From a virus: DNA of 36,218 bases. The position numbers were made by a program, and so were the translations under genes. Shown here one piece after another: positions 1 through 36,218 of this stretch; position 1 is the stretch's first letter; every line of letters starts with the position of its first letter. Below the pieces are notes generated by a model. The model was given only the letters and a program-made list of their open reading frames with translations, was not told where the DNA came from and made no database searches. The DNA is taken from positions 1 through 36,218 of the IMG/VR virus record IMGVR_UViG_3300021963_003902; one strand, given 5' to 3'.

Positions 1-1
1 A

Positions 2-403
2 CTTAACTCATCACTATGTGAGTATTTGGGTCTTAATGGGGCACAAATGGGTGGGTTTGGAAAAGAATATTATTGTGTTACTAAAAAACCAAACTATAAT
101 ATGGTAAGAGCAAATATAGAAAAATTTTTGTCTATAGCCTATGGTTCAAACGTGGTAATAATCCATAAGAAGATGATGAACAACGTCATGGTATCTGATA
201 TTAAGTCATCAGCTGCCGTTAAAGTATCAGGCCTTGATGATAAATCATACATTTATCCTGAAGCAGGCAAACGCAAATATGCTGCTATCAAATTTAACGC
301 TGACATCAATAAGCATAAATATATAGTTAATTTCCAATTCCGTGGAACCACAGCCACTGACACCGGGCCTAAATACATCAGGATCTTAATGGAAAGAGTG
401 TAA
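2..403 (+). CDS. Unrecognised phage protein, 5' end cut off by the window
   Basis: The frame is open from the first full codon at position 2 to the TAA at 401-403, so the window shows only the last 133 residues of a longer protein. A TTG at 26 could be read as a start, but no ribosome binding site precedes it and the frame has no stop upstream, so truncation is the better reading. The visible part is soluble, without membrane segments or cysteine clusters, and contains alternating beta-type stretches near the C-terminus. I do not recognise a family. It lies just upstream of the head-cargo genes, separated from them by a regulatory gap, so it probably ends a preceding virion operon. Confidence 0.55.
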   Translation, partial: LNSSLCEYLGLNGAQMGGFGKEYYCVTKKPNYNMVRANIEKFLSIAYGSNVVIIHKKMMNNVMVSDIKSSAAVKVSGLDDKSYIYPEAGKRKYAAIKFNADINKHKYIVNFQFRGTTATDTGPKYIRILMERV

Positions 404-435
404 CAAATTGTTACAATCCATTACAATCTCGTAAC
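400..435. promoter_or_regulatory. Operator-like palindrome and repeats before the head-cargo genes
   Basis: A perfect 7-bp inverted repeat with a single central base, GTAACAA-A-TTGTTAC, spans 400-414 and overlaps the preceding stop codon. TTACAATC then occurs twice exactly 10 bp apart (411-418 and 421-428), followed by GTAAC at 431-435. This one-helical-turn spacing directly upstream of a -10 box looks like a binding site for an activator or repressor. No protein can be named. Confidence 0.35.
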
Positions 436-462
436 ACCTTTAATTAGATAGTATGGTATAAT
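433..462 (+). promoter_or_regulatory. Promoter with consensus -10 but no usual -35
   Basis: TATAAT at 457-462 lies 17 nt before the ATG at 480. The stretch TTTAATTA ten bases upstream of the -10 is also found in the promoter at 16285-16314. The TGTAC -35 box seen in the other promoters of this window is missing here; the position holds AACACC. With the repeats immediately upstream, this suggests an activator-dependent promoter for the operon beginning at 480. Confidence 0.5.
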
Positions 463-479
463 AAGAATATAGAGAATTT

Positions 480-1088
480 ATGCTCAAATTTAAAGAATAC
501 ATAACAGAACAAAAAGAAGGCTATCTAAGCATATTTGACATAGATGACACCTTATTCCATACGACTGCCCAGATCATAATCCGTAAGTCTGGTAAGGCTA
601 TTAAGAAGCTGTCTTCAGCTGACTTTAACCATTATAAGTTAGGTCCTGGAGAGTCTGCAGACTTCTCAGAGTTTGAGGATGCAGATAAGTTTAATAAAGA
701 ATCAACACCTATCACAAAGATGTTTAATAAGGCTAAGGCACTCCTTGCTGATACCCATAAGCATCCAAATAATAAGGTCATCATAGTCACAGCAAGACCT
801 GACTCAGATAATAAAAACAAATTCTTAGCCACCTTTCGTAAATATGGCTTCCCTATAGATAACGTAAGGGTAGAAAGGGCTGGCAAGATATCAGCACTAT
901 CTGCTCCACAATCCAAAGCAATCATCATCCACAACTATCTACAAACCAAACAATTTAATAAAGTAAGGCTGTTCGATGATAGTATAAATAACCTAAAGGA
1001 GTTTCTCAAGTTAGAGAAACATTTTCCAGATGTTAAGTTTACAGCTTGGCATGCACATATAGATGGGTCAGTGAGACAAGTAAAATGA
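480..1088 (+). CDS. HAD-superfamily phosphatase with capsid-targeting-like N-terminus
   Basis: The 202-residue protein has HAD motif I DIDDTLF (nucleophile D20 and acid D22), motif II in VIIVTARP and the acidic motif IV LFDDS, so the catalytic set of a Mg-dependent phosphohydrolase is present. The domain resembles the 3'-phosphatase half of T4 polynucleotide kinase, but no kinase domain is attached and the substrate is unknown. The first ten residues, MLKFKEYITE, match position by position the T4 internal-head-protein targeting sequence (MKTYQEFIAE, from memory) and end in an I-x-E site of the prohead-protease type. The gene opens a tightly packed group whose members share this start. Possible role (inference): a phosphatase packed in the head and injected. 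HAD fold is near certain; cargo status is inferred. Confidence 0.8.
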   Translation: MLKFKEYITEQKEGYLSIFDIDDTLFHTTAQIIIRKSGKAIKKLSSADFNHYKLGPGESADFSEFEDADKFNKESTPITKMFNKAKALLADTHKHPNNKVIIVTARPDSDNKNKFLATFRKYGFPIDNVRVERAGKISALSAPQSKAIIIHNYLQTKQFNKVRLFDDSINNLKEFLKLEKHFPDVKFTAWHAHIDGSVRQVK

Positions 1089-2272
1089 TAGAATTTAAGC
1101 AATTCATAACAGAAGCCAAAGATGATGGCAAAGTAAAGCATATCCACCATCCTGAGGATAGACCATTAATTCATGGTAAGAAAGGGTTTGAACATGCTAT
1201 GGGTGTCTTACATCAAGCTTCTGAACATGTAGCTAAAGGTAAGAACGATTCAAACATGACGATGAAGTATGATGGCTCTCCAGCTATCGTGTTCGGTCAT
1301 GATCCAAAGACAAAGAAGTTTTTCGTAGCTTCTAAGTCTGCATTCAATAAAAACCCAAAGATCAACTATACACCTGAAGACATCGAACTAAATCATGGTC
1401 ATGCACCAGGTTTAGTAGAGAAACTTAAGGATGCATTAGCACACCTACCAAAGATATCACCAAAAGAAGGTGTATTCCAAGGTGATCTAATGTTTAGTGG
1501 TAAAGATGTGGTTCATAATCAAAACGGGTCAGCATCATTCACACCTAATACCATCACATACTCTGCACATGGTACAGAAGCACATGCGGTCAAGAAAGCT
1601 AAACTTGGTGTGGTCGTCCATACTCAATACAATGGCAGAAACCTTGCAGACATGAAAGCATCACCACAATTAACACATAAGTTTAAGACACATACTGACG
1701 TATGGAATAAGTCTGCAGTACACAATTCTAACATAACAAACTATGCACCAGCTGACCAACTTAAGTTTAACAAACATATGGAAGCTGCACAAAAGATCCA
1801 TACAGAAGGTGGTAAGCAGATGTATACTGCTACTGAACAGCATCAAGGTGAAGGTGGTCATCTAGCTACTTACATCAACCAAACAGTTCGTAACGTAGCA
1901 AAGCCTACCGCACAAGGATTACAGCAACATATCATGGATAAGTCTCAGATCGTTCAATCAAGACTTAAGACTGCTGATAAAGCCAAAGAGAAACAACAGT
2001 CAGCTCAAGCTGAAGTCAACTATATCCAAAAGAACCGAGAACACTATGACAACCTATTAAAGATGCATCAACACCTTGCTGCAGCAAAGAACGTATTAGT
2101 GCATACGCTTAACCAACATCCTGGAACCCTTAGTCATCATATAGATGGCAAAGAGACACATCCTGAAGGTTACGTAGTAACACATAAGAATGAACCTACA
2201 AAGTTAATAAACAGAGCAGAGTTCAGTAGAGCAAACCTAATGAAAGTGAGGAAACCAAATGTTAACGTTTAA
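1085..2272 (+). CDS. Ligase-like covalent nucleotidyltransferase (DUF6267-like), tagged N-terminus
   Basis: The start at 1085 is chosen because it gives MIEFKQFITE, the tag shared with neighbouring genes, and overlaps the previous stop as ATGA; an ATG 39 nt upstream would add 13 unrelated residues. The 395-residue product shows signatures of the DNA/RNA ligase nucleotidyltransferase fold: KYDG at 61-64 (motif I, K61 the expected AMP-accepting lysine), FQGDLMF at about 131-137 (motif III region), EGYVV at 361-365 (motif IV) and a following TKL (motif V). The Arg usual after KxDG is replaced by Ser-Pro. About 200 histidine- and lysine-rich residues separate motifs III and IV. Marine T4-like phages carry this family as DUF6267 (from memory). 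It may seal or adenylylate nucleic-acid ends; activity is unproven. Confidence 0.62.
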   Translation: MIEFKQFITEAKDDGKVKHIHHPEDRPLIHGKKGFEHAMGVLHQASEHVAKGKNDSNMTMKYDGSPAIVFGHDPKTKKFFVASKSAFNKNPKINYTPEDIELNHGHAPGLVEKLKDALAHLPKISPKEGVFQGDLMFSGKDVVHNQNGSASFTPNTITYSAHGTEAHAVKKAKLGVVVHTQYNGRNLADMKASPQLTHKFKTHTDVWNKSAVHNSNITNYAPADQLKFNKHMEAAQKIHTEGGKQMYTATEQHQGEGGHLATYINQTVRNVAKPTAQGLQQHIMDKSQIVQSRLKTADKAKEKQQSAQAEVNYIQKNREHYDNLLKMHQHLAAAKNVLVHTLNQHPGTLSHHIDGKETHPEGYVVTHKNEPTKLINRAEFSRANLMKVRKPNVNV

Positions 2273-2534
2273 AGAGTACTTAAAAGAAGACAAATACAAA
2301 TCAGAGACTGGTGGATTGACTCGTGCTGGTGTAGATAAGTATAACCGAGAGAATCCTGGAAGCAACTTAAAGATGGCTGTCACGACTCCTCCATCAAAGT
2401 TAGACCCTAAAGGTAAAGCTGCAGGAAGACGTAAGTCGTTCTGTGCCCGAATGGGTGGAGTTAAAGGCCCTATGAAGGACGAGAACGGTAAACCAACAAG
2501 AAAAGCATTAGCCTTAAGGAAATGGAATTGTTAA
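2259..2534 (+). CDS. DUF6321-like basic protein with tagged N-terminus
   Basis: The 91-residue basic protein begins MLTFKEYLKE, another copy of the shared head-targeting-like tag, with an L-x-E site at its end. The C-terminal half contains a GRRKSFCARMGG segment followed by KGPMKDENGKPT and ends ALRKWNC; this arrangement is recurrent in marine T4-like phages and is called DUF6321 there (from memory). No enzyme motif is visible. The charge and small size would suit a DNA- or RNA-associated internal head protein. It overlaps the upstream gene by 14 nt and the next gene by 7 nt, so translational coupling is likely. Confidence 0.68.
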   Translation: MLTFKEYLKEDKYKSETGGLTRAGVDKYNRENPGSNLKMAVTTPPSKLDPKGKAAGRRKSFCARMGGVKGPMKDENGKPTRKALALRKWNC

Positions 2535-3136
2535 ACTTTAAAGAATACATCACAGAAGACAAAGACCCACAGAAGCATCATGTGATGGCATTTGGTCGCA
2601 TGAACCCTCCAACTTCTGGTCATATGGCAGTAATTCATAAAGTTCATGATGTGGCTAAGAAACAAGGTGCAGACCACACTGTGGTGACTTCACATAGCCA
2701 TGATCCTAAGAAAAACCCATTGTCTCCTCAGCAAAAGAAGAAACACCTTAAACGATTTGCACCCGGTACAAACTTTAAGTCATCATCTGCAGAACATCCA
2801 ACTATCTTACATCACGCAGCTGAGCTACACAAGAAAGGTGTTACACACCTACATGTAGTGGTAGGATCTGATCGTAAGAAAGAGATGCATACACTATTAC
2901 ATAAGTATAACGATAAGAAGTCTGGTCACGGCCACTATAACTTTAAGAAGATAACTGTACACTCTGCAGGTCAAAGAGATCCTGATTCAGAGGGTGCAAG
3001 CGGAGTATCAGGCACTAAACAAAGAGAGCACGCACGTACTGGTAACTATGCGGCGTTCCGCAAGGGTGTACCGGAACATGTATCGCATGCACACGCTAAA
3101 GAATTGATGCACGACGTACAACATGGAAGCAAATAA
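2528..3136 (+). CDS. NMN-adenylyltransferase-like nucleotidyltransferase with tagged N-terminus
   Basis: I place the start at the TTG at 2528, not the ATG at 2522. AGGA at 2517-2520 is seven bases from the TTG but only one from the ATG, and the TTG gives MLNFKEYITE, identical in pattern to its neighbours. The product (202 residues) has FGRMNPPTSGH, the (H/T)xGH nucleotide-binding motif, and SGTKQREHA near residue 165, corresponding to the SSTxxR motif of NadM/NadR-type adenylyltransferases. Such enzymes join a nucleotide to a phosphorylated acceptor, for example NMN plus ATP to NAD. The acceptor here is unknown. Possible role (inference): an injected enzyme that repairs NAD pools or modifies nucleotides at the start of infection. 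Confidence 0.72.
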   Translation: MLNFKEYITEDKDPQKHHVMAFGRMNPPTSGHMAVIHKVHDVAKKQGADHTVVTSHSHDPKKNPLSPQQKKKHLKRFAPGTNFKSSSAEHPTILHHAAELHKKGVTHLHVVVGSDRKKEMHTLLHKYNDKKSGHGHYNFKKITVHSAGQRDPDSEGASGVSGTKQREHARTGNYAAFRKGVPEHVSHAHAKELMHDVQHGSK

Positions 3137-3138
3137 AA

Positions 3139-5622
3139 TTGACAGATTTAAATGAACTATTTAAGATCGTATCTGAAGGCAAAAAGCAATACGAAGAGAC
3201 TGATCCAACCGGTCAAAAGATCAAGCGTGTTAAAGAACATGTTAAGGAAGATCTAAGTTCATTATTCTCGCAATTAGTATCGCTCAAAGAAGATTTAGAA
3301 AAAGAATTAGTAGTAGAAGAAGCTAAGTTAGAACCACCAATCATAACTGAAGAGATACCATATCAACCAGTTATTCATACTCCAGAAGTAAGAGCAGCTC
3401 AAGTCGATGCAGATGTCGACAAGTATCTAACTGACAAATCATTCCAACAACCAAATCCAGATCTAGTATCTAAGAACATTGATGACATACGTAATAAGAT
3501 CAAGTTCTTAGAACAAGCTATTGGTCGTGTTGCTGCTGCGGGTCCAGGTGGTGGTGAAATAAATCTTAGATGGTTAGATGATGTTGATCGTTCTACTATT
3601 AACGATGGTTGGTACTTAAGATATAGTGAATCAAAGAAAAAATTTGAATTCGCAGAAGTGCAAGCCAGCGGCGGCAACGGTGCTACTGGAGCTACAGGAA
3701 TTCAAGGTCCGCAAGGTGCAACAGGTTTAACTGGAGCTACTGGAGCTGGATTAAATGGAGCGAGTGGTATACAAGGTGCATCAGGATCTACTGGACCTCA
3801 AGGACCGACTGGTGCTTCAGGTATTGCTGGAGCAAGCGGTTCACAAGGTCAAGATGGTGCAAGCGGAGCAGACTCAACAGTACCAGGTGCATCGGGAGTT
3901 AATGGTTTAGATGGAGCTACTGGCCCACAAGGAATTGATGGAGCATCAGGTATTCAGGGTGCAAGTGGAGTTCAAGGCACTAGCGGCGCCACAGGTACTC
4001 AAGGTGCAAGCGGTTCAACAGGATTAACAGGTGCTACAGGTTTACAAGGTGATAGATACCAAACGACTTCCACAACTACACAAACAATAGTAAATAACGG
4101 TCAACTAACTTTCTATACAACAGATCTTGGATTAGCATACTCAGCTCAGCAAACAGTAATCGTAGTAGAAGATGGAACAAACCACATGCACGGTACCGTT
4201 GTGTCGTACGACGGATTAACAGGTGAATTAGTATTAGATATCAATAGTAAACAAGGATCCGGAACATACTCATTCTGGACTATCAACCTTGATGGTGCAG
4301 TTGGAGCAGTCGGTGCCACTGGATTGGTTGGAGCAACTGGTGTACAAGGAGCTTCAGGTGTAGGAGCAACTGGTCCAACAGGTGCTACTGGTCCACAAGG
4401 ATCTCCGGGTTCTGGTGGAGCTATAGCAAACTATGGATCATTCTACGACTTATCTGATCAAGTTGCATTAGCAGAAAATACTGCTTATCCAATCCCATTA
4501 GGATATACTGCTGAAGCTATTGGAACATCTATCGTAGATGGAACTAAAGTTAAAGTTGACTATGATGGTGTATACAACGTACAGTTCTCTCTTCAACTAC
4601 ATAATAGAGGTGGAGCGGGATCTGGCACAGTTATACAAATATGGCTTAGAAAAAATGGAGTTGATGTTGTTGATAGTGCTACAAAGATTGATGTAGACAC
4701 AAACAGCCCGTGGCAAGTTCCAGCATGGAACTTCATGCTAACTTTAAATGCAAACGACTATGTACAATTAATGTGGTCGACTAACAATGTAAACATTGTC
4801 GTAGAAGCAAATACTGCGACATCACCAGCACCAGCTATCCCATCCACGATACTAACTATCCAACAAGTCATGTACACTCAAGTTGGTGCAACAGGTTATA
4901 CTGGTGCTACAGGATCTCAAGGTATACAGGGTGTAAGTGGCTCTACAGGGCCTCAAGGCGCTTCAGGAGCTACTGGTGTAGGAGCAACTGGTTTAACTGG
5001 TGCGACTGGTGTTCAAGGTGCATCTGGAACTATAGGAACTGATATAACTGTGGCTGGTAATGTATCAGGAAGTTATCTAATTTCAACTAATGCCAGTGGT
5101 GACGAAGGTGGAGAAATTAATCTAGCAAAACCACCTAATGCTACTTTAAGTGGCGGTGTAAATATTGATGCTTATCAAAATAAAATTAGAATCTTCGAAC
5201 AAGGTGGTTCTGCACGAGGTGTTAGCTTAGATTTAAGCAAAGCTCCAGCCGGCGTGGGCGGAGAGCTAGCATGGAAGGTTAGTGCGATAATTAATGCTGG
5301 CACGTTCGTAACAATGGACAATCTTAAAGTTACAGTTACTACCAGTGGAAACCGTGGATTAAGTGTAGCTGCAGTATCTGGTTCGTTTACTTGTCATATA
5401 TCTGGCTGGTATGCATACAGTGGTAGTAGTGGTAACCAGGCTGAAAATATCACATATACAACTACACCCAGCAATTCGGCATTTGGATGGAATTTTGCTC
5501 TTGCTGGCAATACTGCTCAGTATCATATTTTAGATAATACTAACAGTAGATTCTACCGTATTACTATGATGATTGGCGCATCATATAATAACAACTTTAT
5601 TTCGATTGAAAGGTTACTATGA
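3139..5622 (+). CDS. Collagen-like virion fibre protein
   Basis: The gene starts at TTG 3139 (no in-frame ATG fits) and encodes 827 residues. After about 180 residues of charged, coiled-coil-like sequence come three Gly-X-Y collagen segments (nucleotides about 3682-4053, 4294-4420 and 4885-5040), rich in GAT, GAS and GPQ triplets. Between the second and third lies a beta-rich domain of about 155 residues resembling a C1q/TNF jelly-roll, and a different beta-rich domain forms the C-terminus. This architecture fits a trimeric phage fibre whose rod is a collagen triple helix and whose globular parts bind the host surface. The N-terminal LNELFKIVSEGKKQ pattern recurs in marine T4-like structural proteins (from memory). 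It could be a tail or a capsid fibre. Confidence 0.75.
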   Translation: MTDLNELFKIVSEGKKQYEETDPTGQKIKRVKEHVKEDLSSLFSQLVSLKEDLEKELVVEEAKLEPPIITEEIPYQPVIHTPEVRAAQVDADVDKYLTDKSFQQPNPDLVSKNIDDIRNKIKFLEQAIGRVAAAGPGGGEINLRWLDDVDRSTINDGWYLRYSESKKKFEFAEVQASGGNGATGATGIQGPQGATGLTGATGAGLNGASGIQGASGSTGPQGPTGASGIAGASGSQGQDGASGADSTVPGASGVNGLDGATGPQGIDGASGIQGASGVQGTSGATGTQGASGSTGLTGATGLQGDRYQTTSTTTQTIVNNGQLTFYTTDLGLAYSAQQTVIVVEDGTNHMHGTVVSYDGLTGELVLDINSKQGSGTYSFWTINLDGAVGAVGATGLVGATGVQGASGVGATGPTGATGPQGSPGSGGAIANYGSFYDLSDQVALAENTAYPIPLGYTAEAIGTSIVDGTKVKVDYDGVYNVQFSLQLHNRGGAGSGTVIQIWLRKNGVDVVDSATKIDVDTNSPWQVPAWNFMLTLNANDYVQLMWSTNNVNIVVEANTATSPAPAIPSTILTIQQVMYTQVGATGYTGATGSQGIQGVSGSTGPQGASGATGVGATGLTGATGVQGASGTIGTDITVAGNVSGSYLISTNASGDEGGEINLAKPPNATLSGGVNIDAYQNKIRIFEQGGSARGVSLDLSKAPAGVGGELAWKVSAIINAGTFVTMDNLKVTVTTSGNRGLSVAAVSGSFTCHISGWYAYSGSSGNQAENITYTTTPSNSAFGWNFALAGNTAQYHILDNTNSRFYRITMMIGASYNNNFISIERLL
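3682..4053 (+). repeat. Collagen-like Gly-X-Y repeat segment 1
   Basis: About 120 residues of nearly uninterrupted Gly-X-Y triplets, dominated by GAT, GAS, GPQ and GIQ, encoded by recurring ggtgctact/ggagctact-type 9-mers. Two shorter segments of the same kind lie at about 4294-4420 and 4885-5040. Such DNA is prone to slippage and recombination, a plausible source of fibre length variation. Confidence 0.85.
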
Positions 5623-5969
5623 AACACCTAACACTTATAGCAGCATTACTTTTAACTGGTTGTAGCTTCATCATGCCAGTACCACATGATCCAGCAGAAG
5701 CGGCAAAGCTTATAGATATTAAACAGAAGATGGAAACCTTAACATGTGGAGCAACCAAAGACTTCCCAAGATGGCAGTCAACCGTTGATGACCTTAGATG
5801 GTTGAACATGTACACAGAATTTAGACAAGATCCACAAGCAAAGACTATTGAAGAACTATATTTCGCGACTCAAAAGGCAAGGGACGGCTCATCAGCTTAC
5901 TGTGAAGCTACTTTAAAACTACAAAAGACTCGTATCCAAGTGATCGAACGTGCATGGAAAGGAAGATAA
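5619..5969 (+). CDS. Small lipoprotein, possible outer spanin
   Basis: The 116-residue product begins MKHLTLIAALLLTGC, a signal peptide with a textbook lipobox (LTGC, acylated C15), so it should be a lipid-anchored envelope protein. Two further cysteines (in LTCG and AYCE) could form a periplasmic disulfide. It overlaps the end of the fibre gene by four bases with a good AAAGG ribosome site. Its size and lipid anchor would suit the outer-membrane partner of the spanin-like protein encoded at 14228, but the genes are not adjacent and no proline-rich Rz1 signature is seen. A lipoprotein for superinfection immunity is an alternative. Confidence 0.6.
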   Translation: MKHLTLIAALLLTGCSFIMPVPHDPAEAAKLIDIKQKMETLTCGATKDFPRWQSTVDDLRWLNMYTEFRQDPQAKTIEELYFATQKARDGSSAYCEATLKLQKTRIQVIERAWKGR

Positions 5970-5970
5970 C

Positions 5971-6207
5971 ATGTCAGTATTAAACGAATTAAAAGCATCA
6001 ATAGCAGAACCTGGAATCAAAGGTGCATTAGCACAACAATTATATGACATCACTGAGCAGTATAATGATGGTATCCTTACAGAAGCAGAGTTCAAGGACT
6101 TGGTCGAGCAAATAGCCGATGTCCAAGCTAATGACGAGCTTGCAGGAGATGAGGTAACTTCAAGATGGGTCGTAAATATTACAAAAGTGATTCTCTCGGC
6201 TGTATAA
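5971..6207 (+). CDS. Small acidic hypothetical protein
   Basis: Starting at ATG 5971 (GGAAG ribosome site just upstream; a start at 5950 would run through that site) the gene encodes 78 residues, mostly helical and acidic, with a hydrophobic C-terminal end (WVVNITKVILSAV). The segment ILTEAEFKDLVEQIADV looks like a short helical hairpin. No family is recognised. It follows the lipoprotein gene by one base and ends where a TATAAATA late-promoter box begins, so it closes this operon. Confidence 0.6.
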   Translation: MSVLNELKASIAEPGIKGALAQQLYDITEQYNDGILTEAEFKDLVEQIADVQANDELAGDEVTSRWVVNITKVILSAV

Positions 6208-6210
6208 ATA
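6203..6210 (+). promoter_or_regulatory. T4-type late promoter box
   Basis: TATAAATA, the exact T4 late -10 consensus, lies over the end of the preceding gene and 33 nt before the ATG at 6244. It sits in the only non-coding gap of this block. A small palindrome, TAACAGTTA, follows at 6215-6223. In T4 this element is read by a gp55/gp33-modified polymerase; whether this phage uses the same factors cannot be seen here. Confidence 0.55.
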
Positions 6211-6243
6211 ATAGTAACAGTTATATTTTATAGATGGAATAAC

Positions 6244-7692
6244 ATGAAGAATTATAGACAACTCATAAAGGGTTTGCCTTCTAAGACCGTCATCATGACA
6301 GTCGGAAGCTTTAACCCTCCTACCTCGGTCAACGAGATGGCATTCAAACTAGTGGATAAGCTAGTTGAATCCCATAATGCCGACCATATAATCTACGTAA
6401 CAGAAGACAAGGACAACTTACCTATCGACCGTAAGCTACACTTCCTTGAGCTCATGTTTGGGGCTATGAACTTTAAGCCATTGAACGAGTCAAACCTAAC
6501 TTCTGAACTTATTAGATTAAAGAGTAAGTATAAAGATGTCATCGTAGTATCTTCAGAAGATAAAGCCAAACTATACGAGTCATTACAAGTGGTTACTACA
6601 AGCAACGACTTAGACTATTCTAAGATCAAGTCATATGTAACAAAGGGCGACTTTGCCTCATTTAAGAAACAGATGCCTTCTACACTAAGAGAGCTGGATG
6701 CTCGTAGGCTAATGAACGAGATGAGACAAGTTACTGGCCTCGAGTTACTCAAAGAAGAAGTTAAGTTTACAGTCGATGCACTCAGAGAGAAGTATTTTAA
6801 GGGTCAGATCTATCATATAGGTGATATCGTTGAGTCTGCTGGACAACAATACGAGATCATGGATCGTGGTTCAAACTACCTTGTAGTGGTCAATAATACT
6901 GGCGACCTATCACGCAAATGGATAAAAGACGTAAAGTTAGTAGAAGCATGTTGGACTGGATATAAACAAGTTGGCACTAAGAAAAAAGGCAGCAGAACGG
7001 TCCCTAATTGTGTGCCAGAAGAAGTTAAAGAAGAGATTACAGAATTTAGTTATAAAGGCTATATACCTAAAAACCTTAACAGCGAGTTGGTAGAAGCGTT
7101 TAAGCTTGCAGCAATAAACTCTAAAGACCCTATAGCGATACTTAATGCTATCAAGACTACTGATACATACTTACAACTACATGGTAAGATTGGTGAAAAC
7201 CCAGACATCAATCAACTTAAGACATATAAAGACGCTCATATCAAAGCTACTGAAGCTTTACAAAAGATCGGTGTATACGATGCAGCTGAAGAGAAGCCTG
7301 ATACTAAGATAGCAAGAAACGTACTAACATATCAAGACTTCATGAAAGCTGGCAAAGAACATATGCCAGAAAATTCAGAGAAGTATGTAGGTGAACCTCA
7401 TACGACTCCAGGTCATACACTTGCTACACGACATCATCTACGTAGACAAAAGGTTGCGTATGTAAATGAACAAGCATCTGAAACAGACGGAGAAGTAGAA
7501 GGACAAGTGGTTACTAAGATTAAACCGCTACCGCTTGAACTAGCTCCACCACCTGATGAACCAGGTAAACAAAGAGGTAAAGGCAACAGCGCTTTCTTTG
7601 AGAAGAAGAATAAAAAAGTAGAGAAAGAAGCTCTCGACTACCTTGACTTAGATTCATGGTTAAGACAACAATCACCACAGGCGCATGGATAA
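6244..7692 (+). CDS. Adenylyltransferase-like virion protein with degenerate active site
   Basis: The 482-residue protein starts with a domain (about residues 1-165) related to the product of 2528: VGSFNPPTSVNEM matches FGRMNPPTSGHMA, but the motif's final His is gone (SVNE instead of SGHM), so catalysis is doubtful. The start MKNYRQLIKG resembles the shared head-targeting tag but lacks its terminal Glu. Residues 235-260 form an ACWTGYKQVGTKKK...VPNCVPEE module that recurs in the next large gene. The C-terminal half is charged, helical and histidine-containing. A TATAAATA box precedes the gene and it runs into the Dps gene with an 8-nt overlap. It is most likely a head-internal structural protein made from an old nucleotidyltransferase. 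Confidence 0.6.
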   Translation: MKNYRQLIKGLPSKTVIMTVGSFNPPTSVNEMAFKLVDKLVESHNADHIIYVTEDKDNLPIDRKLHFLELMFGAMNFKPLNESNLTSELIRLKSKYKDVIVVSSEDKAKLYESLQVVTTSNDLDYSKIKSYVTKGDFASFKKQMPSTLRELDARRLMNEMRQVTGLELLKEEVKFTVDALREKYFKGQIYHIGDIVESAGQQYEIMDRGSNYLVVVNNTGDLSRKWIKDVKLVEACWTGYKQVGTKKKGSRTVPNCVPEEVKEEITEFSYKGYIPKNLNSELVEAFKLAAINSKDPIAILNAIKTTDTYLQLHGKIGENPDINQLKTYKDAHIKATEALQKIGVYDAAEEKPDTKIARNVLTYQDFMKAGKEHMPENSEKYVGEPHTTPGHTLATRHHLRRQKVAYVNEQASETDGEVEGQVVTKIKPLPLELAPPPDEPGKQRGKGNSAFFEKKNKKVEKEALDYLDLDSWLRQQSPQAHG

Positions 7693-8143
7693 TATGGATA
7701 AATTAATAGCATCTCTTAAAGTAGCATTAGGTAATACATTTACGATGTATTTCAAAGCACACTCATATCATTGGAATGTGGAAAGTCTACATTTTTCTAT
7801 GTTTCATGACTTCTTCGGTGAAATCTATGAAGACGTATATGGTGCAGTAGATCCTCTTTCAGAAGAACTACGTAAGCTTGACGCGTATGCTCCTATCAGT
7901 TTGATGGAGATCTATGGTTATAAGACTATCATGGAAGATAGTTCAAAACCAGATACAGCTGTAGAGATGGTGATGAACTTATTGACAGCTAATACAGAAG
8001 TACTAAATTGTCTAACACCATTATTTGATGAAGCGACAACACAAAAACAACAAGGTCTTGCAAACTTTATTGCAGATCGTATGGATAGACATAAATTTTT
8101 CGAATGGCAACTACAAGCAACACTTAAGAACCTCGGAGCGTAA
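7685..8143 (+). CDS. dps: Dps-like ferritin (DNA-binding mini-ferritin)
   Basis: The 152-residue protein has the full Dps ferroxidase ligand set with exact family spacing: H29, H41, D56 and E60 (HW, then 12 residues to the second His, 15 to Asp, 4 to Glu). Dps proteins form 12-subunit shells that oxidise Fe(II) with peroxide and protect DNA; many also bind DNA. The start could be 7685 or the in-frame ATG at 7694. It sits between genes for head-type proteins instead of stress genes, overlapping the upstream gene, so it should be made late. Possible roles (inference): protecting progeny DNA from oxidative damage in the lysing cell, or acting within the virion. The family call is very secure. 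Confidence 0.9.
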   Translation: MDNMDKLIASLKVALGNTFTMYFKAHSYHWNVESLHFSMFHDFFGEIYEDVYGAVDPLSEELRKLDAYAPISLMEIYGYKTIMEDSSKPDTAVEMVMNLLTANTEVLNCLTPLFDEATTQKQQGLANFIADRMDRHKFFEWQLQATLKNLGA

Positions 8144-8145
8144 GA

Positions 8146-10692
8146 ATGAAATCATATAAAGACATGATAAACGAAGTATTAACTAAGTCTACACCAGCCG
8201 GCGAATGGATCAAAGACTTTGTAGATTCCGATAATCCTAAGTTTGCAGGCAAATCTGCAGCTAAACGTAAACAGATGGCACTAGCTGCTTATTATTCTAA
8301 ACAAGAAGAGTCTTATGCAGGTTCACAAAATAGTACAGCTGAGGTAGACATGAACGAAGATCACTTAGTACATGTATCTGATGGTTCTAAATATGACGAA
8401 GTCCCACACCCAAAAGACATTGAACATGTTAAGACTGGTGCAATGCATCATGGCGGTAAATGGGATAGTCATTCAGACAAAGGTGCATTCTTTAAGTTTA
8501 AATCTAAAGAAGATGCAGAGAACTTTAAACGTCATGTAGATAAATGCCCGCATAGATCATGCTATGCAGATCTATCAGAAGCTGTAGAGTATAAAGGTAT
8601 GGGCACAGACGTAGTTGATAAGAAAAAGAAACTAAATCCACAACCAAATTTTACAACAGATAAAAAGACTGTTAAAGACTTTAAAGAAGCTAAAGAATTA
8701 GATAAAGCATGTTGGAAAGGCTACAAAGCAATTGGCCTTAAGAATAAAAATGGTAGACAAGTTCCTAACTGTGTACCAGAAGAAAAAGAATTAGAAGAAG
8801 GCAAAGTATATGATCCTTTCAGTAAAAAGATGGTCGCTCGCAAGCCAATTAAAGTACAAGCTGGCGGTGGTGCAACACGAAACGGTGTACCTGTAGAGAC
8901 TGGTCCATCTAAGTATAAGACTTTACGTCAAGCTTATGATGCTGCTACAGCTGGTCAAACAGTAACACCTAAACAAAAATTAAACAAAGAAGGCTATGAT
9001 CATGGTCCTATCGATCGCGATGCTAAAGTAGCAGTTGGTCATAAAGCTGCTGTATTAGCTGGTTCTGGTCTTGATTCTGGTAAACACGGCACAATAGTAG
9101 GTTCATCAAAAGAACGTACTGGTGATATGTGGCATATTAAAACTTCAAGCGGTGATATAGTTAAGATGCACAAACACAGAGTAGCTAAATTAAAAGAAGG
9201 TGTGGAACTAATCGCTAAGCATGAAGTTAAAGCTGATGCACCTCATAAATCAGGTGGTCATGTCATCTTAACTAAGTCATCTAATAAATGGCATGTATTA
9301 CATAATAAGAAGAGTTCACCTGAAGCTAAAGATCTACATCGTTCAAAACTATTACACTCATACGCTGATGAAAAAGAAGCAAGAGCTAAGTTTAAAGAAT
9401 TACATGAAGAACAGATCGATGAGATCTCTAAGTCAACACTTATGAGATACATCCCTAAAGCATCAAGAGATGTTGGTTCTCATACCTATGCAGGTAAAGA
9501 AGCTGGCGAATGGGCAGCACACTATACAAGAGCTGGTGATTGGGCTGCAGCAGACAAACAATCTAAGAAATCTTATGCAGACTTTAAGAAAGCAAACAAA
9601 CGTATCGCTGGTATCGACACTGCTACTAAGAAACTTGGTACACAAAAAGAAGAAGTAGAGTTAGATGAAGCTATCGCTAAGAAGTTACCAGTACAACACG
9701 CAGTTGATGCTGTACATAAAACATTAGGTCCTAAGTCAGCTACACGTTTCTTATCACACTTAAGTCCAGGTTCAGAGAAACATACATCATGGGATAAAGT
9801 AAACGATGCATTGGTAAAACAAGGTGTACAAACACATCACATTGCTTCTATTGCACAAAAAACATCTCGTATGAACGAAGAAGTTATTGACGAATCAAGA
9901 GGTCATAAAGTATTAGCTACATTCTTTAAGAACAGAGAAGTTGCACAAAGATCTTATCAAGGTAATCCTGCTAAGGATGCTGAAGTAGCTCAAGGTGGTG
10001 GTAGTCCAGCAGATCAAGGTATCGCTGCAGCTAAGGCTGACTATAAGAAGATGAACAAAGAGAATGTTAATCCAGCTCTAATGGCCATCCTTAAGAAAAG
10101 ACAAGAAGCTCAAAAGAAAAAGCAAGAAGATAAAAAAAAAGTAAATGAGGCAACGGCTCCAGCAGTACATGCTGCTGAACCTAAAAAGACTAAGTCTACG
10201 CCTAAAGAATATAAAAAAGCTCCAATACCAGGTACAAAGCGTGTAGCACATGCAAAGCCGGATGATAACGAAGTTGGTGGGGGTACTTCTACAAGGATTC
10301 AAGAAGATCAATACACGTCAGAGTATAAGATCAAGTCTTTCGTAGATCCCGTTACTGGTGAGAATAAGACTAGAAAGATTAGACCACATCGTATTAACTT
10401 TAAAGCTTCTAAGATGCATGGCGAGCCGGCACAACAAGATGCACCAGGTGATTATGGTATTAAAGAAGGCTTTGATGACTATTCATCTATAGCAAAAGAA
10501 TTAGTTAAGAGATATGGTAAGAACGTAACTGCACAACACGTTAAAGACTTTGCTGGCGAAAGAGATACACATAAAGGTCTTGATCACGCAGAAGTTATGC
10601 ATCATGTTAAAAAGTTATCAGAAGGCGATAAAGTATACGATGAAAAATGGAAAACAGTTAATTTTAAAGATTTTACAAAGGGAGCTAAGTAA
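8146..10692 (+). CDS. Large modular internal head-type protein with tagged N-terminus
   Basis: The 848-residue Lys/Glu/His-rich protein begins MKSYKDMINE, matching the shared capsid-targeting-like tag. Segments of different sequence are joined by acidic linkers carrying I/L-x-E: EEQIDEIS at residues 421-428, KEEVELDEA at 501-509 and NEEVIDES at 577-584. Residues 18-55 contain GEWIKDFVDSDNPKFAGKS, a module recurrent in marine T4-like virion proteins (from memory). Residues 188-213 repeat the ACWxGYKxxG...VPNCVPEE module of the upstream gene. A lysine-rich stretch around 646-680 may bind DNA. No enzyme motif is seen. I infer a scaffold or internal head polyprotein cut by the prohead protease. 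It touches the Dps gene (2 nt gap) and overlaps the next start as TAATG. Confidence 0.62.
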   Translation: MKSYKDMINEVLTKSTPAGEWIKDFVDSDNPKFAGKSAAKRKQMALAAYYSKQEESYAGSQNSTAEVDMNEDHLVHVSDGSKYDEVPHPKDIEHVKTGAMHHGGKWDSHSDKGAFFKFKSKEDAENFKRHVDKCPHRSCYADLSEAVEYKGMGTDVVDKKKKLNPQPNFTTDKKTVKDFKEAKELDKACWKGYKAIGLKNKNGRQVPNCVPEEKELEEGKVYDPFSKKMVARKPIKVQAGGGATRNGVPVETGPSKYKTLRQAYDAATAGQTVTPKQKLNKEGYDHGPIDRDAKVAVGHKAAVLAGSGLDSGKHGTIVGSSKERTGDMWHIKTSSGDIVKMHKHRVAKLKEGVELIAKHEVKADAPHKSGGHVILTKSSNKWHVLHNKKSSPEAKDLHRSKLLHSYADEKEARAKFKELHEEQIDEISKSTLMRYIPKASRDVGSHTYAGKEAGEWAAHYTRAGDWAAADKQSKKSYADFKKANKRIAGIDTATKKLGTQKEEVELDEAIAKKLPVQHAVDAVHKTLGPKSATRFLSHLSPGSEKHTSWDKVNDALVKQGVQTHHIASIAQKTSRMNEEVIDESRGHKVLATFFKNREVAQRSYQGNPAKDAEVAQGGGSPADQGIAAAKADYKKMNKENVNPALMAILKKRQEAQKKKQEDKKKVNEATAPAVHAAEPKKTKSTPKEYKKAPIPGTKRVAHAKPDDNEVGGGTSTRIQEDQYTSEYKIKSFVDPVTGENKTRKIRPHRINFKASKMHGEPAQQDAPGDYGIKEGFDDYSSIAKELVKRYGKNVTAQHVKDFAGERDTHKGLDHAEVMHHVKKLSEGDKVYDEKWKTVNFKDFTKGAK

Positions 10693-12296
10693 TGTTAAAG
10701 TTTAATGACTACTTAAAAGAAGCTGCATTGTCAGCTAAACAAAAGAAGATCGCAGCAGTCGCTGGCGATAAAGACAAGATTGATGCTGCAGACTTAGCTG
10801 CTTTAAGAGCTGGTAAGAAACCTGTTGATGAAGCTGAATGCTATGGTAAAGATATGAAGAAGGAAGAGCTAGTTGGTAAACAACACAAGCTTGATAAGAA
10901 TCATAACGGCAAATTGGATGCTCACGACTTTAAGTTACTTCGTAAAGAAGAAACTGAAGAGTTAGATGAAGGCAAGATGAAAGAGCTTTCAATGGATCTT
11001 AAAGATATGAGTCATGACGAGTTCCATAAACAATATGGTAAACCTAAGTCTCATTTCGATCCTACAAACTTTAAGAAGCCAGTAGAACCTGGTAAAGGTA
11101 TGGATCGTGCTAAAGCTTTAGCTCAACGCGGTATGCAATCATTATCTAAAGAAGAAGTAGAACGCATCGAAGAGAAGTTAGCTCAGTTAGATGAGTTATC
11201 TCCAGCTACTTTAAAATCTTATAAAAAAGGTATCACTAGAGATCTAGATCGTGCAGCTGATGCATATCCACATGGTACAGGTGATGACGATGAAGATCGT
11301 AAGTTAAACAACCGTGTTAAAGGTGATGAGTTAGCTAGCAAAAAATTAAAAGCTAAAGGTGTTAATCCTTATAGCGAAGAAGTAGAACAGATCGACGAGT
11401 TATCTAAGAAGACTTTAGGTTCATATGTTAAACGTTCTGCTAATCAAGCTATTGTTAAGAGTTTAGCAAATCCTAAAGATGATTCTGATGACATGAAAAC
11501 TATTGCTAAACGTGAAAAAGGTATTAATTTAGCAACATCAAAACTAGCTAAAGAAGAGACAGAACAAATCGATGAGTTATCAAAGAAGACTTTAGGTTCA
11601 TATGTAAATAAAGCAGCTAAAGATTCACGTATCCATGGCCAAATAGCCACTGATTTTGAAAACACTGCTGATAAAGCTAGAAAGCAATCAAAGAAAGATT
11701 CTTTTGAAAGATTAAACAGAAAATATTTAGAAAAATCATGGAAGCGTGAAGATGGTATTGCTAAAGCTGTAGGTAAATTAACTAAAGAAGAAGTTTCAGC
11801 AGATGTTAATGAAGCTAAAGAAGGATGGAGTAAGAATGATTCAATGGCTAAACCAGTAACATCTAGTCAAGCTATGGCAGATCATGCTAAGTACTTCACT
11901 AAGGTTACTAAATTAGATCCTAAGACTGGCGAGCCATATAAAAAAGATGTTAAAGAAGAAAGAGACTATGTATCTGCAACGCTTGCAGTTATGGATGAAG
12001 GTAAGATTGATAACCTTAGAGATGCACAGAAGTTAAGACGAGATACACAATCAGCATATGAAAAAGATTACAAACCAGACACAAGTCATCCGCATATCCA
12101 AGTAGTTAAAGGCAATGCGTATGGCGGTGCGAACCAAAAAGATGATGAGGGTGATGAGAAGCCTGATGAAACAAAAGAGAAAAAGGGTCGTGGCAGACCT
12201 GCTGGATCTAAATCAGGTGCTAGACAAAAGGGTGGTGGACATGAAGACGGCGGTATTCCTGTGCACAACTTAAACTTGCCAAAATCATATAAATAG
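10692..12296 (+). CDS. Repeat-containing internal head-type protein with EF-hand and AT-hook motifs
   Basis: The 534-residue product begins MLKFNDYLKE, a clear copy of the shared tag. It contains an EF-hand-like calcium loop (DKNHNGKLDAHDF) and a looser one before it (DKDKIDAADL). From residue 85 on, short cassettes start with KEE(V/T)E...(I/L)DEL; two, at residues 228 and 287, are nearly identical (QIDELSKKTLGSYV) and 59 residues apart. The C-terminus has KGRGRPAGSKSG, an AT-hook-like minor-groove motif, in a Lys/Gly-rich tail. Together these suggest a DNA-condensing internal head protein that the prohead protease may cut into peptides. It could instead be a scaffold core protein. The stop codon lies inside a late-promoter box for the next gene. 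Confidence 0.62.
   Translation: MLKFNDYLKEAALSAKQKKIAAVAGDKDKIDAADLAALRAGKKPVDEAECYGKDMKKEELVGKQHKLDKNHNGKLDAHDFKLLRKEETEELDEGKMKELSMDLKDMSHDEFHKQYGKPKSHFDPTNFKKPVEPGKGMDRAKALAQRGMQSLSKEEVERIEEKLAQLDELSPATLKSYKKGITRDLDRAADAYPHGTGDDDEDRKLNNRVKGDELASKKLKAKGVNPYSEEVEQIDELSKKTLGSYVKRSANQAIVKSLANPKDDSDDMKTIAKREKGINLATSKLAKEETEQIDELSKKTLGSYVNKAAKDSRIHGQIATDFENTADKARKQSKKDSFERLNRKYLEKSWKREDGIAKAVGKLTKEEVSADVNEAKEGWSKNDSMAKPVTSSQAMADHAKYFTKVTKLDPKTGEPYKKDVKEERDYVSATLAVMDEGKIDNLRDAQKLRRDTQSAYEKDYKPDTSHPHIQVVKGNAYGGANQKDDEGDEKPDETKEKKGRGRPAGSKSGARQKGGGHEDGGIPVHNLNLPKSYK
11373..11429 (+). repeat. Protein-coding repeat, copy 1 of 2
   Basis: This 57-nt unit encodes SEEVEQIDELSKKTLGSYV and recurs at 11550-11606 as KEETEQIDELSKKTLGSYV, 177 nt (59 codons) later. 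The 3' half is nearly identical in DNA as well as protein, indicating a fairly recent duplication. A looser copy (LDELSPATLKSY) precedes both at about 11187. Confidence 0.75.
11550..11606 (+). repeat. Protein-coding repeat, copy 2 of 2
   Basis: Second copy of the unit at 11373-11429, encoding KEETEQIDELSKKTLGSYV. The stretch aagaagactttaggttcat is shared base for base with copy 1. Confidence 0.75.
12288..12295 (+). promoter_or_regulatory. T4-type late promoter box
   Basis: TATAAATA overlaps the TAG stop of the preceding gene and lies 23 nt before the ATG at 12319, which has an AAGGAG ribosome site. Position and sequence fit a T4 late promoter driving a virion protein. Confidence 0.6.
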
Positions 12297-12318
12297 ATAA
12301 AAATTAAGGAGTAATAAA

Positions 12319-13266
12319 ATGGCTTTATGGGGAAAAACAGATACTTTAGCTTCGGCTCCAAAGTATGTAACAAGAAAGGCAGTCTTTGATGCGCAGGCTA
12401 AAGTAACATCTGCGACAGATAAGATCGACCTTACAGATGCAAATACAAACTTCGCGACAGGTGATGGCGTTGTTTACACTGGTGCTAGCGGCATTGGTTT
12501 AACACAAGGTACAACATACTACGCAATGAGACAAACAGATAACACTATCAAGCTTGCTACTACAGAAGCTGGTGCTAAAGCTGGTGCTACAGGTGTAAAC
12601 CTAACAGCAGGCGCTACTGGTGCTATTGGTTACTTACAACGTAATACAGAAGGTAACGAAAGCACGCTTGAAGGTAATGGAGATCATAACTATAATGGTC
12701 GTGACTTATACTTCATTGATGCTGACGAAGCACAACAAGTTGAAAACCGTGCACGTGGTCTTAACACACCAGGTTGGACAAACTATCGTTCATATACTGA
12801 TGCTAATGGCAACGTTAGAAATAAATCAGAAGTATTAATTGCTATGGGTGCATACACTGGTGCTACTGGTTCTGGTACATACCAAGAACAAACTGGTGAT
12901 GCTACAGATGACACAGTGTTAGTTGATGGTACAATCACTATTGGTACACAACCATTAAGTCAATCTAAAGTTGCTGGTTCTCTATTAGCTAACAAAGGTG
13001 TATTCACTGTTGTTGCTACATTGGCTGGTGCTGGTTCATTGACATACCAATGGCAAGTACAAGAATCATCAGAATCTGGTGCTACTTGGACTAACGTATC
13101 ACGTGGTTCTGGTGGTACAACAGCTACTTACACAACAGGTGATACTCAAGTTGCAGCTTCTGCTTCAGTTGATTCAAACGGCGACAAATATCGTGTTATC
13201 GTTTCTTCAACAGGTTCTACAAGCGTAACATCATCAACAGCAGTATTAACAGTAACAGCAAGCTAA
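12319..13266 (+). CDS. Virion structural protein with C-terminal Ig-like domain
   Basis: The 315-residue protein starts MALWGKTD, a beginning I recall from structural proteins of marine T4-like phages. It is rich in Gly, Ala, Thr and Ser, with GATG-containing stretches. The last 90 residues or so (from about LVDGTITIGTQPLS) form an Ig-like beta-sandwich: regularly spaced beta strands, a central WQVQESSESGATW, and a typical ending TSSTAVLTVTAS. Ig-like domains on phage capsid or tail proteins, such as T4 Hoc, bind weakly to host or environmental glycans. The gene has its own late-promoter box and AAGGAG site upstream and a hairpin terminator downstream, so it is probably a strongly expressed single-gene unit: a capsid decoration or major surface protein. 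Confidence 0.68.
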   Translation: MALWGKTDTLASAPKYVTRKAVFDAQAKVTSATDKIDLTDANTNFATGDGVVYTGASGIGLTQGTTYYAMRQTDNTIKLATTEAGAKAGATGVNLTAGATGAIGYLQRNTEGNESTLEGNGDHNYNGRDLYFIDADEAQQVENRARGLNTPGWTNYRSYTDANGNVRNKSEVLIAMGAYTGATGSGTYQEQTGDATDDTVLVDGTITIGTQPLSQSKVAGSLLANKGVFTVVATLAGAGSLTYQWQVQESSESGATWTNVSRGSGGTTATYTTGDTQVAASASVDSNGDKYRVIVSSTGSTSVTSSTAVLTVTAS

Positions 13267-13273
13267 CTAAGTG

Positions 13274-13297
13274 GGGGAGGTTAACTCCCCTTCTTTT
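13274..13297 (+). terminator. Intrinsic terminator after the Ig-like protein gene
   Basis: GGGGAG, loop GTTAA, CTCCCC, then TTCTTTT: a six-base-pair GC-rich stem followed by a U-run, a few bases after the stop codon at 13266. A GTG at 13271 could be read as the start of the next gene, but it would place the terminator inside the coding sequence; the ATG at 13301 is preferred. Confidence 0.8.
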
Positions 13298-13300
13298 AAT

Positions 13301-13678
13301 ATGAATCAAATGTTGACAGAAGATAATTTTTTGACCTATGCGATGCATCATTATGACAATAGCCAATGCTATTCATTGGAAGAGTTTAATGATGACTTAA
13401 AAAGGTTTCTATACTTGAAGAAGTTATTCAATAGGTATAAGAGCGAGGCCGACTTAAAACAAAACCTCATCTTAAACCATTTAATAGTCATATATAATAT
13501 ATTCGGCGAACATGCCACTAATATGTTATTCTTTAAGATAGAAGAAGAGTATTGGGATACACTCATTACTTTCTTAGTATTCCTTAATAGGATGCCTGAG
13601 GAAGTGACACAATACAATATAAAGTTATCAGAAGTTGAGTTGGACAATCATATAATACAAACACTTAGGAAGATATAA
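13301..13678 (+). CDS. Conserved hypothetical protein of marine T4-like phages
   Basis: From ATG 13301 the gene encodes 125 residues, all-helical in appearance and rich in aromatics and leucine, with no signal, membrane segment or catalytic motif. Stretches such as NHLIVIYNIFG and TLITFLVFLNRMPEE look familiar from a family conserved next to the following gene in marine T4-like phages (memory, not searched). It ends in a TAATG overlap with that gene, so the two should be translationally coupled and may form a complex. The function is unknown; a virion or assembly role is guessed from location only. Confidence 0.65.
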   Translation: MNQMLTEDNFLTYAMHHYDNSQCYSLEEFNDDLKRFLYLKKLFNRYKSEADLKQNLILNHLIVIYNIFGEHATNMLFFKIEEEYWDTLITFLVFLNRMPEEVTQYNIKLSEVELDNHIIQTLRKI

Positions 13679-14226
13679 TGTCGCAAATAGTAGACAATCT
13701 AATAGCTTACAGAGTACTCACCATGTTGGTTAAACCCTTCAGCGAGACTGATGCTTATAGACTTGGCATCATCGATAATAAAGGAAAAAATCTCATAAAG
13801 CCTTCTTCTCTTTCTACTACGGAAGAAAAGAGTGCATACACGTTCCTACATCGATTAGTCTTTAATATGAAGAAGATAATCAACAAACTGCCGGGCGGAG
13901 AAAGTAAGTTAAAGAGTGTCATATCTGCATACTTCTTGATAAGAGAGTATTACGAAAAGAATGATAGATCCACTTCAATGATGGAACAAAGGTTTCATAA
14001 ATTAATGGAGACTGATGCTATCTTAGCAGAAGAATCTATATTAGTAGAGAAGTTTATTAAGAAGATTGAAGAAGACGGTGAAGGTGGTGGAGCTCCAGCG
14101 AACGTAACAGGTGCAGGAGTTTCAACAGACATCCCATTACCAAAGAAAAAAGATCTAGATAAGTATAAACAAACGAATCAAGCTGGAGTTGTAGCTATGA
14201 CTCGTCGTAACAATAAGGTATTATAA
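13678..14226 (+). CDS. Conserved hypothetical protein of marine T4-like phages
   Basis: This 182-residue soluble protein has a helical N-terminal region with TEEKSAYTFLHRLVFNMKKI and KLPGGESKLKS, a pattern I associate with a marine T4-like family of unknown function. It ends in a glycine-rich linker (GEGGGAPANVTG) and a basic tail (MTRRNNKVL). The start overlaps the previous stop by one base. The flexible Gly/Pro-rich tail suggests a structural or assembly protein more than an enzyme. Downstream the lysis-type genes begin after one base. Confidence 0.62.
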   Translation: MSQIVDNLIAYRVLTMLVKPFSETDAYRLGIIDNKGKNLIKPSSLSTTEEKSAYTFLHRLVFNMKKIINKLPGGESKLKSVISAYFLIREYYEKNDRSTSMMEQRFHKLMETDAILAEESILVEKFIKKIEEDGEGGGAPANVTGAGVSTDIPLPKKKDLDKYKQTNQAGVVAMTRRNNKVL

Positions 14227-14227
14227 T

Positions 14228-14827
14228 ATGTGGTTATTGAATATTATACCCGATAGTATATTGTACGGGTTTATCTTATCTGTAATGGGTATTGGTGCAG
14301 CGCTATTTGTATTTGGTACATTTACTGTATTCCTTCCATTAGTTAAAGCGTATGGATTATTAATGAGGACAGTTGGTATCATCTTACTCATTGCAAGCGT
14401 ATATCTATATGGTGGATATGGCACTGAAATGAAGTGGAGAGCTGAAGCTGCCAAACTTAAGGCAGACATGGACCGTAAGGTAGCATTGTCAGAAAAGCAA
14501 TCTAAACAAATAGTAACTAAGTATATAGTACAAACAAAAGTAATCAAGGAGAAGGGTGATGCAATTAAGAAGTTATCTCAACATGTTAAAGAAGCTGATG
14601 CTAAGTGCATTGTGCCTAAGTCTTTTGTCTTGCTCCACGATTCTGCCGCAAAAAATGAAGTTCCCGACACCTCCAAAGGAGTTGATGGTTCCACCTCCGG
14701 AACTAATCTCTCTACCATCGGAGAAACAGTAACAATTAACTATAACAACTATCATCAGTTAAGTGAGCAACTAAAAGCGCTACAAGACTGGGTAAGTTCA
14801 CAAGAGAAGATCTATAATGGCAAGTGA
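14228..14827 (+). CDS. Inner-membrane spanin-like (Rz-like) lysis protein
   Basis: The 199-residue protein has two hydrophobic segments (about residues 12-34 and 43-61), then a charged coiled coil (about 68-125). The periplasmic end carries KCIVPKSFVLLHDSAA and later a NYNNYH...LKALQDWVSSQ segment. This combination (a Cys-x-VP-x-x-F-x-x-LH-x-x-A motif, then a final LxALQxWV) is what I recall from Rz-type i-spanins of several phages. Such proteins link to an outer-membrane lipoprotein and fuse the two membranes at lysis. No overlapping Rz1 gene is present; the lipoprotein at 5619 is a possible partner. Two membrane segments instead of one is unusual. Confidence 0.6.
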   Translation: MWLLNIIPDSILYGFILSVMGIGAALFVFGTFTVFLPLVKAYGLLMRTVGIILLIASVYLYGGYGTEMKWRAEAAKLKADMDRKVALSEKQSKQIVTKYIVQTKVIKEKGDAIKKLSQHVKEADAKCIVPKSFVLLHDSAAKNEVPDTSKGVDGSTSGTNLSTIGETVTINYNNYHQLSEQLKALQDWVSSQEKIYNGK

Positions 14828-15200
14828 AATCGAATCATTAGAACGTATAGTTGAGAAGCTAGATGAATCTATAGACAAGCTTACTGAAGTTAGTAATAAC
14901 ATAAGTAAGTTACTTGCTGTTCATGATACACGATTAAATATAATCGAGAAAGATACTGTGCGTAACGAAGACGACATCAGGGATATACATGTAAAGATGG
15001 ATAACATAGCTAAAGAGATTAATAAGAAGCTAGACCAGTCTATGCAAAATAGTACTGAAGGTCATGCACGTATCCAAACAGCAATTGAAGAACAGCTTAA
15101 GGCTCATGATGCCCGTATTAAAGTGCTTGAAGTATGGCGTTGGTTAGTCATAGGTGGAGCGGTAGCGATCGGTTGGTTAATTAATAAATCGTTTAAATGA
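14817..15200 (+). CDS. XhlA-like coiled-coil membrane protein, possible lysis factor
   Basis: The 127-residue product is an almost continuous coiled coil (residues 1-105, with heptad-like I/L spacing) followed by a single C-terminal membrane segment (WRWLVIGGAVAIGWLI). This is the layout of the haemolysin XhlA family, which assists holins in some phages. The gene overlaps the spanin-like gene by 11 nt and its stop overlaps the next start (ATGA), so all three are coupled. It may act with the spanin in timing lysis. A role as a membrane-anchored virion protein cannot be excluded. Confidence 0.6.
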   Translation: MASEIESLERIVEKLDESIDKLTEVSNNISKLLAVHDTRLNIIEKDTVRNEDDIRDIHVKMDNIAKEINKKLDQSMQNSTEGHARIQTAIEEQLKAHDARIKVLEVWRWLVIGGAVAIGWLINKSFK

Positions 15201-15913
15201 ACTATACGCAATACATCACTGAATTAAAACTTCAATTACAATATCATTCTGAATTGAATCCCAAACTATGGGATGATTTCCAATTAAAATCTCAAGTAAG
15301 AGACAAACTACTTCAGTTTGCAGAAGTGTGGAGAGAATTTGCTAAGATACCTAAAAATGCTGTCAAAGAAGTTATCCTTCTCGGGGGAAACGCTAATTAC
15401 AATTACACTGATATGTCCGACCTTGACGTGCATTTGGTTGTTGATAAGTCTTTAATTGCTAAAGATAATCCATTATTAGATGACTACCTGCAAGACAAAA
15501 AACAGATGTGGACGATGGCTCATAAGATAACCATCCTTGGATATGGACTAGAACCATACGCACAAGATGAATCTGTACAATACCCAAAGAATCAAGGTGT
15601 ATACTCATTAACAAACAATGAATGGATCTGCAAACCAGTATTCATTGGCGATGAGATGATCAAGGACCCATACCTTAAGAAGAAAGTTAAGTTCTATATG
15701 AAGATGATAGATGACATGATTAAGAACCATGTTGACCTTGACTCAGTAAAACACTTCAAAGAAAAACTTAGAGACATGAGAGGGGCTGCCATTAAACGTG
15801 GTGGAGAGTTCTCCTTTGAAAACCTAGTCTTTAAAGAATTGCGCAACCAAGGATACTTAGATAAACTATCCGCCTATCAAAGAACTAATCAAGATCAAGA
15901 ATTGAGTTTATAA
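15197..15913 (+). CDS. Pol-beta-type nucleotidyltransferase with tagged N-terminus
   Basis: The 238-residue protein has LLGGNANYNYTDMSDLDVHLVV, which fits the signature of the Pol-beta/minimal nucleotidyltransferase superfamily: a GG pair followed by DxD metal ligands (D and D in SDLDVH). The rest is helical and charged. It starts MNYTQYITE, a one-residue-shorter form of the tag seen in the head-cargo genes, again with I-x-E at its end. The family transfers a nucleotide to protein, nucleic acid or a small molecule; the acceptor is unknown. The gene overlaps its neighbours by 4 nt and 1 nt. I infer another packaged enzyme, though it lies about 3 kb from the main group. Confidence 0.65.
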   Translation: MNYTQYITELKLQLQYHSELNPKLWDDFQLKSQVRDKLLQFAEVWREFAKIPKNAVKEVILLGGNANYNYTDMSDLDVHLVVDKSLIAKDNPLLDDYLQDKKQMWTMAHKITILGYGLEPYAQDESVQYPKNQGVYSLTNNEWICKPVFIGDEMIKDPYLKKKVKFYMKMIDDMIKNHVDLDSVKHFKEKLRDMRGAAIKRGGEFSFENLVFKELRNQGYLDKLSAYQRTNQDQELSL

Positions 15914-16281
15914 TGCAAAATGAATTTTGGGGTTATCATTTAATATTAGATTGTCATGCGTGTGATGTACCTAGTATTCAAAGTAAAGAGAATGTTTATA
16001 ATTGGATTAAAAAACTAGTTAAAGATATTGATATGGAACCTATTGGTGAACCTCGTATTGAATATACTGCAGCCGAGTTTCCAGATAAAGCAGGATTTAC
16101 CGCAGTACAGATCATAGTCACATCTAGTATTGTGGCTCATTTTATTGATTCAAGTGGTGATGTTTATATAGATGTATTCTCATGTAAGCCATTTGATAAT
16201 GACACTGTTATCAAATCTATAGAAGATGCTTTCCAACCTAAAAAGATCCGTCCTAACTATTTAACTCGTCAAGCTGGCTAA
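15913..16281 (+). CDS. speD: S-adenosylmethionine decarboxylase homologue (SpeD-like)
   Basis: The 122-residue protein aligns by eye with prokaryotic AdoMet decarboxylase: GYHLILDCHACD near the N-terminus and VAHFIDSSGDVYIDVFSC in the core. Taking S71 as the pyruvoyl-forming serine, the catalytic His and Cys fall exactly where expected (H76 at +5, C91 at +20, as in Thermotoga S63/H68/C83). The residue before the cleavage serine is Thr instead of the usual Glu. SpeD makes decarboxylated AdoMet for spermidine; some homologues have become ornithine or arginine decarboxylases, so the substrate is open. Polyamines neutralise packaged DNA, which would explain a phage copy. No spermidine synthase gene is in the window. 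Confidence 0.72.
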   Translation: MQNEFWGYHLILDCHACDVPSIQSKENVYNWIKKLVKDIDMEPIGEPRIEYTAAEFPDKAGFTAVQIIVTSSIVAHFIDSSGDVYIDVFSCKPFDNDTVIKSIEDAFQPKKIRPNYLTRQAG

Positions 16282-16284
16282 TAA

Positions 16285-16314
16285 TTGTACTTTAATTAAC
16301 GCCTGAGGTATAAT
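16285..16314 (+). promoter_or_regulatory. TGTAC-type early promoter, near-leaderless
   Basis: TTGTAC at 16285-16290, an 18-nt spacer beginning TTTAATTA, and TATAAT at 16309-16314. Only five bases separate the -10 from the ATG at 16320, so transcription should begin at or next to the start codon. It is in the first non-coding gap after a long run of touching genes. Confidence 0.8.
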
Positions 16315-16319
16315 ACATT

Positions 16320-16553
16320 ATGAAGTATTTTGATATCAAGTGGATCTCCACTGCCCTTTTTATATTCTGCGGAACATTAGTAGCATTAAAGTTACCATAT
16401 ATGCAATATGCCTTTCCAGGCTTTATTGTAGCCCATGCTATATTGGCACACCACTTCTATAGAGTACATCCAAATAAACCATTATTGATTCAAAACATCT
16501 ATTTCTTTTTCTTAAACACTGCAGCCAGTTACATTTGGCTATTCAAAGGATAA
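16320..16553 (+). CDS. Small three-segment membrane protein
   Basis: The 77-residue product is largely hydrophobic, with about three membrane segments (near residues 9-24, 30-45 and 57-75) and a basic loop YRVHPNKP. No family is recognised with confidence. There is no room for a ribosome binding site between promoter and ATG, so translation probably starts on a leaderless mRNA. GroES follows three bases after the stop and must be co-transcribed. Early expression of a membrane protein could serve superinfection exclusion; this is only a guess. Confidence 0.62.
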   Translation: MKYFDIKWISTALFIFCGTLVALKLPYMQYAFPGFIVAHAILAHHFYRVHPNKPLLIQNIYFFFLNTAASYIWLFKG

Positions 16554-16555
16554 TC

Positions 16556-16822
16556 ATGACATTTAAACCATTAGGCAAGAAAGTATTAGTAGCAGAAAAC
16601 AAGCGCGAAAACCAAACAGCTTCAGGTATTATACTTGAAGGAACCCAGGGTTTAGGTGAATCAAAGACTGGCACAGTAATGGCTATCGGCCCAGACGTGA
16701 CCCAAGTGCAGGTGGGAGATAAGATCTTACTAGAATGGAATAAGGCTGCTGTAACTACCGTAGATGGTGCACAACGTGTAATCATCTTAGAAGAAAACAT
16801 CGTAGCAGTATTAGATAATTAA
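16556..16822 (+). CDS. groES: GroES-like co-chaperonin (T4 gp31 counterpart)
   Basis: From ATG 16556 (AAAGGA ribosome site at 16545-16550) the gene encodes 88 residues with the GroES beta-barrel pattern: a start FKPLGKKVLV, a mobile-loop region with ASGIILEGTQG (the GIIL is the GroEL-binding tripeptide region), GTVMAIGPDV, VGDKILLEW and a terminal ENIVAVLDN. It caps host GroEL. T4 gp31 plays this role for folding the major capsid protein, and the short form here resembles bacterial GroES. It shares the near-leaderless promoter of the preceding membrane gene. Confidence 0.88.
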   Translation: MTFKPLGKKVLVAENKRENQTASGIILEGTQGLGESKTGTVMAIGPDVTQVQVGDKILLEWNKAAVTTVDGAQRVIILEENIVAVLDN

Positions 16823-16851
16823 TGTACTTTAATTGAGTTGTATTATATAAT
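16822..16851 (+). promoter_or_regulatory. TGTAC-type early promoter, leaderless
   Basis: ATGTAC at 16822-16827, 18-nt spacer starting TTTAATT, TATAAT at 16846-16851, then six bases to the ATG at 16858. The expected +1 is the A of the start codon. The box overlaps the GroES stop codon. Confidence 0.8.
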
Positions 16852-16857
16852 GGGTTT

Positions 16858-17865
16858 ATGCTGTATATAGATGCAAAATTCGTAGGTCAAATCTCCTACA
16901 AACTCCGTAACTTTAAAAAGAAGAATGACTACTATTGGAACTTTAGTTGTCCGATATGTGGTGACTCCAAGAAGAATGAGCTCAAGGCTCGAGGCTTTGT
17001 CTATAAGAATCAAGACAGACTAGTCTATAAGTGTCATAATTGTGGTGTATCCACATCTATCGGCGGGTTATTAAAGCAACTTGATCCATTAGTCTATAAT
17101 GAATATGTGTTAGAACGCTATAAAGAAAATACTTCTAAACACATGCCTCATGCTAATGTCAAAGAAGTAGTACCAGAGATTGCTCCTGAAATAAGTACTG
17201 ATCTTATCAAAGCGGGTGCACAACCTTTACAATCTAACCAAGAAGCATTACAATACGTGATGTCTCGTAAGATACCAGCTGAACGTTGGAAAGATCTATA
17301 CTATGTGCCTAAGTTTAAAGAGTTTGTTAATAACCTTAAGTATACATTTCCAGATACAACATACGATGCACCAAGATTAATCATCCCGTTCTTTGATGAA
17401 GACGGTAAGTGTATAGCATTTCAAGGTAGAGCATTCGGTAAAGAGATGCCTAAGTATGTGACTATCAAGCTCGATGAAAAGAAAGAAAAGATCTATGGAT
17501 TAGATCGTATGGATCACAACAAACGAATCTATGTAACAGAAGGTCCAATCGATTCTATGTTTATACCTAATGCGATCGCTGTCGCTGGTGCAGGGTTTGA
17601 TACTAAGTTTATCGATGCTATCAAAGATAACGCTACTCTCATCATGGATAATGAACCAAGATCTAAAGAGATTACTAAGTTTATAGAGAAGCTCATAGAT
17701 AATAATTATACAGTATGCCTATGGCCAGAAACTATAGCAGAAAAAGATATTAATGAAATGGTGTTAGCAGGCAAATCTATACATTCAATCATGGATACTA
17801 TAAATACAAATACATTCCAAGGCATGGAAGCTAAATTGAAATTTACTCAATGGAGAAAGTGTTGA
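16858..17865 (+). CDS. 61: DNA primase (T4 gp61-like)
   Basis: The 335-residue protein has a zinc-binding domain with CPICG and CHNCG pairs (about residues 31-65), then a TOPRIM-type catalytic core with the acidic motif TEGPIDSMF and a DNEPR motif corresponding to the metal-binding DxD region. Length matches T4 gp61 (342 residues). It makes RNA primers for lagging-strand synthesis, normally on the replicative helicase gp41, whose gene is not in this window. Transcription starts from the TGTAC promoter directly before the ATG and no ribosome site is present, so the message should be leaderless. Downstream genes overlap, so primase heads an operon reaching at least to the nucleotide-metabolism genes. 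Confidence 0.85.
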   Translation: MLYIDAKFVGQISYKLRNFKKKNDYYWNFSCPICGDSKKNELKARGFVYKNQDRLVYKCHNCGVSTSIGGLLKQLDPLVYNEYVLERYKENTSKHMPHANVKEVVPEIAPEISTDLIKAGAQPLQSNQEALQYVMSRKIPAERWKDLYYVPKFKEFVNNLKYTFPDTTYDAPRLIIPFFDEDGKCIAFQGRAFGKEMPKYVTIKLDEKKEKIYGLDRMDHNKRIYVTEGPIDSMFIPNAIAVAGAGFDTKFIDAIKDNATLIMDNEPRSKEITKFIEKLIDNNYTVCLWPETIAEKDINEMVLAGKSIHSIMDTINTNTFQGMEAKLKFTQWRKC

Positions 17866-18731
17866 AAGTATTAATTACAGGAGTTACGGGTTATATTGGC
17901 TCTCATCTAGCAAAAGTGTTATATGAAGCTGGTCATCATGTTGTAGGTCTAGATATTGAATGGAAAAAGCATAATGATGTAAGTAGATATTGTCACCGAA
18001 TCCTTATCAAAGATGTTACAAGACATGTCATTGATGAAGACTATGATGTTATAGTCCACTTAGCTGGTTTAATCCAAGTAGAAGAGAGCGTAGCACGACC
18101 AACGTCATACTATGCAGCAAATCTTGGTGGTACAGTTAACATGTTAAGACAGCATATTAATGGTGAACCACACTTTATATTTGCATCTACAGCTGGAGCA
18201 TTTGATGCACAGTCTCCATATGCAAGATCTAAGTTAGCAGCAGAAGATGTTATCAAAGAACAATCAAAAAACTACACCATATTCAGGTTCTTTAATGTTG
18301 CAGGATCTGATGGCATGCATAGACAAGTGGGTAGAGCATCTCATCTTATCCGTATAGCAGCAGAAACTGCAGCAGGTAAGAGAGACTATATGTCAATTTA
18401 TGGAGAAGATTATGATACACCAGATGGTAGTTGTGTTAGGGATTATATTCATGTTGTGGATCTTGTTAACGCTATTCGTGATACGATTAAGCATGGTGCC
18501 TTTAACACGCCATACGAATGCATTGGCTCGGGCAAAGGCTATTCGGTCAAAGAAGTAGTACAAACCATGAAAGAAGTTACTGGTAAAGACTTCAAAGTAA
18601 AGATGGCAGATCGCAGAGATGGAGATCCAGCTTCTTTAGCAATTGATAATCAATTCAATCTGTTGCATCCACAATATCAACTAAAAGATATGTGTCTGTC
18701 TGCATATAATATTGAGAAGAGAAAGGTATAA
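17862..18731 (+). CDS. GalE-like NAD-dependent nucleotide-sugar epimerase
   Basis: This extended short-chain dehydrogenase has the Rossmann motif TGVTGYIGSHL at its N-terminus, a FASTAGAF strand and the catalytic YARSK (YxxxK), with about 290 residues. It resembles UDP-glucose/UDP-N-acetylglucosamine 4-epimerases. I prefer the TTG at 17862: GGAGA at 17852-17856 is five bases upstream and the product begins MKVLITG. GTG 17859 and ATG 17850 are alternatives. It overlaps the primase gene's stop. With the cytidylyltransferase just downstream and the dehydratase at 24009 it forms a scattered sugar-nucleotide set, probably for modifying host surface glycans or phage components. Confidence 0.78.
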   Translation: MKVLITGVTGYIGSHLAKVLYEAGHHVVGLDIEWKKHNDVSRYCHRILIKDVTRHVIDEDYDVIVHLAGLIQVEESVARPTSYYAANLGGTVNMLRQHINGEPHFIFASTAGAFDAQSPYARSKLAAEDVIKEQSKNYTIFRFFNVAGSDGMHRQVGRASHLIRIAAETAAGKRDYMSIYGEDYDTPDGSCVRDYIHVVDLVNAIRDTIKHGAFNTPYECIGSGKGYSVKEVVQTMKEVTGKDFKVKMADRRDGDPASLAIDNQFNLLHPQYQLKDMCLSAYNIEKRKV

Positions 18732-18733
18732 AT

Positions 18734-19150
18734 ATGAAAATAGGCTTCACTGCTTCTACCTTTGATCTCTTACATGCTGGTCATATAAGTATGCTAAGGG
18801 AAGCAAAAGAGAATTGTGATTACCTTATATGTGGTCTTCAGATCGATCCTTCTGTTGATAGACCAACTAAGAACTCGCCTATCCAAACAATAGTAGAGAG
18901 ACAAGTACAGCTATCAGCAGTTAGGTATGTTGACGAGATCATAGTATATAGGACTGAGCAAGATCTAGAGGATATACTTGAGATGTATCATATAGATATA
19001 AGAATACTTGGTGATGAATACAGAGACAAAGATTTTACAGGTAAAGACATCTGCAAAAAACGTGGTATCCAACTCTACTTCAATAAGAGAGACCATCGTT
19101 TCTCATCAACTGAGCTAAGAAAACAAGTAATAGATAAATCTAAAATTTAA
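18734..19150 (+). CDS. Cytidylyltransferase (glycerol-3-phosphate type, TagD-like)
   Basis: The 138-residue protein has the nucleotide-binding LLHAGHISML (HxGH) near residue 16 and RFSSTELRKQV near the C-terminus (RxSSTxLR), the two signatures of the CTP:glycerol-3-phosphate/phosphocholine cytidylyltransferase family. Length is typical of TagD. It would make a CDP-activated alcohol or sugar precursor for a surface polymer. The start codon follows a GAAAGG ribosome site after a two-base gap from the epimerase gene. Substrate is unknown. Confidence 0.8.
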   Translation: MKIGFTASTFDLLHAGHISMLREAKENCDYLICGLQIDPSVDRPTKNSPIQTIVERQVQLSAVRYVDEIIVYRTEQDLEDILEMYHIDIRILGDEYRDKDFTGKDICKKRGIQLYFNKRDHRFSSTELRKQVIDKSKI

Positions 19151-19161
19151 TTGGAGTTATA

Positions 19162-20946
19162 ATGACTGACGAAGTCCACGGTATCAAGGTAGACTATTCA
19201 CGCGACTCATTGTTCGATGAGTTAGGAATGATTAGGTTAAAAGAATCATATTTGGCAGATGGTGAAGTAAGTCCTCAAGAAAGATTTGCATTCGTATCAA
19301 GCCAATTCGCAACAGACAAATTTCATGCACAAAGATTATACGAGTATAGTAGTAAGCATTGGTTATCATATGCTACTCCTATCTTATCATTCGGTAGATC
19401 CAAACGAGGATTACCTATATCATGTTTTTTAAACTTTATTGAAGATACGGCCGAAGGGCTGGTGGAGAATTTGAGTGAGACTAATTGGTTATCTATGCTT
19501 GGGGGTGGTGTTGGTATTGGCTTTGGAATCAGGTCTGCTGATGATAAGTCTACTGGCGTTATGCCTCATCTTAAAATGTATGATGCTAGCAGTCTTGCTT
19601 ATCGTCAAGGCCGTACTCGTCGCGGTAGTTATGCTGCTTACCTGGATATTTCACACCCTGACATTTTAATGTTCCTTGAGATGCGTAAACCAACAGGCGA
19701 CCAAAATATGCGTTGCTTGAACTTACATCATGGAGTTAATATTCCTGATGCATTCATGGAGATCATAGAGAACTGTATGAAAAATCCTGAGGCTAATGAT
19801 GATTGGGAATTAAGAGATCCGCACTCAGGAGAACTAAGAGAAACTGTATCAGCAAAAGAATTATGGCAAAAACTATTAGAACTTCGTATCACTACTGGTG
19901 AACCATATCTACATTTTATTGATGAGTCTAATAGAAAACTTCCACAATGGTTAAAGGACAAAGGTTTAAAGGTACATCAATCAAACTTATGTTCAGAGAT
20001 CATTTTGCCTACAAATGAAAAACGTACAGCGGTATGCTGTCTATCTAGTTTAAACTTGGAGTATTATGATGATTGGAAAGATGACAAACTTTTTCTTAAA
20101 GATGTTGCAGAGATGTTGGATAATGTGTTGCAATATTTTATTGACACTGCTCCTAGCAGTATTAAGCGTGCTAAGTATTCTGCTTCTCGCGAGCGGAGCA
20201 TTGGCATTGGTGCTCTTGGCTGGCATGCTTTGCTTCAGCGAAAAAATACTCCCTGGGAAAGTGCGCTGGCAACAGGACTTAATAAACAAATCTTCTCTCA
20301 CATTAGATCAAGTCTCGACAAAGCTAACAAGCAACTTGGTAAAGAAAGAGGAGAAGCTCCTGATGCAGAAGGTACTGGAAATCGTTTTTCTCATCTCATG
20401 GCTATTGCTCCCAATGCTAGCTCTTCTATCCTTATGGGTAATACTTCCCCATCAATAGAACCATTCAGAGCAAATGCATACAGACAAGATACACTAAGCG
20501 GTTCTCATCTACATAAGAACCAATATTTAGATAAGATTATTAAGGAGAAATCTGGTGATAAATATGATGAGATTTGGTCTTCGATTATTGCAAATGATGG
20601 TTCAGTTCAACATCTGGATATATTGGACGATTGGTCCAAAGATGTGTTCAAGACTTCTATGGAGATTGACCAACGATGGGTGGTCCAACATGCGGCAGAT
20701 CGTCAAGAGTACATCGACCAAGCACAAAGCTTAAACGTATTCTTTAGACCTGATAGTAATATCAAGTATGTGCATGCTGTACATTTCCAAGCATGGAAAC
20801 AAAAACTAAAAACAATGTATTATTGCAGATCTGACAAGATCGCAAAAGCAGATAAAGTGTCTAAACGTATTGAACGTGAAGTTATTGCAGAGATCGACCT
20901 TAAAGCAATGACTGAAGGTGAAACATGTTTGGCATGCGAAGGTTAA
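19162..20946 (+). CDS. nrdA: Ribonucleotide reductase class I, alpha subunit
   Basis: The 594-residue protein carries the class I catalytic set: ISCFLNF (first redox cysteine region), the GGGVGIGF glycine loop, NLCSEI (active-site Asn, Cys and Glu), AVCCLSSLN (second redox cysteine) and a C-terminal ETCLACEG tail with the CxxC pair that relays electrons from thioredoxin or glutaredoxin. It lacks the N-terminal ATP-cone of cellular and T4 NrdA (about 750 residues), so allosteric activity control by dATP is probably lost, as in other marine phages. It reduces NDPs to dNDPs with NrdB. GGAG precedes the ATG. A nuclease gene separates it from nrdB. Confidence 0.93.
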   Translation: MTDEVHGIKVDYSRDSLFDELGMIRLKESYLADGEVSPQERFAFVSSQFATDKFHAQRLYEYSSKHWLSYATPILSFGRSKRGLPISCFLNFIEDTAEGLVENLSETNWLSMLGGGVGIGFGIRSADDKSTGVMPHLKMYDASSLAYRQGRTRRGSYAAYLDISHPDILMFLEMRKPTGDQNMRCLNLHHGVNIPDAFMEIIENCMKNPEANDDWELRDPHSGELRETVSAKELWQKLLELRITTGEPYLHFIDESNRKLPQWLKDKGLKVHQSNLCSEIILPTNEKRTAVCCLSSLNLEYYDDWKDDKLFLKDVAEMLDNVLQYFIDTAPSSIKRAKYSASRERSIGIGALGWHALLQRKNTPWESALATGLNKQIFSHIRSSLDKANKQLGKERGEAPDAEGTGNRFSHLMAIAPNASSSILMGNTSPSIEPFRANAYRQDTLSGSHLHKNQYLDKIIKEKSGDKYDEIWSSIIANDGSVQHLDILDDWSKDVFKTSMEIDQRWVVQHAADRQEYIDQAQSLNVFFRPDSNIKYVHAVHFQAWKQKLKTMYYCRSDKIAKADKVSKRIEREVIAEIDLKAMTEGETCLACEG

Positions 20947-20962
20947 TTTAAAAGGAAGATAA

Positions 20963-21709
20963 ATGAAAAAGTTATTAGCAGTGGTATTATTAGCATTTGC
21001 ATCGCTAGCATCAGCAAATGACATCGACACAAAATGTAAGCAACATGTAATCTATGGTGCACCAGTTAAAGCTGAAGGCAACAACCAATACCTATGTCGT
21101 ATCGGTTATGCAGTCAACTATAACTATAATACAAAAGTTGCATCTTATGTAGTAGAACATATCGTAGTATCCAACTTAACAAAGAATGCTGGACGTAAAG
21201 ATGACTTTAGAGAAGATCCTGAAGTTCCAGCACAATATAGACAAACATTAGCTGACTATACTGGTATGGGATTTGATCGTGGCCACATGGCTCCAGCAGC
21301 TGACATGACATTTGATGCTAAGGCAATGTCAGAGTCTTTCTTCCTTACTAACATGATGCCTCAAGTTCCTGGCAATAATCGTGGTATTTGGAAATATCTT
21401 GAAGAGAATACAAGATATTGGGTACAAGTTAAAGGCGAAGTATATGTCATCACTGGAACAATTTTTGCAGCACAGCCAACTATGATGAATAAGGTTGCAA
21501 TCCCCAACTTTGTGTATAAGATCGTAATTGATCCTAAGTCAGGTAAACAGATTGCGTATCTATTTCCTAATGAAAAATTAGATCCAAAACTTATAGATGA
21601 CTATGCAGTGTCAGTTGCATCTATTGAACAAAAGACTGGTATTAATTTCTCGCCAGCACTAAAAAATACTGCAGCTGAAAAAGCAGTATTAAAATTGAAA
21701 GATTTCTAA
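20963..21709 (+). CDS. Secreted DNA/RNA non-specific endonuclease
   Basis: The 248-residue protein has an N-terminal signal peptide (MKKLLAVVLLAFASLASA) and the beta-beta-alpha-metal nuclease core: FDRGHMAPAADM, with H108 in DRGH as the catalytic base, followed by NNRGIWKYLEE containing the metal-binding Asn region. It belongs to the NUC1/EndA/Serratia nuclease family, which cuts single- and double-stranded DNA and RNA. The signal peptide puts it in the periplasm or outside. It is inserted between nrdA and nrdB with a good AAGGAAG ribosome site. Possible roles: destroying DNA injected by competing phages, or scavenging extracellular nucleic acid. Confidence 0.88.
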   Translation: MKKLLAVVLLAFASLASANDIDTKCKQHVIYGAPVKAEGNNQYLCRIGYAVNYNYNTKVASYVVEHIVVSNLTKNAGRKDDFREDPEVPAQYRQTLADYTGMGFDRGHMAPAADMTFDAKAMSESFFLTNMMPQVPGNNRGIWKYLEENTRYWVQVKGEVYVITGTIFAAQPTMMNKVAIPNFVYKIVIDPKSGKQIAYLFPNEKLDPKLIDDYAVSVASIEQKTGINFSPALKNTAAEKAVLKLKDF

Positions 21710-21710
21710 G

Positions 21711-22691
21711 ATGCCAGATAAACTAACCGATACACGAGAATACTTTAAGCCTTTCAACTATCCATGGGCTTATGAAGCATGGTTGAAACATGAACAAGCA
21801 CATTGGCTTCACACTGAAGTTCCGATGGCAGAAGACGTAAAAGATTGGAAAAAGAAACTCACTAAAGAAGAGAAACAATTCTTAACAAATATCTTTAGGT
21901 TCTTTACGCAGGGTGATATCGATGTTGCTGGCGGTTATGTAAAGAACTATCTACCGTACTTCCCGCAACCTGAAGTGCGAATGATGTTGATGGGTTTTGC
22001 TGCACGCGAAGCATTACATATTGCAGCATATTCTCATTTGATTGAAACACTAGGAATGCCTGAATCAACTTATAACGAATTCTTGGAATACCAAGAGATG
22101 AAGGATAAACATGATTATGTCACCGAACTTAGTTCTAAGAACGGAGATCTTAGTAGTACTGCTACTCACATTGCTGTGTTTTCAGCATTTACAGAGGGGA
22201 TGCAGTTATTCAGTTCTTTTATTATGTTGCTTAATTTTCCTCGTCATGGCTTAATGAAAGGTATGGGTCAAATCGTTACATGGTCAATCGTCGACGAAAC
22301 CATGCATGCTGAGAACATGATTAAGTTATTTAAGACGTTCATCAAAGAGAACAACGAGATCTGGAATGATGACCTGAAAGGCCGTATATATACTATAGCA
22401 GAGAAGATGGTACAGCTAGAAGATAAGTTTATTGACTTGTCATTTAGTGGTACACACATGAGAGAACTTGAACCAGAAGATGTTAAACAATATATTCGTT
22501 ACATCGCTGATAGACGACTCATCTCTCTTGGATTAAAAGGTATATTTAAAGTTAAAAAGAACCCATTGCCATGGGTAGAAGAGATGATCAATGCTCCTGT
22601 ACATGGTAACTTCTTCGAGAACCGTGTAACCGACTATGCAAAAGGCGCACTTAAAGGTTCATGGGAAGATGTATGGGGAGGAGCCCAATAA
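21711..22691 (+). CDS. nrdB: Ribonucleotide reductase class I, beta subunit
   Basis: The 326-residue protein has the di-metal carboxylate set of class I R2: D69, E100 and H103 in REALHIAAY, the radical tyrosine Y107 at the canonical +4 position after the His, and the second helix pair with TEGMQLF and DETMHAE. The tyrosine argues for an ordinary class Ia radical. It supplies the radical to NrdA for dNTP production. The gene starts one base after the nuclease stop and its TAA overlaps the next ATG. Confidence 0.93.
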   Translation: MPDKLTDTREYFKPFNYPWAYEAWLKHEQAHWLHTEVPMAEDVKDWKKKLTKEEKQFLTNIFRFFTQGDIDVAGGYVKNYLPYFPQPEVRMMLMGFAAREALHIAAYSHLIETLGMPESTYNEFLEYQEMKDKHDYVTELSSKNGDLSSTATHIAVFSAFTEGMQLFSSFIMLLNFPRHGLMKGMGQIVTWSIVDETMHAENMIKLFKTFIKENNEIWNDDLKGRIYTIAEKMVQLEDKFIDLSFSGTHMRELEPEDVKQYIRYIADRRLISLGLKGIFKVKKNPLPWVEEMINAPVHGNFFENRVTDYAKGALKGSWEDVWGGAQ

Positions 22692-22834
22692 TGGCAACAA
22701 AGTATTTTCATTGTGAGAACTGTGAATCCACAGGTAAGGTGACCGTTAAGACTAACGATGTCACTATAGAAGATATTGTATTTTGTCCAGTATGTGGTGC
22801 AGATATCTTTGAAGAAGACGAAGACGAAGAATGA
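22691..22834 (+). CDS. Small zinc-ribbon protein
   Basis: This 47-residue gene fills the gap between nrdB and the GIY-YIG gene, sharing one base with the former (TAATG) and four with the latter (ATGA). The product has two CxxC pairs (CENC and CPVC) about 21 residues apart, a classic rubredoxin/zinc-ribbon knuckle arrangement, and an acidic tail FEEDEDEDEE-like (positions 40-47). It probably binds one zinc ion. Function is unknown; a nucleic-acid- or protein-binding adaptor is plausible. Confidence 0.75.
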   Translation: MATKYFHCENCESTGKVTVKTNDVTIEDIVFCPVCGADIFEEDEDEE

Positions 22835-23259
22835 CATGGTATTATAAAGGTGAGCCAGTTGAAGAGATTGATGAGAAGTATACAGGATTTGTATATCTCA
22901 TTACTAATCTGGTTACTGACAAGAAGTACATCGGAAAAAAACTTTCAAAGTTCTCTAAAACGAATGTTAAAACTGTTAAGCTTAAGAACGGGACAAAGAA
23001 GAAAAAGAAGATCAGAAGTAAGATCGAGTCGGATTGGAAGACCTATTGGTCTTCATCAAAAGAAGTTATTGATGATGTCAAGACGTTAGGAGAAGATAAG
23101 TTCAAACGGGAAATCCTAATGTTTTGTTTATCTAAAGGGACAGCCTCATACTTTGAGGCTAAGTTCCAGATGCAGAATGAAGTACTTGAACATCCTGACA
23201 TGTGGTACAATGGTATCGTAAACTGTAGGGTGCATAGAAGCCATATTAAGTACGAATGA
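22831..23259 (+). CDS. GIY-YIG-like endonuclease-family protein
   Basis: The 142-residue protein contains FVYLITN...KKYIGKK, corresponding to the two strands of the GIY-YIG motif in divergent form, then a basic region (KNGTKKKKKIRSK) and a later FEAKFQMQ that could carry the catalytic Glu of the family. Marine T4-like phages have close relatives (from memory). It is not obviously a homing endonuclease: it sits within a tight operon, with overlaps at both ends and no interrupted gene. A host-DNA degradation or repair role is possible. Confidence 0.68.
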   Translation: MTWYYKGEPVEEIDEKYTGFVYLITNLVTDKKYIGKKLSKFSKTNVKTVKLKNGTKKKKKIRSKIESDWKTYWSSSKEVIDDVKTLGEDKFKREILMFCLSKGTASYFEAKFQMQNEVLEHPDMWYNGIVNCRVHRSHIKYE

Positions 23260-23726
23260 AAGAGAAATCAAACTTAGCTAAGGGTGTACATAGTTATGAT
23301 GTCACCATTGGCGGTACTCTCATCCCGTTCTTTAATAGAAACGCATCAGAGTACCCGACAGAAGCTGGTTCAGTTAGCTTTGAATTAGTTCCTGTTACCC
23401 AGCAAAAAGACATAATGATTAACCATGCTAGGATGTATGCTCAGCAAGAGCATGATCGTATCATGGAATTGGTAAGTGTATTACAGAAGCAAGCAGACAG
23501 CATTAAGAGAAGGTTAGAAGTAACCGATGCGGTGCATTCTGCAGTATATCAATTTGCTCCTGTGATGGGTCAAGCTTATTGGTTAGCATGGGATAAACGT
23601 AAAGAGCAGATGATATTAATTCATGAAGGACCTAATGATTGGTTAAGTGGTGCTCCAGTGGATTATGTTTATCAAATACAAGTAAAATATATGGGAGATC
23701 ATACATGGTTAGAATTGCAAAATTAA
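23256..23726 (+). CDS. DUF2452-like protein of unknown function
   Basis: The 156-residue soluble protein combines an N-terminal beta-rich part, a central helix with heptad-like spacing (HDRIMELVSVLQKQADSIKR) and a C-terminal half with YQFAPVMGQAYWLAWDKR, the hallmark I associate with DUF2452 in phages and bacteria. No catalytic motif is visible. It overlaps both neighbours, starting as ATGA on the preceding stop. Function is unknown. Confidence 0.62.
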   Translation: MKEKSNLAKGVHSYDVTIGGTLIPFFNRNASEYPTEAGSVSFELVPVTQQKDIMINHARMYAQQEHDRIMELVSVLQKQADSIKRRLEVTDAVHSAVYQFAPVMGQAYWLAWDKRKEQMILIHEGPNDWLSGAPVDYVYQIQVKYMGDHTWLELQN

Positions 23727-24001
23727 GATTAGCGTTTTTAACAATAACTTTAATAGCGGTAGTTTCTACGTATTTTGCTTATGCATCATATATCCAAACA
23801 AAACATTATGAAAATATATTAGTTGAATTTGATAAGCGACTAATATATGCTAACAGTAGATATGATCATGTACAAGAAGAAGAGCGTAAACTAAATGCTA
23901 ACATAGATAGTCTTAATAATAAGATTAATGAACTTAATAATGCTATCCGTATCCAAGACGCTCTTATAGTGGAAGCTCGGGCTAAATCAAAAAGAAAGTA
24001 A
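23705..24001 (+). CDS. Single-pass membrane protein with coiled coil
   Basis: From ATG 23705 (GGGAGA ribosome site upstream) this encodes 98 residues. One N-terminal membrane helix (about 8-28) is followed by a coiled coil to the end (EERKLNANIDSLNNKINELNN). Upstream in-frame starts would place coding sequence before the ribosome site and are rejected. The layout is that of an i-spanin or other type II membrane protein, but without the LHDxA and ALQDWV motifs of the candidate at 14228. It overlaps the preceding gene by 22 nt. Confidence 0.6.
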   Translation: MVRIAKLRLAFLTITLIAVVSTYFAYASYIQTKHYENILVEFDKRLIYANSRYDHVQEEERKLNANIDSLNNKINELNNAIRIQDALIVEARAKSKRK

Positions 24002-24008
24002 TTTAATT

Positions 24009-24989
24009 ATGAAGAAAGTATTGATTACTGGGGGTGCAGGATTCATCGCGCATCATACAATAGAACACATCTTAAAGACAACAGATTGGTATATAGTCAC
24101 ATTAGATAGATTAGACTTTTCAGGTAACCTTAATAGATTAGCTGAAGTAATACCTAATGATGGTAGAGTTAAAACTGTATTTCATGATCTTAAAGCAGAG
24201 TTAAATCCGCAAATTGTGAAAGCTATAGGTGATATTGATATCATACTACATCTTGCTGCAGGTTCACATGTAGATCGATCTATTGAATTCCCTATGGAAT
24301 TTGTGATGGATAATGTTGTAGGTACATGTAATATTTTAAACTATGCAAGGACATTACCTAACTTAGAGAGATTTATTTACTTCTCAACAGACGAGGTATT
24401 TGGTCCAGCTCCACAGGATGTTAACTACGATGAGTATGCAAGATATAATTCATCTAACCCTTATTCAGCATCAAAAGCTGGAGGTGAAGAGCTTGCTGTA
24501 GCATTTGCTAATACGTATAAGTTGCCGCTATATATTACTCATACTATGAATGTGTTTGGTGAAAGACAGCACCCAGAAAAATATATCCCAACATGTATAA
24601 GAAGAGTTCGTAATGGAGAAAAGATTACTGTCCATTCAGATCCTACTAAGACTATACCCGGCAGTAGATACTATATCCATGCAAATGATGTAGCATCAGC
24701 ATTAATGTTCATCCTTAATCTAAAAGATCAATGTAATGGTTCAAAGTTCAATGTTGTAGGTAAAGAGGAGATAAATAATCTACAGTTGGCTCAAATGATC
24801 GCTGATGTTCAGGGTAAAGAACTTATCTATGAACTATCAGACTTCCACTCTGCTAGACCTGGTCATGACTTAAGATATGCATTATCCGGTGAATATATGA
24901 GAAAACTTGGTTGGGAGCCACAAATTTCACTAAAGGATCGTATATCTGAGGTCGTTAATTGGACCTTGGCAAACGATAGATGGTTATGA
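24009..24989 (+). CDS. RmlB-like dTDP-glucose 4,6-dehydratase family protein
   Basis: The 326-residue extended short-chain dehydrogenase has GGAGFIAHH (Rossmann loop, third Gly replaced by Ala), FSTDEVFG (the dehydratase-type TDEVFG with catalytic Asp-Glu) and YSASK (catalytic Tyr and Lys). The TDEVFG motif is specific to nucleotide-sugar 4,6-dehydratases such as RmlB, which convert dTDP-glucose to the 4-keto-6-deoxy sugar. It is separated by about 5 kb from the epimerase and cytidylyltransferase. It probably takes part in altering cell-surface or virion glycans. Confidence 0.8.
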   Translation: MKKVLITGGAGFIAHHTIEHILKTTDWYIVTLDRLDFSGNLNRLAEVIPNDGRVKTVFHDLKAELNPQIVKAIGDIDIILHLAAGSHVDRSIEFPMEFVMDNVVGTCNILNYARTLPNLERFIYFSTDEVFGPAPQDVNYDEYARYNSSNPYSASKAGGEELAVAFANTYKLPLYITHTMNVFGERQHPEKYIPTCIRRVRNGEKITVHSDPTKTIPGSRYYIHANDVASALMFILNLKDQCNGSKFNVVGKEEINNLQLAQMIADVQGKELIYELSDFHSARPGHDLRYALSGEYMRKLGWEPQISLKDRISEVVNWTLANDRWL

Positions 24990-26167
24990 ACGACAAAGTA
25001 ATGACGAGTATAATGTTCGTTGCAGCTATATCACTTAGCTGTATCGCTGCATTCTATTCAATCATGGGTCTGACAGCTATATTTGCTGCAGCCGTAGTAC
25101 CTATCATCGTGATGGGTGGGATACTTGAAGTATCTAAGTTAGTCGTAGCATCATGGTTATACCGTAATTGGAATGAAGTCCCCACGATGTTTAAATCATA
25201 CTTCACTGTGGCTGTGGTCATCCTCATGATGATTACTTCTATGGGTATCTTTGGTTTCTTATCTAAGGCACACTTAGATCAAGCAGTGCCAGCTGGTGAC
25301 GTAACAGCACAAGTGTCTATATTTGATGACAAGATCAAGACAGAACGAGATAACATTGATGCCGCTCGTAAAGCATTAGCTCAGATGGATGCTCAGTTAG
25401 ATCAAAAGTTGAGTAGGTCTACAGATGAGAAGGGTGCAGATAAAGCTATACAGATTAGACGTTCACAGTCATCTGAACGTAAGAAGTTACAGAACGAGAT
25501 AACTGTAGCTCAAGCGACCATAGTTAAGTTACAAGAACAACGCGCCCCAGTAGCAACTCAAGCTCGTAAGATCGAGGCTGAGGTTGGTCCTATTAAATAC
25601 ATAGCAGCATTAATCTATGGTGATACACTAAACCAAAACATGCTTGAGAAAGCTGTTCGATGGGTTATCATCATGATCGTATTAGTATTCGATCCATTGG
25701 CCGTTCTTATGCTAGTGGCAGTTAACTGGTCTTTAAAAAAAAGACAACCGAAGTATCCTCCAGAACCAATAGTAGAAAAAGAGAATGATCCTGAAGTAGT
25801 TAAAGGATATACAGATTCTTTAGCAGGAAGAACACCAGAAGGATGGCATCAGGAATGGATACCTAATTCTGAAGCATGGCCGCCATATGAACCTGATTTT
25901 CCAGAGGTAAAAGAGGAACCAGTTAAAAAAGCAAAACGCAAGAAACGTAAGTGGCTTGAACCTGAACCTCCACCTCTACCAGAAGAAGCTAGCTGGGATA
26001 AGGATCGTATGGATACTATAGCTCAGAACGGTAATGATGGAACACATTATGATCCTGATGAGTATGTCTCCTTGGCCAAAACTATTGAGCAAGAAGTCGA
26101 AGAACTCAATAAGCCTTTGAATTCATTAGAAAGATTGAAGCAAAAGTACGGTGAACCTAACATCTAA
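24986..26167 (+). CDS. Four-segment membrane protein with coiled-coil domain
   Basis: The 393-residue protein (start 24986 overlaps the previous stop as ATGA; ATG 24980 is an alternative) has three to four membrane segments: about residues 8-28, 30-50 and 68-90, and one near 225-250. Between the third and fourth lies a coiled coil of about 130 residues (DNIDAARKALAQMDAQLDQ...). The C-terminal 140 residues are proline-rich, acidic and basic, probably cytoplasmic. I recall similar proteins in T4-like cyanophages but know no function. The architecture suggests an envelope-spanning assembly or sensor. It directly precedes the small membrane proteins and curli genes. Confidence 0.65.
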   Translation: MNDKVMTSIMFVAAISLSCIAAFYSIMGLTAIFAAAVVPIIVMGGILEVSKLVVASWLYRNWNEVPTMFKSYFTVAVVILMMITSMGIFGFLSKAHLDQAVPAGDVTAQVSIFDDKIKTERDNIDAARKALAQMDAQLDQKLSRSTDEKGADKAIQIRRSQSSERKKLQNEITVAQATIVKLQEQRAPVATQARKIEAEVGPIKYIAALIYGDTLNQNMLEKAVRWVIIMIVLVFDPLAVLMLVAVNWSLKKRQPKYPPEPIVEKENDPEVVKGYTDSLAGRTPEGWHQEWIPNSEAWPPYEPDFPEVKEEPVKKAKRKKRKWLEPEPPPLPEEASWDKDRMDTIAQNGNDGTHYDPDEYVSLAKTIEQEVEELNKPLNSLERLKQKYGEPNI

Positions 26168-26171
26168 ACTA

Positions 26172-26179
26172 TATAAATA
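26172..26179 (+). promoter_or_regulatory. T4-type late promoter box before the envelope/curli block
   Basis: TATAAATA lies in the 16-nt gap between 26167 and the ATG at 26184. Only four bases separate it from the ATG, so if it is used at the T4 spacing, the transcript would start at or one base inside the start codon. It is the only candidate promoter upstream of the curli genes for some distance. Confidence 0.45.
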
Positions 26180-26183
26180 GAGT

Positions 26184-26462
26184 ATGGGAGAGATATTCAA
26201 ACTAATAGCCGATGTAGGATTTCCAATAGCTGGAGCAAGTATTGCTGGCTACTTCGTGTTTCTTACAGTTAAGTTTATTCTTGAAGGTGTTACTGGATCA
26301 GTAAGAGGTATGTCAGGTATCATCAAAGCATTGGATAGACGAGTAGCAGCTATGAACCATGACGTTATCCGTATTGACACTAAGGTAAGTCACGCATTAG
26401 GTATACCACCAGATTTAGATAGAATTGCAAGAGCTGAACAGTCAGACGCGAGAAGAGATTAA
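26184..26462 (+). CDS. Small holin-like membrane protein, paralogue A
   Basis: The 92-residue product has the pattern LIADVGFPIAGASIAGYFVFLTVKFI (read in parts: D-x-GFPI-A, then a Gly/Ala-rich membrane helix), followed by an amphipathic C-terminal region with DRRVAAMNHDVIRIDTKVSHAL. The gene at 26563 encodes the same design: KYGFPIVAAGGLGYFVYYIWK, then LDNDLIRLNQKVNVIL. The two are therefore tandem paralogues. One membrane helix plus a coiled-coil tail resembles BhlA-type holin-like proteins. A lysis or membrane-scaffold role is possible. Confidence 0.6.
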   Translation: MGEIFKLIADVGFPIAGASIAGYFVFLTVKFILEGVTGSVRGMSGIIKALDRRVAAMNHDVIRIDTKVSHALGIPPDLDRIARAEQSDARRD

Positions 26463-26575
26463 TGGATTTAAGATTACAAAAGAACAGAGATAAGTTTCTA
26501 TGCACCTACAGTGAAGTGATGGTAGGATTCCTATTAGGAGTATTCGTAGGATTTATATTAGCATGGATGATTTAG
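26462..26575 (+). CDS. 37-residue membrane microprotein between two paralogues
   Basis: A start at 26462 shares one base with the preceding stop, and the frame runs to TAG at 26573-26575, overlapping the next gene's start by 13 nt. The product has a basic N-terminus (MDLRLQKNRDKF) and one membrane helix with glycine-zipper spacing (VMVGFLLGVFVGFILAWM). It exactly fills the gap between two related genes, as real microgenes do in phage operons. It may be a pinholin-like or accessory peptide for its neighbours. Confidence 0.55.
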   Translation: MDLRLQKNRDKFLCTYSEVMVGFLLGVFVGFILAWMI

Positions 26576-26832
26576 CTGATTTAGTAAACAAATACGGGTT
26601 TCCCATTGTAGCAGCAGGCGGATTAGGGTATTTCGTCTACTATATTTGGAAATGGGTAACTGAAGAAATTGACCCTGTTATAGGTGAATCTAATAAAGTT
26701 TTAATTGAACTAATCGATCGTATCAGAATGTTAGATAACGACTTGATTAGACTCAATCAAAAAGTGAACGTTATTTTGTCTTTAAGAGAGAAGGAACAAA
26801 ATGAAGCTCACGACAAGGATACTAACACTTAG
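26563..26832 (+). CDS. Small holin-like membrane protein, paralogue B
   Basis: The 89-residue protein is the second copy of the design at 26184: an N-terminal NKYGFPIVAAGGLGYFVYY membrane helix and an amphipathic helix with LIELIDRIRMLDNDLIRLNQKV, ending in a charged tail. It overlaps the microprotein gene upstream and the CsgF gene downstream (32 nt), so it is translated as part of the curli-containing operon. Confidence 0.6.
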   Translation: MDDLADLVNKYGFPIVAAGGLGYFVYYIWKWVTEEIDPVIGESNKVLIELIDRIRMLDNDLIRLNQKVNVILSLREKEQNEAHDKDTNT

Positions 26833-27250
26833 TATTTTGATAGGTACGGCTGTTCAAGCCCAACCTCTTCCTGATTATACATTCAAGAGCCCGTCCTTCA
26901 ACGGTAATGGGTACTCTGCACACGTCTTGACTATTGAAAATCAAGAACACAATCGTAGGGATGCTATTGAAAAAGAAATCCAAGCAGCTCTTGATAAAGA
27001 AAAAAACGAAGCAAAGAATACGAATATATCTAAGTTCCTTAATAACCTAGAATCTCGTATCTATGCACAGATTTCTCAAAACGTGGCGACTGCTATGTTT
27101 GCAGATGGTGGTAGTAATGCTGGCACATTAAACTTTGAAGGCAACATCATCAACTGGACAAAGAGCTCAACTGAGATTACTCTTAACGTTACTGATTATG
27201 TAGGTAGCAGCACATCTATATCAATACCATTAGGATCATTTCAGTTCTAA
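26801..27250 (+). CDS. csgF: CsgF-like curli assembly protein
   Basis: The 149-residue product has a signal peptide (cleavage likely after TAVQA) and then the CsgF N-terminal signature: YTFKSPSFNGN corresponds to FQFRNPNFGGN of E. coli CsgF, the part that plugs into the CsgG pore. The C-terminal beta domain ends with an ITLNVTDYVGSSTSISIP segment matching LNVTDRKTGQTSTIQV. CsgF sits at the outer face of the secretion channel and anchors the nucleator to the cell surface. AAGGA precedes the start, and the stop overlaps the csgG start (TAATG), the usual csgF-csgG order. Confidence 0.85.
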   Translation: MKLTTRILTLSILIGTAVQAQPLPDYTFKSPSFNGNGYSAHVLTIENQEHNRRDAIEKEIQAALDKEKNEAKNTNISKFLNNLESRIYAQISQNVATAMFADGGSNAGTLNFEGNIINWTKSSTEITLNVTDYVGSSTSISIPLGSFQF

Positions 27251-28071
27251 TGAAACATTTATTAATAATACTATCGCTTCTAGTTTTATCTGGTTGCGCG
27301 ACTTCTACAGTTATTAAAGATGTAAGTAAACCTTATATCTCTAAAAACTTAATGCAAAAGGAATTCGATATGCTTCCTGGCCCACACGGCAAGAAGCTAT
27401 CTATTGCTGTATATAGTTTTGCTGATAAGACTGGTCAAAGAAAACCAAGCGCTAACGTAGCACAACTGTCGACAGCAGTTACTCAAGGTGCTGATGCGTT
27501 CCTTATCAAGGCATTGCAAGATGTGGGTAAGGGTCAGTGGTTTGATGTTGTCGAACGAGTTGGCTTGGATAGTCTAACTAAGGAGCGTCAGCTGATTCGC
27601 CAAATGCGCGAAGCTTATGAGGGTGACAAAGCCAAGCCTCTTTCTCCTATGATGTTTGCAGGTATCATATTAGAAGGTGGTATTGTAGGTTATGATTCAT
27701 CGACAAGGTCTGGTGGATCTGCGATGAGGATGTTGGGCATTGGTCCACAAACACAGTATTCTGAGGATATAGTAACTATCAGCTTAAGAGCTGTTAGTGT
27801 GAATTCAGGAAAAGTTTTAGTATCAGTAACAGTGCAGAAGACGGTTTATTCTGCTGCTGATAGCTTAGCGATGTTGAAGTTCGTTAAGAATGGAACACAA
27901 GCATTTGAATTGGAGACAGGATTAACTATCAACGAGCCAGGTACACTAGCTGTTAAAGCTGCTGTTGAGGCTGCAGTTGTTGAGCTTATTAAAGAAGGAG
28001 AGAAGAAGGGGGTTTGGGATTTCTCATATCCTTATGTCGCTCCAGAAAATAAAATAGAGGAGACAAAATAG
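27250..28071 (+). CDS. csgG: CsgG-like curli secretion channel lipoprotein
   Basis: The 273-residue protein has a lipoprotein signal (LVLSGC, acylated C16) and strong CsgG similarity: GKKLSIAVYSFADKTGQ, LSTAVTQGADAFLIKAL, the ERVGLDSLTKERQ helix, GGIVGYDSSTRSGG, LGIGPQTQY and a terminal EKKGVWDF. CsgG forms a nine-subunit outer-membrane channel that exports unfolded curlin. The segment forming the channel eyelet (E. coli Y51, N55, F56) reads KPSANVAQLSTAV: the aromatic residues are absent and one residue is added. It follows csgF and precedes a curlin gene with a strong AGAGGAG ribosome site. Confidence 0.93.
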   Translation: MKHLLIILSLLVLSGCATSTVIKDVSKPYISKNLMQKEFDMLPGPHGKKLSIAVYSFADKTGQRKPSANVAQLSTAVTQGADAFLIKALQDVGKGQWFDVVERVGLDSLTKERQLIRQMREAYEGDKAKPLSPMMFAGIILEGGIVGYDSSTRSGGSAMRMLGIGPQTQYSEDIVTISLRAVSVNSGKVLVSVTVQKTVYSAADSLAMLKFVKNGTQAFELETGLTINEPGTLAVKAAVEAAVVELIKEGEKKGVWDFSYPYVAPENKIEETK

Positions 28072-28854
28072 ATGAACAACTATTTGAAAATAATGGTTGC
28101 GATGATATTTTCAATGTCTGCATTCGCGGCAGACAATAGCATTTATATTGATCAGTCAGGTGATAATTCTACTATTGATATTACTCAAACTGGTGCAGGT
28201 AACGTAGTACGTGGAATCCAAGGAGTTGGTACTGGTAATACAACACCAGCTAAGATCTATGGCAATAACACTGCCATTGATATCCAACAAATCGGTTCTA
28301 CTAATACATTAAACTTAGGTGTGAATACATCTACAGCAACTGGTAGAGCATATGGTATTGACTTGACATACTATGTTACAGGTAATTCTGGTACTGCTAC
28401 TATTAATAGTAATAATGCTGGAACTGGTACTTCTGGATCTAACTTTATTGACGTAAGACAAACAGGTAACTCTGCTAGTATTAACTTAAATATCTTAGGT
28501 TCTAAGAATGACTTTACTGCTGTAACTTCAGGCGGTTCTGGTAATAGTATTGTATCAACGATTACAGCTGATGAGACAGTTAATAATATATCAATGACAG
28601 GCGGTGGAAGCAACACACTTACACAAACCATCTCAAGTAATAAAGCTACAAACAGTATTACTACAGTTGGTGCAAGTAATGGTATAGTGTTAACACAATC
28701 AGGTACAGCTGGAACCAATGGTCATGCATTTACATTAAATCTAACTGGTTCAAGCAACACACTTAATGTTACACAATCTGGTACTATCGATACTACAGTT
28801 AACTTACTTAGCACTGGTAGTGGTAATGCATGGAACATCACAACTGGAAACTAA
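28072..28854 (+). CDS. Curlin-repeat secreted amyloid-like protein
   Basis: The 260-residue protein has a signal peptide ending AFA and then imperfect repeats of the curlin type, with alternating polar positions and conserved Gln/Asn/Gly: YIDQSGDNSTIDITQTGAGN, DIQQIGSTNTLNL, DVRQTGNSASINL, VLTQSGTAG, NVTQSGTIDT. Such x-(Q)-x-G-x(2)-N units form the cross-beta rungs of CsgA and CsgB. It lies immediately after csgG, so it is the likely export substrate, either the fibre subunit or nucleator. It is almost twice as long as E. coli CsgA (about 150 residues). Charged residues are few and cysteines are absent, as in curlin. Confidence 0.85.
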   Translation: MNNYLKIMVAMIFSMSAFAADNSIYIDQSGDNSTIDITQTGAGNVVRGIQGVGTGNTTPAKIYGNNTAIDIQQIGSTNTLNLGVNTSTATGRAYGIDLTYYVTGNSGTATINSNNAGTGTSGSNFIDVRQTGNSASINLNILGSKNDFTAVTSGGSGNSIVSTITADETVNNISMTGGGSNTLTQTISSNKATNSITTVGASNGIVLTQSGTAGTNGHAFTLNLTGSSNTLNVTQSGTIDTTVNLLSTGSGNAWNITTGN

Positions 28855-28855
28855 C

Positions 28856-29176
28856 ATGAAAACTATATTATTTTTAGTAATGATAGGTATTAGCTTCTTT
28901 GTATTTTCAAAAGAAGTTAAGAAATTGCATTTCAATTATAATGATAAGGTTACTATTTGGATAAGTAATGAAGCATGTACGTTACCTCAATTTATCAAAC
29001 AATTTCCATGGAAAGCAGAAGCTATCCGTTCTGATGGAGATATAATGATAGGTTGTTTTAATGGTGAAAATAATACAGTAACTATTCAGTGGAATGGCGG
29101 AGATAGAAGTATGTTTCCAGCAGATTATTTTTTATATAATAAGTCCAGTGAAGTACTTCCTAAAAATAATCTATAA
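28856..29176 (+). CDS. Small secreted protein of unknown function
   Basis: From ATG 28856 the gene encodes 106 residues: a hydrophobic signal-type N-terminus (MKTILFLVMIGISFFVFS) and a beta-rich domain with two cysteines (NEACTLPQF and MIGCFNG) likely to form a disulfide in the periplasm. I compared it with CsgC and CsgE, expected in a curli locus, and see no convincing match. Small two-cysteine secreted proteins of this type occur in other phages (from memory). Its place between curlin and FecR genes suggests a chaperone or inhibitor of curlin folding, but this is guesswork. Confidence 0.6.
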   Translation: MKTILFLVMIGISFFVFSKEVKKLHFNYNDKVTIWISNEACTLPQFIKQFPWKAEAIRSDGDIMIGCFNGENNTVTIQWNGGDRSMFPADYFLYNKSSEVLPKNNL

Positions 29177-30269
29177 AGTATTATTACTATTAGTAGCTAC
29201 AAATTCATTTGCTGCAATAGGAACTATTACTGAACAAAGTAATACCGCTCCTAGCATAACGCGAAAGAGCGGTACACTTTCAGGTTCAAAAGGTACAGGC
29301 GTTGAAATGTCTGATACCATCAAAACAACTCAAGGTAAAGTAGGTATTACCTTTGAAGATAAAACAAAAGTAGACATCACAGAGAACTCGAAGTTAGTTA
29401 TCGATGAGTTCGTCTATGATCCAAATTCAAAGAAGGGCGGCAAGTTAGCAGTCAATATTGCACTTGGTACGGCACGCTATGCATCTGGTCAAATTGCAAA
29501 GAATAACCCACAAGCGGTTGCGATTAATACTCCTACGGCTACTGTCGCTGTCCGCGGTACAGACTTTACTGCTACTGTTGATGAGTTAGGTAGATCCACA
29601 TTCATCTTATTACCATCTTGTCCAAAAGGTTGGATTGATGTAGAAAAAGATTGTAAGACTGGTAAGATCGAAGTTATCACAGATGAAGGTAAAGTCCTAT
29701 TAGATAAAGCATTCCAAGCTACGAGAGTAGATTCAAAAGAAACACGACCATTCAAACCTGTTATAGTTAACCTTACAGAAGACATGATTAATAACTTATT
29801 GGTATTATCTCCTCCAAAAGAATTAAGAGAGACTGATAAAGATAGACAGCGAAATAGAGAATCTGCAAAGGGAGCACTTGATGTTGACTTCCTTGCAGAG
29901 AATAAACTAGTAGACGTTCTTGCTAAAGAAGAGAAAGAGATGTACCAAGATAAGTTATCTCGTAACCTATTAGATAACGACTTCCTTGCAAACGTATTGG
30001 ATATCATCAATGCGCAGCTAGCTGCACAACTAGATTTACTTGGTAAGACAAAGAGTGGATTGTTACCAGACTATGTACCAACTTCAGGTGTTACAGTTGA
30101 GGTTGATGATTTACAAGTTACACTATGCAGAGAATCTGGTGGAGACACTCAATGTATCACAACACCAAAGAATCAAAACACAACAGTAACACAGGTACAA
30201 GGTCCGGTAGAGATTAAGAATAGGATTAATAATGGTGGCAACACGACTATTACAGCTACTCAAAATTAG
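29148..30269 (+). CDS. Secreted FecR-domain protein
   Basis: I choose GTG 29148 because it gives a clean signal peptide (MKYFLKIIYKVLLLLVATNSFA); ATG 29094 would add 18 residues before it. The mature protein (about 350 residues) carries a FecR domain: GTLSGSKGTGVEMSDTIKTTQG, then ITFEDKTKVDITENSKLVIDEF and INTPTATVAVRGTDF, the family's beta-solenoid hallmark. The second half is helical and charged, with Thr/Asn-rich ends. FecR domains sit in the periplasm and pass signals, often to CHASE2 or sigma-factor partners. The gene overlaps both neighbours (29 and 38 nt) and lies two genes from a CHASE2-cyclase, a known pairing. Confidence 0.82.
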   Translation: MKYFLKIIYKVLLLLVATNSFAAIGTITEQSNTAPSITRKSGTLSGSKGTGVEMSDTIKTTQGKVGITFEDKTKVDITENSKLVIDEFVYDPNSKKGGKLAVNIALGTARYASGQIAKNNPQAVAINTPTATVAVRGTDFTATVDELGRSTFILLPSCPKGWIDVEKDCKTGKIEVITDEGKVLLDKAFQATRVDSKETRPFKPVIVNLTEDMINNLLVLSPPKELRETDKDRQRNRESAKGALDVDFLAENKLVDVLAKEEKEMYQDKLSRNLLDNDFLANVLDIINAQLAAQLDLLGKTKSGLLPDYVPTSGVTVEVDDLQVTLCRESGGDTQCITTPKNQNTTVTQVQGPVEIKNRINNGGNTTITATQN

Positions 30270-31572
30270 TCTATTACTAATAAGCTTCTCGGCTTATGCA
30301 ACAGACAATGCTATTAAGATGGCATACAACTTTACAACTGTATCTCAGACCGTTGTATTCAATAGTGCTATGCAAGCTGGAGGTACACTAACGCTTTCCG
30401 CTCAAGCTATGGATGGCGGTGGCCGTGCGCCTGGAGATCCGTTTACTTTAAAAATGGTTTTCTATAATAGTAATAATGCTATCATTACAACAGTACAACA
30501 AGCATTTACCTTAACATACGGAGTAACCACTCCTTCAACTTACAGTGTATCAACTGCAAACTGTGGAGGAAGTTGTACTAACGTTGCTTATGTTAGTGTT
30601 CAATTCTATGGTAAAGATGGTGGATACTGGGCAGGTAACTATGGTCCATATATCGTTTCACCAAGCCTAACTTTTGCTGGTGGAGGTAACATACTTTATA
30701 ATCCAGAGTTTGGTATCTATGGAACAAATGGATATGCACAAGGATGGGCATCCACTGCTGGTTGGCAAAACTGCGCATTATATTCTGGATCTGCGACTTG
30801 CGTTATAAACAATGGAGCTCCAGTAAATGGTGGTACTTACAGTGCTACTGGTGGAACCACATCTGGTAGTTCTGGTGGATATGTTGCTGCAGCACCAGCA
30901 CCCACGTATAGTTCAAGTATAACTAATGCACAAGAAACACGTAAGAATTCTGAAACTACACAACGATTAAATCAATCTGGTAATGAGATACAGATAGAAC
31001 AAATAGGCGATAATAATAACATTACGATAAGACAAGGCGTAACTATTAGTGGTAAGAATAGGATTGAGTTATACTCTAATGGAGACTACAATACACTCAA
31101 CTTAAATCAAGGTTATACTACAACAGGAACAGTATCAGTAGGAGACAGTAATAACCATTATCTAAACTTAAATATGATAGGAAATAATAACTCTGTAACG
31201 CAACAACAGACTGGTACTAGTAACTTTGCTGAGACTACCATAAGTGGTAATAGTAATAACATAACTAATATACAGCAGGGATCTAGTGGTAAGGTTATAT
31301 TTCAGAATATAAGTGGTAACAGTAATACAGTAACAACAAACCAGAAGGATTCTGGTCAACATTATTTAGATATTAAGTTAACTGGTAACGGTCATACGGT
31401 TAACACTACACAAGAAGGAGCTGGTAACCATGCAGCCACCATTGACTTTACAAACTCCGGTGGAGCTTCATCACTCAACTTAAATCAGTCTGGATCGACA
31501 AATCAGATATATAGTATACAGCAAAGTTGTGTAAATGCCGCTGGATGCTCAACTACGATAACCCAGCCTTAA
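30232..31572 (+). CDS. Chimeric adhesin: N-terminal beta domain plus curlin repeats
   Basis: The 446-residue protein has a signal peptide (MVATRLLQLLKISLLLISFSAYA), an unrecognised beta-rich domain of about 190 residues with three Cys pairs or singles (NCGGSC, NCALY, TCVIN), a Gly/Ser/Pro linker, and about 200 residues of curlin-type repeats beginning LNQSGNEIQIEQIGDNNNITIRQ (read in parts). Repeats include LNQG, TQQQTGTSN, NISGNSNTV and LNLNQSGSTN. The C-terminus has another Cys pair. I infer a fibre-tip or nucleator protein: curlin repeats to join the fibre and a head domain to bind a target. It overlaps the FecR gene by 38 nt. Confidence 0.75.
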   Translation: MVATRLLQLLKISLLLISFSAYATDNAIKMAYNFTTVSQTVVFNSAMQAGGTLTLSAQAMDGGGRAPGDPFTLKMVFYNSNNAIITTVQQAFTLTYGVTTPSTYSVSTANCGGSCTNVAYVSVQFYGKDGGYWAGNYGPYIVSPSLTFAGGGNILYNPEFGIYGTNGYAQGWASTAGWQNCALYSGSATCVINNGAPVNGGTYSATGGTTSGSSGGYVAAAPAPTYSSSITNAQETRKNSETTQRLNQSGNEIQIEQIGDNNNITIRQGVTISGKNRIELYSNGDYNTLNLNQGYTTTGTVSVGDSNNHYLNLNMIGNNNSVTQQQTGTSNFAETTISGNSNNITNIQQGSSGKVIFQNISGNSNTVTTNQKDSGQHYLDIKLTGNGHTVNTTQEGAGNHAATIDFTNSGGASSLNLNQSGSTNQIYSIQQSCVNAAGCSTTITQP

Positions 31573-31579
31573 TAAATAA

Positions 31580-31609
31580 TTGTACAATATTTAAAATATA
31601 GGATATAAT
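31580..31609 (+). promoter_or_regulatory. TGTAC-type early promoter, leaderless
   Basis: TTGTAC at 31580-31585, an 18-nt AT-rich spacer, TATAAT at 31604-31609, and six bases to the ATG at 31616, placing the expected +1 on the A of the start codon. It separates the cyclase from the curli genes upstream, so the two sets can be transcribed at different times. Confidence 0.82.
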
Positions 31610-31615
31610 TGATAT

Positions 31616-33631
31616 ATGAAAAGATTATTATCGCCGTGGTTTGCATTATTAACTTTAGCATTATTAATAGGTGTTAGAGCTACCGATCCAGCATTTATAG
31701 AATCAGTTAGACTTAGATACTTTGATACACTCATCACATCTAAACCTATAACTCAATCTAAACAAGTTCATGTCGTTAATATCGATGATAAAGCTATAGA
31801 ACGACTTGGGCAATTTCCATTTCCAAGGACACAATATGCGAACATTATTGAAGATATTTATTCCCGTGGTGCTGGTCTCGTTGTCTTTAATCTCTTTATG
31901 CCTGATAGTGACAGGTTTGGACGGGATTCTGGACTGGCTGATACACTCACTCGGCATCCTGTAGTACTACCTCAAGTAGCAACTTCAGATAAACAAAAAC
32001 CTGGGGCATTTAGACCAGGAGTATCAGAGATCGGTGGTAAAGCATCTGATTTTGCAGTAAATTATCCTGGTATTCAAGCCAATATAGAATCTTTTAACAG
32101 CCGTGGAGCTGGAATAGGAGTTGTAAATGTATTACCTGAAATTGATGGTGTTGTTCGTCGTATCCCTATGGTCGTCGCAAGTGATGGCAAATTGTACCCA
32201 AGTATCAGTCTTGAAACAATGCGTGTTGCAGTTGGAGACCCAAGTTTCCAAGTCAAATCAAATCAACTTGGTATCGAGGCAGTTAGAATACCTAGCTTCT
32301 CCAAGGTTGTCACAGACCCAATGGGTAGAATATGGGTTGACTGGAGTTCCACTCCGATTGAACACAGTCTTGTGGGATTACCCAAATCCTTCGATGGAGG
32401 TATCGTCATCGTTGGGTTATCAGCACGTGGACTCAATAACCCAGTGGCGACACCTAGAGGAGCAGTCTTTCCTCATTACGTACAAGCTTCTGTATTAGAC
32501 ACATTAATGTCTGGCACTAACATCTCCCGTCCTGATTGGGCAGATGGCGCTGAGATGTTAACTGTATTTGTACTATCAATTCTAATAATCTTTTTATCGA
32601 GGTGGAAATATGCTATTATCCCTATTATTGGGCTTATTGGCCTTTTATATTATGCTTCTCATTTTGCCTTTACTACTTACGGCTATCTGGTGGATTCTGT
32701 GTTTCCTATTCTCGCTTTGGGTATTGTATATGCTCATTCATATACTGTTAAATTTATAAGCGAACTCAATCAGAAGTTACAGATCAAGAAACAGTTTGGT
32801 TCTTATGTAAGTCCTATCATCGTTGAACGTTTACAAAAGAATCCAGACTTAATTAAACTTGGTGGTGAAGAGAAGATGTTAACAGCAGTCATGACTGACA
32901 TGCGCAACTTCACAGGACTTGGTGAGAAGTATGGTCAAGACGTTGAAGGCTTTACTGCTATCATGAACCAATACATGACAGCCATCGCTCAACCAGTATT
33001 TAAGAATGATGGTTGTCTTATTAAGTTTATCGGTGATGCATCATTACATATCCATGGAGCTCCACTTGATGATGACAAACATGCATATCATGCTGTTAAG
33101 ACTACGTTAGAGATGATCGAAGCTGTTGAACAATTTAATAAACATCTTGAATCGATCGGTAAACCTCCAGTTGGTATGGGTGCAGGTGTCAACACAGGTA
33201 AGATCTTAGTAGGTAACATTGGATCTGAGGGTAAGATGGGTTATGACGTATTAGGTGATCCGGTCTCAGTCGCTGCTCGATTAGAGAGTCAAACTAAATC
33301 ATATGGTGTGTTGATGATCCTTGGTCCTGATACTGCGGCCGCAGTTAAAGATGACTTTGACGTTGTTTGGCTTGATAATATCGCTGTGAAAGGTAAGACA
33401 GTCGGTCTTGATATCTACACAGTAGGTAAGACTATCAAACATAAACACGAAGAGTTCCGTAAAGAATACCAACGTGGTAACTGGAAACGTGCTACAGAAT
33501 GGGCACAAGAACTCATTGATGATCCAGATGATAAAGTTACAATTAAAGAATACTATCACAAGATGATAGCTAGAATGGATGATGGCCTTCCTGCAAACTG
33601 GGATGGTACATATCATGCGACTTCTAAGTAG
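31616..33631 (+). CDS. CHASE2-domain membrane adenylate cyclase
   Basis: The 671-residue protein has an N-terminal membrane helix (about 7-22), a periplasmic CHASE2 sensor domain (about 25-305), three membrane helices (about 312-378) and a class III cyclase domain (about 415-610). Metal ligands D428 (TDMRNFT) and D474 (KFIGDA) are present, as are adenine-selecting K470 and D544. The transition-state Arg R555 is present, but the partner Asn four residues earlier is Ser (S551), so activity may be low or altered. It would make cAMP from a periplasmic signal. CHASE2-cyclases commonly accompany FecR proteins, and one lies just upstream. It is transcribed from its own leaderless TGTAC promoter. Confidence 0.9.
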   Translation: MKRLLSPWFALLTLALLIGVRATDPAFIESVRLRYFDTLITSKPITQSKQVHVVNIDDKAIERLGQFPFPRTQYANIIEDIYSRGAGLVVFNLFMPDSDRFGRDSGLADTLTRHPVVLPQVATSDKQKPGAFRPGVSEIGGKASDFAVNYPGIQANIESFNSRGAGIGVVNVLPEIDGVVRRIPMVVASDGKLYPSISLETMRVAVGDPSFQVKSNQLGIEAVRIPSFSKVVTDPMGRIWVDWSSTPIEHSLVGLPKSFDGGIVIVGLSARGLNNPVATPRGAVFPHYVQASVLDTLMSGTNISRPDWADGAEMLTVFVLSILIIFLSRWKYAIIPIIGLIGLLYYASHFAFTTYGYLVDSVFPILALGIVYAHSYTVKFISELNQKLQIKKQFGSYVSPIIVERLQKNPDLIKLGGEEKMLTAVMTDMRNFTGLGEKYGQDVEGFTAIMNQYMTAIAQPVFKNDGCLIKFIGDASLHIHGAPLDDDKHAYHAVKTTLEMIEAVEQFNKHLESIGKPPVGMGAGVNTGKILVGNIGSEGKMGYDVLGDPVSVAARLESQTKSYGVLMILGPDTAAAVKDDFDVVWLDNIAVKGKTVGLDIYTVGKTIKHKHEEFRKEYQRGNWKRATEWAQELIDDPDDKVTIKEYYHKMIARMDDGLPANWDGTYHATSK

Positions 33632-34337
33632 TATCTTATTGCTGTTAGCATTGAACTGTCATGCTCACGAGATAACCGCTGAGTCATGGGTAGTGACTAA
33701 CGAGGAAGGTAATGTCATCGCTGGTCAAAACGTAGCTGATATACGACCTATAGCATCTATCACAAAGCTTGTTACAGCTATGACTATATTAAACGGCGGT
33801 CAGAATATAGACGAACCAGTGAAAGCTCAAGGTTTTGGTATGATAACACGTAGACAACTTATAGATATGGCTATCGTTAAGTCAAATAACCAAGCTGCAG
33901 ATCAACTATGTAGGTTATACGTAGGTGGTTACGGCATGTGTATAGCTGACATGAACCATCTATTATATAAGCTTAATCTATTAAACACCATCGTATACGA
34001 TTCAACTGGTTTAGATAGACGTAACCAATCGACAGCTATGGAACTAACAAAGCTAGTCCAAGAAGCATCTAAATACCCTGAGATCGTCACTGCTTCTCAA
34101 CAGTCAAATATAAAGATCAAGACTAAGAGGCGTTTCTGGGTATTCAAAAACACTAACCCCCTCATAGGTAAAAGACAAGACATCATAGTATCCAAGACCG
34201 GCTTCACAAACTCTGCCGGAGGATGTCTTGCAATGCTTATGTCTACTGACAAAGGGACGCGCTCGGTCGTAGTCCTGGGTTCACGAAATACACATACCCG
34301 CATCCCAGAAGCTGAGTTCATAGCTGATACATACTAA
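33615..34337 (+). CDS. Periplasmic DD-peptidase (peptidase S11 family)
   Basis: From ATG 33615 the product has 240 residues, starting with a signal peptide (MRLLSSILLLLALNCHA). It shows all three penicillin-binding motifs: SITK (SxxK, nucleophile Ser), SNN (SxN) and KTG in VSKTGFTNSAGG. It is close to D-alanyl-D-alanine carboxy/endopeptidases of the PbpG/DacA type but shorter, lacking the C-terminal domain and membrane anchor of DacA. It trims or opens peptidoglycan cross-links. It overlaps the cyclase gene by 17 nt and is therefore made from the same early promoter. It may loosen the wall for CsgG assembly or prepare lysis. Confidence 0.88.
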   Translation: MRLLSSILLLLALNCHAHEITAESWVVTNEEGNVIAGQNVADIRPIASITKLVTAMTILNGGQNIDEPVKAQGFGMITRRQLIDMAIVKSNNQAADQLCRLYVGGYGMCIADMNHLLYKLNLLNTIVYDSTGLDRRNQSTAMELTKLVQEASKYPEIVTASQQSNIKIKTKRRFWVFKNTNPLIGKRQDIIVSKTGFTNSAGGCLAMLMSTDKGTRSVVVLGSRNTHTRIPEAEFIADTY

Positions 34338-34353
34338 CATCTAATCCCTAAAT

Positions 34354-34382
34354 GGGCTGTCCTGGGCGCTGCCGGGGAGTCC
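34354..34382. other. GC-rich island in an AT-rich gap
   Basis: The stretch from GGGCTGTCC through GGGCGCTGCC to GGGGAGTCC is over 75% G+C inside an otherwise AT-rich intergenic gap (34338-34516). It can form only weak internal hairpins (GGC-GCT-GCC, and CCC-TAAAT-GGG at its left edge). It is followed by a run of A and the long hairpin at 34387-34436. It might be part of a small RNA. No family recognised. Confidence 0.4.
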
Positions 34383-34386
34383 TAAA

Positions 34387-34436
34387 AAAGCTAATAAAAT
34401 CATAGGCTTATATAAGTTATTGATTCTATTAGCTTT
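34387..34436 (+). terminator. Long hairpin, probable terminator
   Basis: A perfect 10-bp outer stem, AAAGCTAATA (34387-34396) with TATTAGCTTT (34427-34436), continues inward with a few mismatches and G-U pairs to CTTAT/ATAAG, giving about 20 paired positions. It is followed by ATTTATTTTC. It follows the DD-peptidase gene and precedes an early promoter, so it fits a transcription terminator; the long stem could also be an RNase III site. Confidence 0.6.
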
Positions 34437-34455
34437 ATTTATTTTCATCCAGGCT

Positions 34456-34485
34456 ATGTACATTAATTAGCTTATTCAGTATAAT
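34456..34485 (+). promoter_or_regulatory. TGTAC-type early promoter with short leader
   Basis: ATGTAC at 34456-34461, 18-nt spacer starting ATTAATTA, TATAAT at 34480-34485. Unlike the other promoters of this class, it leaves a leader of about 25 nt with a GGAGAG ribosome site before the ATG at 34517. Confidence 0.8.
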
Positions 34486-34516
34486 GGTTATATTAAATCA
34501 ACAAACGGAGAGAATT

Positions 34517-34795
34517 ATGAGAGATCAAAAAGAACAATTAGTATGGGAAAAACAAGCATACGGTATGAGCAAAGCTCAGTTAGACCAAATGGTAAAAATA
34601 CAAGCTTTTCCAGGTCAGGAAATGATGTTCGCAGCAGGTATGTTAAGTGACGCACAAGAAGTTATCGGTGCTGACTTCAACGGTACTAACGAAGGTTGGG
34701 TTTCACCTCAACAAGCTAACGAAGCTCGTCAGTTCATTAACTGTGCTAAAGCTATCATGTTCGATTATTTAAACAAACAAAGAAAGGCTGCTTAA
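34517..34795 (+). CDS. Hypothetical early protein
   Basis: The 92-residue product begins MRDQKEQLVWEKQAYG. ATG 34517 is chosen because GGAGAG lies seven bases upstream; an earlier in-frame ATG at 34484 lies inside the -10 box and would not be transcribed. The protein is soluble, helical, without motifs I recognise (segments PGQEMMFAAGMLSDAQEVIG and ARQFINCAKAIMFDYL). It shares a promoter with the next gene, two bases downstream. Small early T4-like genes of this sort often modify host functions, but nothing in the sequence shows how. Confidence 0.65.
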   Translation: MRDQKEQLVWEKQAYGMSKAQLDQMVKIQAFPGQEMMFAAGMLSDAQEVIGADFNGTNEGWVSPQQANEARQFINCAKAIMFDYLNKQRKAA

Positions 34796-34797
34796 TC

Positions 34798-35202
34798 ATG
34801 GGTTTAGATATGTACGCGTACAGTCGCGCTAAAGAAAAAGAGTCAAAAGCAATAGAGCTCCAATACTGGAGAAAACACAACGCTCTTCATGGTCTCTTAG
34901 AAGACATGTGGAACGATAAGGGTCAACCTATCCCTCAGTGGATGCGTGACGAATATCCTGAAGATTTCGAACAGGAACGTGTGATACCGTTTAATGGTAT
35001 CGAGATGGAACTCACTGAGGCTGACATCAACTATATAGAGTCAGTCGTCATTAATAACGAGTTACCTGAGACTGAAGGTTTCTTCTTTGGTCAAGACTCA
35101 CGGTTCGATGCTGATGATAAAGCAGCAGACATTGAGTTTATCAAGAAAGCTCGTGAAGCTTTCGCTAGAGGCGAACAAGTATTTTACACTAGTTCATGGT
35201 AA
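34798..35202 (+). CDS. Conserved phage protein, MGLDMY family
   Basis: The 134-residue soluble protein has a recurrent layout: start MGLDMYAYSR, a central WRKHNALHGLLEDMW, then TEGFFFGQDS and a C-terminal YTSSW. I know this start and end from many phage and some bacterial proteins of unknown function. His and Trp positions in the central helix are conserved in the family (from memory) and may bind a ligand. It follows the preceding gene by two bases and belongs to the same early unit. Confidence 0.7.
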   Translation: MGLDMYAYSRAKEKESKAIELQYWRKHNALHGLLEDMWNDKGQPIPQWMRDEYPEDFEQERVIPFNGIEMELTEADINYIESVVINNELPETEGFFFGQDSRFDADDKAADIEFIKKAREAFARGEQVFYTSSW

Positions 35203-35208
35203 AAATAT

Positions 35209-35238
35209 ATGTACAATAAATCAAAAAAAGGGTATAAT
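35209..35238 (+). promoter_or_regulatory. TGTAC-type early promoter, leaderless
   Basis: ATGTAC at 35209-35214, 18-nt spacer, TATAAT at 35233-35238, six bases to the ATG at 35245. The ATG contained in the -35 box is in frame with the gene but cannot be the start if this promoter is used. Confidence 0.78.
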
Positions 35239-35244
35239 GACATT

Positions 35245-35391
35245 ATGTTAAATGTAAAAGGCATTAAAAAAGGTCGTATGTATGAAACCCCAGATCCTAT
35301 TGATGAGGACGAAGTTTCAATGGAAGAGAAAGAGTTATTAAATAGTTTAGTGGATCCTCATTCATGGGGTCCAGGTTATGGAGAAGAGTAA
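35245..35391 (+). CDS. Small acidic hypothetical protein on a leaderless message
   Basis: The 48-residue product starts MLNVKGIKKGRMYETPDP, continues with an acidic region (IDEDEVSMEEKE) and ends HSWGPGYGEE. I reject a start at 35209 because the promoter would then lie inside the coding region. The stop TAA overlaps the next ATG by one base. No family is recognised. Confidence 0.6.
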   Translation: MLNVKGIKKGRMYETPDPIDEDEVSMEEKELLNSLVDPHSWGPGYGEE

Positions 35392-35648
35392 TGATATTAA
35401 ATGACGAACAATTTTATGATCACGTTTACAAACAACTGGTCACAGGTGATGTTAGAGTCGTGTTTAAAAAGTTAGACGGCACCGAGAGAACTATGCTTTG
35501 TACGTTGACTAATATACCTGACGAACATCAGCCAAAGAATGCATCTGATAAAGAGCCTTCTAAAGAAGTCTTACGGGTATTTGATACTGAAAATCAAGGC
35601 TGGAGATCTTTTAGACTTGAGTCAGTCATATCAGTTCAAGCTATATAA
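35391..35648 (+). CDS. SH3-like beta-barrel protein (DUF2693-like)
   Basis: From ATG 35391 the product has 85 residues. It contains VRVVFKKLDGTERTMLCTLT and a C-terminal LRVFDTENQGWRSFRLESVIS, the strand pattern of the small SH3-like proteins annotated as DUF2693 in T4-like phages: a kxDGteR motif, then a final W-R-S-F-R-x-E-S-V/I strand. Such proteins probably bind nucleic acid or protein, but no function is established to my knowledge. An earlier in-frame start at 35364 would overlap the previous gene by 28 nt and is less likely than the TAATG overlap. Confidence 0.68.
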   Translation: MILNDEQFYDHVYKQLVTGDVRVVFKKLDGTERTMLCTLTNIPDEHQPKNASDKEPSKEVLRVFDTENQGWRSFRLESVISVQAI

Positions 35649-35649
35649 C

Positions 35650-35753
35650 GGTTTAGGCTCTCAGCCAATCAATAAAATACATGCGGACACTGCCTAGGCT
35701 CTGCTTCCGATGGGTCAGCTACTGTTGCAACGGTAGTTCCGAGAGCCTTTTTT
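35650..35753 (+). ncRNA. Candidate structured RNA ending in an intrinsic terminator
   Basis: AGGCTCTC at 35655-35662 is repeated as AGGCTCT at 35696-35702, and both can pair with GAGAGCCT at 35741-35748, which is followed directly by six T. Inside lies a clean hairpin CTACTG-TTGCAA-CGGTAG (35719-35736) and a palindrome GCCTAGGC (35692-35699). The gap is markedly richer in G+C than its surroundings. The features fit a small RNA or cis-regulatory element with two exclusive folds. It does not match the tRNA cloverleaf or the glutamine riboswitch consensus as I remember them. Confidence 0.5.
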
Positions 35754-35810
35754 AAAGTGCATTAGAGGGGTTAAACTAAGGGGCCTCTATTTGACCTAGT
35801 GCACTTTAAA
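35751..35810. promoter_or_regulatory. 60-nt hairpin before the DsbA-like gene
   Basis: An 11-bp perfect inverted repeat, TTTAAAGTGCA (35751-35761) with TGCACTTTAAA (35800-35810), encloses a second stem TAGAGG (35763-35768) with CCTCTA (35784-35789). It begins within the T-run of the upstream RNA element and ends 27 nt before the ATG at 35838. It could be a second, bidirectional terminator or a 5'-end stability structure for the downstream message. No TGTAC or TATAAATA promoter is visible between it and the gene. Confidence 0.55.
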
Positions 35811-35837
35811 AATTAATTTTAAATCGAAAGGTAATAT

Positions 35838-36095
35838 ATGCAATTATTAGAAGAAGACAAAAAGAAAATCAAAGGTGCTCTTAACGAGATCTCTGATTCA
35901 ATGACACGTGTTGAGGCTGAGAAGGACTTTGTAAAAGAAGTGCTTAAGAACCTTTATGACGAGTTTAAGATCCCTAAAAAGACATTAGCTAAGCTTGCTA
36001 ATACATATCATAAACAAAACTTCAATGAGGAAGTAGCTCTTAACGATGAATTTGAAACGATTTATCAAACAGTTACAAACCAAGAAGCAGAATAA
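35838..36095 (+). CDS. DsbA-like small regulator (tentative)
   Basis: The 85-residue helical protein starts MQLLEEDKKKIKGALNEISDSM and has a central PKKTLAKLANTYHKQNF. Marine T4-like phages have a family of this shape annotated as the double-strand-binding late-transcription factor DsbA (from memory): an acidic coiled-coil first half, a short basic helix-turn-helix-like segment, and an acidic C-terminus. T4 DsbA binds late promoters. A GAAAGG ribosome site lies eight bases before the ATG. The identification rests on layout only. Confidence 0.5.
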   Translation: MQLLEEDKKKIKGALNEISDSMTRVEAEKDFVKEVLKNLYDEFKIPKKTLAKLANTYHKQNFNEEVALNDEFETIYQTVTNQEAE

Positions 36096-36125
36096 TTGTA
36101 CATTAATAATTAATTATGGTATACT
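36096..36125 (+). promoter_or_regulatory. TGTAC-type early promoter, leaderless
   Basis: TTGTAC at 36096-36101, 18-nt spacer starting ATTAATAATTAATT, TATACT at 36120-36125 (one mismatch to TATAAT), six bases to the ATG at 36132. Confidence 0.78.
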
Positions 36126-36131
36126 GCCAAT

Positions 36132-36218
36132 ATGAAAACTAAAAAACCAACCAAAGAATGGCAAGAAAAAGCTCTAGCTAAAGGCAAAGGCGACGGTGCT
36201 CCTGTGGTAACACAAGAT
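36132..36218 (+). CDS. Start of a basic protein cut off by the window
   Basis: The frame from ATG 36132 stays open to the window end, giving 29 residues: MKTKKPTKEWQEKALAKGKG and onward. The visible part is strongly basic. Its promoter places +1 on the A of the ATG, so the message should be leaderless. The product cannot be identified from this fragment. Confidence 0.6.
   Translation, partial: MKTKKPTKEWQEKALAKGKGDGAPVVTQD

Follow-up and report, generated by a model that had tools for sequence, protein, structure and literature searches.

The window, a 36,218-base virus record of IMG/VR (IMGVR_UViG_3300021963_003902) from a lake-water phage, contains a member of an undescribed RNA family from uncultivated phages. 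This element, termed RNA 1, is 94 nt long (35655..35748, + strand) and comprises three stems, P1, P2 and P3. The existence of the family, its structure as supported by covariation, its genomic contexts and the maintenance of a palindrome are established. With a probability of roughly 0.7, RNA 1 would be a free-standing phage small RNA that forms a homodimer or a larger assembly through kissing P2 loops and uses its core to bind a partner.

Two RNAs in one intercistronic gap

The window phage is Melnitz-like and falls within the T4-type phages, because its CsgG-like protein gene and the adjoining curlin/FecR/curlin/cyclase cassette are ordered as in Methylophilales phage Melnitz and Pelagibacter phage HTVC008M. 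The whole cassette (CsgG, curlin, FecR, curlin, guanylate cyclase) occupies 27250-33631 and is common to both of these phages. The gap that holds RNA 1 (35649-35837) is bounded upstream by a WYL_2 gene (Sm-like SH3 fold; 35391..35648, + strand; PF10902, 4.5e-16), which ends 6 nt from P1. Downstream lies a gene for a DsbA transcriptional regulator (35838..36095, + strand; PF11126, 1.4e-9; phrog_639, 2.1e-17), and an earlier note on this DNA was correct in reading its product as a transcription regulator.

The same note had described the gap as a single structured RNA of about 160 nt. It is indeed structured, with a fold energy of -57.7 kcal/mol for 35649-35820 (z -4.17) that none of 200 shuffles equalled. 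However, it contains two independent RNAs and not one, since RNA 1 is widespread and the second element, RNA 2, is limited to the window's clade. Most of the excess stability of the gap comes from RNA 2 (z -4.48). The fold of the window copy of RNA 1 alone is unremarkable (z -1.74; 13 of 200 shuffles equal), and fold energy alone is therefore no proof of structure. At the level of sequence comparison, it is covariation that proves the structures of RNA 1 and of the long hairpin.

RNA 2 (64 nt; 35749..35812, + strand) is the long hairpin that had been noticed beside the inner one. It is a separate element with a constant inner GGTYAAACTAAGG, and its outer stem shows double changes in 5 pairs (12 cells), with 98.2% of cells paired across 15 distinct sequences. 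RNA 2 was seen only in the window's clade; pattern matches outside it were read as chance matches in coding sequence. Our guess is that RNA 2 acts as a processing or stability hairpin.

All parts of RNA 1 lie on the + strand, and the covariance model of the family, R1, matches the window at 35656-35747 (42.2 bits, E 9.4e-11). The 5' strand of P1, AGGCTCTC (35655..35662), pairs with its 3' strand, GAGAGCCT (35741..35748), the last T of which is the first of six (35748-35753). A near-invariant junction or bulge, GCCAATCAATAAAATACAT, follows at 35664..35682 (columns of 56 sequences). Its GCC can pair with the GGT of an invariant GGGT on the 3' side of P2 (35712..35715), forming P2a, the first pair of which is GU, GC or AU in relatives. 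P2 itself (35683..35709) joins GCGGA(C) to (G)CTTCCG and carries an apical segment with the palindromic loop GCCTAGGC (35692..35699), which is proposed to kiss its own copy. P3 (35719..35736), a hairpin that the earlier note had identified, ends in the loop TGCA, possibly a second self-complementary loop.

AGGCTCT occurs twice, 41 nt apart, within P1 (35655-35661) and overlapping the palindromic loop (35696-35702), and the two copies had been suggested to compete for GAGAGCCT. The pairing of the first copy stands, as the conserved stem P1, but the second copy is absent from relatives. Among 75 distinct contexts, the sequence shared between P1 and the P2 region reaches 7 nt only in the window, is 6 nt in two and is at most 5 nt in 72. 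The second copy exists only here because the palindrome, in its local form, is by chance followed by TCT; it is a coincidence of the window genome, part of a variable loop. Nor is the run of six T after P1 conserved: four relatives (L013, L010, L133 and L179) lack it.

A widespread family with a covarying fold

A search with DsbA gave 71 loci, and in many of them the gap carries this RNA, closed by a different stem. The family was assembled by pattern scans of the viral collection. Matches were kept if a regular expression found the full core (142 copies, 75 distinct contexts), and allowing ACCA and other small changes brought the collected loci, all from uncultivated phages, to 80 distinct sequences. 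Matches lacking the full core were dropped; by eye they looked like coding or chance matches. Two later scans free of the GCCA requirement added just three members (L307, L308 and L309), and the family is therefore nearly fully sampled in the viral collection for the patterns used.

MAFFT alignments of all members misplace P3 and the 3' strand of P1. We therefore built the model on a uniform subset of 23 sequences, treating P3 as unpaired, and studied P3 by folding each sequence separately. Five loci (L239, L193, L243, L205 and L257) were left out as seeds, and the alignment used for column conservation took in 56 of 68 reference sequences. The model recognised 77/77 representative loci at E 0.001. 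In the model alignment of 75 distinct rows, which is fitted to the model and hence favours it, 97.3% of cells were paired, with double changes in 10 of 18 pairs; the unfitted alignment of the 23 seeds gave the same picture (100% paired). The covariation score was 0.488, compared with 0.136 for shuffles and at most 0.095 for slid controls.

Compensatory changes among relatives, named beforehand as a check on the structures, were thus found in P1 and P2 over 75 sequences, and in the long hairpin over 15. P1 is completely changed in sequence among the 75 yet remains paired (93.6% of cells), with double changes in 8/8 pairs. In P2, the pair next to GCGGA was GC in 38 sequences, CG in 37 and broken in none, and the second pair after GCGGA takes four pair types. 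The core, GCCA-AAT-ATATGCGGA/TTCCG/GGGT, or GCCA..AAU..AUAUGCGGA / UUCCG..GGGU in RNA letters, is nearly invariant.

The earlier impression that no known RNA class fits was borne out. A gathering scan of the whole window against 4227 Rfam families, GOLLD and ROOL among them, gave no match, and nothing relevant emerged when the gap and a consensus-like relative (L218) were scanned at permissive thresholds. The permissive matches, miRNA-like and similar, were attributed to chance and lay mostly over the long hairpin. Titles and abstract openings in the literature on permuted tmRNA, kissing palindromes, phage structured RNAs, ROOL/GOLLD and T4 stable RNAs, supplements and subscription journals aside, contained no description of RNA 1.

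Of 28 records to which the model was applied, 24 had one copy each; the other four, which had none, were two virus records that other patterns had brought in (L273 and L209) and two isolate phages. By model search RNA 1 was absent from 10/10 isolate phage records, and all members are uncultivated contigs. Phages X1, SM1, XacN1, BUCT-ZZ01 and DLP_6 had no RNA 1 by model search, and blast of RNA 1 against isolate phages returned only short or tRNA matches. A single blast match in BUCT628 was not confirmed by the covariance model and was set aside. A glutamine riboswitch (glnA motif) is reported in Melnitz (PMC9004378). A link of RNA 1 to the Melnitz tmRNA/glutamine riboswitch was rejected, as RNA 1 is missing from both Melnitz and HTVC008M even though they have the curli-cyclase cassette in common with the window; identity with the glutamine riboswitch was likewise rejected, as the window and gap gave no such Rfam match. 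A pattern scan of genome contigs for cellular copies, restricted to the GGAC form, gave five matches, all by chance, and 369 genomes of one bacterial class had no RNA 1 at E 0.001 under stricter filters. The family thus appears to be phage-only so far, its absence from cells applying to those sampled.

A variable palindrome in the P2 loop

The apical segment of P2, from GCGGA to TTCCG, is highly variable yet self-complementary. A palindrome of at least 6 nt was present in 56 of 64 distinct apical segments. Segments up to 22 nt long number 56, and 50 of them had a self-complementary hexamer, compared with 12.1 on average and never more than 26 in 10,000 shuffles, the members being phylogenetically non-independent in all such counts. 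Twelve different hexamers occupy the centre of the loop, most commonly CCTAGG and TCTAGA, and all four self-complementary centre dinucleotides are used. The palindromes keep a fixed offset for each length class, in 6/8, 9/14, 14/16, 1/2 and 11/12 (60 segments). In 22 pairs with near-identical flanks and different hexamers, 20 differed by 2, 4 or 6 letters; the remaining two, which differed by 3 and by 1, both involve non-palindromic members. The hexamers of near relatives thus differ by what read as compensating changes. Self-duplexes of the loop had an energy of -10.5 kcal/mol, compared with -5.5 for shuffled loops and -4.2 between different loops.

These features probably mark the palindrome as the place where the loops of two copies pair, because its neighbouring nucleotides cannot pair within one chain. 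The hexamer palindrome is lacking in six of the 56 short loops and in some long apical domains, and some hexamer-free short segments look like three-pair hairpins. In L205, L257, L013, L036 and L032, long apical domains of 44-66 nt replace the short loop and keep a palindrome of at least 6 nt. A G-C closed hairpin loop, GTCGCNN, was seen in the apical segments of L045/L119, L139/L141 and L147 and again close to the 5' end of T4 rnaD (L186); this may be chance.

A 4-nt palindrome was present in 20 of 27 distinct P3 loops, compared with a mean of 8.2 (sd 2.1, maximum 16) in 5000 shuffles. Loops without one include the tetraloops GATA, GACG and AGCA. It is plausible, with less certainty than for P2, that P3 provides a second, optional interface. 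In L106, L258, L096, L246 and L193 the P3 loop is GTTCGAAA, a palindrome (TTCGAA) with a likeness to the T-loop of tRNA.

The phi29 pRNA and the HIV-1 dimerisation site are viral RNAs that multimerise by loop-loop pairing. We know of no homology between RNA 1 and either of them, and their location and role differ. Both phi29 and HIV-1 are named in section 8 of PMC12286853. That paper describes GOLLD and ROOL as phage or prophage noncoding RNAs, often near tRNA islands, that are present in Rfam and form RNA-only homo-oligomers via kissing loops; some are symmetric with covarying palindromes, and a scaffold or sequestering particle is suggested as their role. It also applies the palindrome-covariation argument for loop-loop pairing to OLE and GOLLD, the internal palindrome of the OLE kissing loop L9.3 switching among GGCC, GAUC and AGCU. 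The RNA 1 family is likewise phage-encoded and near tRNA islands, and its palindrome covariation supports a putative homo-oligomer of the GOLLD/ROOL kind. However, GOLLD and ROOL as described there exceed 600 nt and have other structures, whereas RNA 1 has 94 nt, no Rfam relation and a far more variable palindrome. OLE, by the same description, is a large cellular RNA of extremophiles, in contrast to RNA 1 with its 12 hexamers in one loop. T4 rnaC and rnaD (NC_000866) are small stable RNAs that lie in a phage tRNA cluster, as RNA 1 does in arrays; homology to them was rejected, since R1 has no match in NC_000866 at E 1 and the folds differ.

Genomic contexts and possible roles

RNA 1 occupies intercistronic gaps such as that of the window, the space between tRNA genes, and the intervening segment where a tmRNA gene is circularly permuted. 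Because these places are unrelated, they argue for a free-standing RNA rather than a cis riboswitch. ARAGORN placed 7 of the 75 distinct contexts inside a permuted tmRNA, 9 at most 10 nt after a tRNA or tmRNA and 8 at most 20 nt before one. The contexts that abut a tRNA or tmRNA or lie in a permuted tmRNA number 24, and 15 more are within 200 nt. For 36, the window included, no tRNA or tmRNA was called within 200 nt, a count too high by at least two, as L207 and L218 have Rfam permuted-tmRNA matches. The neighbours include tRNA-Ser, tRNA-Arg and permuted tmRNA, and all tRNAs and tmRNAs listed near RNA 1 are on its strand.

Rfam permuted-tmRNA matches span RNA 1 in 7 of 9 tmRNA-bearing loci among 15 scanned (L187, L189 with a weak, partial match, L195, L207, L215, L218 and L240). 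No such match spans it in L190 and L259, and the gathering scan gave none around RNA 1 in the window. Circularly permuted tmRNA genes of uncultivated phages were seen in L079, L187, L189, L195, L207, L215, L218, L229, L240, L244 and L254; those of L079 and L229 were called by eye, those of L244 and L254 by ARAGORN only, and the scanned ones had beta- and alpha-type Rfam matches. In several phages RNA 1 fills the intervening segment, and it also occurs without tmRNA. The accessible part of PMC11915505 describes no conserved element in the intervening segment of permuted tmRNA.

Protein neighbours differ widely (by eye, 16 contexts) and include HNH-like, cupin-like, GroES-like and Hsp20-like products. 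Other gaps before dsbA hold different material. Another structured-looking RNA lies between tRNA-Met and dsbA in L002 (~2005-2110), L011 and L012, with no Rfam match in L002 or L011. L027, L030 and L031 have a different structured-looking gap that starts near CCTAATCATAGGTAGG, and L179 carries a similar stretch after RNA 1.

We infer the transcription, processing, cellular dimerisation and partner of RNA 1 as follows. Large aquatic phages would encode RNA 1 as a small RNA gene whose transcript also spans tRNAs, tmRNA or an operon. Where RNA 1 lies in a tRNA array or a permuted tmRNA, P1 starts at the upstream CCA or at most 2 nt from it, and 2-5 nt separate its end from the 5' end of the RNA that follows, so that the normal tRNA-processing enzymes would free RNA 1. 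In the window, cleavage or termination would release it from the operon messenger. The freed RNA would fold into a three-stem junction with the strongly conserved core, and two copies would join by the self-complementary hexamer of the P2 loop. In many members a palindromic P3 loop probably joins copies as well, giving a homodimer or a larger homo-oligomer. The core, left free, would bind a host or phage partner, and during infection the assembled RNA might provide a scaffold or a sequestering particle. As a tentative extension, to which we assign a minority chance, the two self-complementary loops could build a chain, ring or cage, making RNA 1 a minimal 94-nt phage RNA nanocage whose hypervariable palindrome lets it join only its own kind (self versus non-self among co-infecting phages), and which some phages store in the tmRNA intervening segment.

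A variant of the main explanation, which we consider rather unlikely, is that RNA 1 binds a protein and that the symmetry of its dimer serves a dimeric or ring-shaped protein, with Sm-like WYL_2 as the candidate. A WYL_2 gene lies directly upstream of RNA 1 in the window, and a WYL_2-like product is encoded by the first downstream ORF in L145, L191, L119, L032 and L133 (by eye). However, the other neighbours among the 16 contexts differ, so the pairing is not general, and the adjacency may reflect shared ancestry of one clade.

The position of P1 would also suit a processing module in which P1, near CCA, keeps the ends of adjacent RNAs, or a permuted tmRNA's two halves, positioned for RNase P and 3' nucleases, and the freed piece is waste. 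CCA stands at the start of P1 in 20 of 75 contexts and in 7/7 of those that ARAGORN placed inside a permuted tmRNA. Such a spacer, however, needs neither an invariant GCGGA/UUCCG/GGGU core nor a maintained palindrome, and the 36 copies distant from any called tRNA or tmRNA also speak against this reading, which seems to us quite improbable. We are more doubtful still of a selfish mobile RNA or DNA element, whether a self-cleaving ribozyme or a short repeat spreading into tRNA and tmRNA ends. The same core does recur at unrelated sites, often exactly at CCA, and in phages only so far, but the single copy in most records and a P1 that differs and fits at each site oppose it, as does the lack of any match to the ribozyme families of Rfam (window, gap and L218). 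A riboswitch or regulated terminator in the dsbA leader, the use that the earlier note had proposed for the two AGGCTCT copies and the U run present in the window, is very improbable, because the second copy is unique to the window genome, neither the U run nor the downstream gene is constant, and a terminator scan of 35400-35900, blind to P1 as it admits only hairpin loops of 3-8 nt, found none.

Natural RNA homo-oligomers are rare, and the phage ones, ROOL and GOLLD, are large. A free-standing, self-associating RNA 1 would add a 94-nt family whose palindromes, about a dozen, are interchangeable. Its small size would bring synthesis, mutation and structure determination within reach, and its natural variation amounts to a ready-made compensatory mutagenesis experiment. 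Furthermore, the presence of RNA 1 within permuted tmRNA genes means that a conserved RNA in its own right can lie in the intervening segment of a split tmRNA.
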